Shown piece after piece: positions 1 to 64,000 of a stretch of DNA of 64,000 nt. The stretch is from a bacterium (GTDB lineage: Bacteria; Vulcanimicrobiota; JABDET01). Each line of letters begins with the position of its first letter. Positions within the stretch are counted from its first letter, which is position 1. The notes under the pieces are model-generated. The model made no database searches, was not told where the DNA came from, and saw only the letters and a program-made list of their open reading frames with translations. The stretch covers positions 1 to 64,000 of the forward strand of contig JAJYZB010000012.1 of assembly GCA_021800275.1 (NCBI GenBank). The letters run 5' to 3'. The translations under genes and the position numbers were made by a program.

Positions 1-81
1 GAAGGGTTAAGGTTTGCGATTCGAGAAGGTGGGAGGACGGTTGGAGCGGGAGTGGTAACAAAAGTTGGAGAAGGTGGATAA
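1..81 (+). CDS. tuf: Elongation factor Tu, C-terminal fragment (truncated by window start)
   Basis: Frame 1 reads [26 protein letters not shown], the EF-Tu C-terminus; its stop overlaps the rpsJ ATG. Absent from the ORF track. Confidence 0.95.
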
Positions 82-389
82 TGGCAAAAGCAAAGATTAG
101 AATTAGATTAAAAGCATTTGATCATGGCGTGCTGGATGCGACAGTCGCTAGAATAGTAGATACTGCCAAAAGAACAGGAGCTCGGATTTCGGGTCCAATT
201 CCACTCCCGACAAAAAAGAATATTTACTGCGTCTTGCGATCCCCCCATATTGACAAGAAATCTAGAGAACATTTCGAAATTCGAACTCATAAAAGATTGA
301 TTGATATCATTGATCCACCTCAAAATACAGTTGATGCGTTAGCTCATCTGGATCTTCCCGCAGGTGTTGACATTGAGATTAAGGCGTGA
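81..389 (+). CDS. rpsJ: 30S ribosomal protein S10
   Basis: Sequence typical of S10; S10 operon position. Confidence 0.98.
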
Positions 390-1105
390 TGACGATGAAC
401 CAGATATTGGCAACTAAATTAGGCATGACCCAAATTTTTAATGAAGAAGGAAATCTTATTCCTGTGACTGTTTTAAGGGCAGGTCCAGTAACCATTGTCC
501 AGAAAAAAACGAAAGAAAAGGACGGCTATGAATCTTTTCAGGTTGGATTTCTTCCCGCAAAAGAAAAACATATTACTCGTCCCCTTGCTGGGCACTTTAA
601 AAAAACGAATGTTAAACCCTTTAGAATTTTAAGGGAGATCAAGGTGGAGGATTCGAGCCATTTAAACCCTGGAACAGAGTTGAAGGTTTCGGATTTATTC
701 AAGGTTGGAGAATTTGTGGATGTCCTTGGTGTTTCTAAAGGGAAAGGATTTCAAGGGGTCATGAAAAGACATAATTTTAACGGTGGCCCTAAAAGCCATG
801 GAGGGATGTCTCACCGCCGTCCTGCTTCCGGTGGTGAAACCAACAGCGCAAAAGTTTATCGGGGAAAAAGGGCTCCAGGCCATATGGGAAATGATTCGGT
901 CACAATTCAAGGATTAGAAATTGTTAAACTGGAACCAGAAAAGAATTTGTTAATTATCAAAGGGGGAGTCCCTGGACCCAATCAAAGCCACCTTTTTCTT
1001 AGAACCAGTGTTAAACTGGCCCGGAAGATGCACAAAAAAGAAACGGCTCGACTGGCTAAGCAGCAGAAAGAAACGGGTAAAGAGAAAGGAAAAGGAAAAA
1101 AATAG
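386..1105 (+). CDS. rplC: 50S ribosomal protein L3 with Lys-rich C-terminal extension
   Basis: L3 core (LGMTQIF...[16 protein letters not shown]) and operon order. Confidence 0.97.
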
Positions 1106-1113
1106 GAGAGCTT

Positions 1114-1740
1114 ATGTCTGAGTTAGTGGTTTATCATCAGGATGGTAAAGAATCGGGAAAAGTTCATTTAAAAGAGGAGCTCTGGCATGGAGAAATTCAT
1201 CCCCAGGCATTGTATTTGAGTTTAAAAAAGCAGCTTTCTAGCAGAAGAGCGGGAACCCATGATACTAAAAAACGTTCAGAAGTCAGTGGAACAGGGAAAA
1301 AACCATGGAAGCAAAAGGGTTCGGGAAGGGCGCGAGCAGGCAGTGTTCGATCTCCTTTATGGAGACACGGAGGAGTGGTTTTTGGTCCTCATCCCAGAAA
1401 ACATGGTTTTGATTTGCCCAAGCAAGTTAAGCAGCTCGCTGTTCGTTCTGCCTTGCGTAATCTGGTTCAGAGCCACCGTCTGATTGTTTTAGACAAGTTT
1501 GAGGTTTCTGAACCCAAAACAAAACAGATTCAGCTGCTTTTAAAGAATTTTAAAGTTGAAAATGCTTTAGTGCTGTTAAAAGAAAGAAGTCAATCTGTTC
1601 AAAGGGCATGCAGGAATTTGAGCGGCGTAAAATTATTGTGTCTGGACTCCTTGAATGTGCATGATTTGCTCAGATTTAAAAAAGTAATTGTTACCAAAGA
1701 AATTTTAAAAGACTTAGAAGAGGTGCTTTCGTGGAGCTGA
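1114..1740 (+). CDS. rplD: 50S ribosomal protein L4
   Basis: L4 motif KKPWKQKGSGRARAGSVRSPLWRHGGVVFGP. Confidence 0.97.
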   Translation: MSELVVYHQDGKESGKVHLKEELWHGEIHPQALYLSLKKQLSSRRAGTHDTKKRSEVSGTGKKPWKQKGSGRARAGSVRSPLWRHGGVVFGPHPRKHGFDLPKQVKQLAVRSALRNLVQSHRLIVLDKFEVSEPKTKQIQLLLKNFKVENALVLLKERSQSVQRACRNLSGVKLLCLDSLNVHDLLRFKKVIVTKEILKDLEEVLSWS

Positions 1741-2033
1741 AATACGAAGAAATCGTCGTTAAACCCATTGTTACCGAAAGAAGCATGCAGCATCAGGCTC
1801 TTGGAAAATATACTTTTGAAGTTCACCCTAAGGCTAATAAAATTCAAATTCGGAAAGCCGTTGAGAAGCTTTTCAAAGTGGGAGTAGTGAGTGTTCATAC
1901 CATTAAAATTCCAGGGAAAACCAGAAGGTATCGCGCTGTTGTTGGAAAAACAAGTGATCGCAAAAAAGCGATTGTTACTTTGAAACAAGGCGATAAGATT
2001 GTGATGAAAGGCATTGAAATGTTTGAGGAATAG
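1731..2033 (+). CDS. rplW: 50S ribosomal protein L23 (GTG start)
   Basis: L23 sequence; operon order. Confidence 0.96.
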   Translation: MELKYEEIVVKPIVTERSMQHQALGKYTFEVHPKANKIQIRKAVEKLFKVGVVSVHTIKIPGKTRRYRAVVGKTSDRKKAIVTLKQGDKIVMKGIEMFEE

Positions 2034-2049
2034 AAATGAGGGATAAGCA

Positions 2050-2871
2050 ATGGCAATAAAAAAATATAAACCCCATACTCCTGGTAGAAGATTTATGACT
2101 GTCTCTTCGTTTGAAGAGATTACTAAGTTTTCTCCTGAAAAGTCTCTTCTCGAACCTTTAAAAAGCAGCGGAGGAAGAAATAATAAAGGTCGAATGACAA
2201 GCCGCCACAGGGGTGGAGGGGCCAAACAGATGTATCGGAAAATTGATTGGAAAAGGGATAAAGAAGGGGTCCCTGCTGTAGTTGCTGCCATAGAATATGA
2301 TCCGAATCGAACGGCAAGAATTGCCCTCCTTCAGTACAAAGATGGTGAGAAACGATATATTCTTGCTCCAGATGGATTAAAGCTTAATGATAAAGTTGAA
2401 AGCGGACCTCAAAGTGATATTAAGCCAGGTAATTTTCTTCCTTTAGGCAGCATTCCTACAGGCGTCTTAATTCATAACATTGAAATGCGCCCAGGAAAAG
2501 GCGGACAACTGGTTCGATCAGCAGGAGCTGCTGCCACCATTATGGCTAAAGAAGGAGAGTTTGCTCATGTGCGTCTTCCCAGTGGAGAAGTCAGGCTGGT
2601 TCCCCTTTTGTGTCGTGCCGCAGTAGGTCAGGTGGGCAATCTCGATCACGTCAATATTGTTGTCGGGAAAGCAGGCAGAAGTAGGTGGCGTGGGAAAAGG
2701 CCCCATATCCGCGGTGTTGCGACTAACCCTGTGGATCATCCACATGGCGGCGGTGAAGCTCGAAGCACTCCTGGCCGTCCCAGTTCAACTCCCTGGGGAA
2801 AGCCTACCATTGGATATAAAACAAGAAAGAAAAAGCCAGGGGATAAATTTATCGTGAGAAGGAGAAAATAA
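2050..2871 (+). CDS. rplB: 50S ribosomal protein L2
   Basis: [18 protein letters not shown] motif. Confidence 0.98.
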
Positions 2872-2878
2872 AGAGATC

Positions 2879-3196
2879 ATGGGCAGAAGTATTAAAAAAG
2901 GCGTTTTTGTTCATCCCAGTTTAACGAAAAAAATTAATGAGTTAAATGTTACGAAAGAGAAAAAACCAATTAAAACCTGGTCTCGGAATTCTACTATCAT
3001 TCCCGAGATGATTGGGCATATTATAAACGTTCACAATGGGAAAATATTTATTTCTGTGTATATTACTGAACAAATGGTTGGACACCGCCTGGGTGAATTT
3101 GCTCCAACACGTATTTTTAGAGGTCATGGAGTCGCTAAATCAAAGGCTGAAGCTCAAGCCGCTGCAGCTGCTCCAGCAGCCCCTGAGGTGAAATAA
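2879..3196 (+). CDS. rpsS: 30S ribosomal protein S19 with Ala-rich tail
   Basis: S19 core [15 protein letters not shown]...FRGHGV. Confidence 0.97.
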
Positions 3197-3774
3197 TGGC
3201 AAAAGAGAAAATAATTTGTTCAAATTGCGGCAGAAAGGTTTTATATGAAGCCAAAAGACTTGGTTCTCCTGAAGTTTCTTGTGGGATTTGCAAAAAAATA
3301 ACACCTGTCGCTGCGCGTGCTGTTGCAAAATTCGTAAGAACGGCTCCGCGAAAACTTCGTTTAGTGGCTGATCTGGTCCGTGGGAAAAAAGTGAAAGATG
3401 CGTTAGCTCTTTTAAAATTTACTCCTAAACAAGCTGCTCGTGTTTTATTGAAAGTAGTGGAATCTGCCAAAGCAAATGCGGAAAATACTTATCAAATGGA
3501 TTCAGAGAGATTAGTGATTTCTGGTATTTATGTGGATGGCGGACCTTCTTTAAAAAGGTTTATGCCTAGAGCGATGGGCAGAGCTGCTGGAATTAAAAAA
3601 AGATCGAGCCACATTACGGTAAAATTAGAACAAAAAGCCGGATCTGGAGCCATTCAACCTAAAGAAGAACGGTCTTCGGATAGAAAGAAAAGGGCGTTAG
3701 CTTCCAAGAAAGGCGCAAAAAAAGCAGATGTAAAAAAAACTAAGATAGGAGCGGCAGATGGGACAAAAAGTTAA
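3196..3774 (+). CDS. rplV: 50S ribosomal protein L22 with N-terminal CxxC...CxxC zinc-ribbon-like extension and Lys-rich C-terminal tail
   Basis: L22 core [25 protein letters not shown]...; preceded in frame by [14 protein letters not shown]...VSCGICKK; start overlaps the rpsS stop (TAATG). Confidence 0.93.
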
Positions 3775-4453
3775 TCCAGTGGGCCTTCGGGTTGGAGTCA
3801 TTCGAACCTGGGAATCCAGGTGGTTTCCAGCCAATGTAAAGGAATACAAGTCTTTTTTAGCAGAGGATGTTAAGATCCGCAGTTATATCGAAAAAAATCA
3901 TAAATCCGCAGCCATTGCTCGAATTGAAATTGAACGGTTCGGGCAGCGCTTAAAACTCACTGTTCATACCGCACGACCAGGCATTTTGATTGGAAGAAAA
4001 GGAGCGGGTGTCGAAGATTTAAGGAAGGCGATTGAAAAATTGACCCTTCGCCCGACTGGCCAGGTTAACATTTCTGTTGTAGAAGTAAAGCGTCCAGAAT
4101 TAGAAGCGAAGTTAATTGGTGAAAATATAGCGGAACAGTTGGAAAAAAGGATTGCTTTTAGAAGGGCCATGAAACAGGCGGTGGCTCGGGCGGTAAAAGC
4201 AGGAGCAAAAGGGATTAGAGTAGAGGTTTCAGGAAGACTGGCAGGCGCTGAAATTGCCCGTGATGAGAGAACTGGGCAGGGAAAAGTTCCTCTGCATACG
4301 TTAAAAGCAGATATAGATTTTGCTGTTTCAGAAGCATACACCACTTACGGCAGAATTGGAATTAAGGTTTGGGTTTATCGAGGAGATGTTTCGACAGAAC
4401 CGGTAAGGAGGCTGGCGGCAGATGTTAATGCCCAAGAGAGTAAAGTATCGTAA
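3758..4453 (+). CDS. rpsC: 30S ribosomal protein S3
   Basis: [23 protein letters not shown]. Confidence 0.98.
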
Positions 4454-4841
4454 ACAGAGTAGGGGCAGAATGCGAGGGAAAGCCACTCGCGGAAACACTT
4501 TGGTTTATGGTGAATTTGGACTTCAAGCCATGGAGCCCCATTGGATTACAGATCGTCAGATTGAAGCTGCTCGAGTTGTTGTGACCAGACATATGAAGCG
4601 AGGCGGGAAGGTTTGGATTCGAATTTTTCCCGACAAACCGGTGACTAAAAAGCCTGCAGAGACCAGAATGGGAAGCGGGAAAGGACCCCCGGAATATTGG
4701 GTTGCCGTTGTAAAACCAGGAAGAATTTTGTTTGAATTAGGCGGAGTTGCTGATGAGATAGCTCGTGAAGCGTTAAAACTTGCTTCTTTCAAAATGCCTA
4801 TAAAAACGAGAATTATTGAGAGAGATAAACTAGGAGTTTAA
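4422..4841 (+). CDS. rplP: 50S ribosomal protein L16
   Basis: [19 protein letters not shown]; overlaps the rpsC end. Confidence 0.98.
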
Positions 4842-4846
4842 GAAGG

Positions 4847-5146
4847 ATGAAAACTAAAGAGTTTAAAAAGAAGATTGAAGAGATGACAGAGCAAGAGTTA
4901 AATGTTCATGAAAATAATTTGAAAGATGAGTTGTTCCATTTAAAGTTTCAATGGTCAACAGGCCATCTGGATGACGTCACAAAAGTTAGGCAGGCAAAAA
5001 AAAATAGGGCAAGGTTAGAGACGATTCTGGCAGAAAAGAGGTCAGGTGTTTTTTGGGAGAAGAGAGGATTAAAGCAGCCTGAAAAAGGCTCGTCTAACCC
5101 AAAAGCATCTCGCTCCCCTCGCGGTAAAGGAGAGAAAAAAGGATGA
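4847..5146 (+). CDS. rpmC: 50S ribosomal protein L29 with C-terminal extension
   Basis: L29-type helical sequence, operon order. Confidence 0.93.
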   Translation: MKTKEFKKKIEEMTEQELNVHENNLKDELFHLKFQWSTGHLDDVTKVRQAKKNRARLETILAEKRSGVFWEKRGLKQPEKGSSNPKASRSPRGKGEKKG

Positions 5147-5406
5147 AAGAAGAAAAAAGAGGTCTGCGTAAAACTCGTGTTGGAGTCGTGGTGAGCGACA
5201 AAATGCAGAAGACGGTTCTGGTAAAATGTGTTCGCCGCTTCGCTCATTCAAAGTATGGGAAGACCATAACCAGAACCTTGAAAGTGATGGCGCATAACGA
5301 AAAAGATGAAGCCAGAGTTGGCGATAAAGTTGAGATTATGGAAACAAGACCCCTTTCAAAAAGAAAAAGATGGAGAGTTGTAAAAATCCTGGAGAAGTCT
5401 AAATGA
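5143..5406 (+). CDS. rpsQ: 30S ribosomal protein S17
   Basis: GVVVSDKMQKTVLVKCVRRFAHSKYGKTI. Confidence 0.97.
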   Translation: MKEEKRGLRKTRVGVVVSDKMQKTVLVKCVRRFAHSKYGKTITRTLKVMAHNEKDEARVGDKVEIMETRPLSKRKRWRVVKILEKSK

Positions 5407-5434
5407 TAACCCAAATTAAAGGAGATAATGAGGC

Positions 5435-5803
5435 ATGATTCAAGCTCAGACAAGATTAAAGGTTGCTGATAATTCGGGCGCTCGAGAGATTATGTGTTTC
5501 CATGTTAACACGGGCTCACGTCACCCTTATGCCACTCTTGGGGATGTGATTACAGCGAGTGTTAAAGATGCTATTCCTGGCGCTCCTGTAAAAAAAGGAG
5601 AAGTGGTGAAAGCCGCAGTGGTTCGCATGAAAAATAAACTTCGTCGTTCAGACGGCAGTTATATTCGATTTGATGAGAATGCTGCTGTCATTATTGATAA
5701 TCAAGGCAATCCAAGGGGGACTCGAATTTTTGGACCCGTTGCTCGCGAATTGAGGGAAAAAGGGTTTATGAAAATTGTTTCTTTAGCCCCAGAGGTATTA
5801 TAA
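5435..5803 (+). CDS. rplN: 50S ribosomal protein L14
   Basis: [21 protein letters not shown]. Confidence 0.98.
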
Positions 5804-5804
5804 T

Positions 5805-6128
5805 ATGATAAAAGTGCACGTTAAAAAAGGAGACACTGTTGAAGTTCTTTCAGGGAAAGACAAGGGAAAACGAGGAAAAGTGTTGAAAGTTTTTCCTTCC
5901 AATGGGAAGATTTTAGTGGACAGCGTGAATGTGGTGAAGCGTCATACCAAGCCGCGCCCTCCCAAAATTCCTCAGGGAGGAATTTTGGAAAAGACGCTGC
6001 CTCTGTATGCTTCCAGAGTGATGCTGGTATGTCCTCAGTGCAGTAAAAAAACGAGGATTTTTAAAAAAATATTAGAGGCTGGAGATAGGATTAAAATCTG
6101 TCAGCAGTGTGGAAAGGAGATCAGATAA
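5805..6128 (+). CDS. rplX: 50S ribosomal protein L24 (C-terminal CPQC...CQQC)
   Basis: KOW motif [21 protein letters not shown]; zinc-ligand pairs. Confidence 0.97.
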
Positions 6129-6133
6129 TTTCG

Positions 6134-6679
6134 ATGATTTTACGCTTAAAAGAGCAGTATCAGAAAGAAGTGGTTCCACACTTGATGAAGCATTTCCATT
6201 ATAAAAATAGGTTTCAAGTTCCTCGTCTCGAAAAAGTAGTTGTGAATATGGGAGTAGGAGAAGCCATTCAAAATCCAAAAGATCTGGACAAAGCGGTTGA
6301 GCAGTTGTCTCTTATCTCTGGGCAGCACCCGGTTGTTACAAAAGCAAAAAAATCCATCTCTGCTTTTAAGATTCGCGAGGGAATGAAAATTGGCTGCATG
6401 GTAACTCTCCGCGGTCCAAGAATGTATGCTTTCTTAGATAAATTTTTTCATGTTGTTCTGCCGAGAATTCGTGATTTTAGAGGAACCAATTCGAAAAGTT
6501 TTGATGGAAAAGGAAACTATTCTATTGGATTAAAAGAGCAGCTTATTTTTCCTGAAATTGAATATGATAAAGTAGATAAAACTCTTGGAATGGACGTGAC
6601 TATTGTGACTTCTGCTAAAACCGATGAAGAGGCGCGCGAGCTGCTCCGTTCCATGGGACTGCCATTCAGACGAAATTAA
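6134..6679 (+). CDS. rplE: 50S ribosomal protein L5
   Basis: L5 sequence; start moved to [10 protein letters not shown], just after the rplX stop. Confidence 0.96.
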
Positions 6680-6691
6680 AGGAGGATTCTT

Positions 6692-6916
6692 TTGGCTAGA
6701 ACTGCTGCAACAGAAAAAATGAAAAAGTTGCAAAAAAAAATTGAGAGAGTTAGAGCTTCTGGGAAAGCCTATCGCTTTAGAACGAGATATCGCATTCGTT
6801 GTTCTATCTGCGGAAGACCAAGAGGAGTCTATCGAAAATTTGGATTGTGCAGAATTTGTTTTAGACAGATGGCTCACAAAGGTCTTATTCCTGGAGTGAC
6901 TAAATCGTCCTGGTGA
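6692..6916 (+). CDS. rpsN: 30S ribosomal protein S14, zinc-binding form with N-terminal extension (TTG start)
   Basis: [38 protein letters not shown]. Confidence 0.97.
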
Positions 6917-6935
6917 GAACAAAGGAGGAAATTGT

Positions 6936-7373
6936 ATGCCTGTAACAGATCCAATCAGCGATTTGCTAAATCGAGTGCGAAATGCCAATACTGCAAAAAA
7001 AGAGCAGACTGATATTCCTTACAGCAGATTAAAAGAGCAGATTGCAAAAGTTTTAAAAAAAGAGGGGTTCATAAAGGACTGTCAGACCATTGTTCTTGAT
7101 GAAAAGAAAAATCCTTCCAAAAAGACAGCGAAAAAGAGGCGAATTACCAATTTGAGAATCACGTTGAAATATGGCGCAGGTAAAGGGAAAATCCTTACAG
7201 ATTTGAAGAGGGTCAGCAAACCAGGATTAAGAGTTTATGTGAGAAATGAAGAAATTCCTCGCCTGTTTGGAGGACTTGGAGTTGTTATTCTTTCGACCAG
7301 CAGAGGAATTTTGACAGGTGAAGAGGCGCGCAAGGAGAAAATGGGCGGGGAAGTGCTCTGTTATGTTTGGTGA
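6936..7373 (+). CDS. rpsH: 30S ribosomal protein S8 with basic insertion
   Basis: PVTDPISDLLNRVRNAN ... STSRGILTGEEARKEKMGGEVLCYVW. Confidence 0.97.
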   Translation: MPVTDPISDLLNRVRNANTAKKEQTDIPYSRLKEQIAKVLKKEGFIKDCQTIVLDEKKNPSKKTAKKRRITNLRITLKYGAGKGKILTDLKRVSKPGLRVYVRNEEIPRLFGGLGVVILSTSRGILTGEEARKEKMGGEVLCYVW

Positions 7374-7382
7374 TGGAGGTGA

Positions 7383-7937
7383 GTGATGTCTCGAATTGGA
7401 AAGCTTCCTATTTTAATTCCTAAAGGGGTTAAAGTAGAAGTTACAGATAAAGAGGTTAAAGTTCAGGGAGTGAAAGGCAGTTTAAGCTGTGAGTTGCACT
7501 CTTCATTAAAAGTTGTTCAAAAGGATGGAAATTTAACGGTTAATCGTCAGGGAGACGAAAAACAGTTGAGAGCTCTTCATGGTTTAACAAGATCGCTTCT
7601 GGCCAATATGCTGCATGGAGTTTCTGAGGGATATTCTAAATCCTTATTGGTTACAGGAATGGGATATCGAGCAGCTAAGCAGGGAGGGCAGATTTCTTTG
7701 AATATTGGATTTTCTCATCCTGTTGTGATTAAACCGGTTCCCGGAATCGAAATTGATGTTGAAGGAACAAATAAAATCGTGGTAAAAGGGGCTGACAAAC
7801 AGAAAGTTGGACAAACAGCCGCTGATATTCGTGGGATAAGGCCTCCTGATTCTTATAAGGGAAAAGGAATATTATACGAGGGGGAAAGACTCAAATTAAA
7901 ACTTGGTAAAGCAGGAAAAGTGGCTGCTAAAAAGTGA
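7383..7937 (+). CDS. rplF: 50S ribosomal protein L6
   Basis: MSRIGKLPILIPKGV...; operon order. Confidence 0.97.
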   Translation: MMSRIGKLPILIPKGVKVEVTDKEVKVQGVKGSLSCELHSSLKVVQKDGNLTVNRQGDEKQLRALHGLTRSLLANMLHGVSEGYSKSLLVTGMGYRAAKQGGQISLNIGFSHPVVIKPVPGIEIDVEGTNKIVVKGADKQKVGQTAADIRGIRPPDSYKGKGILYEGERLKLKLGKAGKVAAKK

Positions 7938-7950
7938 AGGAGTTAATTTT

Positions 7951-8424
7951 ATGATCAAAACAATTTCACGAAAACTAACAAAACAATATCGTCATCTTCG
8001 TTTGAGAAAAAAGATTTCAGGAACCAGCGAAAAACCACGTTTTGTGGTTTTTAGAAGCCAGAAGCAAATTTATGTTCAGGTGATTGATGACCATGATTCT
8101 AAAACTTTAGTTTTTGCAAACTCATTAGAAGATCTTCAAATTCCTGAGTTAGAAAAGAAAGAATCAGGCGAACAAAAACTGGAGAAGCAGAAATTTGATG
8201 AAGTTAAATCTGATAAAGGGAAGAAAAGTTCTAAACCAGAATCAGTCCGAGCGCCTTTCAGCAAAAAGCCAACGTTAATGGCTGAAGCAGTTGGCCAGTT
8301 GGCAGCAAAAAGGACGCTTGAAAAAGGTATCTCCCAGGTTGTTTTTGATCGTGGAGGATTCCGATATCATGGAAGAGTAAAAGCGGTGGCTGAAGGAGCC
8401 AGAAAAGCGGGTTTACAGTTTTGA
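7951..8424 (+). CDS. rplR: 50S ribosomal protein L18 with internal charged insertion
   Basis: L18 core QYRHLRLRKKISGTSEKPRFVVFRS; start revised from the track (7903) to the ATG at 7951 after an SD-like aaggag. Confidence 0.94.
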   Translation: MIKTISRKLTKQYRHLRLRKKISGTSEKPRFVVFRSQKQIYVQVIDDHDSKTLVFANSLEDLQIPELEKKESGEQKLEKQKFDEVKSDKGKKSSKPESVRAPFSKKPTLMAEAVGQLAAKRTLEKGISQVVFDRGGFRYHGRVKAVAEGARKAGLQF

Positions 8425-8499
8425 AGCTGGGCATTTACCCATAAGGCAGAAGGAAATGAATGCTCTAAAAGAGCCATATTACAAAGGAGAGGTGAAAGA

Positions 8500-8979
8500 T
8501 TGGCAAGGATTGATGCAGCAGGACTTGAGTTAACTGAGACAGTTGTGAAGATAAATCGGGTCGCCAAGGTGGTCAAGGGTGGAAAAAGATTTCATTTCAG
8601 CGCTCTGGTGGTGATTGGAAATGGATCCGGAATCGTTGGGTCAGGAATGGGGAAAGCTTCAGAGGTGCCAGAAGCAATTCGAAAAGCGGTAGCCCATGCT
8701 AAAAAAAATCTGCTTCAGGTCCCCCTTGTTTTGAATACAATTCCTCATGAGATTAAAGGAAAATATGGGTCTGGGTTTATTTATTTGAAACCCGCTGCTC
8801 CAGGGACAGGGGTTATTGCCGGAGGACCTGTTCGCGCTGTTTGTGAGGCTGCCGGAATTAAAGATATTCTAACAAAAAGTTTGGGTTCTTCCAATGCGAT
8901 TAACAGCGTCAGGGCTTGTTTAGAGGGATTAAAAGCCCTTAGAATAGTCGGAGAAGCAGTTGCAGCAAGAACTGCTTGA
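8500..8979 (+). CDS. rpsE: 30S ribosomal protein S5 (TTG start)
   Basis: [30 protein letters not shown]. Confidence 0.98.
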
Positions 8980-8991
8980 GAGGAATAAAAA

Positions 8992-9441
8992 ATGGAAATA
9001 CATGAAATAAAACCTGCTGCAGGTTCAATTAAGCGGAAACATAGAGTGGGACGTGGTCATGGTTCAGGTTCGGTTAAAACCTCAGGAAGAGGTGGAAAAG
9101 GGCAAACAGCGCGTTCAGGAGGAGCAAAGGGCCCTGGTTTTGAAGGAGGACAGACTCCCTGGTATAGAAGGCTTCCTAAGTTAAAAGGATTTAAAAACGC
9201 TAGATTTAAAAAGGTCTTTCAAGTGGTGCCGCTGCAAAAGTTAAATCGTTTCGAGGAAGGCGCCCTAATTGAGCCTGCTCTACTTTATAAAAATCGTTTG
9301 ATCAGGAAGCCTGACGATCCTGTTAAAATTTTGGGGAATGGAGAACTGTCTAGGACTTTAGTGGTAAAGGCGCACGCTTTTTCTAAAGCGGCTCAAGAAA
9401 AAATTAATAAAAAAGGTGGAAAAACAGAACTAATTTCATGA
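8992..9441 (+). CDS. rplO: 50S ribosomal protein L15
   Basis: RVGRGHGSGSVKTSGRGGKGQTARSGG. Confidence 0.97.
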   Translation: MEIHEIKPAAGSIKRKHRVGRGHGSGSVKTSGRGGKGQTARSGGAKGPGFEGGQTPWYRRLPKLKGFKNARFKKVFQVVPLQKLNRFEEGALIEPALLYKNRLIRKPDDPVKILGNGELSRTLVVKAHAFSKAAQEKINKKGGKTELIS

Positions 9442-10730
9442 TTGAGCAGCTGGCAGATACGGTCAGAATTTCAGAGTTAAAAAATCGTGTTTTGTATCTT
9501 CTTTTTGCTTTTTTCATTTTTGTTTTTGCCACTCGTTTAAGCGTTCCTGGCATCAATCTTAAAATATGGCAAAATTTGTTGAGTCAAGGAGCTATTTTTA
9601 GTTTTATAGGACTACTGACAGGCGGAGCTTTAAATCACTTTGCTGTTGTTGCCATGGGAATTACTCCCTACATCAATGCTTCAATTATGATGCAGCTTTT
9701 AACAGTTATTATTCCCCAGTGGGAAGACCTGCAGAAAGAGGGTGGGGAAATGGGGAGGAAACAGATTGCTCTTTATACTCGACTCTTGACCATTATTTTA
9801 AGCATTTTTGAGGCTAGTATGATGACTTATACGGCTTGGAAATACAGGGCAATCAGTCATCCCACGATTTTGAGTTTTGCCGCGATTGTTTTAGTCTTAA
9901 CTGCGGGAAGCGCTTTTTTATTGTGGCTTGGAGAGATGATGACAGATAAAGGAATCGGAAATGGAGTTAGCCTTCTGATTTTTGCAGGAATTATTTTGCA
10001 GTTTCCCTATTATGTGAGCACAACCTGGGGAATTACCATGAAGCTGTTTCACAGTGAAGGGGCTCATGTTTTGTTGAGACTCGTTTTGTTTATTGTGGTA
10101 ACCATTGTTCTGATCGCTTTAATCGTTGCCTTTACTTTAGGAATTAGAAAAGTCCCTGTGCAGTATGCTAAACGCGTTGTAGGCAGAAGAGTGATGGGAG
10201 GACAGTCCACCTATATTCCTGTAAAAGTTGACAATGGGGGAGTTATTGCTATTATTTTTGCCATTTCTGTTTTATTTTTTCCCATGACAGTCATAAATTT
10301 TTTGTCTAAATCCGAAAAGCAGACTGGTTTTGTGGTCTGGCTGCACAACCATATTAACCCACAGTCGTGGACTTTTAATCTGCTTTATGCTGTTTTAGTG
10401 ATCGGATTTACTTATTTTTACGCGTACATCAGTTTTAATGTCAATGATGTAACAGATAATTTAAAAAAATATGGAGGTTTTATCCCAGGAATTAGACCAG
10501 GGAAACCTACATCAGAAGCTCTAACTCGAATTTTAAACCGCGTCACTTTTATTGCCGCCATTTTCTTAGCATTGATTGCTGTTGCTCCAGGCTGGTTTAC
10601 CTATCTTTTTCATGTTTATTTTTACCTTGGCAGCACAAGTCTTTTGATTATTGTTGGGGTGGTTCTAGACACTATTCAGCAGTTTGAAGCTCGATTGTTG
10701 ATGCGCCACTATAAAGGAATTTTAAAATGA
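9438..10730 (+). CDS. secY: Preprotein translocase subunit SecY
   Basis: Multi-TM SecY sequence, operon order. Confidence 0.98.
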   Translation: MIEQLADTVRISELKNRVLYLLFAFFIFVFATRLSVPGINLKIWQNLLSQGAIFSFIGLLTGGALNHFAVVAMGITPYINASIMMQLLTVIIPQWEDLQKEGGEMGRKQIALYTRLLTIILSIFEASMMTYTAWKYRAISHPTILSFAAIVLVLTAGSAFLLWLGEMMTDKGIGNGVSLLIFAGIILQFPYYVSTTWGITMKLFHSEGAHVLLRLVLFIVVTIVLIALIVAFTLGIRKVPVQYAKRVVGRRVMGGQSTYIPVKVDNGGVIAIIFAISVLFFPMTVINFLSKSEKQTGFVVWLHNHINPQSWTFNLLYAVLVIGFTYFYAYISFNVNDVTDNLKKYGGFIPGIRPGKPTSEALTRILNRVTFIAAIFLALIAVAPGWFTYLFHVYFYLGSTSLLIIVGVVLDTIQQFEARLLMRHYKGILK

Positions 10731-11392
10731 GAATTGTTCTGCTTGGTCCTCCTGGAGCGGGAAAAGGGACACAGGCAAAACTGCTTGTCGAAAAGTTTGG
10801 CATTGTTCAAATTTCGACAGGCGATATTTTGAGAAAAGCTATTGCGCAAGAAAATGTTCTGGGCTCTCAAGTGAATTCTTATGTGCTGAAAGGGGAACTT
10901 GTTCCCGATTCTTTAATGGTTGATTTGATTCGAGAGAGATTAAATGAAAAAGATTGTCGAAATGGATTTGTCTTGGATGGCTTTCCACGCACTCTTGAAC
11001 AGGCAAAAGCTCTGGATGCTTTATTTAAAGAATTAGGTTTTTCTATTTCATGCGTTGTTGAGGTTCAGGCTCCTTTAGAAGAGATTATTAAACGGTTGAT
11101 TTTAAGGTGGAGCTGTCCTAACTGCGGTTCTGTTTATCATCTTGAAAATAATCCCCCAAAAGAAAAGGGGATTTGTGATATCTGTGGGTTACCCCTGGTG
11201 CAGAGAGAAGATGATAAAGAGGATTTGATTCGTCGAAGATATCATACTTATCAGGAATTGACAGAACCTTTAAGCGAATATTACGCGAAAAAAGGGGTTT
11301 TGATTCAAGTGGATGGGATGAAAGGAATTTCCGATCTCGGGAATATACTGGCATTTCGACTCTTAGAAAGAGAGAAAACCTTCAAGCGTTAA
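10727..11392 (+). CDS. adk: Adenylate kinase with zinc-type LID (CPNC...CDIC)
   Basis: MRIVLLGPPGAGKGTQA; LID domain with four Cys. Confidence 0.98.
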   Translation: MRIVLLGPPGAGKGTQAKLLVEKFGIVQISTGDILRKAIAQENVLGSQVNSYVLKGELVPDSLMVDLIRERLNEKDCRNGFVLDGFPRTLEQAKALDALFKELGFSISCVVEVQAPLEEIIKRLILRWSCPNCGSVYHLENNPPKEKGICDICGLPLVQREDDKEDLIRRRYHTYQELTEPLSEYYAKKGVLIQVDGMKGISDLGNILAFRLLEREKTFKR

Positions 11393-11398
11393 CGTTGC

Positions 11399-12145
11399 AT
11401 GATCAGCATAAAAGGGGAAAAAGAGGTTGAATCCATGCGGAAGGCAGGAAAAATTGCCGCTCTCTGCGTTGAAGGTCTAATTCCTCAGGTTGTTGTTGGA
11501 AATACTCCCCTAAAATTAGATCAATGGGCAGAACAATTTATTATTGACCATGGGGGAATTCCATCATTTAAAGGATATATGGGATATCCTGCATCTCTCT
11601 GCGTTTCAGTGAATGAAGAAGTCGTGCATGGGATTCCAACGTCTCGACCTTTTAAAGAAGGGGACCTGGTCAGTATTGATATTGGGGCTGTTTATCAAAG
11701 CTATCATTCTGATATGGCTGTCACAATACCGGTTGGCAAGATTTCAAAACAGAAGGAAAAATTGCTTTCTGTTACAAGGGATGCCCTCTATATAGGGATT
11801 GAGCAGGCTCGCTCAGGAAATCACGTTTCTGATATTTCGCATGCGATCCAGAAGTATGCGGAAAAAAATCGTTTTTCTGTGGTTCGAGAGCTCGTAGGAC
11901 ATGGAGTAGGAAAATCACTTCATGAAGAACCTCAAATTCCTAACCACGGAAAACCTGGAGAGGGTCCTGTTTTGGAATCCGGCATGACCATTGCGATAGA
12001 ACCGATGGTAAACATGGGAAATGCAAAGGTGAAGGTGAAAGATGATAAATGGACAGTTGTAACGGTTGACATGATGCCTTCAGCGCATTTTGAGCATACG
12101 ATTGTGATTACACACAATGGCGCTGAAATTTTAACGCTGCCTTAA
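11399..12145 (+). CDS. map: Methionine aminopeptidase type I
   Basis: HGIPTSRPFKEGDLVSIDIGA, GHGVGKSLHEEPQIPN. Confidence 0.97.
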   Translation: MISIKGEKEVESMRKAGKIAALCVEGLIPQVVVGNTPLKLDQWAEQFIIDHGGIPSFKGYMGYPASLCVSVNEEVVHGIPTSRPFKEGDLVSIDIGAVYQSYHSDMAVTIPVGKISKQKEKLLSVTRDALYIGIEQARSGNHVSDISHAIQKYAEKNRFSVVRELVGHGVGKSLHEEPQIPNHGKPGEGPVLESGMTIAIEPMVNMGNAKVKVKDDKWTVVTVDMMPSAHFEHTIVITHNGAEILTLP

Positions 12146-12393
12146 GATTCCCTTTGGGTTTTTGAAGTAAGGTATTCGCGTTTTTTCAGCCGTTTTCAAT
12201 TTGTGGATAAAAATTGACGCTAATTAAAGGAGAAAAAGTTGTTTTAGATGAATATAAGAATCCGATATATTGTGGGAAGCGAATTCAACCACCTCAGCCA
12301 CAACGTTTATGACCGAGAGGCAAGATGTGTGAGAGGGCGCTCTTTGGGTTCTGATATTTAATCCCCTGTATAAGGGTTCAAGAAGGAGATGAA

Positions 12394-12615
12394 ATGGCGA
12401 AGAAAGAAGAGGCGATAGAAGTTGAAGGGACAGTTGTTGAACCTCTTCCTAATGCTATGTTTCGAGTTGAGCTGGCAAATGGATATAAAGTATTAGCTCA
12501 TATCTCGGGAAAAATGAGAATGAATTTTATAAAGATTCTTCCTGGAGATAAGGTTATGGTGGAACTTTCTCCCTATGATCTTACAAGAGGCAGAATCATT
12601 TATCGTTATAAATGA
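12394..12615 (+). CDS. infA: Translation initiation factor IF-1
   Basis: [34 protein letters not shown]. Confidence 0.98.
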
Positions 12616-12625
12616 GAGGGAAGCA

Positions 12626-12739
12626 ATGAAAGTAAAACCGTCTGTAAAAATCAGATGCGAGAAATGCAAAATTATCGTAAGAAGAGGAAAAATTAGGATT
12701 CTGTGTGAAAATCCTAAACACAAACAGGTGCAGGGATGA
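12626..12739 (+). CDS. rpmJ: 50S ribosomal protein L36 (zinc form)
   Basis: Direct translation [37 protein letters not shown]; below the ORF-track size cutoff. Confidence 0.96.
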
Positions 12740-12818
12740 CAGACTACTCTTCAAAGGCGGATTTTTGGATTGACTTGTCATCTGCTGCAAACAGGGAAAT
12801 GTTTGAAGGAGGGGAATA

Positions 12819-13211
12819 GTGGTTCGTATTGCTGGTGTTGATTTGCCCAATGATAAAAAGGTTGAATTTGCTCTGCGCTATATTTATGGGATTGGTCCAA
12901 TTCGTTCTAAGGAAACCTTGAAAGCCACAGGCGTTAATCCTGATGTTAGGGTTCGGAGTTTAAGTGAAGAAGAAATTGCAAAATTGAGATCTTATATCGA
13001 AAAGAATTTTAAAGTTGAAGGTGATTTAAGACGAGAGGTGCAGCAGAATATCAAACGTTTGATTGAAATTGGAGCTTATCGAGGTTTGCGCCACAGGAGA
13101 GGACTTCCTGTGCGCGGACAAAGAACGCACACGAATGCCAGGACTCGCAAAGGACCGAGAAGGGCGATCGTTGGCGCCAGAAAAACAACAAAAGAAACAG
13201 GCGCTAAATAA
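12819..13211 (+). CDS. rpsM: 30S ribosomal protein S13 (GTG start)
   Basis: [25 protein letters not shown]. Confidence 0.98.
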
Positions 13212-13228
13212 TAAAGGGGGAAAGAGCA

Positions 13229-13618
13229 TTGGCCGTTAAAAAAGGAGCTCGCAGAAAAAAAGAGATTAAGAATATAGCTAAAGGAGTGGCTCATATCCAG
13301 TCAACTTTCAATAATACGATTATATCAATCACGGACGATCAGGGCAATGCAGTTGCCTGGTCTTCTGCCGGAATTTTGGGATTTAAGGGTTCAAGAAAAA
13401 GCACTCCTTTCGCCGCTCAGATGGCTGCTCAAAGAGCAGCAGAAAAAGCGGTTGAACAAGGTGTTCGCAGAGTTGAGGTTTTTGTTAAAGGGCCAGGGGC
13501 GGGAAGAGAGGCAGCCATTCGCTCCCTTCAAGCAGCAGGACTTGAAATTAGTCTTATCAAAGATGTAACACCTATTCCACATAATGGCTGCAGACCTCGG
13601 AAAAGAAGGAGAGTGTAA
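13229..13618 (+). CDS. rpsK: 30S ribosomal protein S11 (TTG start)
   Basis: [30 protein letters not shown]. Confidence 0.98.
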
Positions 13619-13620
13619 TT

Positions 13621-14247
13621 TTGGGACGATATATTGGACCTGCATGCAGGCTGTGCAGAAGAGAGGGCGTAAAGTTGTTTTTAAAAGGAGATCGCTGCTT
13701 TACTCCGAAATGCGCGGTTGAAAAAAGGGCGTATGCCCCTGGACAGCATGGCCAAGCTAGAAAGAAAGTTTCTCCGTATGCGCTTCGATTGAGAGAAAAG
13801 CAGAAGCTTCGTAAAATCTACGGAATTTTAGAAACACAGTTTTCCAATTACATGGGAAAAGCTGAAAGAATGAAAGGGATGACAGGCGAAAATCTTCTTG
13901 GTCTGCTGGAACGTAGGCTCGACAATGTTATTTTTAGAATTGGCTTGGCATCTTCTAGAAATCAAGCTAGACAACTGGTTCTTCATGGCCATTTCTTGGT
14001 TAATTCGAAAAAAGTTAATGTTCCATCCTTTATTGTCAGACCAGGGGATAAAGTTCAGATTCATGACTCCAGCAGAAGCAAGGTGCTTATTAAGTCGAAC
14101 CTGGAGTCTGCCCAGTCTAAAAATATTCCTTCCTGGATCCAGATGGATGTTTCAACTGGGGCGGCCCAAGTCATGGCATTCCCAAAAAGAGAAGAAATAG
14201 ACGTTTCTGTGCGAGAAAATTTAGTTGTCGAATTTTATTCTCGATAG
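13621..14247 (+). CDS. rpsD: 30S ribosomal protein S4, zinc form (TTG start)
   Basis: [30 protein letters not shown]. Confidence 0.98.
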
Positions 14248-14359
14248 CGATTATATGAATAGAATCATTGATGGTCAGCAAGAGACGTTTTTAGTTAGTG
14301 AGCATGAGTGTGAGAACAAAATAGCTCCACAGGAGCTTTAAAAATGGAGGTTATAGATC

Positions 14360-15394
14360 GTGCCCGTTAAAAAAGAATTACAAGACTTAACAAAAGCTGT
14401 TTTATCCATTTCAGGTTCAGGGGAGTATATGGAAAAAAGTGATTCGTTAAATCTTCTGTCCTTTGGTTCAGAGCCTCAAGTCGCGATAGAAGTTATCACT
14501 CAGACCGATGATTATGGTCGCTTTTTAATTACGCCTCTTCAAAAGGGTTATGGTACAACCCTTGGCAACTCCCTTCGTAGAGTTCTTTTAAGCGGACTTC
14601 CTGGCACTGCCATTACCTTTGTAAAAATTGAAGGAGTGCTTCACGAGTTTTCAACAATTCCTGGCATTCTAGAGGACACAACTGAAATTGTGTTAAATTT
14701 GAAAAAGGTTCGATTTCGTTCCTATACAAGTGAACCGAAAATTTTAAAGATTGACGTCAAGGGTGAGCATGAAGTGACTGCGAAAGAAATTCAAGGAACT
14801 TCTGAAATCGAGGTCTTAAATCAGGAACATCACATTGCTACTTTGACCGATAAAAATGCCCGACTGGCAGTGGAGTTAGGAGTTGCTAAAGGGAAAGGAT
14901 TCGTTTCTGCTGAAGAGCACCCATTCGAACACCAGATTGGATTAATTCCGATTGATTCTCTTTTTTCTCCCGTCTATAAAGTAAATTATTTTACCGAGGA
15001 TACTCGTGTGGGACAGTCAACAAATTATGAGAAACTTCATCTTGAACTATGGACCGATAAATCTCTCCGCCCGGATGAGGCTCTATCTGAATCTGCGCGA
15101 CTTTTGACTCGACATTTCGAATTGATCATGAATTTAGGAAAAGAAGCCGCTTCTGAAGCAGCGGGAAGTTCTAAGGAAAAATCTGTTATGGATACAACAA
15201 TCGAAGAATTAGAGTTATCTGTTCGTTCTTACAATTGTCTTAAAAGAGCTAATATTCAAGCTGTCGGAGATTTAGTTAAATATACTGAAGCGGACTTAAT
15301 GAATGTTCGTAATTTCGGCGCAAAATCTTTAGATGAAATTAATGACAAACTAAAAGTTTTAGGGTTATCCCTTCGAAAAGAGGAAATGAAATGA
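14360..15394 (+). CDS. rpoA: DNA-directed RNA polymerase subunit alpha (GTG start)
   Basis: RFLITPLQKGYGTTLGNSLRRVLLSGLPGTAIT; C-terminal alpha-CTD. Confidence 0.98.
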   Translation: MPVKKELQDLTKAVLSISGSGEYMEKSDSLNLLSFGSEPQVAIEVITQTDDYGRFLITPLQKGYGTTLGNSLRRVLLSGLPGTAITFVKIEGVLHEFSTIPGILEDTTEIVLNLKKVRFRSYTSEPKILKIDVKGEHEVTAKEIQGTSEIEVLNQEHHIATLTDKNARLAVELGVAKGKGFVSAEEHPFEHQIGLIPIDSLFSPVYKVNYFTEDTRVGQSTNYEKLHLELWTDKSLRPDEALSESARLLTRHFELIMNLGKEAASEAAGSSKEKSVMDTTIEELELSVRSYNCLKRANIQAVGDLVKYTEADLMNVRNFGAKSLDEINDKLKVLGLSLRKEEMK

Positions 15395-15765
15395 GGCACC
15401 GTAAAGTTTCTGTTCGTCTTGGAAGACAGACCGGCCATCGGCAGGCGCTTTTGCGAAATTTAGCTACTTCTTTGTTTGTGCATGGTCGAATTACAACAAC
15501 AGAAACAAAAGCAAAAGAACTGTGTCGATTCGCTTCTAAATTAATAACACTTGCTAAAAAGGGGGATTTGACCAGTCGAAGGCGAGTTTTGGAAGATATT
15601 CAGAACAAAGAGGTTACAAAAAAATTGTTTGAAATCATTGCATCTCAATATCAGAATCGTCAGCCTGCAGATTCTGGGGGACAGGGTGGATATATTCGGA
15701 TGGTGAAGAAGGGGCTGCCTAGAAAAGGTGATGGAGCTCCGGTTGCAATTGTTGAGCTGGTTTAA
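15391..15765 (+). CDS. rplQ: 50S ribosomal protein L17
   Basis: MRHRKVSVRLGRQTGHRQALLRNLATSLF. Confidence 0.98.
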   Translation: MRHRKVSVRLGRQTGHRQALLRNLATSLFVHGRITTTETKAKELCRFASKLITLAKKGDLTSRRRVLEDIQNKEVTKKLFEIIASQYQNRQPADSGGQGGYIRMVKKGLPRKGDGAPVAIVELV

Positions 15766-15774
15766 TAAAGATCT

Positions 15775-16569
15775 TTGCGATGTATTAAACTTGAAGTCGA
15801 GTATGATGGCGGGAAGTTTTTTGGATTCCAAAAGCAGAGGAATCAAAGAACCGTTCAGGAAAGCTTAGAAAAAGCGATTCAAGAAATTTGTCAGAAAACA
15901 AGCTCTGTTATAGGCGCTGGAAGAACAGATGCAGGTGTTCATGCTTTTGGACAGGTTTGTCATTTTAAAACTCCTAGTTTGATTCCTTGTGAAAATTTGT
16001 TTAAAGGTTTGAATAGTATTTTAGCTCCTGATATCGTGATAAAAAAGGTTACTGACGTTTCCGAGAATTTTCATGCACGGTATTCGGCGATTGGGAGAAG
16101 TTACTGCTATTTGATTTTGAATCGTTTTTATCCTTCTGCTTTTTTAGATCCTTATTCCCATTGGATTCCTCAGCCTCTAAATGTGGATTTAATGAAAAGC
16201 GCTTGTCAATATTTCGTAGGAAAGCAAGATTATTCCGGGTTTAAAGGGGCTGGTTCTGGGGAAAAAAACAATGTGGTTTGGGTTAAAAAAGTTTTTTGTT
16301 TTCGCAGCGCTGAATCATCAGTTTTTTTTTCTTTAGAAATGCATCCTTTTTTCTTTTCAGATTTTAGTCAAGACATTATTTTTTTTTACATTGAGGCTGA
16401 TCGCTTTTTGTACCATATGGTTAGAAATATTATGGGAACATTGATTGAGATTGGGTTAGAAAAAAGGGCGCCTGATGATGTAAAAAAAATTTTAGTTTCA
16501 AAAAATCGAAAACTTGCTGGGCCAACCGTTTCACCCAAAGGCTTATTTTTACTAAAAGTTTTCTATTAA
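15775..16569 (+). CDS. truA: tRNA pseudouridine synthase A (TTG start)
   Basis: IGAGRTDAGVHAFGQVCHF; FLYHMVRNIMGTLIEIG. Confidence 0.95.
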   Translation: MRCIKLEVEYDGGKFFGFQKQRNQRTVQESLEKAIQEICQKTSSVIGAGRTDAGVHAFGQVCHFKTPSLIPCENLFKGLNSILAPDIVIKKVTDVSENFHARYSAIGRSYCYLILNRFYPSAFLDPYSHWIPQPLNVDLMKSACQYFVGKQDYSGFKGAGSGEKNNVVWVKKVFCFRSAESSVFFSLEMHPFFFSDFSQDIIFFYIEADRFLYHMVRNIMGTLIEIGLEKRAPDDVKKILVSKNRKLAGPTVSPKGLFLLKVFY

Positions 16570-16656
16570 AAGCGTACAAGCGCGCCCCAAAAAGCCTTTG
16601 GTGATTTTTTCTCTGTGACAAAATGCTTTCAGATATAAGAACAACAAATTTTTGCG

Positions 16657-16688
16657 TTGAACAGGAAATAGGACAAAGATGCTATAAT
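16657..16688 (+). promoter_or_regulatory. Putative sigma70-type promoter with extended -10 (TGCTATAAT; weak -35 TTGAAC at 20-bp spacing)
   Basis: TGC-TATAAT at 16680-16688, directly upstream of a ggggggagg SD-like run. Confidence 0.5.
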
Positions 16689-16712
16689 TAAGAAGAAGGG
16701 GGGGAGGATTTT

Positions 16713-17135
16713 ATCTTTTTTTGGAAGAAAGACAAAAAAGCTGAAAAGCACTCTTCTAATCACAAGACTGGCTCTGAAAAAAGAGAAAGCGAGAGGGTTT
16801 GTCATACTGTTTCAGTTCGATCCCGAAGGCTCCCAGGGAACAAAGGTATTGCGCGAGATATTTCTTTGACAGGTTTGAAAATTGAGGGAGGTGGAGTGAG
16901 CGAAAGACTGGAAGCCGGTCCTCCTATTCAGATAGGGGAGAGATTTTCGCTTACTTTAGATTTAGATTTGGTCAGTGAAAGTATTACAGCAACCGTGGAG
17001 GTCATTTGGGTTAAAAGACTGCCCCGATTTGCGTTTGAAGCTGGGCTTCGTTTTTTTGAAATTGGAGAAAATGAAAAAGATTTACTTTCTAGATATTTGG
17101 ACAAAGTAAAGGCTTCTCTGGATAGATTTCTTTAA
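16713..17135 (+). CDS. PilZ-domain protein; start uncertain (track starts at the internal TTG 16866)
   Basis: The frame is open upstream to 16692 and encodes RESERVCHTVSVRSRRLPGNKGIARDISLTGLKIEGG, matching PilZ-type R-rich / DxSxxG signatures. Confidence 0.65.
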   Translation: MFFWKKDKKAEKHSSNHKTGSEKRESERVCHTVSVRSRRLPGNKGIARDISLTGLKIEGGGVSERLEAGPPIQIGERFSLTLDLDLVSESITATVEVIWVKRLPRFAFEAGLRFFEIGENEKDLLSRYLDKVKASLDRFL

Positions 17136-19843
17136 TGTTTACGGCTTAATTTTTCTAAAATTTTGCCTAGCTCTTTTATGTCTCTGCCATATTTGCTCCA
17201 GTCCATGTTCCGTTCGGCTTCAATGGCTTTTTGATATAGAGAATAAGCTTTGTTTATCGTTGACAGTGCTGTTAATTTTTTTTCAATGGGAAGTTTCAAA
17301 TTTTTATTAAGTGCTGCCGCCTTTCCATTTTGAGGCGTGCTTTGAGGCATGTTTTGAATGCCAAATAAAGATGCCAGCGCCTGTTTCAGGTTTTCATCCA
17401 TTTGGATTTGATTGCCATATGCCACTAGCACTAATTTCAATTCAGGCAGTTCCCTTTGGGCAGCTTCAAGATAAATGGGTTCCACATATAACATGACATT
17501 CCGAATTGGAATAACTTGAAGATGGCCTATTTGGATATTTGAACCTTGCTGTCCCAGCAGTGTTCTGAGTTTAGAAAATCTAGGATCTTGATTGATTCTT
17601 GCCTGAACCTGTGATGGGCCGAAAACAAGTCTATCTTTAGAGAATTCAAACACAAGTCTCTGCCCATAATAGGGTGGATCGCAGCGTGCGGCAAACCAGG
17701 CTTCCATATTGTCTTTTCTGTATGGAGTAAAAGGCACCATAATAAGAAATTCGGGTTTTTTATCCCCTGGGAGCTGCATTAAGACATAATAGGGTTTAAC
17801 GATTCCACCTGTTTCCTGGTGCGCAAACTGCCACAGATCTTCGCGGTTATAAAATACGCTTGGATCTGTCATGTGGTAGAGTGTATAAACTTCAGCCTGA
17901 GCTAAAAAATAATTTTCTGGGATTCGAATATGGGCTTTTAAACTCTTAGGCATTTGAGAAAATGGTCTGAATAAACTTGGAAATTCTCTTGAATACATTT
18001 GAATGATAGGATCATTGGGATCCACAATATAGTATTTCAAAGTCCCATTATAGGCATTAATGACAACTTTCACTGAATTTCGAATATAATTTACAATATG
18101 TCCATGAAATTCTATCTGCTGGGAATATGGAAAGTATTTGTTGATTGTATAGGCATCACAGATCCAATAGAGTTTTCCATGATCTATGACAGGATATGGA
18201 TCTGAGTCGTAAGTTAAAAGCGGAAAGGCTTTTTTCAGACGTTCCTGGATCTGTCGGTGATACATGATTTTAGAGTTGGAGTTTATGGCGCTGGCGAACA
18301 GGATCTGATAGGAAAAGTGATACGCAAAAAAGAGGCGCTTAAAAAAAGAGTTTAAAGGAACTCCACCTGAGCCATGATAATGGGTCCATTTATTTTTGTT
18401 TCCGTACGGGTAATTGAACTCACTCTGTTCAGTGTTAACAATAGCGTATTTCCTGCCAAACTCTCCATAGTAAACTTGCGGCTGAGTTACTTTGAGTTCT
18501 GGAACACCAGTAGGAGGAATATTTTTTAAAAAATAGACAGGTAGGCCGTGAGAAGTGACCTGATTGACTGGAGCGGCGACAACTCCATAACCATGTGTGA
18601 AAATTAAGTGGTTATTGATCCAGCTTTTGCTGGGAAGATGGCTGTAATCTAACTCGCGGACAGACAGAATAAGTTCTTTTAACTGATGATGAACAGAATA
18701 ACGATCTACATCTGCATTTGTAAACTTGTAGTAGGGTCGAATTTCTTGCATTTGAGCCAGAGTTTTTAATAAAGGAGCGCGATCCCAGATTCGTATATTT
18801 TGAAAAGTGGCTGCATGAGTTTGAATATCATTTTGATTCAGATGAGAGTTTGCGTGTATTTCTTTTATGGCGACGTGTCTAAGTCCGTAAGCTGTTTGTG
18901 TGTATTTTATCATATTTTTGATAAAAGGTTTTTCTCTTCGCAGTTCGCTTGGGATGACTCGAAATTTTTCAATGAGGGCGGGATAAGCGACAAGAGCGAT
19001 TGAACATAAAATCCATAATCCCCCAGCTGCGATGACAGGCTTCCAGTTCTGCAGTTTGACATTTAGAAAAAGGAGAACAGCGGTTAAAAGAGCCATGAAG
19101 ATGGCTGCTTTTAGAAGTGGAATAGTGGCATACATTTGGGTGTATCCTACCCCAAAAATAAGATGGTGCTGCGTCAACATTTCATTATAAATTCCGATCC
19201 AATAACCTGCTCCTTTGATTAACGCTAAAATTCCAAGCAGGATAGAAAGATGGGCGGTTACAATAGAATGCATTTTCACTCCATCCTGGGTTAGAGCCAG
19301 AACTTTTTGAATTCCGTAAGAAATGACTCCTAGAGCTAAAGCCATTAAAAAACTTGCAAAGAGAATTTGGTAAAAAAATGTGAAAATAGGGAGAAGAAAT
19401 ACATAAAAAGAAACGTTCTTATTAAATACAGGGTCCGTTAAGTGAAAATTAGGATGAGCAATAAGGGGAAGTATAATAGGCCAGTTAACAGCGGCTTGAA
19501 GAGCTGTTAAAAAAGAGATAAATCCTGCTGAAAGATAAAGCAGAGGGAATAAATAGGGTCTGATCAGGTGCTCTGGAAACTCTAGAATGTTTCCTTCTAA
19601 AACTCTTATTTTCATGGGCGCTTTTCTTTTTGAAATGAATAGAGTCATAAAGGAAGGGAAGAACATAACCAGAAAAACAATGAAAAACAGCGCGATTTTT
19701 AATTCAAGTGAACGTATAAAATAGAGTGTATTTCCAATTTCTTGGAGCCACCACCAGTTTACAAGTAAATTAGCGGCTTCTCGAGAAAAAAGGAAAAACA
19801 AAACAATGACAACGACAATAATTCTAAAAAAATTTTTCGACAA
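17132..19843 (-). CDS. UPF0182 family (COG1615-like) large membrane protein
   Basis: Seven-TM-like N-terminus and long soluble domain with motifs such as YGVVAAPVNQVTSHGLPVYFLKNIPP. Confidence 0.85.
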   Translation of the reverse strand: MSKNFFRIIVVVIVLFFLFSREAANLLVNWWWLQEIGNTLYFIRSLELKIALFFIVFLVMFFPSFMTLFISKRKAPMKIRVLEGNILEFPEHLIRPYLFPLLYLSAGFISFLTALQAAVNWPIILPLIAHPNFHLTDPVFNKNVSFYVFLLPIFTFFYQILFASFLMALALGVISYGIQKVLALTQDGVKMHSIVTAHLSILLGILALIKGAGYWIGIYNEMLTQHHLIFGVGYTQMYATIPLLKAAIFMALLTAVLLFLNVKLQNWKPVIAAGGLWILCSIALVAYPALIEKFRVIPSELRREKPFIKNMIKYTQTAYGLRHVAIKEIHANSHLNQNDIQTHAATFQNIRIWDRAPLLKTLAQMQEIRPYYKFTNADVDRYSVHHQLKELILSVRELDYSHLPSKSWINNHLIFTHGYGVVAAPVNQVTSHGLPVYFLKNIPPTGVPELKVTQPQVYYGEFGRKYAIVNTEQSEFNYPYGNKNKWTHYHGSGGVPLNSFFKRLFFAYHFSYQILFASAINSNSKIMYHRQIQERLKKAFPLLTYDSDPYPVIDHGKLYWICDAYTINKYFPYSQQIEFHGHIVNYIRNSVKVVINAYNGTLKYYIVDPNDPIIQMYSREFPSLFRPFSQMPKSLKAHIRIPENYFLAQAEVYTLYHMTDPSVFYNREDLWQFAHQETGGIVKPYYVLMQLPGDKKPEFLIMVPFTPYRKDNMEAWFAARCDPPYYGQRLVFEFSKDRLVFGPSQVQARINQDPRFSKLRTLLGQQGSNIQIGHLQVIPIRNVMLYVEPIYLEAAQRELPELKLVLVAYGNQIQMDENLKQALASLFGIQNMPQSTPQNGKAAALNKNLKLPIEKKLTALSTINKAYSLYQKAIEAERNMDWSKYGRDIKELGKILEKLSRKH

Positions 19844-19857
19844 AGATCGTTCCTTTT

Positions 19858-20757
19858 TCAGCTATTTATCGTCAATTTTTTTTCTTCTGCTTTTAAAGAT
19901 GTTTTATGGTTTGCAAGCACTATCTCGAATTGATGCGCAGCTTTTTTAAATGCGCCTTTTAGTTCGTACAAATAAGCAAGATGAATTCGAGTTGAAAGGT
20001 CGTCAGGATCAGAAACAACCGTTTTTTTGAGTTTTAAGATGTTCTTCCAGGTTGCTGCAGGAACAGATTTTAGAGTGCTGCTGTATTCTGGTAAATTTGT
20101 GACAGCCATTTCAAAACCTGTAAGGGCTTTTGCATTTCTTTTTTGTTTTTTATAAACTTTTCCCAACTCATAAAAAGCGACTGGATACTTCATTCCCTTA
20201 TAGTAAATGAATTGTCGAAAAGCTTTAACTGCTGAGTTAAGTTTGTTTTCTTTTTCATAAAGTGTTCCCAGCCAGTAATATGCATTTGAAACGCGGAATG
20301 GTTTTCCTATGGATGCTTGTTTAAAATCATTGAGAGCTTTTTTGATATTCTTGGTTTGCATAGCTTTCATTCCTTCTTGAAACCAGATTTTTGCTTTTTT
20401 TACAAGAGCTGCATGAACATGGGCAGTTTCACCCGGGCTGACAGTTATTGTTTTTATGTAGGGTAGATATTTCAGACCTGCATCAATTCGAATCAGGTAT
20501 TTTCCAGGATTTAGTTTTGAGAGGCACAGCGGTGTTCTGCCAACAGCTTGATGATTAACGAAACATACAGATTTAGAAGGGTCTGTTGAAATTTCAATTC
20601 GTGCTGTTTTATTGATGGGTGAACTCTGGCATAGGGAATTAGAAGTATAATAATGGGGAGGTACGACCTTGAATCTATCGCACCAACCACTTTTAGCTGC
20701 TAGAAGAGCTGCAGCTGAAAATAGTGCGATAATGTTTATTAAAAATATTTTTTTCAT
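19858..20757 (-). CDS. Exported PEGA-domain / TPR-repeat protein
   Basis: Signal peptide at MKKIFLINIIALF; PEGA-like IEISTDPSKSVCFVNHQAVGRTPLCLSKLNPGKYLIRI; TPR-like repeats. Start revised to 20757, which has an upstream SD. Confidence 0.7.
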   Translation of the reverse strand: MKKIFLINIIALFSAAALLAAKSGWCDRFKVVPPHYYTSNSLCQSSPINKTARIEISTDPSKSVCFVNHQAVGRTPLCLSKLNPGKYLIRIDAGLKYLPYIKTITVSPGETAHVHAALVKKAKIWFQEGMKAMQTKNIKKALNDFKQASIGKPFRVSNAYYWLGTLYEKENKLNSAVKAFRQFIYYKGMKYPVAFYELGKVYKKQKRNAKALTGFEMAVTNLPEYSSTLKSVPAATWKNILKLKKTVVSDPDDLSTRIHLAYLYELKGAFKKAAHQFEIVLANHKTSLKAEEKKLTINS

Positions 20758-20759
20758 CT

Positions 20760-21311
20760 TCAACACACCTCTTTTTTTTGTATTTTTTGATACCACGGAG
20801 CCAAGACTTCAATATATCGTTTTGCTTTCCTGTATGTTTCTTGAATTTCTTCAGAGGTTAATTCTCTTAAGATTTTTGCGGGAATACCTCCAGCAATGGT
20901 TCGGGGTGGAATCTTTGTTCCTGGCAAAACGACGGCTCCTGCTGCTACCCAGGCTTCCTCTCCAATGATAGAGCCATCTAAAAGGATGGCTCCAATTCCA
21001 ATCAATCCGCCTTTTTCAACTGCTGTTCCATGTAATACTGCCCGATGCCCTATGGTCACCCAATCTTTAATTACACAGGGATATTCATCGCTGACATGCA
21101 GCACTGAAAGTTCCTGGATATTGACAAATTTTCCTATGGAAATCTTGTTAATGTCACCTCTGAGAACGCAGTATGAGAAAATTGCTGACTGCTCTTCGAT
21201 AGAAACATCTCCATAAATCTCGCTCGTGAAATGCACAAATGCTGAGGAAGATACAGCAGGTTTTTTTTCATGAAATGGTCCGATCATTTCAAAGTTTAAT
21301 TCTCTCTTCAA
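20760..21311 (-). CDS. Gamma-carbonic anhydrase-like / YrdA-type hexapeptide-repeat protein
   Basis: Left-handed beta-helix hexapeptides; GHRAVLHGTAVEKGGLIGIGAILLDG. Confidence 0.85.
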   Translation of the reverse strand: MKRELNFEMIGPFHEKKPAVSSSAFVHFTSEIYGDVSIEEQSAIFSYCVLRGDINKISIGKFVNIQELSVLHVSDEYPCVIKDWVTIGHRAVLHGTAVEKGGLIGIGAILLDGSIIGEEAWVAAGAVVLPGTKIPPRTIAGGIPAKILRELTSEEIQETYRKAKRYIEVLAPWYQKIQKKEVC

Positions 21312-21470
21312 GAGAGAAAATCCCTTTTTTGAAAAACTGTGATTATACTGCTTAGATCTAGTTATTTATATTTTTTTTGGGGGTTATGCAAAAAGTGTTT
21401 AATTTTTTAATAAGCTGGGTAAATAGTAGTCGGAATGAATAAAACAGTGAAAAAAGGAGGTGAAAACAAG

Positions 21471-21902
21471 ATGAAAAATTGGAAGGCTTCTTTCTTATTC
21501 TTACTGCTAGCAATCATTTTCTGCGGGTCTTCGATTTTATTTCACCAGTCAGGCATTGTCATGGGAAACCCAAGCGGCATGATAGGCCTTGCTGTTAGAA
21601 ATCCTCGTCCAATCCCTGATCCTCCAGCGCCAAGATTAACTGTTGCTATGTTAGCGACAACGGAGCCAGGACCGTGGAAACCGTTAGCGACAACGGAGCC
21701 AGGACCGTGGAAACCGTTAGCGACAACGGAGCCAGGACCGTGGAGACCGTTAGCGACAACGGAGCCAGGACCGTGGAGACCGTTAGCGACAACGGAGCCA
21801 GGACCGTGGAAACCGTTAGCGACAACGGAGCCAGGACCGTGGAGACCGTTAGCGACAACGAAGCCAGGACCGTGGAAACCGTTTAATCCTCCAGCAGCAT
21901 AA
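21471..21902 (+). CDS. Small predicted secreted protein with 7 tandem 11-aa repeats (LATTEPGPW[K/R]P)
   Basis: Strong SD (aaaggaggtgaaaacaagATG), signal peptide MKNWKASFLFLLLAIIFCGSS, 7 x 33-bp repeats, followed by a terminator. Confidence 0.75.
   Translation: MKNWKASFLFLLLAIIFCGSSILFHQSGIVMGNPSGMIGLAVRNPRPIPDPPAPRLTVAMLATTEPGPWKPLATTEPGPWKPLATTEPGPWRPLATTEPGPWRPLATTEPGPWKPLATTEPGPWRPLATTKPGPWKPFNPPAA
21651..21881 (+). repeat. Seven head-to-tail 33-bp repeats
   Basis: Unit ttagcgacaacggagccaggaccgtggaaaccg, differing only by aaa/aga and gag/aag. Confidence 0.98.
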
Positions 21903-21938
21903 ATAGAGTAACATTAAGGAAGGAAATCATTACCTTGA

Positions 21939-21967
21939 TAGGGAGACAAAAGTCTCCCTATTTTTTT
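21939..21967 (+). terminator. Rho-independent terminator
   Basis: tagggagac-aaaa-gtctcccta perfect 9-bp stem followed by a run of T. Confidence 0.93.
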
Positions 21968-21984
21968 ACAGCGTCTCTGGGGAT

Positions 21985-22833
21985 CTATTGGATCAATGTT
22001 ACTTCTTCTATTTCAATAATTCGATCGAGTCTGAAGGTGCGTGTTGATTTTCTGAGATGACAGTATCCAACAAGGACGATATTCCCTTTATCTTTAGTAA
22101 ATCCAACTGGAGTTATGTTTCTTTTTGTCATTTCTCCTTTTCCATCTCGATAAGAAAGTTTAATTTGATTTCGGCTTAAAACGGCTTTTTCTATGTTTGA
22201 AAGTTCGGTTGGAACCTGGAAGCTTGGCGCAGTATGAGAAAGAACAGCCGAGGTTATATTTTGAAATTCTTCCCAGCTTGTTTCCCATTTTTCAGGAAGT
22301 TCTTCAATGCAGCGGCTGAAAAGGTAAAAACAAGCTTTTGCATCGCTCAATGCTCGATGCGCCTTTTCGCATTGGAGGTTGAAAATTTCGATTAAGGATG
22401 TCAGGCGGTGATTAGGAAGTTTAGGAAATAGAGTTTTTGCTAAAAGGCATGAGTCCACAATGGATTGAATGTGAATGTCGTGCCCTTGCTGTCGAATTGA
22501 TTTAAGGAGAAAAGCTAAATCGAAAGGGGCATTATGAGCAATAACCACACGGTTAGAAAAGAACGGCAGGATGTCAGGCAGGAGGGTTTTTAAAAATGGC
22601 TCTCCTTTTAGCATCTCTTCATTGATTCCATTGACACGAAAGGCTTCTTGGGACACAGGAATACCTGGATTAACGAGATGATGATAAGAATCAACGATTT
22701 CTTTATTTTGAAAGAGAATAATTCCAATTTCGACGATTTCGTCCTTTAGGGGATCCATTCCCGTGGTTTCGAAATCCAAGGCTGTAAAATTTATTGATTT
22801 TAAAGGAGTTTGCCCAAGGTGCTGAGTCATCAT
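21985..22833 (-). CDS. DEDD 3'-5' exonuclease (DnaQ/epsilon-like) fused to C-terminal WYL-like domain
   Basis: ALDFETTGMDPLKDEIVEIG, VIAHNAPFDLAFL, HRALSDAKACFYL; C-terminus IKLSYRDGKGEMTKRNITPVGFTKDKGNIVLVGYCHLRKSTRTFRLDRIIEIE. Confidence 0.85.
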   Translation of the reverse strand: MMTQHLGQTPLKSINFTALDFETTGMDPLKDEIVEIGIILFQNKEIVDSYHHLVNPGIPVSQEAFRVNGINEEMLKGEPFLKTLLPDILPFFSNRVVIAHNAPFDLAFLLKSIRQQGHDIHIQSIVDSCLLAKTLFPKLPNHRLTSLIEIFNLQCEKAHRALSDAKACFYLFSRCIEELPEKWETSWEEFQNITSAVLSHTAPSFQVPTELSNIEKAVLSRNQIKLSYRDGKGEMTKRNITPVGFTKDKGNIVLVGYCHLRKSTRTFRLDRIIEIEEVTLIQ

Positions 22834-22921
22834 CAGTTAGTTAATTCGTTGTTTTTCGTTTAAATCTTGCTGAACTGGAGGTGTTTCACATTTCAAGTCT
22901 CGCGCTTGAGTTATTTTCCGT

Positions 22922-23992
22922 TTAAATTTTGCCGTGAGAAAAGTTCCCGATTTGTTGTTTTTTATATAGATTTTTTTTGATGTTTTTTACAATTTCAGGA
23001 CCCTCATAAATCAATCCCGTATAGAGCTGCACAAGGTCTGCTCCAGCATCTAATTTTTCCCGAGCGTCTGCTCCCGTAAAAATCCCTCCGCATCCGATAA
23101 TAACAATTTTTCCTCGTGTTTTGTCATAAATATATTTTATGATTTCTGTTGTGCGTGTTTTGACAGGATCTCCACTGATACCTCCTGATTGAGGGAGTTT
23201 TGAGAAAGCCTCTGTTCTTCTCAGTGTTGTATTGGCTGCAGTGATTCCGGCAGTTTCTGTTTGTTCGATCACTTCAAGAATTGCGTCAATCTCTTGAAAG
23301 TCTAGATCAGGAGAGATTTTAACAAGAATTGGCCGCAGAGGCAGGTTCAGTTTTACTGACAATTCCTTATTTTTTTTTCGAATTTCGTTGAGGAGATTCA
23401 GGAGTGCCACTTTTTTTTGGAGATCACGCAGTCCAGGAGTGTTTGGAGAACTCACATTGATAACAAAGTAGTCCCCGTAAGGGTATAGAATTTCGAAACT
23501 GGCAAGATAATCTGCAGGTGATTCTTCGACAGGAACGATTTTAGATTTCCCAATGTTTATTCCTAGCGGAATTTTCAATTTTATTTTTTTTAACTTTTCC
23601 GCTGCAGCAGCTGCCCCTTTGTTGTTAAATCCCAGATGATTCCAAATTGCTTTGGCTTTTGGGAGCCTTATAATTCTGGGTTTGGCATTTCCTGATTGAG
23701 GATGATAAGTTACCGTTCCAATTTCGAGAAATCCAAATCCTAATGCTGCAAGAGCCTCAAGATGTTCCCCATTTTTATCAAATCCTGCAGCCAGTCCAAC
23801 AGGATTAGGAAAAGTGAGTCCCAAAGCTTTAGTCTGCAGGTCAGGATTGTCAGAGTTGAAAAATTTTCTCAAAAGTTTTCCCTCTGCGGGAAAATTTAAT
23901 ATCTCTAAAAATGAGAGAGCTAGATGGTGCGCTATTTCAGCCTCAAAAGTAAAAAGCAGAGGTCTGATTAGAGTTTTGTAAATTTTTACCAT
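22922..23992 (-). CDS. pyrD: Dihydroorotate dehydrogenase (quinone, class 2)
   Basis: NPVGLAAGFDKNGE, FFVINVSSPNTPGLR-like, IIGCGGIFTGADAREKLDAGADLVQLYTGLIYEGP. Confidence 0.95.
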   Translation of the reverse strand: MVKIYKTLIRPLLFTFEAEIAHHLALSFLEILNFPAEGKLLRKFFNSDNPDLQTKALGLTFPNPVGLAAGFDKNGEHLEALAALGFGFLEIGTVTYHPQSGNAKPRIIRLPKAKAIWNHLGFNNKGAAAAAEKLKKIKLKIPLGINIGKSKIVPVEESPADYLASFEILYPYGDYFVINVSSPNTPGLRDLQKKVALLNLLNEIRKKNKELSVKLNLPLRPILVKISPDLDFQEIDAILEVIEQTETAGITAANTTLRRTEAFSKLPQSGGISGDPVKTRTTEIIKYIYDKTRGKIVIIGCGGIFTGADAREKLDAGADLVQLYTGLIYEGPEIVKNIKKNLYKKQQIGNFSHGKI

Positions 23993-23996
23993 TTAA

Positions 23997-25151
23997 TCAG
24001 TAAATGGGCGGCGGGAGAGAATGAGGATTCTCAGATGGAATGGTGCCGAGCCAGAGCCCTTTTTTGTTCAAAAAAGCATAATGTTTTCCATCGGGAGAGA
24101 GTCTGAAGATTCCTAGATTAACCCTTTGAAGAGGGTTCAGAGGTTTCAATTTAAATCTATTTTTTTGTTCTGCGTAGAAAAATGACATGACTCCCTTTTT
24201 TAGATTCATGGTTGCAGCAACCGCAGTATGACCTCCTTTTCTTGAAAGATAGGGGTAAAGATAAGGAGTTTTGCCTGAGTAAAGAATCCAGGTTCTGTTT
24301 GATTTTGCATCTTTAATGATGAGCTTTCTAATTCCACTTTTCAGTAGAGCCGCATATAGAATTCGATGTGATGTGGCGGCAAGTCCACCATAATCCTTAG
24401 CTCTCTGGATGGGTTTTAAGATTCCTTTGTGATAATAGTACAGGATAATTTCATGGGATTGGGGGCGGCGCATGCCTAAAAAGCCTTCGGTGCCTGATAC
24501 CAGCCATCCTGTGATTGGAACTCCGAGTAATTTTTCGGTTTTTCGGATATTCCATTTTTTTTCGAATAGTTTGACGGAATTGGGATGGGATAAATTGAAT
24601 TTCACGACATCAGTGGATAGATAGTAGCCATTTTTATCATAAAAATATCCTTCTGTATAAAAAGATTTGTGGGCGAACCAGCACAGATTTTTGTCGCTGC
24701 GAAAACCCGATTTTCCAGGGGTGTAAGAAAAAATAGTTTTTAATTTTCCATTTTCTAAGTTTATTTGAAAAATTCGAGTGCCATATTGGGAGATGATAAT
24801 TCCTACCTTTCCGTTGTCTGATAAAGCTAGATTGTCAATGTCAGCTGCTGGAAGCAGGACTGAACGAATACCGGCAATTCGATCATATTGTCCAATCGTA
24901 AAGATTCGCAGAATCCAACCATATCCTTTTGCTCGCAGTTTCAGGTTATTGACCTGCTCGATTCCCAGCAGCACTTTGTCATTACCTGAAAAAGCGACGA
25001 TTTTAAATTGGGGAAGAGATATTCCAAGTCTTGCTAAGTAATAACCATTATATCGAATATGATAACAAAAAGCTGCGGCTGGAATTAAAAGAAGACAAAG
25101 AAAAAACACACTTTTTTTCACAGTTAAATGATTACATGCAGAAGGGATCAT
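23997..25151 (-). CDS. Exported hypothetical protein, possible beta-propeller
   Basis: N-terminal hydrophobic signal; repeated short beta-type segments. Confidence 0.5.
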   Translation of the reverse strand: MIPSACNHLTVKKSVFFLCLLLIPAAAFCYHIRYNGYYLARLGISLPQFKIVAFSGNDKVLLGIEQVNNLKLRAKGYGWILRIFTIGQYDRIAGIRSVLLPAADIDNLALSDNGKVGIIISQYGTRIFQINLENGKLKTIFSYTPGKSGFRSDKNLCWFAHKSFYTEGYFYDKNGYYLSTDVVKFNLSHPNSVKLFEKKWNIRKTEKLLGVPITGWLVSGTEGFLGMRRPQSHEIILYYYHKGILKPIQRAKDYGGLAATSHRILYAALLKSGIRKLIIKDAKSNRTWILYSGKTPYLYPYLSRKGGHTAVAATMNLKKGVMSFFYAEQKNRFKLKPLNPLQRVNLGIFRLSPDGKHYAFLNKKGLWLGTIPSENPHSLPPPIY

Positions 25152-25182
25152 TCCTCCTGGTCAGTTTGTTTGACAAGTCTTT

Positions 25183-26481
25183 TCAAGGTTTACGTTTTAA
25201 GACTTCCAGGGCATTGGGATACCAGTCCCATATTTTATACTGTTTGCCTTTCATGATAAAGTGGGATACCAGTTTAGCGTTTGGAATCACGTCTATTTGT
25301 GTTATTCCCAGCTGCTGAACGGATTTCAACTCTCCTGGATCAACTTTTCCATTTCCATTTTTATCCTGCCACACATAAAACCCTTTCAATTCGTGACCCG
25401 TTAATTTTCCACTTCTAGTTGTATCATAGAGAGAAAGTTTTTGGTAACCATTAACCCAGCCGCCCATGGTTCCAAACAAATTTTGTCCAGTGATCTGCAC
25501 TGTTCCAGTAGAGTGCAACTGATGTATTTCGCTTGAATTTAAATGCACCAGCAGCCCATCATGGGGTCCTACCCATTCCATGACCATTGGAAAGCCATCT
25601 CCCAGTAGATCGAATAAGACTAATCGTTTGGTATAAAAATGATCGGGATGGGGCAGCCAATTTCCCCCCGACGCTTCTAATTTTCCTGAACCATTCATGT
25701 TGAGCACTAATGGACTTACTGCCTGCTGGTAGTCTATACTGTAGGTGGTAGCTGTCCCAGACATTCCGATGCTGCCAGTAAGGCTTTTAGAAATCGTGGA
25801 TCCGGTTGTTTTATGGCCGCTCAAGGATACACCTTTACTGGAAGCGATAAATTCAGTATTTCCAAGACCTTCGCTGCCGCTGATAGAAGAAGTGCTGGAA
25901 CTTTCAAATTGGGAAGCTCCACTCCAGGAGCACCCACAGGCTCCACCGCCCGTATTGTTCCACCAATCTCGTCCTGCTCCAGATGCAGTATTTTCTGCCC
26001 AGCTTGTCAGGTCATTAAGAATTGAAGTATTTCCGTTATAACCCGCCGCATTATTTAGAGCAGTGATCAACTCATCAGTAGTAGGCGGAGCGCCTGTTTC
26101 TTCAAAAAGTTGAGTGTAATAAGCAGCTTCATTGTCAACGATGCTCTGGAAGCTGACTGCGCTGTTCCAGTTGCTTTCGCTGTAACCATTTGCTGAATAA
26201 TATTCATAACTAAGACCATTTCCGTTTATATTTATATTAGTGGACTCGCCTATTGAGCCAGATGGAGCTGAACACCCGCTCGCCCCATGGCAGAACACCT
26301 GATAATTTGCTGTTCCTGAAACCAGATTATTGAAAGAATCAGAAACATTGATATAATAATTGATCTGCTGATGGATGTTTCTTCTGCCATATCCCCCAGT
26401 TCCTGCATGGGCTGTTCCAATTGACAGCGCAGCGAGCAGGAAGACGATTACCCATCGAAAAAAGTGTTTGCTTTTATCCAT
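25183..26481 (-). CDS. Secreted hypothetical protein with EF-hand-like C-terminal calcium-binding motif
   Basis: Signal peptide at MDKSKHFFRWVIVFLLAALSIGTAHA; DKNGNGKVDPGEL. Start revised to 26481, which has an SD (gaggag). Confidence 0.6.
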   Translation of the reverse strand: MDKSKHFFRWVIVFLLAALSIGTAHAGTGGYGRRNIHQQINYYINVSDSFNNLVSGTANYQVFCHGASGCSAPSGSIGESTNININGNGLSYEYYSANGYSESNWNSAVSFQSIVDNEAAYYTQLFEETGAPPTTDELITALNNAAGYNGNTSILNDLTSWAENTASGAGRDWWNNTGGGACGCSWSGASQFESSSTSSISGSEGLGNTEFIASSKGVSLSGHKTTGSTISKSLTGSIGMSGTATTYSIDYQQAVSPLVLNMNGSGKLEASGGNWLPHPDHFYTKRLVLFDLLGDGFPMVMEWVGPHDGLLVHLNSSEIHQLHSTGTVQITGQNLFGTMGGWVNGYQKLSLYDTTRSGKLTGHELKGFYVWQDKNGNGKVDPGELKSVQQLGITQIDVIPNAKLVSHFIMKGKQYKIWDWYPNALEVLKRKP

Positions 26482-26561
26482 AAAGACAATCCTCCTCATA
26501 ATTATAACCCTACAACAATTATACCTTAAACGCAGCATGAATGTGTTAATAAATTATTAAC

Positions 26562-26607
26562 GATTGTAAATTTTTGTTCATAAATCTGTAAAATTTCATT
26601 TACAATC
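26562..26607. promoter_or_regulatory. 10-bp perfect inverted repeat in a divergent intergenic region
   Basis: GATTGTAAAT ... 26 bp ... ATTTACAATC. Confidence 0.45.
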
Positions 26608-26638
26608 TGTCAATTGTCAGGTTTCATTATCAAAGGTT

Positions 26639-28342
26639 ATGGATCGAAGTCGGAGAATAAAGAAATCCATTGATATGCTGCCAGCAGTCCTTTATTATTT
26701 GATTTCGTTTGTTTTATTTATCATCAGCATTTTGAGAATTGTGCATTTGAACTCTCCTTCTTCTCTTCCATTGATGATTGGAAAGTGGGAAGTCGTTTCT
26801 TTTTGGATTCTTTCAGCCTGGCTTCTCCTTGCCGGATCATTTTATGTTTTTTATCAGGTCAAAAGTTATCAGAAGATCTCTAAAAGGACTTTGGTCTTTT
26901 TAATCGTTATTTTTCTGAGTGGTTTTTTTTTAAGAGCCTTTGTGGCTCCTCATACTGAAAGACTGTATTTTGACGAAGATATTTACTTGAATATCGCCCA
27001 GAATATCCGATCTAATGCTCAGGCATTATCCTGCAATAATGGATATGTCAGATTCGGGAAGCTGCACTGTTTGCAGCCGATATTGAATAAAGAACCCAAT
27101 GGGTGGCCATTTTTATTAAGTCTTGTTTTAAATCTTGCTTCTCCCGAGAAGGCGGGAAGGTGGTTGAGTATTTTTTTGAGTTCTTTAAGTGTTCTTCTGG
27201 TTTTTTTGATAGGGAAAAAACTTTTCGGAGATACAGGGGGATTATGGGCGGCTTTTGTTTACTCTTTAATGCCTATCCCGATCAAATGGGCTCCAACGGT
27301 TGAACCCAACACAGCTTTTACTTTTTTTTTCCTCGGCTCTTTTTATCTCTGCCTTAAAGAAGCAGATCATGAGAACTGCGGATATCTTTTGTTTCCATGG
27401 TTAGTTTTAACCGTTCAGATGAGACCTGAAGGAATTCTGGTTTTACCTGCTGCTCTGCTTCTTATTTTTTTGGGAAAAAAAGAATTTTTTATGGAGAGAA
27501 AAAATTTATTTTTTTGGGGATTATCTTTAATTTTACTGATTCCATACGGAATTCATTTGTTTGCCGCTAGACACAGTCATTGGGGAAGCAGAGGTCCCAA
27601 GTTTTCTCTTTCATATTTTCTTCCTAACTTGGCTGCTAATTTAAGGTTTTTCATTCAGCCTTTAAGATTTCCGCCGCTGGATACTTTTTTCTTTCTCATT
27701 GGGTTTTTCACCATTTTTATGTTGTCGAAGAATAAACGCGCTGTCTATCCTTTAATCCTGTGGCTCATTATGTTTTTTTCAATTTATCTTTTTTTCTATG
27801 CTGGCAGTTACAACTATGGAGTTGATGTGCGTTTCAGCCTGCCAATCCATCCCGTTCTGGCTATTTTTTCGGCAGCTGGAATTTTATTTTTATGCGAGTG
27901 GTTTCTGAATCGAAAATTAAATGCTGCTCCTGCTGTTTTTGGACTGCTTTTATTCGGGTTTTTTTTCCAGCTGTCCCACATAACGATTATTGGCCAACAA
28001 GGTTGGCAAGCCAGAGCCGATCACGACTTTATTACGAATCTGGCTCCCAGCCTTCCTGCAAACGCAGTTGTTTTTACTCATGATCCTTCAGAAGTGATGG
28101 ATGCGGGCAGATGGGGAGTTCAAACTTTTGAGTTAAATTCAGTTTATCTCGGACATCTTTTTAAAAAAAAGGAAGTTCCCTATTTTTATTTTGATGCTTG
28201 GTGTTCTACTCCTGAATTTAAAACCCAGTGCAAAAATATTTTAAAAAAATATAAGCTTCTGCCCGTGTCAGAAAATACAACTTTGAAGCAAAAATTAATT
28301 TTATTTAGAATTGTCGGAGGCAGGTCTCATGGAAAAGATTAG
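26639..28342 (+). CDS. GT39/ArnT-like membrane glycosyltransferase (GT-C fold)
   Basis: Multi-TM; early acidic motif DEDIYLNIAQ and PNGWPFLLSL. Confidence 0.75.
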   Translation: MDRSRRIKKSIDMLPAVLYYLISFVLFIISILRIVHLNSPSSLPLMIGKWEVVSFWILSAWLLLAGSFYVFYQVKSYQKISKRTLVFLIVIFLSGFFLRAFVAPHTERLYFDEDIYLNIAQNIRSNAQALSCNNGYVRFGKLHCLQPILNKEPNGWPFLLSLVLNLASPEKAGRWLSIFLSSLSVLLVFLIGKKLFGDTGGLWAAFVYSLMPIPIKWAPTVEPNTAFTFFFLGSFYLCLKEADHENCGYLLFPWLVLTVQMRPEGILVLPAALLLIFLGKKEFFMERKNLFFWGLSLILLIPYGIHLFAARHSHWGSRGPKFSLSYFLPNLAANLRFFIQPLRFPPLDTFFFLIGFFTIFMLSKNKRAVYPLILWLIMFFSIYLFFYAGSYNYGVDVRFSLPIHPVLAIFSAAGILFLCEWFLNRKLNAAPAVFGLLLFGFFFQLSHITIIGQQGWQARADHDFITNLAPSLPANAVVFTHDPSEVMDAGRWGVQTFELNSVYLGHLFKKKEVPYFYFDAWCSTPEFKTQCKNILKKYKLLPVSENTTLKQKLILFRIVGGRSHGKD

Positions 28343-29009
28343 CCTCGTGATTCCCGCTTTCAATGAAGAGAAAAACTTAGCTGTTCTGCTCCCTCAGATT
28401 CCAAATTTCATAGATGAGACAATTGTGGTGGACAGTTTGTCTCAGGATAAAACCGCAGAGGTTTCCAGATTCCATGGGGTCAAGGTGATTTTTGCAAAAC
28501 GCGGGAAAGGAATTGCCCTTCGTCAGGGAATGGAACAGGCGATCGGAGAAATCATTGTTACAATGGATGGAGACTGCTCGCAGTCACTTCAAGATTTAAG
28601 TCGTTTCATTGAAGCGATTCGTTCGGGCTGTGATATTGTGATTGGATCAAGATTTTTAGAAGGAGGTGGGAGTGAGGAGATTACTCTTTTTAGGCGTTTC
28701 GGCATTATTCTATTTAAAAGCATGATTAATTTTTTTTGGAAAACGAGTTTTACCGATGTCAATTATGGATATAGAGCTTTTAGAAAAGAGATTCTTCCCT
28801 TTTTGGAATTGACGGCAGATGGATTTGATCTAGATGTGGAATTAGTGATTCATGCCGCCAAAAAAAAAATAAAAATTTTAGAGATTCCATGTTTTGAGAA
28901 AAAACGTGCGTATGGATCGGCAAAACTTGGGGCGATTAAAGATGGCTGGCTTCTTTTTTTGCGGATATTGAGGGAGTTGTTTTGTTCGGTGGAACATAAT
29001 AGAGTTTAA
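28329..29009 (+). CDS. Glycosyltransferase family 2 (dolichyl/polyprenyl-phosphate glycosyltransferase-like)
   Basis: ISLVIPAFNEEKNLAVLLPQIP, IVTMDGDCSQSLQDLSRFIEAI, DIVIGSRF. Confidence 0.85.
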   Translation: MEKISLVIPAFNEEKNLAVLLPQIPNFIDETIVVDSLSQDKTAEVSRFHGVKVIFAKRGKGIALRQGMEQAIGEIIVTMDGDCSQSLQDLSRFIEAIRSGCDIVIGSRFLEGGGSEEITLFRRFGIILFKSMINFFWKTSFTDVNYGYRAFRKEILPFLELTADGFDLDVELVIHAAKKKIKILEIPCFEKKRAYGSAKLGAIKDGWLLFLRILRELFCSVEHNRV

Positions 29010-30402
29010 AGACTTGATTCATGGGTCTGAGATTCTCTCCTGGAGGAGTCAATGTTCCAAGGAATTTCCACTTTTTTGGAACGTGGTAAAGATAGTGTGG
29101 CAGATTTTCAGCCCGATCAGTTTTAAGAATGGAGGGTAAAATTAAGACGTATGAATTGGCAAGATTTGACAGCGGCAGATTTGGGTAAAAAGGCAAAATT
29201 TTCCACTTTCCCTTTGAATAGAGCTGCAGTCTTCCTAGAAACTCTTCATTCATGTAAATTTTTTTTCTCGGAAGGGTCTTTAAAACTTTATAGGGTTCTT
29301 TATCATACCTCAATTCCTGTCGTATCCAGTAAATATTTCCCTGAACAATCCAGAGGGAGTTGAGGATGAATAAAATGGCAAGAACCGTAGAAACAGGTTT
29401 TTTAATGTATTGAATCCCATTTGCCGTTAAGATCGTAAGCGGGCAGATGAGAATAGTCCAGTAGCGTATCCATTTTAGAATTGGGCGAAAAGTTATGGTC
29501 ATTACCCCGAACTCAAGGTATCCTGCAGTCAGGAGGATCCATAAGAAAAAAAAGAGGAGGGCCCTATTCTGCGTTAACTTTCCTTTTCTATAAGCGATTA
29601 AGAAATAAAGCAAAACGAAAAAGGGGAAAATTCCCATGAGTCCCTGCTGGCTTAAAAAGTTAGGATCAAATGAGCTCAAAAGATATTTTGGAAGATAAGA
29701 GAGTGAAGTGGTTCCCTGCATCATGGTTTGAGTATTTTCATAAATTTGCAGATAATGAAATGGATTACCAGTGTAAATATAAAAGATGAAAAGCTCTGTG
29801 CCTGCGATTAGAAGGAATCCAGGGATAATGCGTTTTAGGGCTCCCCAAGTTTCTTTATGGGTCAAGAGATAAGCCAGCAGCACCAGCGGAAAAAGAAGTC
29901 CGTTTTCTTTGGTCGCCACTGAAAATCCCCAGGCAGCACCAGCGGAGAAAAAGTTTTCCGTCATGAGAAGATAAACCCCCAGCAGCAGGAAAAAAGCAAC
30001 TGGAATATCTCCTCCTGTTTGAGTTGAGTAAAATAGATCAAGTGGAAATACGGCATACAGTAAAGCTGCCAGGAGGGCAGTTTTTTCTCCCAGCGATTTT
30101 TGAGCGATCAGGTAAGTTAGAAAAATGCAGCCTAAGGAACAGAAAAGATCATAGATTGAGGCAGAAGATTCTTTGAATCCAAACAGTTTAAAACAGACCG
30201 CTAGAGGAATTATACTCATGATTCTCTGGGCATTTAAATCTGTGCTATTTAAAAACGAGAGTGAAATTCCATGAGAAGTGAGAGAGTGATAAGCTGTGTA
30301 AATATAATCCAGGTCATCAGTGTATCCAGGACCAACGTAAAAATAAATTCGCAGAAATAATCCTAAACAAAGAATACCGATTAGTGAAAGTTTCTGCTTC
30401 AC
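28936..30402 (-). CDS. GT39/ArnT-like membrane glycosyltransferase
   Basis: Multi-TM, N-terminal YTDDLDYIYTAYHSL acidic motif, LLAALLYAVFPLDLFYSTQTGGDIP. Confidence 0.75.
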   Translation of the reverse strand: MKQKLSLIGILCLGLFLRIYFYVGPGYTDDLDYIYTAYHSLTSHGISLSFLNSTDLNAQRIMSIIPLAVCFKLFGFKESSASIYDLFCSLGCIFLTYLIAQKSLGEKTALLAALLYAVFPLDLFYSTQTGGDIPVAFFLLLGVYLLMTENFFSAGAAWGFSVATKENGLLFPLVLLAYLLTHKETWGALKRIIPGFLLIAGTELFIFYIYTGNPFHYLQIYENTQTMMQGTTSLSYLPKYLLSSFDPNFLSQQGLMGIFPFFVLLYFLIAYRKGKLTQNRALLFFFLWILLTAGYLEFGVMTITFRPILKWIRYWTILICPLTILTANGIQYIKKPVSTVLAILFILNSLWIVQGNIYWIRQELRYDKEPYKVLKTLPRKKIYMNEEFLGRLQLYSKGKWKILPFYPNLPLSNLANSYVLILPSILKTDRAENLPHYLYHVPKKWKFLGTLTPPGENLRPMNQVFKLYYVPPNKTTPSISAKKEASHL

Positions 30403-31442
30403 AACCTTTTTTTTCCCAGATTAGACAGAAGTATTTGGTAGGCTTCACACGGAGTCCAGCAATTAGGACATCTGAGGTTCAGAGCTTCCTGTTTTGTTTC
30501 TTCCGCTGCATTACTTTTAATGATTTGAGCCAGATCGTAACCTTTTTCTCTTAAGGATCCGATTTTTTTTTCATAAATGGTGCAGGGATACACGTTCCCC
30601 CAGGAATCCACGTAACAGGATGTGGAGACAGCATGACACGGGAAAGGAGTTTTCCCCGAGGCAAGAAAATGTTTAGCATAAAAAAGATACTGGCGTTCCA
30701 GCCATCTGACGGGATGAAGCGAGAATTTTCTAAGGGCATAGATTTCATCTAATTCTTCTTTATTGATTTCTGAAGCTTCAGAATCCTGCGTATAATAATA
30801 ATGGGGAGAATGGTGCGCCAGATTTACATGAATCATCTCAGGTTTTAAATTTGGAATCGTTTTTTTAATTTCTTCCCAGAATTTGCTGAATTTTCCCGAA
30901 TTATGAGTGGAAAGAGTATATCCAATATAAGTGCGGAAGTGTTTATGTTTTTTTTCCAATTCTTTCAAAGCAAGAAAAGTTTGAATCGCTTTTTTCCAGT
31001 CTCCTTTAATTCCACGAATGTCATCATTGATTCTTTCTGGACCATCAATGCTGACGCCAATGATAACTCTGGAAATGGAGAGAGCCAGTATTTTTTCAAT
31101 TTTTTCAGGAATGGCCGCTGGCATTAATCCATTGGTCGCAAAGTTCAACAGGAACAGGCGGCAGTGTTTGGCAAAAGCTTCGCAGATCTCAACCAGGTCA
31201 TTTCTCAAAAACACTTCCCCTCCAGTTATATTGACCCAGGTTAGAAAGTTAGCTTTTTGCGCAAATTGATTAATTTCCTCAAGAGAAAGCTCATTTTCCG
31301 GTTTCAGCTGCCAGATACTGCAGGTTTTGCATCTGGATTGACAGTGAAATGTGATGCAGAATGTTAACTTATAGGGTAGTTCAAGAGCGTTAAAATTCGA
31401 TTTGGCAATCTGGAAAGCAAGAAGTCCTGCATTATACAGCAC
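30399..31442 (-). CDS. Radical SAM protein with SPASM-like C-terminal cysteines
   Basis: CQSRCKTCSIW (CxxxCxxC), WVNITGGEVFLR, C-terminal CYVDSWGNVYPC...CPNC. Confidence 0.88.
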   Translation of the reverse strand: MLYNAGLLAFQIAKSNFNALELPYKLTFCITFHCQSRCKTCSIWQLKPENELSLEEINQFAQKANFLTWVNITGGEVFLRNDLVEICEAFAKHCRLFLLNFATNGLMPAAIPEKIEKILALSISRVIIGVSIDGPERINDDIRGIKGDWKKAIQTFLALKELEKKHKHFRTYIGYTLSTHNSGKFSKFWEEIKKTIPNLKPEMIHVNLAHHSPHYYYTQDSEASEINKEELDEIYALRKFSLHPVRWLERQYLFYAKHFLASGKTPFPCHAVSTSCYVDSWGNVYPCTIYEKKIGSLREKGYDLAQIIKSNAAEETKQEALNLRCPNCWTPCEAYQILLSNLGKKRL

Positions 31443-33186
31443 TGGTTTCCCCGGATGTCCAAATCTTTCCTTTTATTAAGAAGTTTGAATTTTTATTTTC
31501 AAACAGATAGTTTTCTATCGCCAGATAGGGAAACCCGCACTCGATGAAAACAGAAAAAGCCTGTGTAGGAGAACAGACCAGAGGTTCTCCATGGCGATTA
31601 AAACTGGTGTTTAATACAGCGCTGCGTGAGGTCAATGTTTCATAATGTTCTAAAAGCTGCTCAAAGCGTGGATTCTCTCCTTGCAGCAGTTGAGGTCTGC
31701 AGGTATAATCCATGCTCATTACGGCTTGCATCCCTTTTCTCTTATTTTGTTTTATTTTGTATCCCATGGTCATAAATGGGGATGAATTTCCATCCCAGTC
31801 TTCTATAAAAATTGGAGCGTTTTTGTAGGTAAGTGTTGGACAAAATGGCTGGAACCAGGATCTGCGTTTCAGGATTCTGTTCAAGTCATCTTTTGCTTTA
31901 AGGTCATCTGGAGGGGCTAGAATGCTGCGGTTGCCCAGAGCTCTTGGTCCATATTCCATTCTCCCCTGATACCAGAGTAAAAGGCCTCCATTGGCTAAAA
32001 TTTCCGCTCCTTTTTCAGAGATGTTTTCACGGTTTTGATAAGATAAATTTTGTTCTTTTGCTATTTTGAGAATATCTTCTTCTTTAAAATCGGGTCCTAG
32101 ATAAACATCGGGAAGAGGGACCTTCAGTCCTGGAATTTTTAATCCCTGGATATACAGAGCTGCTCCAAGGGCAATTCCTCCATCTCCCATATGTGGGAAA
32201 ACATACCAATTTTTCAATCCTGAAAACAGTCGGATCATTTGATTGGCTTTAATGTTGGCGGCCACTCCTCCTGCCCATGAGACATCCAGTATTTTTGTTT
32301 CGCGAATGGCGTTTTTAAAAAATTCTACAAGTTTTGTTTCAAGGGTCCTCTGAGCCATCCATGCAAATTTTTCCCAGGGAAGTTTAAAGGCGAGTTCTTC
32401 CAATTTGGAAAACATCTTTAAGGGAGAACAGGCAGCTTTTATGGAAAGATCTTCGATTTTAAAAAAATCGTTCATCAGGTTTTCTGGCTCAGAATTTGCC
32501 ATGTCTGCCAGACACATGACTTTTCCTTCGTCTTCCAGTTCCCGCATATTCAGGAAGAAAGTAACCATTTCATAAAAAATTCCAAGGGAATTCTGCGCAG
32601 AGATTTTAATAACAGGCTTTAGTTCTCCATTCTTGAGAATTTGGATTGTGGCTGATAATCCGTCTCCAACCCCATCCACAGTTAAAACAGTTGACTGTGA
32701 AAATGGGGAGCAGTAAGCTGCGCATGCAGCATGGGCAGCATGATGATCAACCAGGAAAAGTTGAAAGTTTTTGAAACCGATTTGTTTTAGTTTTCTAATC
32801 AGCAGGATCTCGCTTAGTTTTTGGGTGAAATGATTGGAAGAAATTCCTGTGAAAAATAGTTTTCCTTTTTTTTGAAGGTGGAGGTAGGGGATGTATTTTT
32901 TTTTCCGCCTTACCTGGTAATAATTTTCTTTCAATGCAGGAAAAAGCCTGGTCATGGTTTTGGCTAAATCATAGGTGGGCACTGCTATTGAATTGATTTG
33001 TTCTTTTGCGACTCCTGCGGCTTGCAGACAGGTTTCAATGGACAATATGGGAAAATTGACTTCTAATTTCCTGCGGCTTAATCTCTCCTCATTGACTGCA
33101 AATAAAATTTTATCCCCCTGGATGAGAGCAGCGCCTGAATCATGTCCATCCCAAATTCCAAGGATATAGTCATCTTTAAGGGACAT
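31432..33186 (-). CDS. Carbamoyltransferase, NodU/CmcH family
   Basis: LGIWDGHDSGAALIQ, VDHHAAHAACAAYCSPF, GGVAANIKANQ, GRMEYGPRALGNRSILAPP, LNTSFNRHGEPLVCSP. Confidence 0.92.
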   Translation of the reverse strand: MSLKDDYILGIWDGHDSGAALIQGDKILFAVNEERLSRRKLEVNFPILSIETCLQAAGVAKEQINSIAVPTYDLAKTMTRLFPALKENYYQVRRKKKYIPYLHLQKKGKLFFTGISSNHFTQKLSEILLIRKLKQIGFKNFQLFLVDHHAAHAACAAYCSPFSQSTVLTVDGVGDGLSATIQILKNGELKPVIKISAQNSLGIFYEMVTFFLNMRELEDEGKVMCLADMANSEPENLMNDFFKIEDLSIKAACSPLKMFSKLEELAFKLPWEKFAWMAQRTLETKLVEFFKNAIRETKILDVSWAGGVAANIKANQMIRLFSGLKNWYVFPHMGDGGIALGAALYIQGLKIPGLKVPLPDVYLGPDFKEEDILKIAKEQNLSYQNRENISEKGAEILANGGLLLWYQGRMEYGPRALGNRSILAPPDDLKAKDDLNRILKRRSWFQPFCPTLTYKNAPIFIEDWDGNSSPFMTMGYKIKQNKRKGMQAVMSMDYTCRPQLLQGENPRFEQLLEHYETLTSRSAVLNTSFNRHGEPLVCSPTQAFSVFIECGFPYLAIENYLFENKNSNFLIKGKIWTSGETSAV

Positions 33187-35098
33187 TATCGTAATTCATG
33201 TCCTGCCCTGTGCTGCGGTTGACTTGTTCCCAATAAACCACGTCATATCCTGCCGAATAGGCGGGGGAATAAGGAGGCTGACTCTGCAGCAGATTAAAAT
33301 CAAAGGGCTGATAAACATTGTTGTAGTACTGGTATGGAGGAGAGGAACGGTAATATTGAATTTGGGTTCCATAGAGATTGTAATTGCTGCAAGGAGTAGA
33401 GCAGTCATGGATAATATTGGAATCACTGAAATTGATAGTAAAATTGCTTCCGATGTCTGAACCATCATACCACTGCCATGGAAGTGTGGAAGGAGAACCC
33501 AACTGCTCGAGGATCATGGTATTTGTAAAATTTTCAGGAGAGGATGGATTAACGGCAATTTGATAAGGTGTGATAAGACCAGAGACGTCAGATGAGCTGG
33601 ACTTAAAGGTATAATTGCTTGGAACAGATCCAGACTGAATCACACTGGAGTTGTCATTAAGAAAACTTTGGGAGGTTAAATCCCCTGTTAGAGAGATTCT
33701 GCCTGGACTGACATAAGACATATTTCCTTCATACCCTCCTGTTAAATTACTGGTATTCCCATTCCAGTTGGATTGAATTCCCATGTTGCCATCCACATAA
33801 ACAATATGATCTTCAAGAGTCTGACTATTAAAACAGTGGCTGGCATATCCCCCTTCTGTTCCCCCTGGTCCATAAAGCACGTAGGGTCCAGCTCCATTCT
33901 CGTAATAAGCGATCCAGTAGCCATTAAGTTCTATTTTAATGTCTCCCTGGCTGCCATCAGAACAGGTCATCTGATCGTTTTTGTTGGAGACCACGACATT
34001 AACTTTGTCTCCAGAATTCCATCCGTTTTGAGGATCCCAGTTGTTCTGAGGAACCCAATCTGTATTACTGGTGCTGACTCTTCCTCCCCCTGGATCATAA
34101 AGAAAAAGTCCACCAGTCACCGCACTGCTGAAAAGCTGCTGCATGACGTTGGTTAAAGAACCCTTTCCTGATGTGGTTGGCAGCCCAATGCTCTGTTCTC
34201 CTGTCCAGATCCCAGAATTTCCTCCATTGGGGACATACACATTCTGGCCCGCATAAACTGCATTTTGAGAATTGGTTAAAGAAAAATAATAATCTGATGA
34301 ACCCAGGCCTGTCAAGGCATTATTTGAGGATGGAGATGGCAAGACCACCATTTGTCCTGCAGAGTAAGATTTATCAAAAGAAAGAGAAGAGTTTCCGCCA
34401 GGAATGGTGTCTCCTGAAGAAAAAAGTGTATCTCCTGTGCAAGGACTGCAGGTGCTGGTCAGAGGTTGATTAGTGATCGAGTCCCTGGATCCATCGAGAA
34501 TGGCGACAGGTTCACTTGGGTCACCCTGGAAATAAGTGAAACTTGTATAGGAAACAGGTTTAATAATGACATGAAGCTCTTTTACACTGATGATTTGATT
34601 TGGGCTATTTCCTATGGCTCCAAGAGCGAAAACTTGAATTTTTGAACCTGCTTCCATAACAAAAGCGGAATAACCAGTAGTTTTTGTTCCTATTAAACTT
34701 CCTGTGCTGCTGTAAACCGGGATCGTTATCGGAATTCCGTATGCCTGCAAGCTAGAGGGGCCTAAAACCTTTAATGCTTGCGAAGAGAAATCCACAGCCC
34801 CCCCTGTTTCAAATGAAAGAGGAACTGCAGATGGAGTCGTGGTTGAAGTTATGGTTTGACTTGTGGTCCACTGACTTAAGGAGTTTCCAAGCACAGCCTG
34901 CTCTTCTGCCCATCCTCTCGCCATTTCTGACCCTGTTTCAGCCAGGGATATCCCTTTTTCATAGAGATTGGTTCTAACTGCAGCATTGGATTGAATATAA
35001 AAGGCTGTGGCAAGGATTAAAACAATAGCGGCAATTGACATGACAATAATCAGAGCTATTCCATGATTTGATTTTTGATTCGATCTTTTCATTGTCAT
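33176..35098 (-). CDS. PilX/GspK-like pilus assembly protein
   Basis: N-terminal HGIALIIVMSIAAIVLILATAFYIQSNAAVRTN prepilin-like hydrophobic segment; long secreted body. Confidence 0.65.
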   Translation of the reverse strand: MTMKRSNQKSNHGIALIIVMSIAAIVLILATAFYIQSNAAVRTNLYEKGISLAETGSEMARGWAEEQAVLGNSLSQWTTSQTITSTTTPSAVPLSFETGGAVDFSSQALKVLGPSSLQAYGIPITIPVYSSTGSLIGTKTTGYSAFVMEAGSKIQVFALGAIGNSPNQIISVKELHVIIKPVSYTSFTYFQGDPSEPVAILDGSRDSITNQPLTSTCSPCTGDTLFSSGDTIPGGNSSLSFDKSYSAGQMVVLPSPSSNNALTGLGSSDYYFSLTNSQNAVYAGQNVYVPNGGNSGIWTGEQSIGLPTTSGKGSLTNVMQQLFSSAVTGGLFLYDPGGGRVSTSNTDWVPQNNWDPQNGWNSGDKVNVVVSNKNDQMTCSDGSQGDIKIELNGYWIAYYENGAGPYVLYGPGGTEGGYASHCFNSQTLEDHIVYVDGNMGIQSNWNGNTSNLTGGYEGNMSYVSPGRISLTGDLTSQSFLNDNSSVIQSGSVPSNYTFKSSSSDVSGLITPYQIAVNPSSPENFTNTMILEQLGSPSTLPWQWYDGSDIGSNFTINFSDSNIIHDCSTPCSNYNLYGTQIQYYRSSPPYQYYNNVYQPFDFNLLQSQPPYSPAYSAGYDVVYWEQVNRSTGQDMNYDNVP

Positions 35099-35107
35099 CC
35101 CCCTCCT

Positions 35108-35725
35108 TTAATTATAGTATCGAATAAAGACACAAGTGCTGCTTTGCACTAAATCTCCATTTTGGTCCTGGAGCGATAAACGCATAGTAGCCCATCCTCT
35201 ATTATACCAAAATTCTAAATCCTGAAGGGGCTCTGTTTTACCACCTGTTATTTCCTGAGCGGCAGGGGGTGGGGCATTGACAACTGTTCCAGCATAAATA
35301 TAAATTGTTCCCCCGTCTGGTCCACCAGGACGATAAAATTGAATAGTGGTAAGGTTCTGTCCAAATGGATCCAGAGATAATGTAATGTAATTTCCCTGTA
35401 AGTTCGGCATGGCAGTGAAATTTCCGCTTGAATTCGGTTCATTAGCACTTAAATTATACAGGGGAGGCGGAAATAGGGGAGGTCCATTGATTGGAGATGT
35501 TCCTTGAACAATATAATCTGCTGCTCGAACTCTTGCGCTCAATTGATTCAAAATGACTGCAGCTGTCCTATCAGCATCAGCTTCTCCTTCAGTTTTCGAA
35601 AAAGACTGCTGACTGGTTTGAAAAAGCTCCCCGATAGTTGTTAAAATGATCACAAAAATGGCGCTTGCAATCAGAACTTCGATTAAAGTCGTGCCTTTTG
35701 ATAATTTTTTCGTCAGAGATTTCAT
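35108..35725 (-). CDS. Type IV prepilin-like protein (PilW/PulJ type)
   Basis: MKSLTKKLSKG|TTLIEVLIASAIFVIILTTIGELF class III signal; start revised from the track (35950). Confidence 0.8.
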   Translation of the reverse strand: MKSLTKKLSKGTTLIEVLIASAIFVIILTTIGELFQTSQQSFSKTEGEADADRTAAVILNQLSARVRAADYIVQGTSPINGPPLFPPPLYNLSANEPNSSGNFTAMPNLQGNYITLSLDPFGQNLTTIQFYRPGGPDGGTIYIYAGTVVNAPPPAAQEITGGKTEPLQDLEFWYNRGWATMRLSLQDQNGDLVQSSTCVFIRYYN

Positions 35726-35729
35726 ATAA

Positions 35730-36464
35730 TCATTTCCCCTCAAAAGTAGAGGTGGAAGTGGTAGAGGTGGAGGTGGTGGAAACGGAGCTGGTGGAGGTGG
35801 TAGAGGTGGAGGTGGTAGAGGTGGAGGTAGTGGAAGTGGTGCTGGTGGAAGTAGTGCTGGTGGAGGAGGTGGAAGTGGAGGAGGTGGAAGTGGTGGAGGT
35901 GGAAGTGGTGGAAGTCGTAGAACTGGTAGGAAAAGTACAGGCAGCGACATTGGGACTTAAGGGATACCATCCTGAGGGCCTGGCAAACCTGGCGACTAAC
36001 GTATAACTTTCTATTTGGGTGCTGGAGGGGAGATTCCAAGCCAGGTGAACAATAAGTTTTTTAGAGGTTGTGGCTTGGCTCAAGGAATTTTCTGATTTTG
36101 GGTAAGCCACAATATAGCTCAGGTTAGGATTAAATGGGGTATTCTGGAAAAAAGCAGCATAGGCATCTGGAGTCGTAACATTGTACAAATACTGAAGATT
36201 GCTGAAAACATCATCTGTGTTTGAAAGGCAGGTGGGGCAGAGTTGATAGGCACATGGGGAAGGGTTGCAGGGGGGGATGTACAGTCTGGATTCTTCCCTA
36301 ATTCTTTCCACAAGAGCTTGGGAGAATAAAGAAGCTTTTAAAGATTCTTTTTGTTGATAAGTGTATTTTGAAGAGGTGAGAAAAACAGGGATGACATAAA
36401 GAAATATCAGCCCTAAAATAAGGACAGAAATCATTAATTCAAGGAAGCTGATCCCCTTTTTCAT
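35730..36464 (-). CDS. Type IV prepilin-like protein (PilV type) with long Ser/Thr-only C-terminal tail
   Basis: MKKG|ISFLELMISVLILGLIFLYVIPVF class III signal; tail SSTTSTTSTSTTSTSS... Confidence 0.8.
   Translation of the reverse strand: MKKGISFLELMISVLILGLIFLYVIPVFLTSSKYTYQQKESLKASLFSQALVERIREESRLYIPPCNPSPCAYQLCPTCLSNTDDVFSNLQYLYNVTTPDAYAAFFQNTPFNPNLSYIVAYPKSENSLSQATTSKKLIVHLAWNLPSSTQIESYTLVARFARPSGWYPLSPNVAACTFPTSSTTSTTSTSTTSTSSTSTSSTSTTSTSTTSTTSTSTTSTSTTSTSSVSTTSTSTTSTSTFEGK
35745..35930. repeat. Degenerate short-unit (3/6/9-bp) tandem repeat coding for the Ser/Thr tail
   Basis: Plus strand gtggaggtggtagaggtggaagtggt... purine-only repeat. Confidence 0.9.
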
Positions 36465-36619
36465 GACTGGTTATGAATCGGACGTGATTTATTATACCAT
36501 GATTTTTAGTTCATTTCAACAGGAAGAAGAAAAAACAGGTTGAATTTTTTTTTAATGACCCTGGAAAATCTGCTGCTAGAGGCTTTTTCAGCAAAAGCAT
36601 GTGAAATAATAATTTAAAA

Positions 36620-38752
36620 ATGATAAATTTGCGAACTGATACCCTGTTGTGGAATCAATACAAAATCGTGGATTTGAAATTGGACACCCCTTTCTGCAAA
36701 ATCTACCGCGTTAATGCTTTAATAGGCTCAAAGAGTTTTTTATTGATAGATTATGAGAAAGACTCTTCACCAGAAGCAGTTAAAGAAGAAACTCAATTTT
36801 GGATTTCATCTGTCAATGGGATTTTTCCTGATATTTTCCAGATGAATCATGAGAATGAAGTTTTTTCTTTTATTGTGCCAGATTTTCATGGCATTCCGAT
36901 TCGGAGTTTTATTTCAATGGGCGCTGTTGAGCTTCCCGAAGAAAAAGTTTTTTCTTTGATGCCTGATTTGATTCAGCTTTCAAAAAAAATGTTTCAGGTC
37001 AGTTTTGCTCCAGGCGGTGAGCTTTTGCTGGATAGAATTTCTCTGACCTCTGATCAGCATCTTATTCTCCTTCCTGCCCTCCTTTCCGCAGTTTTCTTGA
37101 AGAAGGGAGAAGAGATTCCTACTTTTGCTAGAGCTGATGGTGAAAGCAGAGAAAATCAGGAAGTGAAATATGTTCAGACCTTTGGAAGAACTCTCTGCTA
37201 TCTTTTAACTCAGGTTTTTCCCAAAGGAGAAAGTCTTCCCGAGAAAGCGGAGGCTAATTTAAAAGAGGATTTAAGAGGATTTCTCCAGGCAGTTCTCCAG
37301 GGTGAGTTTAAGACCTTTGAAAAAATGGAAAGCGCTTTCTCTTTTCTTGTAAAAAAGCGTTCTCAAAAAGCTCTGCAGCCGCAAACCGCGGAACGTGTCT
37401 CAAAGCGTTCCTGGTTTAAAGAGGCTCAAACAAAAGCAGTGGATTTCGCGCTTCCTGTTATATGGGGATTTAAGATTGCTCTGGATGCCGCGGTGGGTTT
37501 TTTCAGGCTTCTTTTTTTTGTGTCATTTCTCGCCAGCTCTTATTATTGGGGACTGATAAAAAAAATAATAAAAGGCTGCAGAAGACTTTTCCAAAAATTT
37601 CGTTCTTTAACGTGGGAGGATATCAGAAAGTTTTCTAAGGGAGAAATCCAAAGAGCTCAGTTCGATCTAAAAAACATTCAATTTTCCATTGCTTTATTGG
37701 CGCCTGTTGATGATGCTGAGCTGCTTCAATTCACTCGCCATCTTGCCACCATGCTTAATGCAGGGGTTTCTTTTGCGCAGTCGCTCAAGATTTTGCATTC
37801 TCAGGCTATTAATTTGCGTTTTAAAAATTCTGTAGCTGATTTATATTACGAAGTTGTTCAGAAAGGGCATTCGCTTTCTACAGCCATGCGGCAGACAAAG
37901 CACATCTTTTCCGAACTTTACATTAACATGGTGGCTGCTGGAGAAGTGACTGGGAAAGTTGGAGAAATACTGCATCAAGTGGCTGACTACCTTGAGAGAA
38001 CTCGACTTTTAAAACAAAAAGTCAAAGCCGCTGTCACTTATCCGATTATTATTTGCATTGTCTGTTTTGCTGTATTCAGCATTTTTGTTTATTATGTCCT
38101 CCCCAATTTAATGGGAGTTTTTAAAGGCATGAATATTCCTTATCCTACGCCCACGAAAATTTTAATTTTTATCGTTAATTTTGCCCATTCCCCCCTTGTT
38201 ATGCTGATCGCCATAATAACAGCCATCATTTTATTTTTTCCATTAAAGTTTTTTTTAACCAGTTTAATTGGAAGAGAAAGAATTGATCAGTACAAAATCA
38301 GGCTTCCTTTATTTGGGGCTGTTTATAAAAAAGTTCTTTTGACCCGGTTCTGCTCAACCCTGGGCGTTTTGGTTCAGTGCGGGATTCCTCTTTTGAATTC
38401 CCTTGAGACAACTGGCAGAGCTTCTGGAAATGAGTTTTTTAATACAATTGTACAGGATATGATTGAAAAAGTCAGAATTGGAGAATCGCTGTCAAATATT
38501 ATACAAGAAAATTTATTTTTTCCACCTCTGGTTTCTTCTATGGTTCAAATTGGAGAAGAATCCGGCAGTCTAGAAGTAACGCTTTTAAAAGCGGCAAATA
38601 TTTATCAGGGAGAGGTTGAACACCTTCTGCAGCAGCTTTTAGCTCTTCTGGAACCTTTGCTGCTGGCTGTTATGGGATTTGTTGTTGGATTTGTCGTGCT
38701 AGCCGTGTTTGAGCCTATTTATTCTATTGTTCAAGGGATACATACCCATTGA
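36620..38752 (+). CDS. GspF/PilC-type platform protein with N-terminal kinase-like (likely degenerate) domain
   Basis: C-terminus LLQFTRHLATMLNAGVSFAQSLKIL...AAGEVTGKVGEILHQVADYLERTRLLKQKVKAAVTYPIII; N-terminus NQYKIVDLKLDTPFCKIYRVNALIGSKSFLLIDYEKD... and QTFGRTLCYLLTQVFP. Confidence 0.8.
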   Translation: MINLRTDTLLWNQYKIVDLKLDTPFCKIYRVNALIGSKSFLLIDYEKDSSPEAVKEETQFWISSVNGIFPDIFQMNHENEVFSFIVPDFHGIPIRSFISMGAVELPEEKVFSLMPDLIQLSKKMFQVSFAPGGELLLDRISLTSDQHLILLPALLSAVFLKKGEEIPTFARADGESRENQEVKYVQTFGRTLCYLLTQVFPKGESLPEKAEANLKEDLRGFLQAVLQGEFKTFEKMESAFSFLVKKRSQKALQPQTAERVSKRSWFKEAQTKAVDFALPVIWGFKIALDAAVGFFRLLFFVSFLASSYYWGLIKKIIKGCRRLFQKFRSLTWEDIRKFSKGEIQRAQFDLKNIQFSIALLAPVDDAELLQFTRHLATMLNAGVSFAQSLKILHSQAINLRFKNSVADLYYEVVQKGHSLSTAMRQTKHIFSELYINMVAAGEVTGKVGEILHQVADYLERTRLLKQKVKAAVTYPIIICIVCFAVFSIFVYYVLPNLMGVFKGMNIPYPTPTKILIFIVNFAHSPLVMLIAIITAIILFFPLKFFLTSLIGRERIDQYKIRLPLFGAVYKKVLLTRFCSTLGVLVQCGIPLLNSLETTGRASGNEFFNTIVQDMIEKVRIGESLSNIIQENLFFPPLVSSMVQIGEESGSLEVTLLKAANIYQGEVEHLLQQLLALLEPLLLAVMGFVVGFVVLAVFEPIYSIVQGIHTH

Positions 38753-38794
38753 GAAAAAGGATAAAACACTTTTGGAAAGAGTTTGCTGACCTTC

Positions 38795-39643
38795 ATGGAT
38801 ATTAAAACAATTGGCGTCATTGGGGCAGGAACCATGGGGCATGGAATTGCCCAGGTTTTTGCCCAGTCTGGTTTTGAAGTTCTTCTGGTAGATAGAACTC
38901 TTGATCTGGCGTTAAAAGGGAAAAATCAGATCCAAAAAAAAATTGATAAATCTGTTGCAAAGGGAACTCTGTCTCAGGAGCAAGTGGACAGTATTTTAAA
39001 TCACATTTCAGTTTTTGAATATTTAGGATCACTTCAACAGGCTCAATTTATCATTGAGGCTGCTTTTGAATCTCTTGGAGTAAAAATGGCTATTTTGCGA
39101 AAATTAGATCAGATTTCTCCGCCTGAGACGATTTTTGCTTCCAATACTTCAACTCTGCCGATCACGAAGTTAGCTGCTTTCACGAATCGAGGGGATCGTT
39201 TTATTGGGATGCATTTTATGAATCCTCCTCCAGTCATGAAGCTGGTTGAGGTGATACGAGGTTTTTTAACCTCTGATGAAACCGTAAAACAAACCCTTTC
39301 TCTCTGTCAGAGGTTAGGAAAAATCCCTGTTGAGGTCAATGATTATCCTGGATTTATATCGAATCGGATTTTAATGCCGATGATCAATGAGGCTATTTTT
39401 GCTTATATGGAAGGGGTAGGAACAAAAGAAGGGATTGACACAGTCATGAAGTTAGGGATGAATCATCCTATGGGCCCTCTCGAATTGGCAGATTTTATCG
39501 GGTTAGATGTTTGCCTTTCTATTTTAGAAATTCTTTTTAAAGAATTGGGCGACCCCAAGTACAGACCCTGTCCTTTGCTGCGCAAAATGGTTCAGGCGGG
39601 GCAGCTTGGAAGGAAAACAAAAAAAGGATTTTACGATTATTAA
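38795..39643 (+). CDS. 3-hydroxyacyl/3-hydroxybutyryl-CoA dehydrogenase
   Basis: [51 protein letters not shown]. Confidence 0.93.
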
Positions 39644-39712
39644 GGGTTGAACTAGCGGGCAGAACGCCTCCTGCTTTCCTCTCACAGCAAGAATTGGCCT
39701 GGAGGTCAATTC

Positions 39713-40681
39713 TTACCCTTGAGCAGATGGAAGGTACCACTGCGGAGCCAGCTCATCTGAATGTCCTGCAGTCAGTTGTTTTAGAATTTTTCCTCTGCGA
39801 TTTATAATGTATAAATGAAAATGATTCCCTTTGAGATTGGCCGAAAAGACGATATCTTTGTTATCAGGTGACCAGGTTGGATCTTGATAACTGACATTTG
39901 TGGTAAAAGTAAGACGATGGACATGGTTTCCATTGGTGTGCATGGTATAAATTTCTGGATTTCCCGCCCGATTTGAAATGAAAACAATTTTTTTCCCATT
40001 GGGCGAAATAGAAGGAGATGAGTTTTTAAAGCGATTATGGGTGATGGGAAGCTCCTGGTTCGTTTTAGGATCCAGGATAATGATTTGGTCTCTGCCATTT
40101 AAATAGGCGGTGCATAACACACTGCCATCAGGCAGAAATTTTGGATTGGAATACCAGTGTTTGGGTTTAACAAAGGGTTTAATTTTTTTTGTCTTAAGGG
40201 TCAAAACTTCCAGCAGTCTAAAAGCTCCTTGTTTTTCTCTAATATAGATAATTCGTTTTCCGCTGGGAGAGAAAGAAGGCATTAAATTATTTCCTGAAGT
40301 TGTGAGCTGCTTGGACTTCCAGGTCAGTAAGTTAAGTAAATACAATTGAGAGCGGTCATGGTTTGCTATTTCGTAAATAGCTTTCTTTCCCGAGGACGAA
40401 ATGGTCAGGTAAAACCCTAAATTTTTTATACGCATCAGGGTTGTTATTTTTTCTGTATTTGGATTGATTCTAGCGAGGGTTTGGTGGTGATGAGAATAAG
40501 AGATAAAAAGTATTTTGCCAGGGTAGGTAATAACCTGGGCGTGATGAGGGTTAAAAATGTTTTCAATTGTTTTATTTTTACTGGTTTGATTCAGATAACT
40601 ATAATAAGCAAGCAGCCCGATGAGCGCGATCATGAACAGGACTGCAAAGAAAAATACGATTTTTCCGACAAGCCGCTCCAT
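39713..40681 (-). CDS. TolB-like beta-propeller (PD40 repeats) membrane-anchored protein
   Basis: Repeats such as PSFSPSGKRIIYIR, PSISPNGKKIVFISNRAGNPEIYTM, PTWSPDNKDIVFSAN. Confidence 0.8.
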   Translation of the reverse strand: MERLVGKIVFFFAVLFMIALIGLLAYYSYLNQTSKNKTIENIFNPHHAQVITYPGKILFISYSHHHQTLARINPNTEKITTLMRIKNLGFYLTISSSGKKAIYEIANHDRSQLYLLNLLTWKSKQLTTSGNNLMPSFSPSGKRIIYIREKQGAFRLLEVLTLKTKKIKPFVKPKHWYSNPKFLPDGSVLCTAYLNGRDQIIILDPKTNQELPITHNRFKNSSPSISPNGKKIVFISNRAGNPEIYTMHTNGNHVHRLTFTTNVSYQDPTWSPDNKDIVFSANLKGNHFHLYIINRRGKILKQLTAGHSDELAPQWYLPSAQG

Positions 40682-40780
40682 TTGAACAGATTAGGTGTTC
40701 ACTTTTACGGAAATAATTTCCTTCTGACATCAAGAATAAGTTTAAAGGAAAGTAGTTCTTGTTTGAGAATACAAACGAGA

Positions 40781-42436
40781 ATGGCAGGACTTTTTTCAAC
40801 AAAATCCGTTGATCAATTAATTGCTGATTCTGAATCCCATGTGCATAGCTTAAAGAAAACGCTTTCTGCTTGGGATCTGGTTGCCATGGGAATTGGCGCC
40901 ATTATTGGAACAGGAATTTTTGTTTTAACCGGAGTTGTCGCGATAAGATATGCTGGTTCAGGGCTTATTCTTTCTTTTGTCATCTGTGCAGTGGCTTGTA
41001 TATTTGCAGCTCTATGTTATGCTGAATTCGCTTCTTTGATTCCGATCGCTGGCAGCGCCTACACTTTTTCTTATGCTTCATTAGGAGAATTGATTGCCTG
41101 GATTATAGGGTGGGATTTAATTTTAGAGTATGGGCTTTCAACTGGCGCAGTTGCCAGCGGCTGGTCAGGGTATTTCGTGAAATTTTTAGGTTTTTTTGGG
41201 ATTTCTTGGCCTACAAGATGGGCTTTGTCCCCTTTCAGCACGGTTATGATACACGGACATTTAATGCATGGGATTGTGGATCTGCCCGCTCTTTTGTCCA
41301 CTCTTTTGATCACCTGGCTTTTAATTGTAGGCATTAAAGAAAGCGCGAATGTAAATAATATTATTGTTGCGATAAAAGTAGGTATTTCTATATTTTTTAT
41401 TGGACTTGGTTTATATTTTGTTCATCCTGCATACTGGCATCCTATTGTTCCTAAATTTGTTCCTTCACATTCGGCTCCTCGATCTGCTTTGAACAGAAAA
41501 TCTGCGGCGGAAACACCGACAGCAAGATCTGAAAAGCGCGGGATCAATATCTGGAAAACGGAACTGTGGAAATTGATTGCTGAAGGATTTGGCTATCATA
41601 TTCAGCAGGGATTTGGAGGGTGGGCAGGGATCTTCCTCGGAGCAGCCATCATTTTTTTTGCCTATATTGGATTTGACGCTGTTTCGACCACGAGCGAAGA
41701 GGCTAAAAATCCTCCTCGAGATCTTCCCATTGGAATTATCGGCTCTCTTTTAGTCAGCACTGTTCTTTACATTTTAATGGCTGCTGTTTTTACGGGAATC
41801 GTAAAATGTGATGGAACTTTGAAGTTGTCCAGCTTAGGAATTAATAAAAGGGCTCCATTAGTTTATGCTTTTCAACTGGTTCATAATCCATGGGTCAGCA
41901 AATATGCTGCATTTTTAATTACCATTGGAGCTTTATGCGGAATTACCAGTGTTCTCCTGGTTGAACTGTTGGGGCAGTCCAGAATATTTTTTGCGATGGC
42001 TAGAGATGGGCTTCTTCCTCTCTGGATTTCACAGGTTCATCCAAAATATCGCACTCCATGGATTGGCACACTGGTTACAGGAATAGCCGTAGCTTTAGTG
42101 GCTGGATTTATTCCACTGGGAGATATTGCTGAAATGGCTAACATCGGAACTCTTTTTGCTTTTGTCTTAGTTTCAGGGGGGATTATCTTTTTAAGAAAAT
42201 ATCAACCGGATAAAATAGCCGCTTTTAGGACCCCTTTTGTTCCTTATGTCCCTATTCTATCCATTCTTTTTTGTTTTGTTTTAATGATGAGTCTTCCCGT
42301 GGTCACATGGATTCGGTTTGTAGTGTGGCTGGTGATTGGATTAGCCATTTACTTTTTTTATGGGGTTAAACACAGCACTTTGAGGAATGGAGTTCAGCCT
42401 ACTTCAACTTCTTCTTCAAGTTTCAGCAGTCAATGA
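40781..42436 (+). CDS. APC-family amino acid permease
   Basis: LSAWDLVAMGIGAIIGTGIFVLTG; multi-TM. Start revised to MAGLFSTKS at 40781. Confidence 0.9.
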   Translation: MAGLFSTKSVDQLIADSESHVHSLKKTLSAWDLVAMGIGAIIGTGIFVLTGVVAIRYAGSGLILSFVICAVACIFAALCYAEFASLIPIAGSAYTFSYASLGELIAWIIGWDLILEYGLSTGAVASGWSGYFVKFLGFFGISWPTRWALSPFSTVMIHGHLMHGIVDLPALLSTLLITWLLIVGIKESANVNNIIVAIKVGISIFFIGLGLYFVHPAYWHPIVPKFVPSHSAPRSALNRKSAAETPTARSEKRGINIWKTELWKLIAEGFGYHIQQGFGGWAGIFLGAAIIFFAYIGFDAVSTTSEEAKNPPRDLPIGIIGSLLVSTVLYILMAAVFTGIVKCDGTLKLSSLGINKRAPLVYAFQLVHNPWVSKYAAFLITIGALCGITSVLLVELLGQSRIFFAMARDGLLPLWISQVHPKYRTPWIGTLVTGIAVALVAGFIPLGDIAEMANIGTLFAFVLVSGGIIFLRKYQPDKIAAFRTPFVPYVPILSILFCFVLMMSLPVVTWIRFVVWLVIGLAIYFFYGVKHSTLRNGVQPTSTSSSSFSSQ

Positions 42437-43845
42437 GTTCTCAAGTTTCGTCTTTACAATCCGAAAAAACTGAATTTAAGAAGGTTTTAAAGCTTTTCGA
42501 TGCTACGACCCTTGTGATGGGCAGCATGATTGGTTCAGGGGTTTTTGTGGTTATTTCCGGAATGATGCAGAAATCTGTTCCCTCAAAAGGGATCTGGGGA
42601 GTTCCTTATCCAGGACTCATGCTTCTGGTCTGGGTGGTCTGCGGGATCATTACTTTGATGGGAGCTTTAACTTACGCAGAACTGGCTGGCTCTATGCCTA
42701 AAGCTGGAGGCCCGTATGTTTTTCTCAGAGAAGCTTTTGGACCATTCCCTGCTTTTTTATATGGTTGGACTTTGTTTTTTGCGATTCAAACCGGCACTAT
42801 TGCCGCTGTAGCCGTTATTTTTGGCAGGGCAGCAGTGGCTTTATTTTCTCATCATGCATTCTCTTCTATATCGGGAGAAGCGTGGTCAACACGTTTTGTG
42901 GCTGTGGGCTGCCTGATTTTTTTAACGTTCTGGAATATTTTTGGAATTCGAATGGGCGCTTTTATCCAGAATCTTTTTACAGTGATAAAAGTTGCTGCTA
43001 TTGCTGTTTTAATTGGGATCGGGTTTTCAAAGCCCGAGGTTTTAGGACAGACTTCATTTATGCCGCATTTCTTTTCAAAAGATTTAGTGATGGGATTCGG
43101 GGCTGCAATGGTTGGAGCATTATGGGCGTATGACGCCTGGTTTAACGTGATGTTTGCGGGAGAAGAAGTGGTGAATGCAAAAAATATTCTTCCCAAAGCT
43201 TTAATTTTGGGAACTGTCCTTGTTATGGTCCTTTACTGTTTAACGAATGCTGTCTATGTACATGTCCTTCCTGTTTCAGTGATTCAAGGACTCCACGCGT
43301 CACACGAAATAACCGGCATTGAAGCCGCTAAAGCGATCATGGGTGGAATAGGGGCTCTTTTCATTACAGCCGCTATTTTATTTTCCACATTTGGCTGCGC
43401 AAACGGAATTCTGCTTTCAGGACCAAGGGCTTATTATGCTATGGCAAAAGACGGGCTTTTTTTTAAACAAGTTTCTAAAATTCATCCGGTTTATAAAACT
43501 CCTGTTATTTCTCTTCTGGTGCAGCTGGTCTGGTCAGTCATTTTAATTCTGCTTCCAGGGGAAACTTATGGGAAATTGTTCACTTATGTTGAATTTGCCA
43601 CTTTTTTATTTTACGCCATTACCACGATTGGGCTTTTTGTTTTGAGGAAAAAATACCCTGATTTAGAAAGGCCGTTTAAAGTTCCAGATATAATTCCTGT
43701 TCTCTATTTTATTTTAGTCGTCGCTTTTTTGGTTAATACTTTTCTGACTCAGACAATGGATTCAGTTTATGGACTGTTGATTATTGCGGTTGGGGCTTTC
43801 GTGTATATAGGCATGAACAGGCGGGGTTTTCAGAGGAAAATTTGA
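42433..43845 (+). CDS. APC-family amino acid permease
   Basis: LFDATTLVMGSMIGSGVFVVISGMM; multi-TM. Confidence 0.9.
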   Translation: MSSQVSSLQSEKTEFKKVLKLFDATTLVMGSMIGSGVFVVISGMMQKSVPSKGIWGVPYPGLMLLVWVVCGIITLMGALTYAELAGSMPKAGGPYVFLREAFGPFPAFLYGWTLFFAIQTGTIAAVAVIFGRAAVALFSHHAFSSISGEAWSTRFVAVGCLIFLTFWNIFGIRMGAFIQNLFTVIKVAAIAVLIGIGFSKPEVLGQTSFMPHFFSKDLVMGFGAAMVGALWAYDAWFNVMFAGEEVVNAKNILPKALILGTVLVMVLYCLTNAVYVHVLPVSVIQGLHASHEITGIEAAKAIMGGIGALFITAAILFSTFGCANGILLSGPRAYYAMAKDGLFFKQVSKIHPVYKTPVISLLVQLVWSVILILLPGETYGKLFTYVEFATFLFYAITTIGLFVLRKKYPDLERPFKVPDIIPVLYFILVVAFLVNTFLTQTMDSVYGLLIIAVGAFVYIGMNRRGFQRKI

Positions 43846-43887
43846 ATTTTTTGAGAAAATTTTACCTAGGATAATTGTGAACAAAAA

Positions 43888-44235
43888 ATGATAAGACTTT
43901 TGGTATCGTGGGTATTATATGCTGCTGCTCTTTATGGGACCGCCAGTTTTGTGCCAGGACTTTCTATTGAAAAAGGGGGGAAAGGAATTATAAGCGCTTT
44001 GATTGGATCTGTTGTTTTAGCTTTAATCAATGCCATTATTTATCCTATTTTGAAGTTTTTCACCTTACCGATTACTTTTTTAACGCTTGGTTTATTTACG
44101 TTTGTTTTAATGGGGATTTGCTTCTGGCTTTTAACGGTTTTTGTGCCGGGAATAAAAACGCACGGGTTTATTCCTTGTATTCTTGGAGCCGTTGTTTTCG
44201 CTCTTTTAAGCTGGATTCTGCATATTGTGTTTTAA
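43888..44235 (+). CDS. Phage holin family 4-like small membrane protein
   Basis: Four-TM, LLVSWVLYAAALYGTASFVPGLSIE...SALIGSVVLALINAIIYPILK. Confidence 0.8.
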   Translation: MIRLLVSWVLYAAALYGTASFVPGLSIEKGGKGIISALIGSVVLALINAIIYPILKFFTLPITFLTLGLFTFVLMGICFWLLTVFVPGIKTHGFIPCILGAVVFALLSWILHIVF

Positions 44236-44274
44236 TCGCTTTTTGACGCTTTATCTCTTTCTGCCGCGAGTTTG

Positions 44275-46161
44275 TTACAAAAGTTTTTTCAATTTTATTT
44301 TAAAAGTCAGAAGCTGGTGTTTCTCTCGTTTGACAATAAGGATGATTGTTTTTCCTGATTTCCTCAGAATTCGCGCAACTTTATTCAGCGTCCAATTTTT
44401 TAAAGGCTTGTCATTAATCGCGATTAAAACATCTCCTTTGTGGACTCCTGCTTCTGCTGCTGGAGAGCCTTTTAAAACATCCACTGCTGTGAAATGATTC
44501 AATTTTCTGCCTGTGGCGATAATGCCTAAACCGCTGGCGTCAAATTTTTCGGGTTTTGAAAAATTGGCATCAGGACTTAAAATGATTTCTGAATGAGGAT
44601 AATTGAAAGTGAGAGTGAACTTACTTAAAATCTGATATCCGATCCCCCCGTCATAATTCGGGTTAGCTCCAAACCCTTGGGCGCTCGTGTTGATCATGGT
44701 AATTGGATTTTTAATTCGGTATTTTCCGATTTTAAAGGCATAGATTCTGCTGGTCAGAAAAGTGGTTTTTCCGCCTGCTCCTGCTCCTGAAAGAAGGAGA
44801 GGATGGATAAATGCCTCAGAAAGACTATGGGAGCTGGCAAAAGGAGTATTGATCAGGATAGATCCAAGATTTCCTGTGTCCAGGAGAAACTTTCCCGTTA
44901 AAGGGATAGATGGATTTGCCCAGATTTTCGCTTTTATAACAGGAACTCTCTGCTGCAGCTGGATAGGAAGGGTTTGTTTACCACTGGTTTCATGCCAATG
45001 AGAAGGATCGTAAACATCCAACTCTTTTTTTTCATAATGGATGGTAACAATAAAACGACTCAGAAAATCGTATCCTAGAATTCCATCAATTTTACTGCCA
45101 ATATAAGGTTGGAGAGAACCAAAAGAAGAGGATGCCCCTAATAAATTTGTGACTGTTAATCCAGGAAAGGATAAATTGATCCCTTTAATAAAAGAATAAT
45201 GGAAAGATTTAGAACCATATCCCTCGCCTTTAAGGTTCCCATTTGTTTTTAATCCTAATTTTTTCACTACAGCAGGATTGATCATAATTAAAGGGTCTCC
45301 TGAATCCAGCATGAACCAGAGGGGTTTGGAATGATTGATTCTTGTTTTTATTAAAATTGCTCCCATGGCGATTTTAAAGGGTATTTTTGTGAAATCCCCC
45401 TTAGAGAAATGGAAATCTTTAATCGCAATTTCAGGTTTCTCAAATAACGAGCTTTGGAAATGATGGTTAATTTTTATGGTTTGAATCGTGATCCTTAATT
45501 TCTCTTTTGGGAAGTTTGTTTCTTGTATTTCGGAAAAAGGGAACAGTGCCCCATGAACTTCCCTCCAATGGCTCAGGTAACTGATCTGAGTTGTCGGTCC
45601 TGACGTCATGATGGAGTCATCGGGAAGAAATGTTTTCGTATTTAAAAAGAGTGTAATTTTTTCTCCATTTTTCGGCATTATTCTCAAAATATAATCTTTT
45701 CTGTTGGGGTTCATTCCTTTGTACAAAATTTTTCCTTTTAGTCTTTGAGGAAAGATGAATGAATAGGTATTGATATAATCGGAAGTGGTTTCTTGTTTTA
45801 AAGTTTCTCCTGACATTTTTTCAAGGGGGCTGCTGCTCATCATAATCCAACCTTTTTTCCCATTAAAAACAGTGGTTTCAGAAAAAATTCCGCCAAGGTT
45901 TATCATTTCTTTATGATTCCCATTTGTGGTTTGCCAGTCTCTCAGAGTTCCTTTCAGTCCGCCTAATAGAATCCCCCCTTTTGAGTAGATGGTGCGGATG
46001 TTTTTTAGATTTTTTTTGCCTCCCAGGGCTGTTTGCCACTTTTTCAGGATCCATTTAAGTGTTGTGTGGCGAACGATTGTCTTATTCTGCTGCTGAAAAG
46101 CCGCAAATGTTGGGCTAGCAGCTGTAGTCAGTAAAATTAAAAGAATGAAATATTTAGTCAT
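44275..46161 (-). CDS. Exported protein with N-terminal LolA-like region, two retropepsin-like aspartyl protease segments and C-terminal PDZ domain
   Basis: PLWFMLDSGDPLIMI and GKFLLDTGNLGSILI (D[ST]G); GSPAAEAGVHKGDVLIAINDKPL. Confidence 0.8.
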   Translation of the reverse strand: MTKYFILLILLTTAASPTFAAFQQQNKTIVRHTTLKWILKKWQTALGGKKNLKNIRTIYSKGGILLGGLKGTLRDWQTTNGNHKEMINLGGIFSETTVFNGKKGWIMMSSSPLEKMSGETLKQETTSDYINTYSFIFPQRLKGKILYKGMNPNRKDYILRIMPKNGEKITLFLNTKTFLPDDSIMTSGPTTQISYLSHWREVHGALFPFSEIQETNFPKEKLRITIQTIKINHHFQSSLFEKPEIAIKDFHFSKGDFTKIPFKIAMGAILIKTRINHSKPLWFMLDSGDPLIMINPAVVKKLGLKTNGNLKGEGYGSKSFHYSFIKGINLSFPGLTVTNLLGASSSFGSLQPYIGSKIDGILGYDFLSRFIVTIHYEKKELDVYDPSHWHETSGKQTLPIQLQQRVPVIKAKIWANPSIPLTGKFLLDTGNLGSILINTPFASSHSLSEAFIHPLLLSGAGAGGKTTFLTSRIYAFKIGKYRIKNPITMINTSAQGFGANPNYDGGIGYQILSKFTLTFNYPHSEIILSPDANFSKPEKFDASGLGIIATGRKLNHFTAVDVLKGSPAAEAGVHKGDVLIAINDKPLKNWTLNKVARILRKSGKTIILIVKREKHQLLTFKIKLKKLL

Positions 46162-46268
46162 GATTTTTGTCCTTTTTTATTTACAATAGTTTAACAAATT
46201 ATTCATCTTTTTGTTATATTCCTGTGTTATACTGATATTAACCTGGATTTTAGGAGGGCTTTGATTTC

Positions 46269-48134
46269 ATGATTATAGGCTCAGGAGGTTCAACTGGAAC
46301 TTCTGTTTCTTCACAGAACTCCTCATCTAAAAAAGTCAGCCCCAGCGGCCAAACGAACAACCCTCTTGCTGTTCATTCAGGGGTAAAGTTTTTAAAAGGT
46401 ATGCAGAATACGGTAGGCAGCGCTCTTGGCGCAGCAGGTTCTGTTCAAAAATCAAAGCCTCAAAAGTCGCAAAGTTCAGGTATCTTAGGAGATATTGGTA
46501 GTTTTTTTGGCGGCGTTTATCATACAGTGACCCATACAGGGGAACAGTGGACAAAAGATGGGGTTCAGTGGGGTAAAGATGCAGCCCATTTTGCGGGTTC
46601 AGTGGTCTCAAAAAATCCCGCTGGTGCAGCTGTAGGTGGATTGATTGGGGGTCCTTTGGGAATTTTTCTAGGCGCATCTGCTGAAGGAGCGGTTCATCAG
46701 TTTTCATCTTATGCTCATTCAGATTCTCATTTGTCTATTCAGACTCATTCTTCTGGAGCTTCCATTGGAGGAAAAACAGCGGGACTGCGAGCGCAGGATT
46801 CAGCCAATGCGCTGCTTAATCAATTTTCATTGAAACCCAGTGGAATGTATTCTGATACTCCAACCAGCGGAAAACCCACATCAGTCTGGGCAGAAAGTCA
46901 AGCAGTGAATGCTCTTATCGATACAGGGCATTTGAATAAAGCGCAGCAGGCTTTGAATCGTCTTCAGTCAACGTATGGACAAGGGAATGGCATGGATCCA
47001 AATCCGAATGTTGGATTTCCTCAGAATCGTTTTTATGATGATAATTCCTGGGTTGGACAGGATTATATGCAGCTGTACCAGAAAAATCACAATCCAAAAG
47101 ACCTGCAGCAGGCAGAAAAAATTTTCTCCTTTCTTCAAACCGGTGAACAGACCACAAAGCCTCCAGATGGAAATGGGGCTTGCTACCTCCCAATGAAAGG
47201 AGGGATGCAGTGGGAAGAAAATCAATCTCCCCAATTGAATGGAACAGCCACAGGAGCGGCTGCTGAACTTGGCGCGCAGCTTTATCAAGCCACAGGTAAC
47301 GCAAAGTACAAAAACTTTGCAGAACAAAACTTGAATTTTATGAATCAACATTTGAGTGATTCCAGTCATCCGGGATTGTATGACAATAGCTTGAATCTTT
47401 CATCTCAAAAGGGGAGCAGCAGTCAGAAGCAGATCCAGATTTATAACAAAAGCACCCATCAGTGGCAGACTTTTTCCTATAGTCAAAATAAGTCTCTTTA
47501 CACCTATAATCAAGGGACTGCCATAGGGGCAGGTGTTTCTCTTTATCAGAGCACCCATAATCCCAAATATCTGGCAGATGCCATTTTAACTGCCCAGGCT
47601 TCTCAAAATTATTTTAATGATGTACCTAATGCTTTGTCAAAATCCAGCCAGACACTTTTAATGCACGATCCTTCTATTTCTCACAGCTCTGTTGAAAGCG
47701 CTGCCAGTGAAACCCGTTTCTGGAAAGAGCCCCCTTCTTTTAATGCCATTTATTTTAGAAACCTGCAGGGTTTAAATCAGGAATTAGCTCAAGTTTCTAA
47801 AAATCCGAAAGAGAGTCAGCAGCTGCAGGAATATTTGAAGAGCAGCACCATTCCTGGAAACTCGAATCGGACTTATGCTCAGCAGCTGCAGGAATATTCA
47901 GGGCAAAATATCAGCTCCCCTGGTGGGGTTCGAAATTATGCAGCCAATCTCAATAATAATTCTCGTCAATCTCTCCAGAATTATTTAAATAGAGCCTGGA
48001 GTCAGTCAAGAGATCCTAAAACAGGTTTATTCACAGGTGGTGGAATTGGACACTATGGCAGCGAAACAGGAACACTCCTGGATCAATCCGGTATGGTTCA
48101 GATGTATTCTCTGCTTTCTACCTGGCACTCTTAG
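46269..48134 (+). CDS. GH76-like (alpha/alpha)6 glycosidase-type protein with Gly/Ser-rich N-terminal region
   Basis: DDNSWVGQDYMQLY, YNQGTAIGAGVSLYQSTHNPKYLADA, FNAIYFRNL. Confidence 0.6.
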   Translation: MIIGSGGSTGTSVSSQNSSSKKVSPSGQTNNPLAVHSGVKFLKGMQNTVGSALGAAGSVQKSKPQKSQSSGILGDIGSFFGGVYHTVTHTGEQWTKDGVQWGKDAAHFAGSVVSKNPAGAAVGGLIGGPLGIFLGASAEGAVHQFSSYAHSDSHLSIQTHSSGASIGGKTAGLRAQDSANALLNQFSLKPSGMYSDTPTSGKPTSVWAESQAVNALIDTGHLNKAQQALNRLQSTYGQGNGMDPNPNVGFPQNRFYDDNSWVGQDYMQLYQKNHNPKDLQQAEKIFSFLQTGEQTTKPPDGNGACYLPMKGGMQWEENQSPQLNGTATGAAAELGAQLYQATGNAKYKNFAEQNLNFMNQHLSDSSHPGLYDNSLNLSSQKGSSSQKQIQIYNKSTHQWQTFSYSQNKSLYTYNQGTAIGAGVSLYQSTHNPKYLADAILTAQASQNYFNDVPNALSKSSQTLLMHDPSISHSSVESAASETRFWKEPPSFNAIYFRNLQGLNQELAQVSKNPKESQQLQEYLKSSTIPGNSNRTYAQQLQEYSGQNISSPGGVRNYAANLNNNSRQSLQNYLNRAWSQSRDPKTGLFTGGGIGHYGSETGTLLDQSGMVQMYSLLSTWHS

Positions 48135-48241
48135 TAAAGGAGCCTGTTGTTTCTATTCTGCCGTTTCACCCACCGCGTTTAACCTTACAGTTGTACTGAC
48201 TTCATCTCTATACGGTTTACAAAATCAGATTACCCTGCTCT

Positions 48242-48718
48242 ATGTTTGAAAGGATATCTTTTAGATTTTTTGAAAAAATCAGCATGGATGAGAATAAATC
48301 CCAGGAAGGAAAAATAAGTCAGTCTGATTTCAATGCTTTTAAAGCTGCTGAACGGACTTTTTTAGCCTGGATTCGCACTGGAATCTCTTTGATCGGGCTT
48401 GGGTTTGTGGTTTCAAAATTTAATTTGTTTGTATCAAAACTGAATTTGTTTCTGCAAGCCGCCCGAATTCCGGGGGTCAAAAAAACGATTTATCAGCCTG
48501 GAGTGTCTGGGTGGCTTGGAGTTTCACTTGTGGCTGTTGGGATTTCAGTTCTTTTTTTCGCCGGTTATTTTTTTAATCGCGACCTGAAGGCTGTTCGGGA
48601 TTTTAATTTTAAACCCAGGAAGCCGATTTTTGAATTTTTTTTAGCTGCTGGATTAGGATTGATTGGGATCATTCTGCTGGTTTATCTTTTTGTTTCAGGT
48701 CATACTCTGGCGAAGTAA
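48242..48718 (+). CDS. DUF202 family membrane protein
   Basis: FKAAERTFLAWIRTGISLIGLGFVVSKF. Confidence 0.88.
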   Translation: MFERISFRFFEKISMDENKSQEGKISQSDFNAFKAAERTFLAWIRTGISLIGLGFVVSKFNLFVSKLNLFLQAARIPGVKKTIYQPGVSGWLGVSLVAVGISVLFFAGYFFNRDLKAVRDFNFKPRKPIFEFFLAAGLGLIGIILLVYLFVSGHTLAK

Positions 48719-48742
48719 TTCCTGAGTCTGATTCTGGAGTGC

Positions 48743-48830
48743 TGTGGATTAAACATCAGATCGTTTGTCTAAATGTTAATCTTTTGGAAACATGCTTAAA
48801 CCTTTACTTTTTCCACAGTTGTGTGGATAA
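48743..48830. promoter_or_regulatory. Cluster of DnaA-box-like 9-mers including an inverted pair
   Basis: TGTGGATTA 48743-48751; TTTTCCACA 48809-48817; TGTGGATAA 48822-48830. Confidence 0.4.
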
Positions 48831-48851
48831 AAGAATTAGGAGAAGATTAAA

Positions 48852-49022
48852 ATGGAATTTAAAAGCGATTTATTCCAACTGTTCAATCTAAATGGATCTT
48901 CTAATGGGGGGTCTTCTGGCGGAGGGAATTATTATTTTGCTCTTCAGAAAGAAGAAGACGATAAAGAAAAAGATGAAGAAAAGGCTTTTTCTTTATCAAT
49001 TATTGATCGATTTGAAAGATAA
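48852..49022 (+). CDS. Small ORF (56 aa), Gly/Ser linker plus acidic segment
   Basis: MEFKSDLFQLFNLNGSSNGGSSGGGNYYFALQKEEDDKEKDEEKAFSLSIIDRFER*; upstream ttaggagaagatt SD-like. Confidence 0.45.
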   Translation: MEFKSDLFQLFNLNGSSNGGSSGGGNYYFALQKEEDDKEKDEEKAFSLSIIDRFER

Positions 49023-49129
49023 GTTCAACTTTCATTTCTTTCAATTTTAGGTTTTTTTGGTTAAATCCGATTCTTAAGACAGCCTATTTCTAGAAGTCAG
49101 TCAAGAAGTTTTCCCGAATTTTAATATTT

Positions 49130-49152
49130 TAATGAAGAAAAACTCTTCATTA
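49130..49152. promoter_or_regulatory. 8-bp stem-loop upstream of recA
   Basis: TAATGAAG-aaaaact-CTTCATTA. Confidence 0.35.
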
Positions 49153-49162
49153 GAGTCAATTT

Positions 49163-49194
49163 TTGACACTTTTTTGACAGGGGGATGATACAAT
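49163..49194 (+). promoter_or_regulatory. Putative recA promoter (TTGACA, 20 bp, TGA-TACAAT extended -10)
   Basis: Motif reading only. Confidence 0.45.
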
Positions 49195-49281
49195 AAAATG
49201 GCGAACATTACAAAATGACATTGAACCCCAGGGCTGGCACAATTTCCTGTAGGCTGCGGGTGAAGTCAATAGGAGGAGACC

Positions 49282-50325
49282 ATGGGAAACGAAAAAGACA
49301 AAGCTCTTGAAATAGCGATTCATCAGATTGAAAGACAGTTTGGAAAAGGAGCGATTATGAGGCTTGGGGAGAACTCTTCCAGGCTTCAAGTGGAAGTGAT
49401 TCCAACAGGAAGTATTGGACTTGATCTGGCTCTAGGAATTGGTGGAGTTCCCAGGGGAAGGATTATTGAGGTTTTCGGTCCAGAATCTTCGGGTAAAACG
49501 ACTCTGGCTCTTCAGGTGATTGCAGAAGCCCAAAAGATTGGAGGAACAGCAGCTTTTATTGATGCTGAACACGCTCTAGATCCGGGCTGGGCTAAAAATA
49601 TAGGAGTTGATATTGAAAATCTTTTAGTGAGTCAGCCTGATACAGGGGAACAAGCTTTAGAGATCGCAGAAGCTTTGATTCGCTCCAATGCCGTTGATGT
49701 CATTGTGGTGGATTCTGTTGCGGCCCTTGCTCCTAAAGCAGAAATTGAGGGGGATATGGGAGATTCTTTTGTTGGACTTCAGGCCCGTTTAATGAGCCAG
49801 GCTTTAAGAAAATTAACTGCAGTTATCAGCAAGTCAAAAACTTCTGCGTTGTTTATCAATCAGCTGCGAGAAAAGATTGGTGTGATGTTCGGAAATCCAG
49901 AGACCACTCCTGGAGGCAGAGCTTTGAAGTTTTATTCCAGTGTTCGTCTTGAAGTCAGGAGAGTAGAGACCCTTAAACAAGGGAATGAAAGCATCGGAAA
50001 TCGTGTGAAAGTAAAAGTGGTAAAAAACAAACTGGCTCCTCCTTTTAAACAGGTGGAATTTGATATTTTGTTTGGGAAAGGCATTTCTAAGATGGGAGAT
50101 CTGCTGGATCTCGCCGCAGAACTAGGAATTGTTTCGAAGAGTGGAACCTGGTACACTTATGGAGATGTTAGACTGGGTCAGGGCCGTGAAAATGCGAGAA
50201 ATTATTTTGAAAATAATCCACAGACTGCAGGGGAAGTTGAGACTAAAATACGGCAGTCAAACTTTCAATTTAAACTATCGGGAGGAACAGAGGAATCTCC
50301 AACTTTAGTCCAGGCAGAAGTTTAG
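49282..50325 (+). CDS. recA: Recombinase A
   Basis: [30 protein letters not shown]. Confidence 0.99.
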
Positions 50326-50329
50326 AAGG

Positions 50330-51268
50330 TTAAAGGTGGTATTTCTTAAATGTTGACAAGAACTTTCTGGAGATAATCTTGACACTCCCGTCATAGTCAT
50401 TGATCAGGGTTCCCCAGGGTTTTGTTTGCGGTCCAGCAGAGAAATAAACAACATCTGCCCCCAGAAAAGCCTGAAGCTGACTGCCGGGCATTAATCCGTA
50501 AAATCTTAAAGAAATGGCGTAAAATCCGTTTTTATCCGTTTTTCCGATTTCGAGCTGCTGGGTTTGCGGCTGAAATATTCTGACAACCACTCCACGCCTG
50601 GGCTGATTTTTTCCATTATACACATGCCCAACAACCCAATAAACATGCACAGGTTCTCCTGCTAATTCTCCATCTGTGTGATACCCATCTTTAACCCAAC
50701 CTGGAAGTCCTCCATAAAGGACAAAAATATTATGATACCCCATTCCATTTAAAACAGCAGCAGCCAGTTCTGCTTCATGACGGGGACAGCTGCAGTAAGT
50801 GACAACCATTCCTGTTTTGGGAAGAGGGTTAGAAGTCACATAACTTTTTACTTCTCCAAGAGGGATATTAATGGCTTGAGGGATGTGCTGCATTAAGAAA
50901 GCATACGGATCCCTGACATCCACAATTAAGATTTTCTGCCCCTGTTTCAGCCTTTCACGCAGCTGGGCAATATGGAGGAATTGATAATGGGGTTTGGAGG
51001 GAAAATTTACAGAAAGGGCAAGGGCTTGTGTTTTCTTTTGATGGGGAAATTTTTGTAAAATCTTTTGAGGGGGAATCGGTTTAGTATTTTGCGCATTGTC
51101 AGTTAAAGAGGGCTGAAGATTGGCGCTCGGGATTTTCTGCCCTATTTTAAGCTGTTGTTTAAGAGGTTTTTGTAAAAGGGATTGTTTTGGATGCCGCTTG
51201 ATGAAAAAAGCAAAAGCGGGAACTATAATGAGCGCTAAAATAATCAGTGGCAGATACTTTTTCATCAT
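50330..51268 (-). CDS. Membrane-anchored rhodanese-domain protein with C-terminal carboxypeptidase-regulatory-like domain
   Basis: ILIVDVRDPYAFLMQHIPQAINIPLGE, VTYCSCPRHEAELAAAVLNGMGYHNIFVLYGGLPGW; C-terminal VVGHVYNGKNQPRRGVVVRIF...GKTDKNGFYAISL. Confidence 0.75.
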   Translation of the reverse strand: MMKKYLPLIILALIIVPAFAFFIKRHPKQSLLQKPLKQQLKIGQKIPSANLQPSLTDNAQNTKPIPPQKILQKFPHQKKTQALALSVNFPSKPHYQFLHIAQLRERLKQGQKILIVDVRDPYAFLMQHIPQAINIPLGEVKSYVTSNPLPKTGMVVTYCSCPRHEAELAAAVLNGMGYHNIFVLYGGLPGWVKDGYHTDGELAGEPVHVYWVVGHVYNGKNQPRRGVVVRIFQPQTQQLEIGKTDKNGFYAISLRFYGLMPGSQLQAFLGADVVYFSAGPQTKPWGTLINDYDGSVKIISRKFLSTFKKYHL

Positions 51269-51356
51269 GGGAAGTAATTAGAGAATTATCGCAAATTTCC
51301 CTTTTTGTTAGTTAAATTTTAAAGGAAAAAAATAGAAGTGGCAAGAAAATGAAAAA

Positions 51357-52238
51357 ATGGCGTTAAAAATTATTTCAGCCAGCAGAAGGACTGATATTCC
51401 GACTTTTTATGGGAAATGGTTCATGAATCGGATTGAGGCGGGATATGTTCAATATCGGAATCCATTCAATCAAAAACTGCATCTGGCTTCACTGAAACCT
51501 GAAGATGTTTTTTGCTTTGTGTTCTGGTCTAAAAATTTTAAGCCTTTTCTAAAATATTTGCCCCAGTTGGAGAAAAAAGGGTATTGTTTTTATTTCCATT
51601 ACACCATTACTGGATCTCACAGAATTTTCAATGAGCATGTGCCAGCCTGGGAAGAATCCGTTAAAACCTTTCAATTCCTGTCGAAGTGTTATGGTCCCGA
51701 AAAAATTATCTGGAGGTTTGATCCCATTGTCATCTCAGATCTAACTCCTTCTGAATATTATATTGAACTATTTAAGAAAATCTGTCAGTCTCTTGAGAGT
51801 TATACTGACAAATGCATGATTAGTTTTGTTTCCTATTATGGGAAGGTTCAGAGAAATTTCAGACTGCAGTCCCAAAAGAAACAAATTCTTTTTTATGAGC
51901 TTTTTTCTGAAGAAAAAAAAGCTCTTGCTGAAAAGTTAGCTGACACTGCTGCCGGATGCGGAATCCAATTAGAAGCCTGCTGCAGCGATTTTCTGGTTGG
52001 AAAAAAGATTAAAAAAGCTCGCTGCATTGATGCGGATCTTTTAAGTCGCTTTTTCTCTCAAAAAGAAGTTTTCAAAAAAAGAAAACCAACAAGGCAAGAG
52101 TGTGGATGCTCAGAAAGCGTTGATATTGGTGGATACAACACCTGTCCCCATGGCTGCGTGTACTGCTATGCTAATGCCAATCCTTATAATCCTCTCGACT
52201 ATTACAAATCTTTTTCTTCGGAGTCTGTTTTCTTATAA
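51357..52238 (+). CDS. DUF1848 family protein
   Basis: IISASRRTDIPTFYGKWFMNRI; C-terminal CGCSESVDIGGYNTCPHGCVYCYANANP. Confidence 0.88.
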   Translation: MALKIISASRRTDIPTFYGKWFMNRIEAGYVQYRNPFNQKLHLASLKPEDVFCFVFWSKNFKPFLKYLPQLEKKGYCFYFHYTITGSHRIFNEHVPAWEESVKTFQFLSKCYGPEKIIWRFDPIVISDLTPSEYYIELFKKICQSLESYTDKCMISFVSYYGKVQRNFRLQSQKKQILFYELFSEEKKALAEKLADTAAGCGIQLEACCSDFLVGKKIKKARCIDADLLSRFFSQKEVFKKRKPTRQECGCSESVDIGGYNTCPHGCVYCYANANPYNPLDYYKSFSSESVFL

Positions 52239-53107
52239 TGGAAGATTTTCATTCACAGCAAATTGTTCTTGAATTATCTGTTCTTGGTTCGGACAGAAAA
52301 GGGGTTGTTTCTGAAATAACGGGATATCTTTTTCGAAACAAAGGAAATATCGAGCAGATCACCCAAAACGTGGCAAATGATTGGTTTATGATGCATTTAG
52401 AAGCCTCGTTTCCGCGCAGTTCTTTTCAAAAAGAGGAATTTGAAAAAGGGCTTATGCGGGTCTCCAATTCTTTAAACATGGAGATCAAAATTCATTATCA
52501 AAAAAAAGAAAAAAAACGAATGGCAGTTTTTGTCACAAAAGAACTCCACTGTCTTCAAGCTATTTTAGAAGCCTTCAGGCAGAATCGTTTAAAAATTGAG
52601 ATTCCTCTCATTATCAGCAATCGAAGCGATTTAGCTCCACTTGCTGCTGAATACAAGATTGCGTTTTATAAAATCAGTTTCTCGGATCCGCAAAAACGCG
52701 AAAAAACTGTGATTTCTCTGTTAGAAAAAAACAATATTGATTTTATAGTGTTAGCAAGGTACATGAAAATTCTTTCCCCCTCTTTTGTCTGGAGATATCC
52801 CAATAGGATTATCAATATCCATCCCTCTCTGCTCCCTGCTTTTCCTGGGGCTTTTGCTTACACTCAGGCTTATGAACGGGGAGTAAAATTGGCGGGGTGT
52901 TCAGTGCATTTTGTAACTCCAGATTTAGATCAGGGACCTATTATCTGCCAGGATGCGTTTCAGATTTATCCCGAAGATACTTTGAAAACGATTCGTTCTA
53001 AAGGGCAGAAATTGGAAGCCCGTCTGCTTTTAAAAGGGATACATTTATTTTTAAAGGGAAAACTTGAAGTTTATTGGGGAAAAGTTAGACTCAAATCTAT
53101 TCAATAG
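52238..53107 (+). CDS. purU: Formyltetrahydrofolate deformylase (ACT + formyltransferase)
   Basis: ACT-like N-terminus; DFIVLARYMKILSP, INIHPSLLPAFPGAFAYTQAYERGVKLAGCSVHFVTPDLDQGPII. Confidence 0.92.
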   Translation: MEDFHSQQIVLELSVLGSDRKGVVSEITGYLFRNKGNIEQITQNVANDWFMMHLEASFPRSSFQKEEFEKGLMRVSNSLNMEIKIHYQKKEKKRMAVFVTKELHCLQAILEAFRQNRLKIEIPLIISNRSDLAPLAAEYKIAFYKISFSDPQKREKTVISLLEKNNIDFIVLARYMKILSPSFVWRYPNRIINIHPSLLPAFPGAFAYTQAYERGVKLAGCSVHFVTPDLDQGPIICQDAFQIYPEDTLKTIRSKGQKLEARLLLKGIHLFLKGKLEVYWGKVRLKSIQ

Positions 53108-53120
53108 GAAGGTCCTGGAA

Positions 53121-54434
53121 ATGGTGATTATGGAAAAAAGAAAAAGTTTGAAACCGCTTTTTTTCTTTTTTCTTTTTTCTTTTTTTTCTCTGCATTTTGT
53201 CCTAGCTAAACCAGTTGACAAGAAAAAGATATTAAGTTTAAAAGATTGTATAGCCCTTGGATTAAAAGATAAGCCAGGTCTAAAAGCTGCTCGAGAAAAC
53301 TTGAAAGCTTATCTGGCAGAGAAAGGGATGGCTTTAAGTTATTATTTTCCTGATCTTGAGATGGATTCCAATTATTTTCGCGGGAATTTTTTCCAGGTTG
53401 AAGGTCCGCTTTCAGAGATTTTCCCTGGAATTTTTACGGTATATGACACTCAATTCTCCGCCAATTATGTATTCGAAGATTTCGGCGAAAGATATGCCAT
53501 GGTTGGAAAAGCCGAGGCAAAAGTTGAACAAGCGTCTGCGGAATTTCAAAAAAAGCGACTGGCCGCTATTTTTCACATTTCAAAAGCATACTTCAATTTG
53601 CTTAAAGCGCAGACAGTTCTAAAATTAAGGAGAGATGATTTAAGGGCTGCCCAGAAGAATTTACTCCGCGCAGGAGTGCTTGTGCGCACAGGACAGAGGT
53701 CAAGAATCGTTTTATCTGAAGCCGAAGTTGCCTGCGATACCGCGCAGTACAATCTGCTGAGAGCAAAACACCAGATTGTGGATGCAGAGAATCATTTAAA
53801 TCAAGAGATGGGTCTTCCCAATTCTTCTCACTACCAGATCAAAAATGAAACTCATTTATTTTCAATCCATTTTAGTTTAGTGAAAGCCCTGGCTCTTGCT
53901 TTTCGCCTTAATCCCGATTTATTAGCTCAAAAAGCGAAAGTCAAAGAATCACAAGCAGAAATCGCTGAAGCCGCCGCGAAAAAATGGCCTGTTTTATCAG
54001 GGAGCGCCAGTTATGGCTGGGTTGATGAAGTTTTTCCTCCTAAATTTTCGACCTGGACTTTTGGAATATCTTTAAACTGGCCCTTTTTCAATGGTGGCCG
54101 TTTGAATGAAGAAATTTCTGCAGCTAAAGCTCTCAAAAAACGGGCAGAGGATAAAGAAAATGCTTTGATTTTAAGAATTGAGAATCGCATTGAACAGAAT
54201 TACATGGCTGTTAGAGACGCCCATGCCGAGTTAAAAGCCTCAAAGATTGAATATAAAGCGTCTGAAGAGAATTATCGCCTTGCTGTTGAAAGATATAAAT
54301 TTGGATTAGCTTCTTCAGTGAATCTGGCTTTTGCTCGAGCCAATCTTTCTCTTGCTGCTGTCCATCGGGCACAGGCGCAGTCCGATCTGCGAATATCTGA
54401 AGCAGCAGTGTATTATTCTATTGGACTGCCTTAG
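53121..54434 (+). CDS. TolC-family outer membrane protein (1)
   Basis: Signal peptide; LKDCIALGLKDKPGLKAAREN; coiled-coil repeats; start revised to the ATG at 53121. Confidence 0.85.
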   Translation: MVIMEKRKSLKPLFFFFLFSFFSLHFVLAKPVDKKKILSLKDCIALGLKDKPGLKAARENLKAYLAEKGMALSYYFPDLEMDSNYFRGNFFQVEGPLSEIFPGIFTVYDTQFSANYVFEDFGERYAMVGKAEAKVEQASAEFQKKRLAAIFHISKAYFNLLKAQTVLKLRRDDLRAAQKNLLRAGVLVRTGQRSRIVLSEAEVACDTAQYNLLRAKHQIVDAENHLNQEMGLPNSSHYQIKNETHLFSIHFSLVKALALAFRLNPDLLAQKAKVKESQAEIAEAAAKKWPVLSGSASYGWVDEVFPPKFSTWTFGISLNWPFFNGGRLNEEISAAKALKKRAEDKENALILRIENRIEQNYMAVRDAHAELKASKIEYKASEENYRLAVERYKFGLASSVNLAFARANLSLAAVHRAQAQSDLRISEAAVYYSIGLP

Positions 54435-54513
54435 TTGACGTCATTTATCTGTTAGAAGAAATTTTTGCCCCAAAGGATCTTAAGAATTTCTATTGAAACC
54501 TTAAAAGGTAAAA

Positions 54514-55866
54514 ATGTTAATATTTTTAAATATTAAGAATTTTAAAGAGTTTCTTTCTCGCATGTCCATTTTTTCATTGGTTTTCGCGCTGACTGCCACT
54601 TTTTTCTTTGCCTTTCAGGTTTGCGCCGCTGCCCAGGGTGACTCTGGTTTAAGACAAGGAAACCAAACTTACACTTTAAATCAGTTGCTTCATATCGCAG
54701 TGCAGTATCACCCTCTTTTGAAAGAGGCGGAGGGGGTTATTCAGCAGGAAAAAGGGCTTGAAGGAGAAGCTTATTCCTCTTATTTCCCTCAGATCAACTT
54801 TCAGTCCAGTTATGAAAGGGCAAATGCTCTTGGAGGGCTTTTTGGAGCGACTATTCCTTTTACAGTTTATGATACCGGTGGAACTTTAAGCCAGCTCATC
54901 ACGGATTTTGGTCATACGGGCGCTCTAGTCCGCGCCAGTAAAGAGTCTTTGTTAGAGTCGCAGGAGAATTATAATTCCACTTTGCAGCAAATTTTGTTCA
55001 ATGTTTATCAGGCTTATTATCAAATTTTAGAGAATCATGCGGATCTCAAAGTTCAGGAAAGTTCAGTGACTGACTTAAAAAAACATTTAGGACAGGCTGA
55101 AGGGTTTTATCGGGTGGGGACTCAGCCTAAAATTGATGTGACTCAGGCTGAAGTTAATCTGACAAATGGCGAGTATGCTCTTGTTCAGGCGGAGAATAGT
55201 CTGGATATTGCCTGGACTAATCTTGCAGCAGCCGTAGGGAAACCGAATTTGAAACGTTTTAAGATCAATGATCAATTAAAATTTGAAAATTATCCGATGA
55301 CTCTTCAGAAAGCTCTAGAAACAGCTTATCATGTTCGTCCTGATTTTCTAGCCCTTGAGGCAGAAGTTAAAGCTCAGAAAGCGAATCTAGAAGCAGTCTC
55401 AAAACAGAATTATCCGGTTCTTTCGGGAAGCGCTGGATATGGATGGAGAAATTCTTTTTTCCCTCCTGGAACCGCTTTCTGGAATTTAGGTGTGAATTTA
55501 AATTTTCCTTTGTTTGATGGGTTTAAGGAAACCAGCCAAATTCAAACTGCCAAAGGGGTGGTGGATCAGATCCAGGCAGAACTGGATAATTTAAAGTTAA
55601 CGATTCATCAGGCTGTCCAGCAGGCGTTTTTAAATTTAAAAGCCTCTCGGACCAATTTAAAAGTGGCTGCAGCAGGCTTGAAATACGCTGCGGAAAATTT
55701 TCATCTGGCAGATGGGAGCTATCGAGTTGGGACCGCTAATTATTTGCAGTATGAAGACGCAGAAGTGGCTCTTGTGCAGGCAAAAACAAACTATATTCAG
55801 GCTTTGGCGAATTACAATATTGATGTCGCTTCTTTAAAGCAGGCGATGGGGGTTTTAAAACAGTGA
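54514..55866 (+). CDS. TolC-family outer membrane protein (2)
   Basis: TLNQLLHIAVQYHPLLKEAEGVI; long helical TolC-type body. Confidence 0.88.
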   Translation: MLIFLNIKNFKEFLSRMSIFSLVFALTATFFFAFQVCAAAQGDSGLRQGNQTYTLNQLLHIAVQYHPLLKEAEGVIQQEKGLEGEAYSSYFPQINFQSSYERANALGGLFGATIPFTVYDTGGTLSQLITDFGHTGALVRASKESLLESQENYNSTLQQILFNVYQAYYQILENHADLKVQESSVTDLKKHLGQAEGFYRVGTQPKIDVTQAEVNLTNGEYALVQAENSLDIAWTNLAAAVGKPNLKRFKINDQLKFENYPMTLQKALETAYHVRPDFLALEAEVKAQKANLEAVSKQNYPVLSGSAGYGWRNSFFPPGTAFWNLGVNLNFPLFDGFKETSQIQTAKGVVDQIQAELDNLKLTIHQAVQQAFLNLKASRTNLKVAAAGLKYAAENFHLADGSYRVGTANYLQYEDAEVALVQAKTNYIQALANYNIDVASLKQAMGVLKQ

Positions 55867-57233
55867 AAAAATGGTTCGTTTTAGTTATTCTTATTCTAGT
55901 TGTTTTGGGATTTTGGTTTTATCTCCATAGAAAAGACGGGGTGAACTATCAAACAGCAAAAGTAAAGGATGGTCCTCTTGTGGTCAAAGTGGAAGCTACT
56001 GGAGTATTGGATCCAGTTGGAAACACAACGGTAAATTCAGATGGAACTGTGACTGGTGGGATTACAGTTGGAGCTCAGGTGACTGGGTTGATCTCTAATG
56101 TTTATGTGGGATTTAATTCCCATGTTAAAAAAGGGGAGCTTTTAGCTTTAATTGACCCTCGCACATATCAGGAAATAGTGAACCAGGATGAAGCCAGTCT
56201 TGCCAGCGCTGAGGCAAATCTGGCTGTTTCCCAGACCAATGTGGAGAATGCTAAAGCTCTTTATGAACAAGATCTGGCAAATCAGAACAGCTTGATCGCT
56301 CAAGAAAAAAAGGATCAAGCGACTATGGATAATAATAAAATTAATTATCATCGGGAAATTATTCTGGTGAAAGAAAAATATGATTCAAGGCAGAATCTGG
56401 ACAACAGCTTATATGCGTATCTTGCCAGTAAAGCCCAGGTTGAATCCGATCAAGCGCTGATCCGTCAGGGAGAAGCTAAATTAACTTCAGCAAAAATTCA
56501 GATACAAACCGCATTAAAGCAGGTGCAGCTGCAGAGGGCAGTCATTCTTCAGGCAAAAGCCCGATTAGCTCAAGATCAGGCTAATCTGAATTACTGCAAA
56601 ATTGTTTCTCCTGTGAATGGAATTGTGATTGCCGTGAATACGGCTGTAGGACAGACCGTTGTTTCCAGCTTTCAAAGCCCGGATCTGTTTGTGATTGCAA
56701 AAAGTTTAAAAAGCATGCAGATTGATGCTCTTGTGGATGAAGCTGATATAGCCCAGATTCATAAAGGGCAGAGGGTCGAATTTCATGTGGATGCTTATCC
56801 TAATCAGTTGTTTATTGGGAAAGTTTATCAGATACGGAAAAATCCGATTGTGCAGTCAACTGTGGTTAATTATGATGTGATAGTATATGTCAAAAATCCA
56901 GGGGAAAAGCTGCTGCCTGGAATGACAGCAGACACTAATTTTATTGTGGCTCAGAAAAAGAGCGTTTTGGAGATTCCAAATCGAGCCCTTTTATTTACCC
57001 CTCCTTCTCCTTCTGGGTCTTCTAATTCAAGTCCATTTTATATCGCATCCCAGAAAAAAACAGTTCCCCATGTATGGATTTTAGAAAATGGAAAGTCGGT
57101 CCGCAGAAATTTGAAAACAGGACTTGCGAACAGTTCTTATACTCAAGTTTTATCAGGCGTAAAACCAGGGGAAGAAGTGATTATTGGGATAAAGTCCGCG
57201 AAAAAGCAGAGAAATCCGTTCACCACTTTTTAA
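55863..57233 (+). CDS. MacA-like periplasmic adaptor (HlyD/RND-type)
   Basis: VEATGVLDPVGNTTV, GAQVTGLISNVYVGFNSHVKKGELLALIDPRTYQ. Confidence 0.9.
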   Translation: MKKWFVLVILILVVLGFWFYLHRKDGVNYQTAKVKDGPLVVKVEATGVLDPVGNTTVNSDGTVTGGITVGAQVTGLISNVYVGFNSHVKKGELLALIDPRTYQEIVNQDEASLASAEANLAVSQTNVENAKALYEQDLANQNSLIAQEKKDQATMDNNKINYHREIILVKEKYDSRQNLDNSLYAYLASKAQVESDQALIRQGEAKLTSAKIQIQTALKQVQLQRAVILQAKARLAQDQANLNYCKIVSPVNGIVIAVNTAVGQTVVSSFQSPDLFVIAKSLKSMQIDALVDEADIAQIHKGQRVEFHVDAYPNQLFIGKVYQIRKNPIVQSTVVNYDVIVYVKNPGEKLLPGMTADTNFIVAQKKSVLEIPNRALLFTPPSPSGSSNSSPFYIASQKKTVPHVWILENGKSVRRNLKTGLANSSYTQVLSGVKPGEEVIIGIKSAKKQRNPFTTF

Positions 57234-57245
57234 GGAAGTTAATTC

Positions 57246-57926
57246 ATGAGCCTTATTCGCCTGGAAGAGATCAAAAAAGATTACCGTTTAGACGGAGTGA
57301 TTGTCCCTGCTCTGCAGGGAATAAATTTAGAGATTAATCAGGGGGAGTTTTTCTGCATGATGGGAGCCAGCGGCTCAGGAAAATCAACTTTAATGAATTT
57401 GATCAGCTGCATGGATCGTCCAACCAGCGGAAAATATATTTTAGAAGGAGAGGATGTGTCTCAACTGGATAAAAATGCCCTTGCTCATTTGCGAAATAAA
57501 ACGATAGGGCTCGTGTTTCAAAATTTTAATCTTCTCTCTTCTGCCACTGCCCTTGAGAATGTGGAACTTCCCCTTCTCTATGGAGGTGTGCCTGCTGTAG
57601 AAAGAGTTAAAACAGCGAAGCAGCTTCTTGAAAAAGTTGGTTTAGGTGACAGACTTCATCATTACCCCACACAGCTTTCAGGAGGACAGCAGCAGAGGGT
57701 TGCTATTGCCAGGGCTCTGGTCAACAGTCCAAAAATTTTAATGGCTGATGAACCGACCGGAAATTTGGATTCTCAGACCAGTGATGATATAATGGCTATG
57801 CTGACCCAGCTTAACAAAGATGGGTTGACAGTTATTCTGGTGACCCATGAGCCCGATGTGGCTAGGTACTCTAAACGGGTTGTTTTAATGAAAGACGGAA
57901 AGATCTTGAAAGAGGAAAAAAGATGA
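57246..57926 (+). CDS. ABC transporter ATPase (MacB/LolD type)
   Basis: Walker A GASGSGKSTLMN; signature LSGGQQQRVAIARAL; Walker B ILMADEPTGNLD. Confidence 0.96.
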   Translation: MSLIRLEEIKKDYRLDGVIVPALQGINLEINQGEFFCMMGASGSGKSTLMNLISCMDRPTSGKYILEGEDVSQLDKNALAHLRNKTIGLVFQNFNLLSSATALENVELPLLYGGVPAVERVKTAKQLLEKVGLGDRLHHYPTQLSGGQQQRVAIARALVNSPKILMADEPTGNLDSQTSDDIMAMLTQLNKDGLTVILVTHEPDVARYSKRVVLMKDGKILKEEKR

Positions 57927-59137
57927 ATTTTTTAAGTTTTTTAAAAGTGGCTTTAACGGCTATATCGCGCAATCGTTTAAGAGCTTTTTTAACCATTTTA
58001 GGAATTTTGATTGGAGTAGGGGCTGTGATTGCCATGATGGCTATTGGAAATGGAGCAAAAGCTAAGCTGGAAGCCCAGTTAAACAGCATGGGAACCAATA
58101 TGCTGTTTATTCATCCAGGAGCCATTACTGCAGGAGGAGTCAGACAGTGGGGAGCAGGGCAGAAATTTTATCCTTCAGATGTAAAAGCTGTCCGTCAAAA
58201 CTGTCCTGCTGTGGCTTATGCTGCTCCTTCTATTGAAAAGGTTGAGACTGCCACCACCGGTCATGAGAATTGGACCACCCAGATTATTGGCGTGGATCCG
58301 GATTATTTTATCATTCGAAACTGGAATGTGGCTGCAGGCAGATTAATTACCCATCAGGATGTTTCAGGAGGAGCTTTAGTTTGTTTGATCGGACAAACTG
58401 CCATGCAGAATCTTTTTGGGAGTGAAGATCCAATAGGAAAAATTGTCCAGATTAAAGATGTGCCTTTACGTGTTGTCGGAATTCTTGCGAAAAAAGGAGA
58501 AACCCCTTTTGGGCAGGACCAGGATGACTGTATTATGGTTCCTTACACCACGTTAATGAGAAGGATTATTGGAACCCCTAATATTGGAGGTTTGATGGTT
58601 TCTGCCACTTCTTCTAAAAATATTCCTGAAGCTGAAGCTGAAATTTCAGCTCTTCTTCGTCAGAGACATCATTTGGCTCCCTGGCAGCCGAATGATTTTA
58701 TGGTTATTTCCTTAAATTCTTTTGTGCAGATGAAAGAAGCTGCAACCAGTGTGATCATGCTGCTTTTAGGAAGTGTTGCAGGGATCTCTCTTCTGGTGGG
58801 AGGCATAGGGATCATGAATATTATGCTGGTGAGTGTGACAGAAAGAACCCGCGAGATTGGGATTAGGATGGCAGTTGGGGCAACAGAACAAGATATTTTG
58901 ATGCAGTTTCTCATTGAATCCCTTGCCCTGTCTATCGCTGGAGGGATTTTAGGAATGATTTTAGGGAGCGCTGCAGCCATTGTTATTTCAAAAGTGGCGG
59001 GATGGAATGTGGTCATTTCACCCAGCTCAATTATTTTAGCGTTTACTTTTTCGGCAGGCATCGGAATTTTCTTTGGTTATTATCCTGCCATGAAAGCCAG
59101 CCAACTGGATCCAATTGAGGCTCTGCGGTATCAATGA
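57923..59137 (+). CDS. ABC permease (MacB/FtsX type)
   Basis: ALTAISRNRLRAFLTILGILIGVGAVIAM; VTERTREIGIRMAVGA. Confidence 0.95.
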   Translation: MNFLSFLKVALTAISRNRLRAFLTILGILIGVGAVIAMMAIGNGAKAKLEAQLNSMGTNMLFIHPGAITAGGVRQWGAGQKFYPSDVKAVRQNCPAVAYAAPSIEKVETATTGHENWTTQIIGVDPDYFIIRNWNVAAGRLITHQDVSGGALVCLIGQTAMQNLFGSEDPIGKIVQIKDVPLRVVGILAKKGETPFGQDQDDCIMVPYTTLMRRIIGTPNIGGLMVSATSSKNIPEAEAEISALLRQRHHLAPWQPNDFMVISLNSFVQMKEAATSVIMLLLGSVAGISLLVGGIGIMNIMLVSVTERTREIGIRMAVGATEQDILMQFLIESLALSIAGGILGMILGSAAAIVISKVAGWNVVISPSSIILAFTFSAGIGIFFGYYPAMKASQLDPIEALRYQ

Positions 59138-60435
59138 AAAAAAGTTTTTTGATTTTACCGCTGTTGTTTTTTGCGTTCACTTCTTTTGTTCATGCTGCAG
59201 GCTTTCGGAAAATATACTCTCGCATCACTTTGAAACAGTGCGAGAAAATTGCTCTTTCTAAACAACCCGAACTTTTGATTGCTCGAGAGAAAGTTTTAGC
59301 TCAAAAAGGGGCTGTTGAAGTCGCTAAAAGCCAAATTTATCCTTTTCTTATTGGATCAGGAGAGTTTGTTCATAATACCCCAACCTTAAACGCGATTTTT
59401 GGTCCCTTTGTTTTTCCTATTGACGCAAACAATAGTTTTACGACTTCTCTTGAACTGCAGTATCCTTTATATAATGGGGGGAGACTTGGAAACAAAGTAA
59501 AGTTTGCCCGAAAAAATTTGTCCAGTATCAAATCTCAAGAGGGAGAAGTCAGGCTTTCAGTATTGTTAAATACAAGGATTTTTTATGAAAAAGCGATTTT
59601 AGCAAAAGAGATGCTGAAAACAGAGCGTTGGGATTATAATGGTCGGGCATTCAATGAAAATTCTTCTGAGGAGCTTTATAAAACAGGTCAGGTTCCCAAG
59701 TTGATTTATCGAAATTCTGTTATTTTATTAAGAAGGGCAAAAATAGATTTAATTAAAGCAGAGCTGCAGTATAAAAGCAGCCTGGATAATCTGGCTTTTG
59801 CTGTAGGATTAAACCCTGGAGAAATTAAATCTGTAAAAGGAAATTTTGTCAGAACTTTTTTCTTTCCCTCTTATCATCATCTGATTCAGAAAGCTTACCA
59901 GAATCGCCCCCTGATTAAAGAAGATGAAGCTAAATTAGAGGCTGAAGAGATACAGCTTAAGATCGCGAAATCCGTCAATTCTCCTAATATTTCTTTGTTT
60001 GCAGCTGAGACTTATTCCACCCGTCCTTTTGTTCCTTTTTTTCCGTACTATCAAAATCAAGCAGGGGTTAATGTTTCCTGGCCCTTCCACTGGGGGGAGC
60101 AGAATGGAGAAGTAAAACAAGCCCGAGCAGAAATTAGAGCTGCTCGGAATCAACTGCAAGAAGATAAAGAGCAGATTGCGGATCAAATCAAAGTGGCTTA
60201 TCGGAATGCAAAAGAAGCTTTTGAACAAGCGCAGTCCAGTATGTTGAATGTGCAGGCAGGCAGGAAAAGTTTTGATAATGCTCAAGCTGCATTTGCCAAT
60301 CAGCTTATTGACAGCGCCCAGTTAGATGAAACCACCAGTTTATTGGATCAAGCCCAGAGTGATTATTTAAATTCACTCTATCATTACGAAATCGCTTTAT
60401 CGGAACTGGAGTATGAAGAAGGGGATTTGAAGTGA
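59134..60435 (+). CDS. TolC-family outer membrane protein (3)
   Basis: ITLKQCEKIALSKQPELLIAREKV; TolC body. Confidence 0.85.
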   Translation: MKKSFLILPLLFFAFTSFVHAAGFRKIYSRITLKQCEKIALSKQPELLIAREKVLAQKGAVEVAKSQIYPFLIGSGEFVHNTPTLNAIFGPFVFPIDANNSFTTSLELQYPLYNGGRLGNKVKFARKNLSSIKSQEGEVRLSVLLNTRIFYEKAILAKEMLKTERWDYNGRAFNENSSEELYKTGQVPKLIYRNSVILLRRAKIDLIKAELQYKSSLDNLAFAVGLNPGEIKSVKGNFVRTFFFPSYHHLIQKAYQNRPLIKEDEAKLEAEEIQLKIAKSVNSPNISLFAAETYSTRPFVPFFPYYQNQAGVNVSWPFHWGEQNGEVKQARAEIRAARNQLQEDKEQIADQIKVAYRNAKEAFEQAQSSMLNVQAGRKSFDNAQAAFANQLIDSAQLDETTSLLDQAQSDYLNSLYHYEIALSELEYEEGDLK

Positions 60436-62042
60436 AGGGTTATTTTACACGATCTTTTTTCATTTTGTCAGGGATGATACTGGTTGGATTCGTTCTTTTG
60501 GGACAGTTTTTTTTCCCTGGTGGCAGAGTTTCAGCCCGAACTCTCTTTAGGTCAACTGGGTCTCATCATTTTATGTGGAAGAAGGGGGCAAAAAATCGCA
60601 GCAGCTCAAATGCTTGTTTGAAATGTCATGTGATTCCAGGGATAAGACATAGCATTATGTGGAGAGTTTTTTCGCGTAATTTGAAAGAGGGGAAATTTCC
60701 TCAGTATCACCACAATGCCTGTTTGTTCTGCCATATCAGGCATGAACTCCCTGTTCCTCCTCGAATCACACATTTTGCTTTTTTAAGACATGCGACCATT
60801 GGCGGGGTTACAGCAGTTCATACGCTCTGCCAGAAATGTCATACTTCTCCTGAACACCATCCGATTATTCAAGCCCCTGATATCCAAAATCAGTTTGAAA
60901 AATTTTATGTAGGCGGATCAGCCATGCCCTTGATTTTCCCTGGGCACAAAGTATTTATTGGAAAACACCCGCAGGAAAGCGTTTTATTAGGAAGTAAATT
61001 AAAAGAGTTTCCTCATATAGAATGCACAGACTGCCATAATGCTCATCTTGCCACTCGGGCAGAACCTTTAAGAGGGGCAAAAGGAATTATGGATATTAAT
61101 GGAAAACCTGTGGCAGTTGGATTTGGGACTGCTCATCCACTCATGAATCCTCCTGTTTATGCAATTTGTTTTCGCTGCCATGGACCAACCTATCAGTGGA
61201 TAACCCCTTATCCTGATCCCCCGTATGATATGTTTCCACCTGGATATACGAATCAATTTAAAGAGTTTAATCCAAAAAGCCGTATGTTTCTGCAGCCCAA
61301 TTTAAGAAATACTTCCTGGATGCCTGTAGTTTATCCAGGGAAAAATAAGTCTAAAGGGCTGAACTGGCAGCTGACAACTGCGACTCATGGGGAATTAAAT
61401 GTGCATTCAACCATAGAATGCACAGACTGTCACAACAATAATGCTTTTTCAAAAGTTCATGGGCGTGTTCTGCTTTCCATGGGAAGTTATAAAGATCCAG
61501 CAGGCCCTCATGGTTCTATTTATCATCGGATTTTAAGGGCTCCTTACACTTTTAAGGTGGGAACAGCCACTCGTTCTCCTTTTACCCAGTACAATCCTAA
61601 AAATTTTGCTCTATGTTTTAACTGCCACAATGAAAAAGCGTTTGATGGAGGCAGATGGGATAAGCATACAGGGTTTTATTCTAAAAAGTTTGGTAATTTG
61701 CATTATCTGCATTTAACTGGAGAAGGGGGAAAACTGCCGGCGTATGAATCCTGCGCTGAGTGTCATTATGATGTTCACAGCAATGTGATGACTGATACGA
61801 CGTTTTTTATTTTTCACGGAATTTCTCGGAAGAGTCAGGATACTCATCTGCTCTGGTTTTATCCAGGAGTTAAAGGAGTGGGAAATCAATTTTTAAGAAC
61901 TCTTGGTTATCAAAATGAAATACTGGGTTATAAAAATGCAGCAGATCACCCGATCTGGATAAAGAATGCAATGCATGCAACCTGTCTCATGGTTTGTCAT
62001 GATCATGTCATGGATTTTCACTACGGAGGTCCCCAGAAATGA
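60432..62042 (+). CDS. Multiheme c-type cytochrome (8 CXXCH plus one CX3CH)
   Basis: CLKCH, CLFCH, CQKCH, CTDCH, CFRCH, CTDCH, CFNCH, CAECH, and CLMVCH near the C-terminus; N-terminal TM/signal. Confidence 0.92.
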   Translation: MKGYFTRSFFILSGMILVGFVLLGQFFFPGGRVSARTLFRSTGSHHFMWKKGAKNRSSSNACLKCHVIPGIRHSIMWRVFSRNLKEGKFPQYHHNACLFCHIRHELPVPPRITHFAFLRHATIGGVTAVHTLCQKCHTSPEHHPIIQAPDIQNQFEKFYVGGSAMPLIFPGHKVFIGKHPQESVLLGSKLKEFPHIECTDCHNAHLATRAEPLRGAKGIMDINGKPVAVGFGTAHPLMNPPVYAICFRCHGPTYQWITPYPDPPYDMFPPGYTNQFKEFNPKSRMFLQPNLRNTSWMPVVYPGKNKSKGLNWQLTTATHGELNVHSTIECTDCHNNNAFSKVHGRVLLSMGSYKDPAGPHGSIYHRILRAPYTFKVGTATRSPFTQYNPKNFALCFNCHNEKAFDGGRWDKHTGFYSKKFGNLHYLHLTGEGGKLPAYESCAECHYDVHSNVMTDTTFFIFHGISRKSQDTHLLWFYPGVKGVGNQFLRTLGYQNEILGYKNAADHPIWIKNAMHATCLMVCHDHVMDFHYGGPQK

Positions 62043-63262
62043 AAGATGCCTTAAGAAAATTTTCTTTTGTGGTTTTAGGAGTCGTGATCATTGGATTGAT
62101 CTTTTATGGAATAGATCGCTACTTTTTTGCGGGAAGGGTGTCCACAGAAGATGCTCGTGTGGACAGCCATCTGGTTTTTATAAGCCCCAGAATTTCAGGA
62201 AAAGTTACAAAAGTCCTGGTCCGCAATCATGAATTAGTAAAACCTGGGCAGCCTCTTGTTCTCCTCAGCACAGCCGATTATAAAACAAAACTACAAGCAG
62301 CAGAATCTAATTTAAATCGTTTTAAAAAAATCCTGGCTGCCGATCGTTTGAATGTCCCGATCAGCCGTATATCCACATCAGGAACTATGAATCGAGTTGG
62401 AGCCATGCTTTTAGCCGCAGGATCGAATCAAGAGAAACTGAATCGAATTGTGGCTGAAGTAAGATCCAGAATCATTCAGTTAAAAGCGAATTTAATTTCT
62501 GCAAAGTCCAGATATAATTTAGCAAAATCTAATTATGATCGAATGAAATTATTAATTCGGAATTATATTGCTTCTCAAGAGCAGTATGATTCTTTTAAAA
62601 CGCAGTATGAAAACGCGAAAGCGGATTTAATTTCAGCAAAAGCTCAATTAGTTTCAGCTCAAGAAGAATTGAAACAGCAGCTGGCAGCCCTTCAAGAAGT
62701 TAAATATCAGTTTAAAGCCGCAAAAGCCCAGGTATTTGTCGCTTCAGCAGGACCTGTACAGGTTCAAATGCAGGAACAAAAAGTGGCTGCTGATGCACAG
62801 GCAGTTAAACAGGCTGAAGCTGAAGTTCGTCTGGCTAAATTAAAATTGTCTTATACAACGATAAAGGCTCCTAAAGAAGGGATTGTGACCAGACGCCAGG
62901 TTACAGTTGGGGCTGTGGTAGCAAGAGGGCAGACTCTGCTGCTTCTGGCTCCTGTAGGAAAAAGTCTCTGGGTAAGAGCCGATTTTAGAGAGACTGCTTT
63001 AACCCGGATGAAGCCAGGGGACAGAGTCAATATTACAGTTGACACGTTTCCTGGGAAAGTTTATAAAGGCATTGTGAATTCAGTCAGCGGAGCCACTGGA
63101 GCAGCAACCAGTCTTTTTCCTCCTGAGAATGCCAGCGGTAATTTTGTTAAAATTGTCCAGAGGATACCGGTTAAAATCACTTTTGCTCCTGACCAGAATC
63201 TCAATGGACTTTTAACAGGAATGTCGGCTGAAGTAACGGTTTTTCTCCATTCAAAATCATGA
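62039..63262 (+). CDS. EmrA-like HlyD-family membrane fusion protein
   Basis: RVSTEDARVDSHLVFISPRISGKVTKVLVRNHELVKPGQPLVLL. Confidence 0.92.
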   Translation: MKDALRKFSFVVLGVVIIGLIFYGIDRYFFAGRVSTEDARVDSHLVFISPRISGKVTKVLVRNHELVKPGQPLVLLSTADYKTKLQAAESNLNRFKKILAADRLNVPISRISTSGTMNRVGAMLLAAGSNQEKLNRIVAEVRSRIIQLKANLISAKSRYNLAKSNYDRMKLLIRNYIASQEQYDSFKTQYENAKADLISAKAQLVSAQEELKQQLAALQEVKYQFKAAKAQVFVASAGPVQVQMQEQKVAADAQAVKQAEAEVRLAKLKLSYTTIKAPKEGIVTRRQVTVGAVVARGQTLLLLAPVGKSLWVRADFRETALTRMKPGDRVNITVDTFPGKVYKGIVNSVSGATGAATSLFPPENASGNFVKIVQRIPVKITFAPDQNLNGLLTGMSAEVTVFLHSKS

Positions 63263-63274
63263 GGATTCTATGAG

Positions 63275-64000
63275 ATGGATCAGAGCGGGCAGCAGGCTGT
63301 AGAACTTTCAGGAGAGCAGCAGAATCCAAGGAGAAAAATTAATCCTTGGATTATAACTTTTGCAGTCATGCTGGGGACTTCGATTGAAGTTCTGGATACT
63401 TCTATCGCCAATGTCGCTTTACCTCATATTGCAGGGAGTCTTTCAGTAACCCCAGATGAGGCAACCTGGGTCTTAACCAGTTATCTTATTTCGAATGGGA
63501 TTGTTCTCCCTATTGCTGCCTGGCTGTCTCGAAGATTTGGTCGAAAACGTTATTTTATCGTCAGCATCATTATTTTTACGATCTCTTCAGCTCTGTGCGG
63601 ACTTGCTCCAAGTTTGAGTTTCCTCATTTTCTTTAGAGTTTTGCAGGGATTAGGTGGAGGAGGACTTCAGCCTTCCAGTCAGGCGATTTTATTGGAGACT
63701 TTTCCTCTGGAAAAAAGAGGGCAGGGGATGGCTGCTTATGGATTAGGGATTGTGCTGGCTCCTATGCTGGGACCAGTGATTGGAGGCTGGATTACAGATC
63801 ATTATACCTGGCGCTGGATCTTTTATGTCAATGTGCCGGTTGGCATCATTGCAGTTCTGCTTATTTCTTTATTTGTTTTTGATCCTCATTATTTGAAAAG
63901 AGTCAAAGAGCCGGTGGATTATCTGGGATTGGGTTTTCTTGCCATTGGAATCGCATTTTTACAGTACTGTTTAGATAAAGGGGAAGAACTGGGTTGGCTT
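63275..64000 (+). CDS. DHA2-family MFS transporter, EmrB/QacA type (truncated by window end)
   Basis: Translation MDQSGQQAVELSGEQQNPRRKINPWIITFAVMLGTSIEVLDTSIANVALPHIAGSLSVTPDEATWVLTSYLISNGIVLPIAAWLSRRFGRKRYF...; open to the end, not in the ORF track. Confidence 0.93.
   Translation, partial: MDQSGQQAVELSGEQQNPRRKINPWIITFAVMLGTSIEVLDTSIANVALPHIAGSLSVTPDEATWVLTSYLISNGIVLPIAAWLSRRFGRKRYFIVSIIIFTISSALCGLAPSLSFLIFFRVLQGLGGGGLQPSSQAILLETFPLEKRGQGMAAYGLGIVLAPMLGPVIGGWITDHYTWRWIFYVNVPVGIIAVLLISLFVFDPHYLKRVKEPVDYLGLGFLAIGIAFLQYCLDKGEELGWL

Follow-up and report, generated by a model that had tools for sequence, protein, structure and literature searches.

A gene for a nine-heme c-type cytochrome lies, in the 64,000-nucleotide stretch of DNA analysed here (the window), within an array of genes for two tripartite efflux pumps. 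We tentatively interpret this array as one selected and co-expressed unit, in which two pumps are produced along with a cytochrome that is exported to the periplasm and would serve the substrate of the EmrAB-TolC3 pump. The evidence comes from the anatomy of the operon, its conservation within the genus, the purifying selection acting on the cytochrome and the absence of the cytochrome from relatives of the pumps.

Organization of the gene array

Open reading frames and matches to Pfam and NCBIfam profiles define ten genes in the order TolC1-TolC2-MacA-MacB(ATPase)-MacB(permease)-TolC3-cytochrome-EmrA-EmrB1-EmrB2, which occupy the contig from ~53121 to 66463, with a 3' end past the window (Table 1). 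A preliminary description of this DNA had listed an operon extending from TolC2 to EmrB. The genes listed are real, and the profiles (OEP, MacA, MacB_PCD, EmrA/EmrK and EmrB) agree with the identities given to them, but the array starts one TolC gene earlier and ends with a second EmrB gene. The listed ORF for TolC1 opens at a TTG codon (53064), although an ATG at 53121 or 53130 is the likelier start.

Table 1. Genes of the array, with positions on the contig and the matches on which the assignments are based
Gene	Position	Strand	Product	Evidence
TolC1	53121..54434	+	outer membrane efflux protein, first array gene	OEP, E 1.3e-57; ortholog is first array gene in the second species (L005)
TolC2	54514..55866	+	outer membrane efflux protein of MacAB half	OEP, E 1.9e-66
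MacA	55863..57233	+	MacA-like periplasmic adaptor	HlyD_D23, RND_mfp and MacA profiles
MacB (ATPase)	57246..57926	+	MacB-type ABC ATPase, gene apart from permease	Walker A/signature motifs; 65% identity to counterpart in sister genus (G002)
MacB (permease)	57923..59137	+	MacB-type permease	MacB_PCD, E 1.8e-52; FtsX, E 3.4e-20
TolC3	59134..60435	+	outer membrane efflux protein of EmrAB half	OEP, E 2.5e-45
Cytochrome	60432..62042	+	nine-heme c-type cytochrome, 536 aa	motif scan; Paired_CXXCH_1, E 3.5e-06 (weak)
EmrA	62039..63262	+	EmrA-like periplasmic adaptor	TIGR00998 (EmrA/EmrK), E 8.1e-59
EmrB1	63275..64000 in window, to 64873 on contig	+	DHA2-family MFS exporter	TIGR00711, E 2.2e-81
EmrB2	64925-66463, outside window		second tandem EmrB	contig ORFs

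All five of the 4-bp overlaps reported earlier are present (55863/55866, 57923/57926, 59134/59137, 60432/60435 and 62039/62042), and the last two of these, shared with TolC3 and EmrA respectively, bracket the cytochrome gene. Since the gene is overlapped on both sides, there is no room for a terminator or for a promoter of its own; scans of the array for promoter- and terminator-like sites revealed no excess over shuffled controls. The earlier claim of a multiheme cytochrome within a translationally coupled double pump operon is supported.

The MacAB half contains everything expected of a MacAB-TolC exporter, namely a MacA adaptor, the MacB periplasmic core, an FtsX permease, an ATPase and an OEP protein. 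In the other half, profiles and alignment identify an adaptor of the EmrA/EmrK family adjoining a DHA2-type EmrB; the adaptor scores 199 bits against TIGR00998, below the curated subfamily cut-off of 391, and the in-window part of EmrB1 scores 274 bits against TIGR00711, above the cut-off of 230. The two tandem EmrB genes share the one EmrA. No genes for the biosynthesis of an electron shuttle were found within the array, and the same is true of genes for heme synthesis or cytochrome maturation.

The latter result bears on the idea that the operon handles heme or porphyrin, with the MacAB half expelling excess porphyrin and the cytochrome being co-expressed because a greater need for heme goes along with more porphyrin overflow. 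The MacAB-TolC system of E. coli does expel protoporphyrin (PMC4263509), and the genome studied here is heme-hungry, but an array with no heme synthesis or maturation gene, in which the cytochrome adjoins EmrA rather than MacAB, makes this an improbable explanation.

Directly upstream of the array and on the same strand (51357-53107), a DUF1848 gene overlaps by 1 bp a gene for an ACT-formyltransferase (PurU-like). A further DUF1848-like protein is encoded elsewhere in the same genome (L021, 4568-5575, on G000:C30).

The cytochrome protein

Eight CxxCH heme motifs (at residues 62, 97, 133, 198, 246, 330, 395 and 441) and a ninth of the form CX3CH (CLMVCH, residue 518) account for all 18 cysteines of the protein, none of which lies outside a motif. 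These motifs and a single N-terminal hydrophobic stretch (residues ~8-29) characterize the product as a multiheme c-type cytochrome. The preliminary description called it signal-anchored; the hydrophobic stretch is there, and it could mark the protein for export either as a cleavable signal or as an anchor. The nine motifs are all kept in the cytochrome of the second species described below, and 33 of 40 histidines are conserved between the two proteins. Nine of these are the proximal ligands, and the other 24 are candidate distal ligands, a number that would be enough for bis-His coordination.

The protein is not a member of the MtrA/DmsE decaheme family: the best match to TIGR03508 has an E value of 0.0079 (range 0.008-0.5), and the window cytochrome scores 9.8 bits where the cut-off is 192.2. 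A sequence search of the PDB returned only non-significant NapB/NrfH fragments. An AlphaFold2 model built on the two-row alignment was discarded (pLDDT 27).

Conservation of the array within the genus

A scan of 84,980 species genomes for close relatives yielded a single matching locus, L005 (isolate YP4.bin17), which belongs to the single further genome that represents the genus. All ten genes are present there in identical order, and the cytochrome gene is again overlapped by 4 bp on each side. The surroundings are different. On the left, the DUF1848 and formyltransferase genes of the window are replaced in L005 by type II secretion/pilin genes, one of which, a secretion gene, has only a distant match in the window genome (31% at best), and the right flanks also differ. 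The DUF1848/formyltransferase pair shows no linkage to the array in L005. Because the ten-gene order is kept while both flanks differ, the block has been held together as its surroundings were rearranged, and an arrangement repeated gene for gene in this manner is not a matter of chance. The preliminary description had proposed a search for conserved gene order, with a cytochrome unlinked to the pumps in related genomes counting against the operon; the linkage persists in this second genome of the genus.

The two cytochromes are 81.5% identical and the reading frames are intact in both species. The dN/dS ratio of the cytochrome is 0.098, as compared with 0.05-0.18 for the pump proteins, which places it at a level comparable to MacA, EmrA and EmrB2 and below all three TolC proteins; dS between the two species is 0.9-1.3, near saturation. 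A ratio of ~0.10 means that the cytochrome is a selected part of the unit, and by this measure it is under strong purifying selection. Some of the conservation could reflect shared ancestry, as the comparison involves two genomes of one genus, though dS reaches ~1.3.

An in-frame tandem DNA repeat (L005 11500-11730; L008) occurs at the 3' end of the cytochrome gene of the second species, where it lengthens the protein by a low-complexity tail. Copies of this repeat are also scattered over a different contig, G001:C38, of the same genome.

Distribution outside the genus and origin of the array

A profile made from both cytochromes detected no homologue in the 147 other genomes of a 149-genome sample of the phylum, and the plasmid and viral collections contained no relatives of the protein. 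At the sensitivity of the profile search within the phylum, and of the close-relative scan beyond it, the cytochrome appears to be specific to the genus. In G002, the sister genus within the family (67% complete), the pumps occur as two separate operons, TolC-MacA-MacB-MacB and TolC-EmrA-EmrB, with no cytochrome in either; the MacAB half is 45-65% identical to its counterpart in the window, and the TolC adjacent to MacAB is 47% identical to TolC2. Similarly, in other genomes of the phylum, the surroundings of 20 EmrA genes contained no ORF with at least two heme motifs and no MacAB. Since the same pump types exist without the cytochrome, both in G002 and at other loci of the phylum, these pumps as such do not depend on it.

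Restriction to one genus is also what might be expected if the cytochrome gene were a neutral insertion with no role at this site. Against such an origin stand the strong purifying selection, the intact frames and the overlaps preserved in both species; the dN/dS value of ~0.1 largely refutes it, and we find it scarcely credible.

Phylogenetic trees place the tandem duplication that gave rise to EmrB1 and EmrB2 before the split of the two species. EmrB groups with the sister genus with weak support, and the EmrA proteins of the genus are set on a long stem. The simplest history would have an ancestor of the genus fuse two pump operons, duplicate EmrB and gain the cytochrome gene between TolC3 and EmrA.

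Electron-transfer setting and proposed function

The window genome contains 262 CxxCH-coding motifs as compared to 55 for the reversed pattern, an excess of ~200, and its contigs C18 and C33 bear MtrA-like decahemes, MtrB_PioB porins (E ~1e-52) and molybdopterin oxidoreductase modules. Such richness in cytochromes, together with conduits of the MtrA/MtrB type, means that this organism could plausibly move electrons across its envelope.

The two modules (L020 7618-15370 on G000:C18 and L023 1197-8802 on G000:C33) each combine an MtrA-like multiheme cytochrome and an MtrB_PioB porin, and they also hold monoheme and five-heme cytochromes, a molybdopterin oxidoreductase and a ferredoxin-like protein; they are porin-cytochrome conduits joined to a molybdoenzyme complex. 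Two further loci (L021 5667-9462 on G000:C30 and L022 7847-11637 on G000:C32) encode MtrA-like decahemes, each adjoining an exported-looking protein of 929-959 aa. These proteins had no match in Pfam and possibly represent an undescribed type of porin paired with a decaheme.

A comparable pairing can be imagined in the array itself, with TolC3 taking the role for the nine-heme cytochrome that MtrB takes for MtrA in an outer membrane electron conduit. The two proteins are translationally coupled neighbours, and TolC3 is divergent from the other TolC proteins of the phylum (24% identity to its best match outside the genus). Nevertheless, TolC3 is an OEP-family protein of normal length encoded near a canonical EmrA, and elsewhere the genome already supplies genuine MtrB_PioB porins partnered by decahemes, so that we judged this candidate very unlikely.

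An alternative that also fits this setting is co-regulation alone: a periplasmic carrier that takes part in respiration or in electron transfer to the exterior would have been recruited to a stress or envelope operon and would share its expression, while having nothing to do functionally with the pumps or with what they export. A genome full of multiheme cytochromes and MtrA/MtrB modules, relatives whose pumps lack a cytochrome, and an array that looks as though it was built from two pump operons that are separate in the sister genus are all in keeping with this possibility, and a role in general electron transfer would suit the cytochrome just as well. On the other hand, the gene is not at an end of the operon. 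It is enclosed within one pump by TolC3 and EmrA, sharing 4 bp with each, and it has kept that position while both flanks of the array changed. We consider a periplasm-facing electron-transfer partner, co-produced with the pumps, to be the most likely identity of the cytochrome, and simple co-regulation to be nearly as likely.

In the scheme that we infer for the location of the cytochrome, the flow of electrons and the redox nature of the substrate, MacAB would form the first pump with TolC2/TolC1, and EmrA would form the second with the two EmrB proteins and TolC3. Coupled translation would keep synthesis of the cytochrome in step with that of TolC3 and EmrA. Free in the periplasm or attached to the inner membrane, the cytochrome might pass electrons to or from a redox-active or redox-toxic small molecule that is expelled by EmrAB-TolC3, and the molecule would thereby be linked to the MtrA/MtrB-type electron chain of the cell. 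The conserved ten-gene order hints at cooperation between electron transfer and export in this bacterium. A more specific version, in which the cytochrome is a dedicated subunit or partner of EmrAB-TolC and either controls whether the exported molecule leaves in oxidized or reduced form or uses that molecule to unload electrons outside the cell, seems to us rather unlikely. Pumps with cargo of this general kind do exist: a tolC-like pump of Shewanella moderates the toxicity of the shuttle AQDS and is needed when AQDS is handled (PMC5109470), and MexGHI-OpmD acts on a redox-active phenazine (PMC10333786). The structural claim of the preliminary description holds, and the redox-active export or respiration-tied efflux that it proposed is compatible with these precedents and with the cytochrome-rich, MtrA/MtrB-bearing genome.

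Among the open-access papers searched, we found none describing a multiheme cytochrome in one operon with EmrA, MacB or HlyD pump genes. Exporters of electron shuttles are, to our knowledge, mostly unknown. Should the cytochrome act on the cargo of the pump, the operon would tie efflux directly to envelope electron transfer at the genetic level, and would open a way to study the release of electron shuttles by cells. It is also a compact set of genes with which such a link might be tested in a laboratory host.

Comparison with known systems

The proposed export of a redox-active small molecule resembles the activities of MexGHI-OpmD (PMC10333786) and of the TolC-type AQDS efflux of Shewanella (PMC5109470) by analogy only, since those are RND or TolC systems whose operons have no cytochrome. 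Like the MtrA/DmsE decahemes of porin-cytochrome complexes, the array protein is an exported multiheme c-type cytochrome, but it has nine motifs, including one CX3CH, and its gene is flanked by those for an OEP (TolC) protein and an HlyD/EmrA protein, with no MtrB/PioB-type porin beside it. With the MacAB-TolC ABC exporter, the array shares an adaptor, the MacB periplasmic core with an FtsX domain and a TolC encoded in the same operon; it differs in dividing ATPase and permease between two genes and in its combination with a second pump and a cytochrome. Finally, the canonical EmrA adaptor and DHA2-type EmrB are those of an EmrAB-TolC MFS exporter, to which the array adds a TolC of its own within the operon, two EmrB genes in tandem and, between TolC3 and EmrA, the cytochrome.
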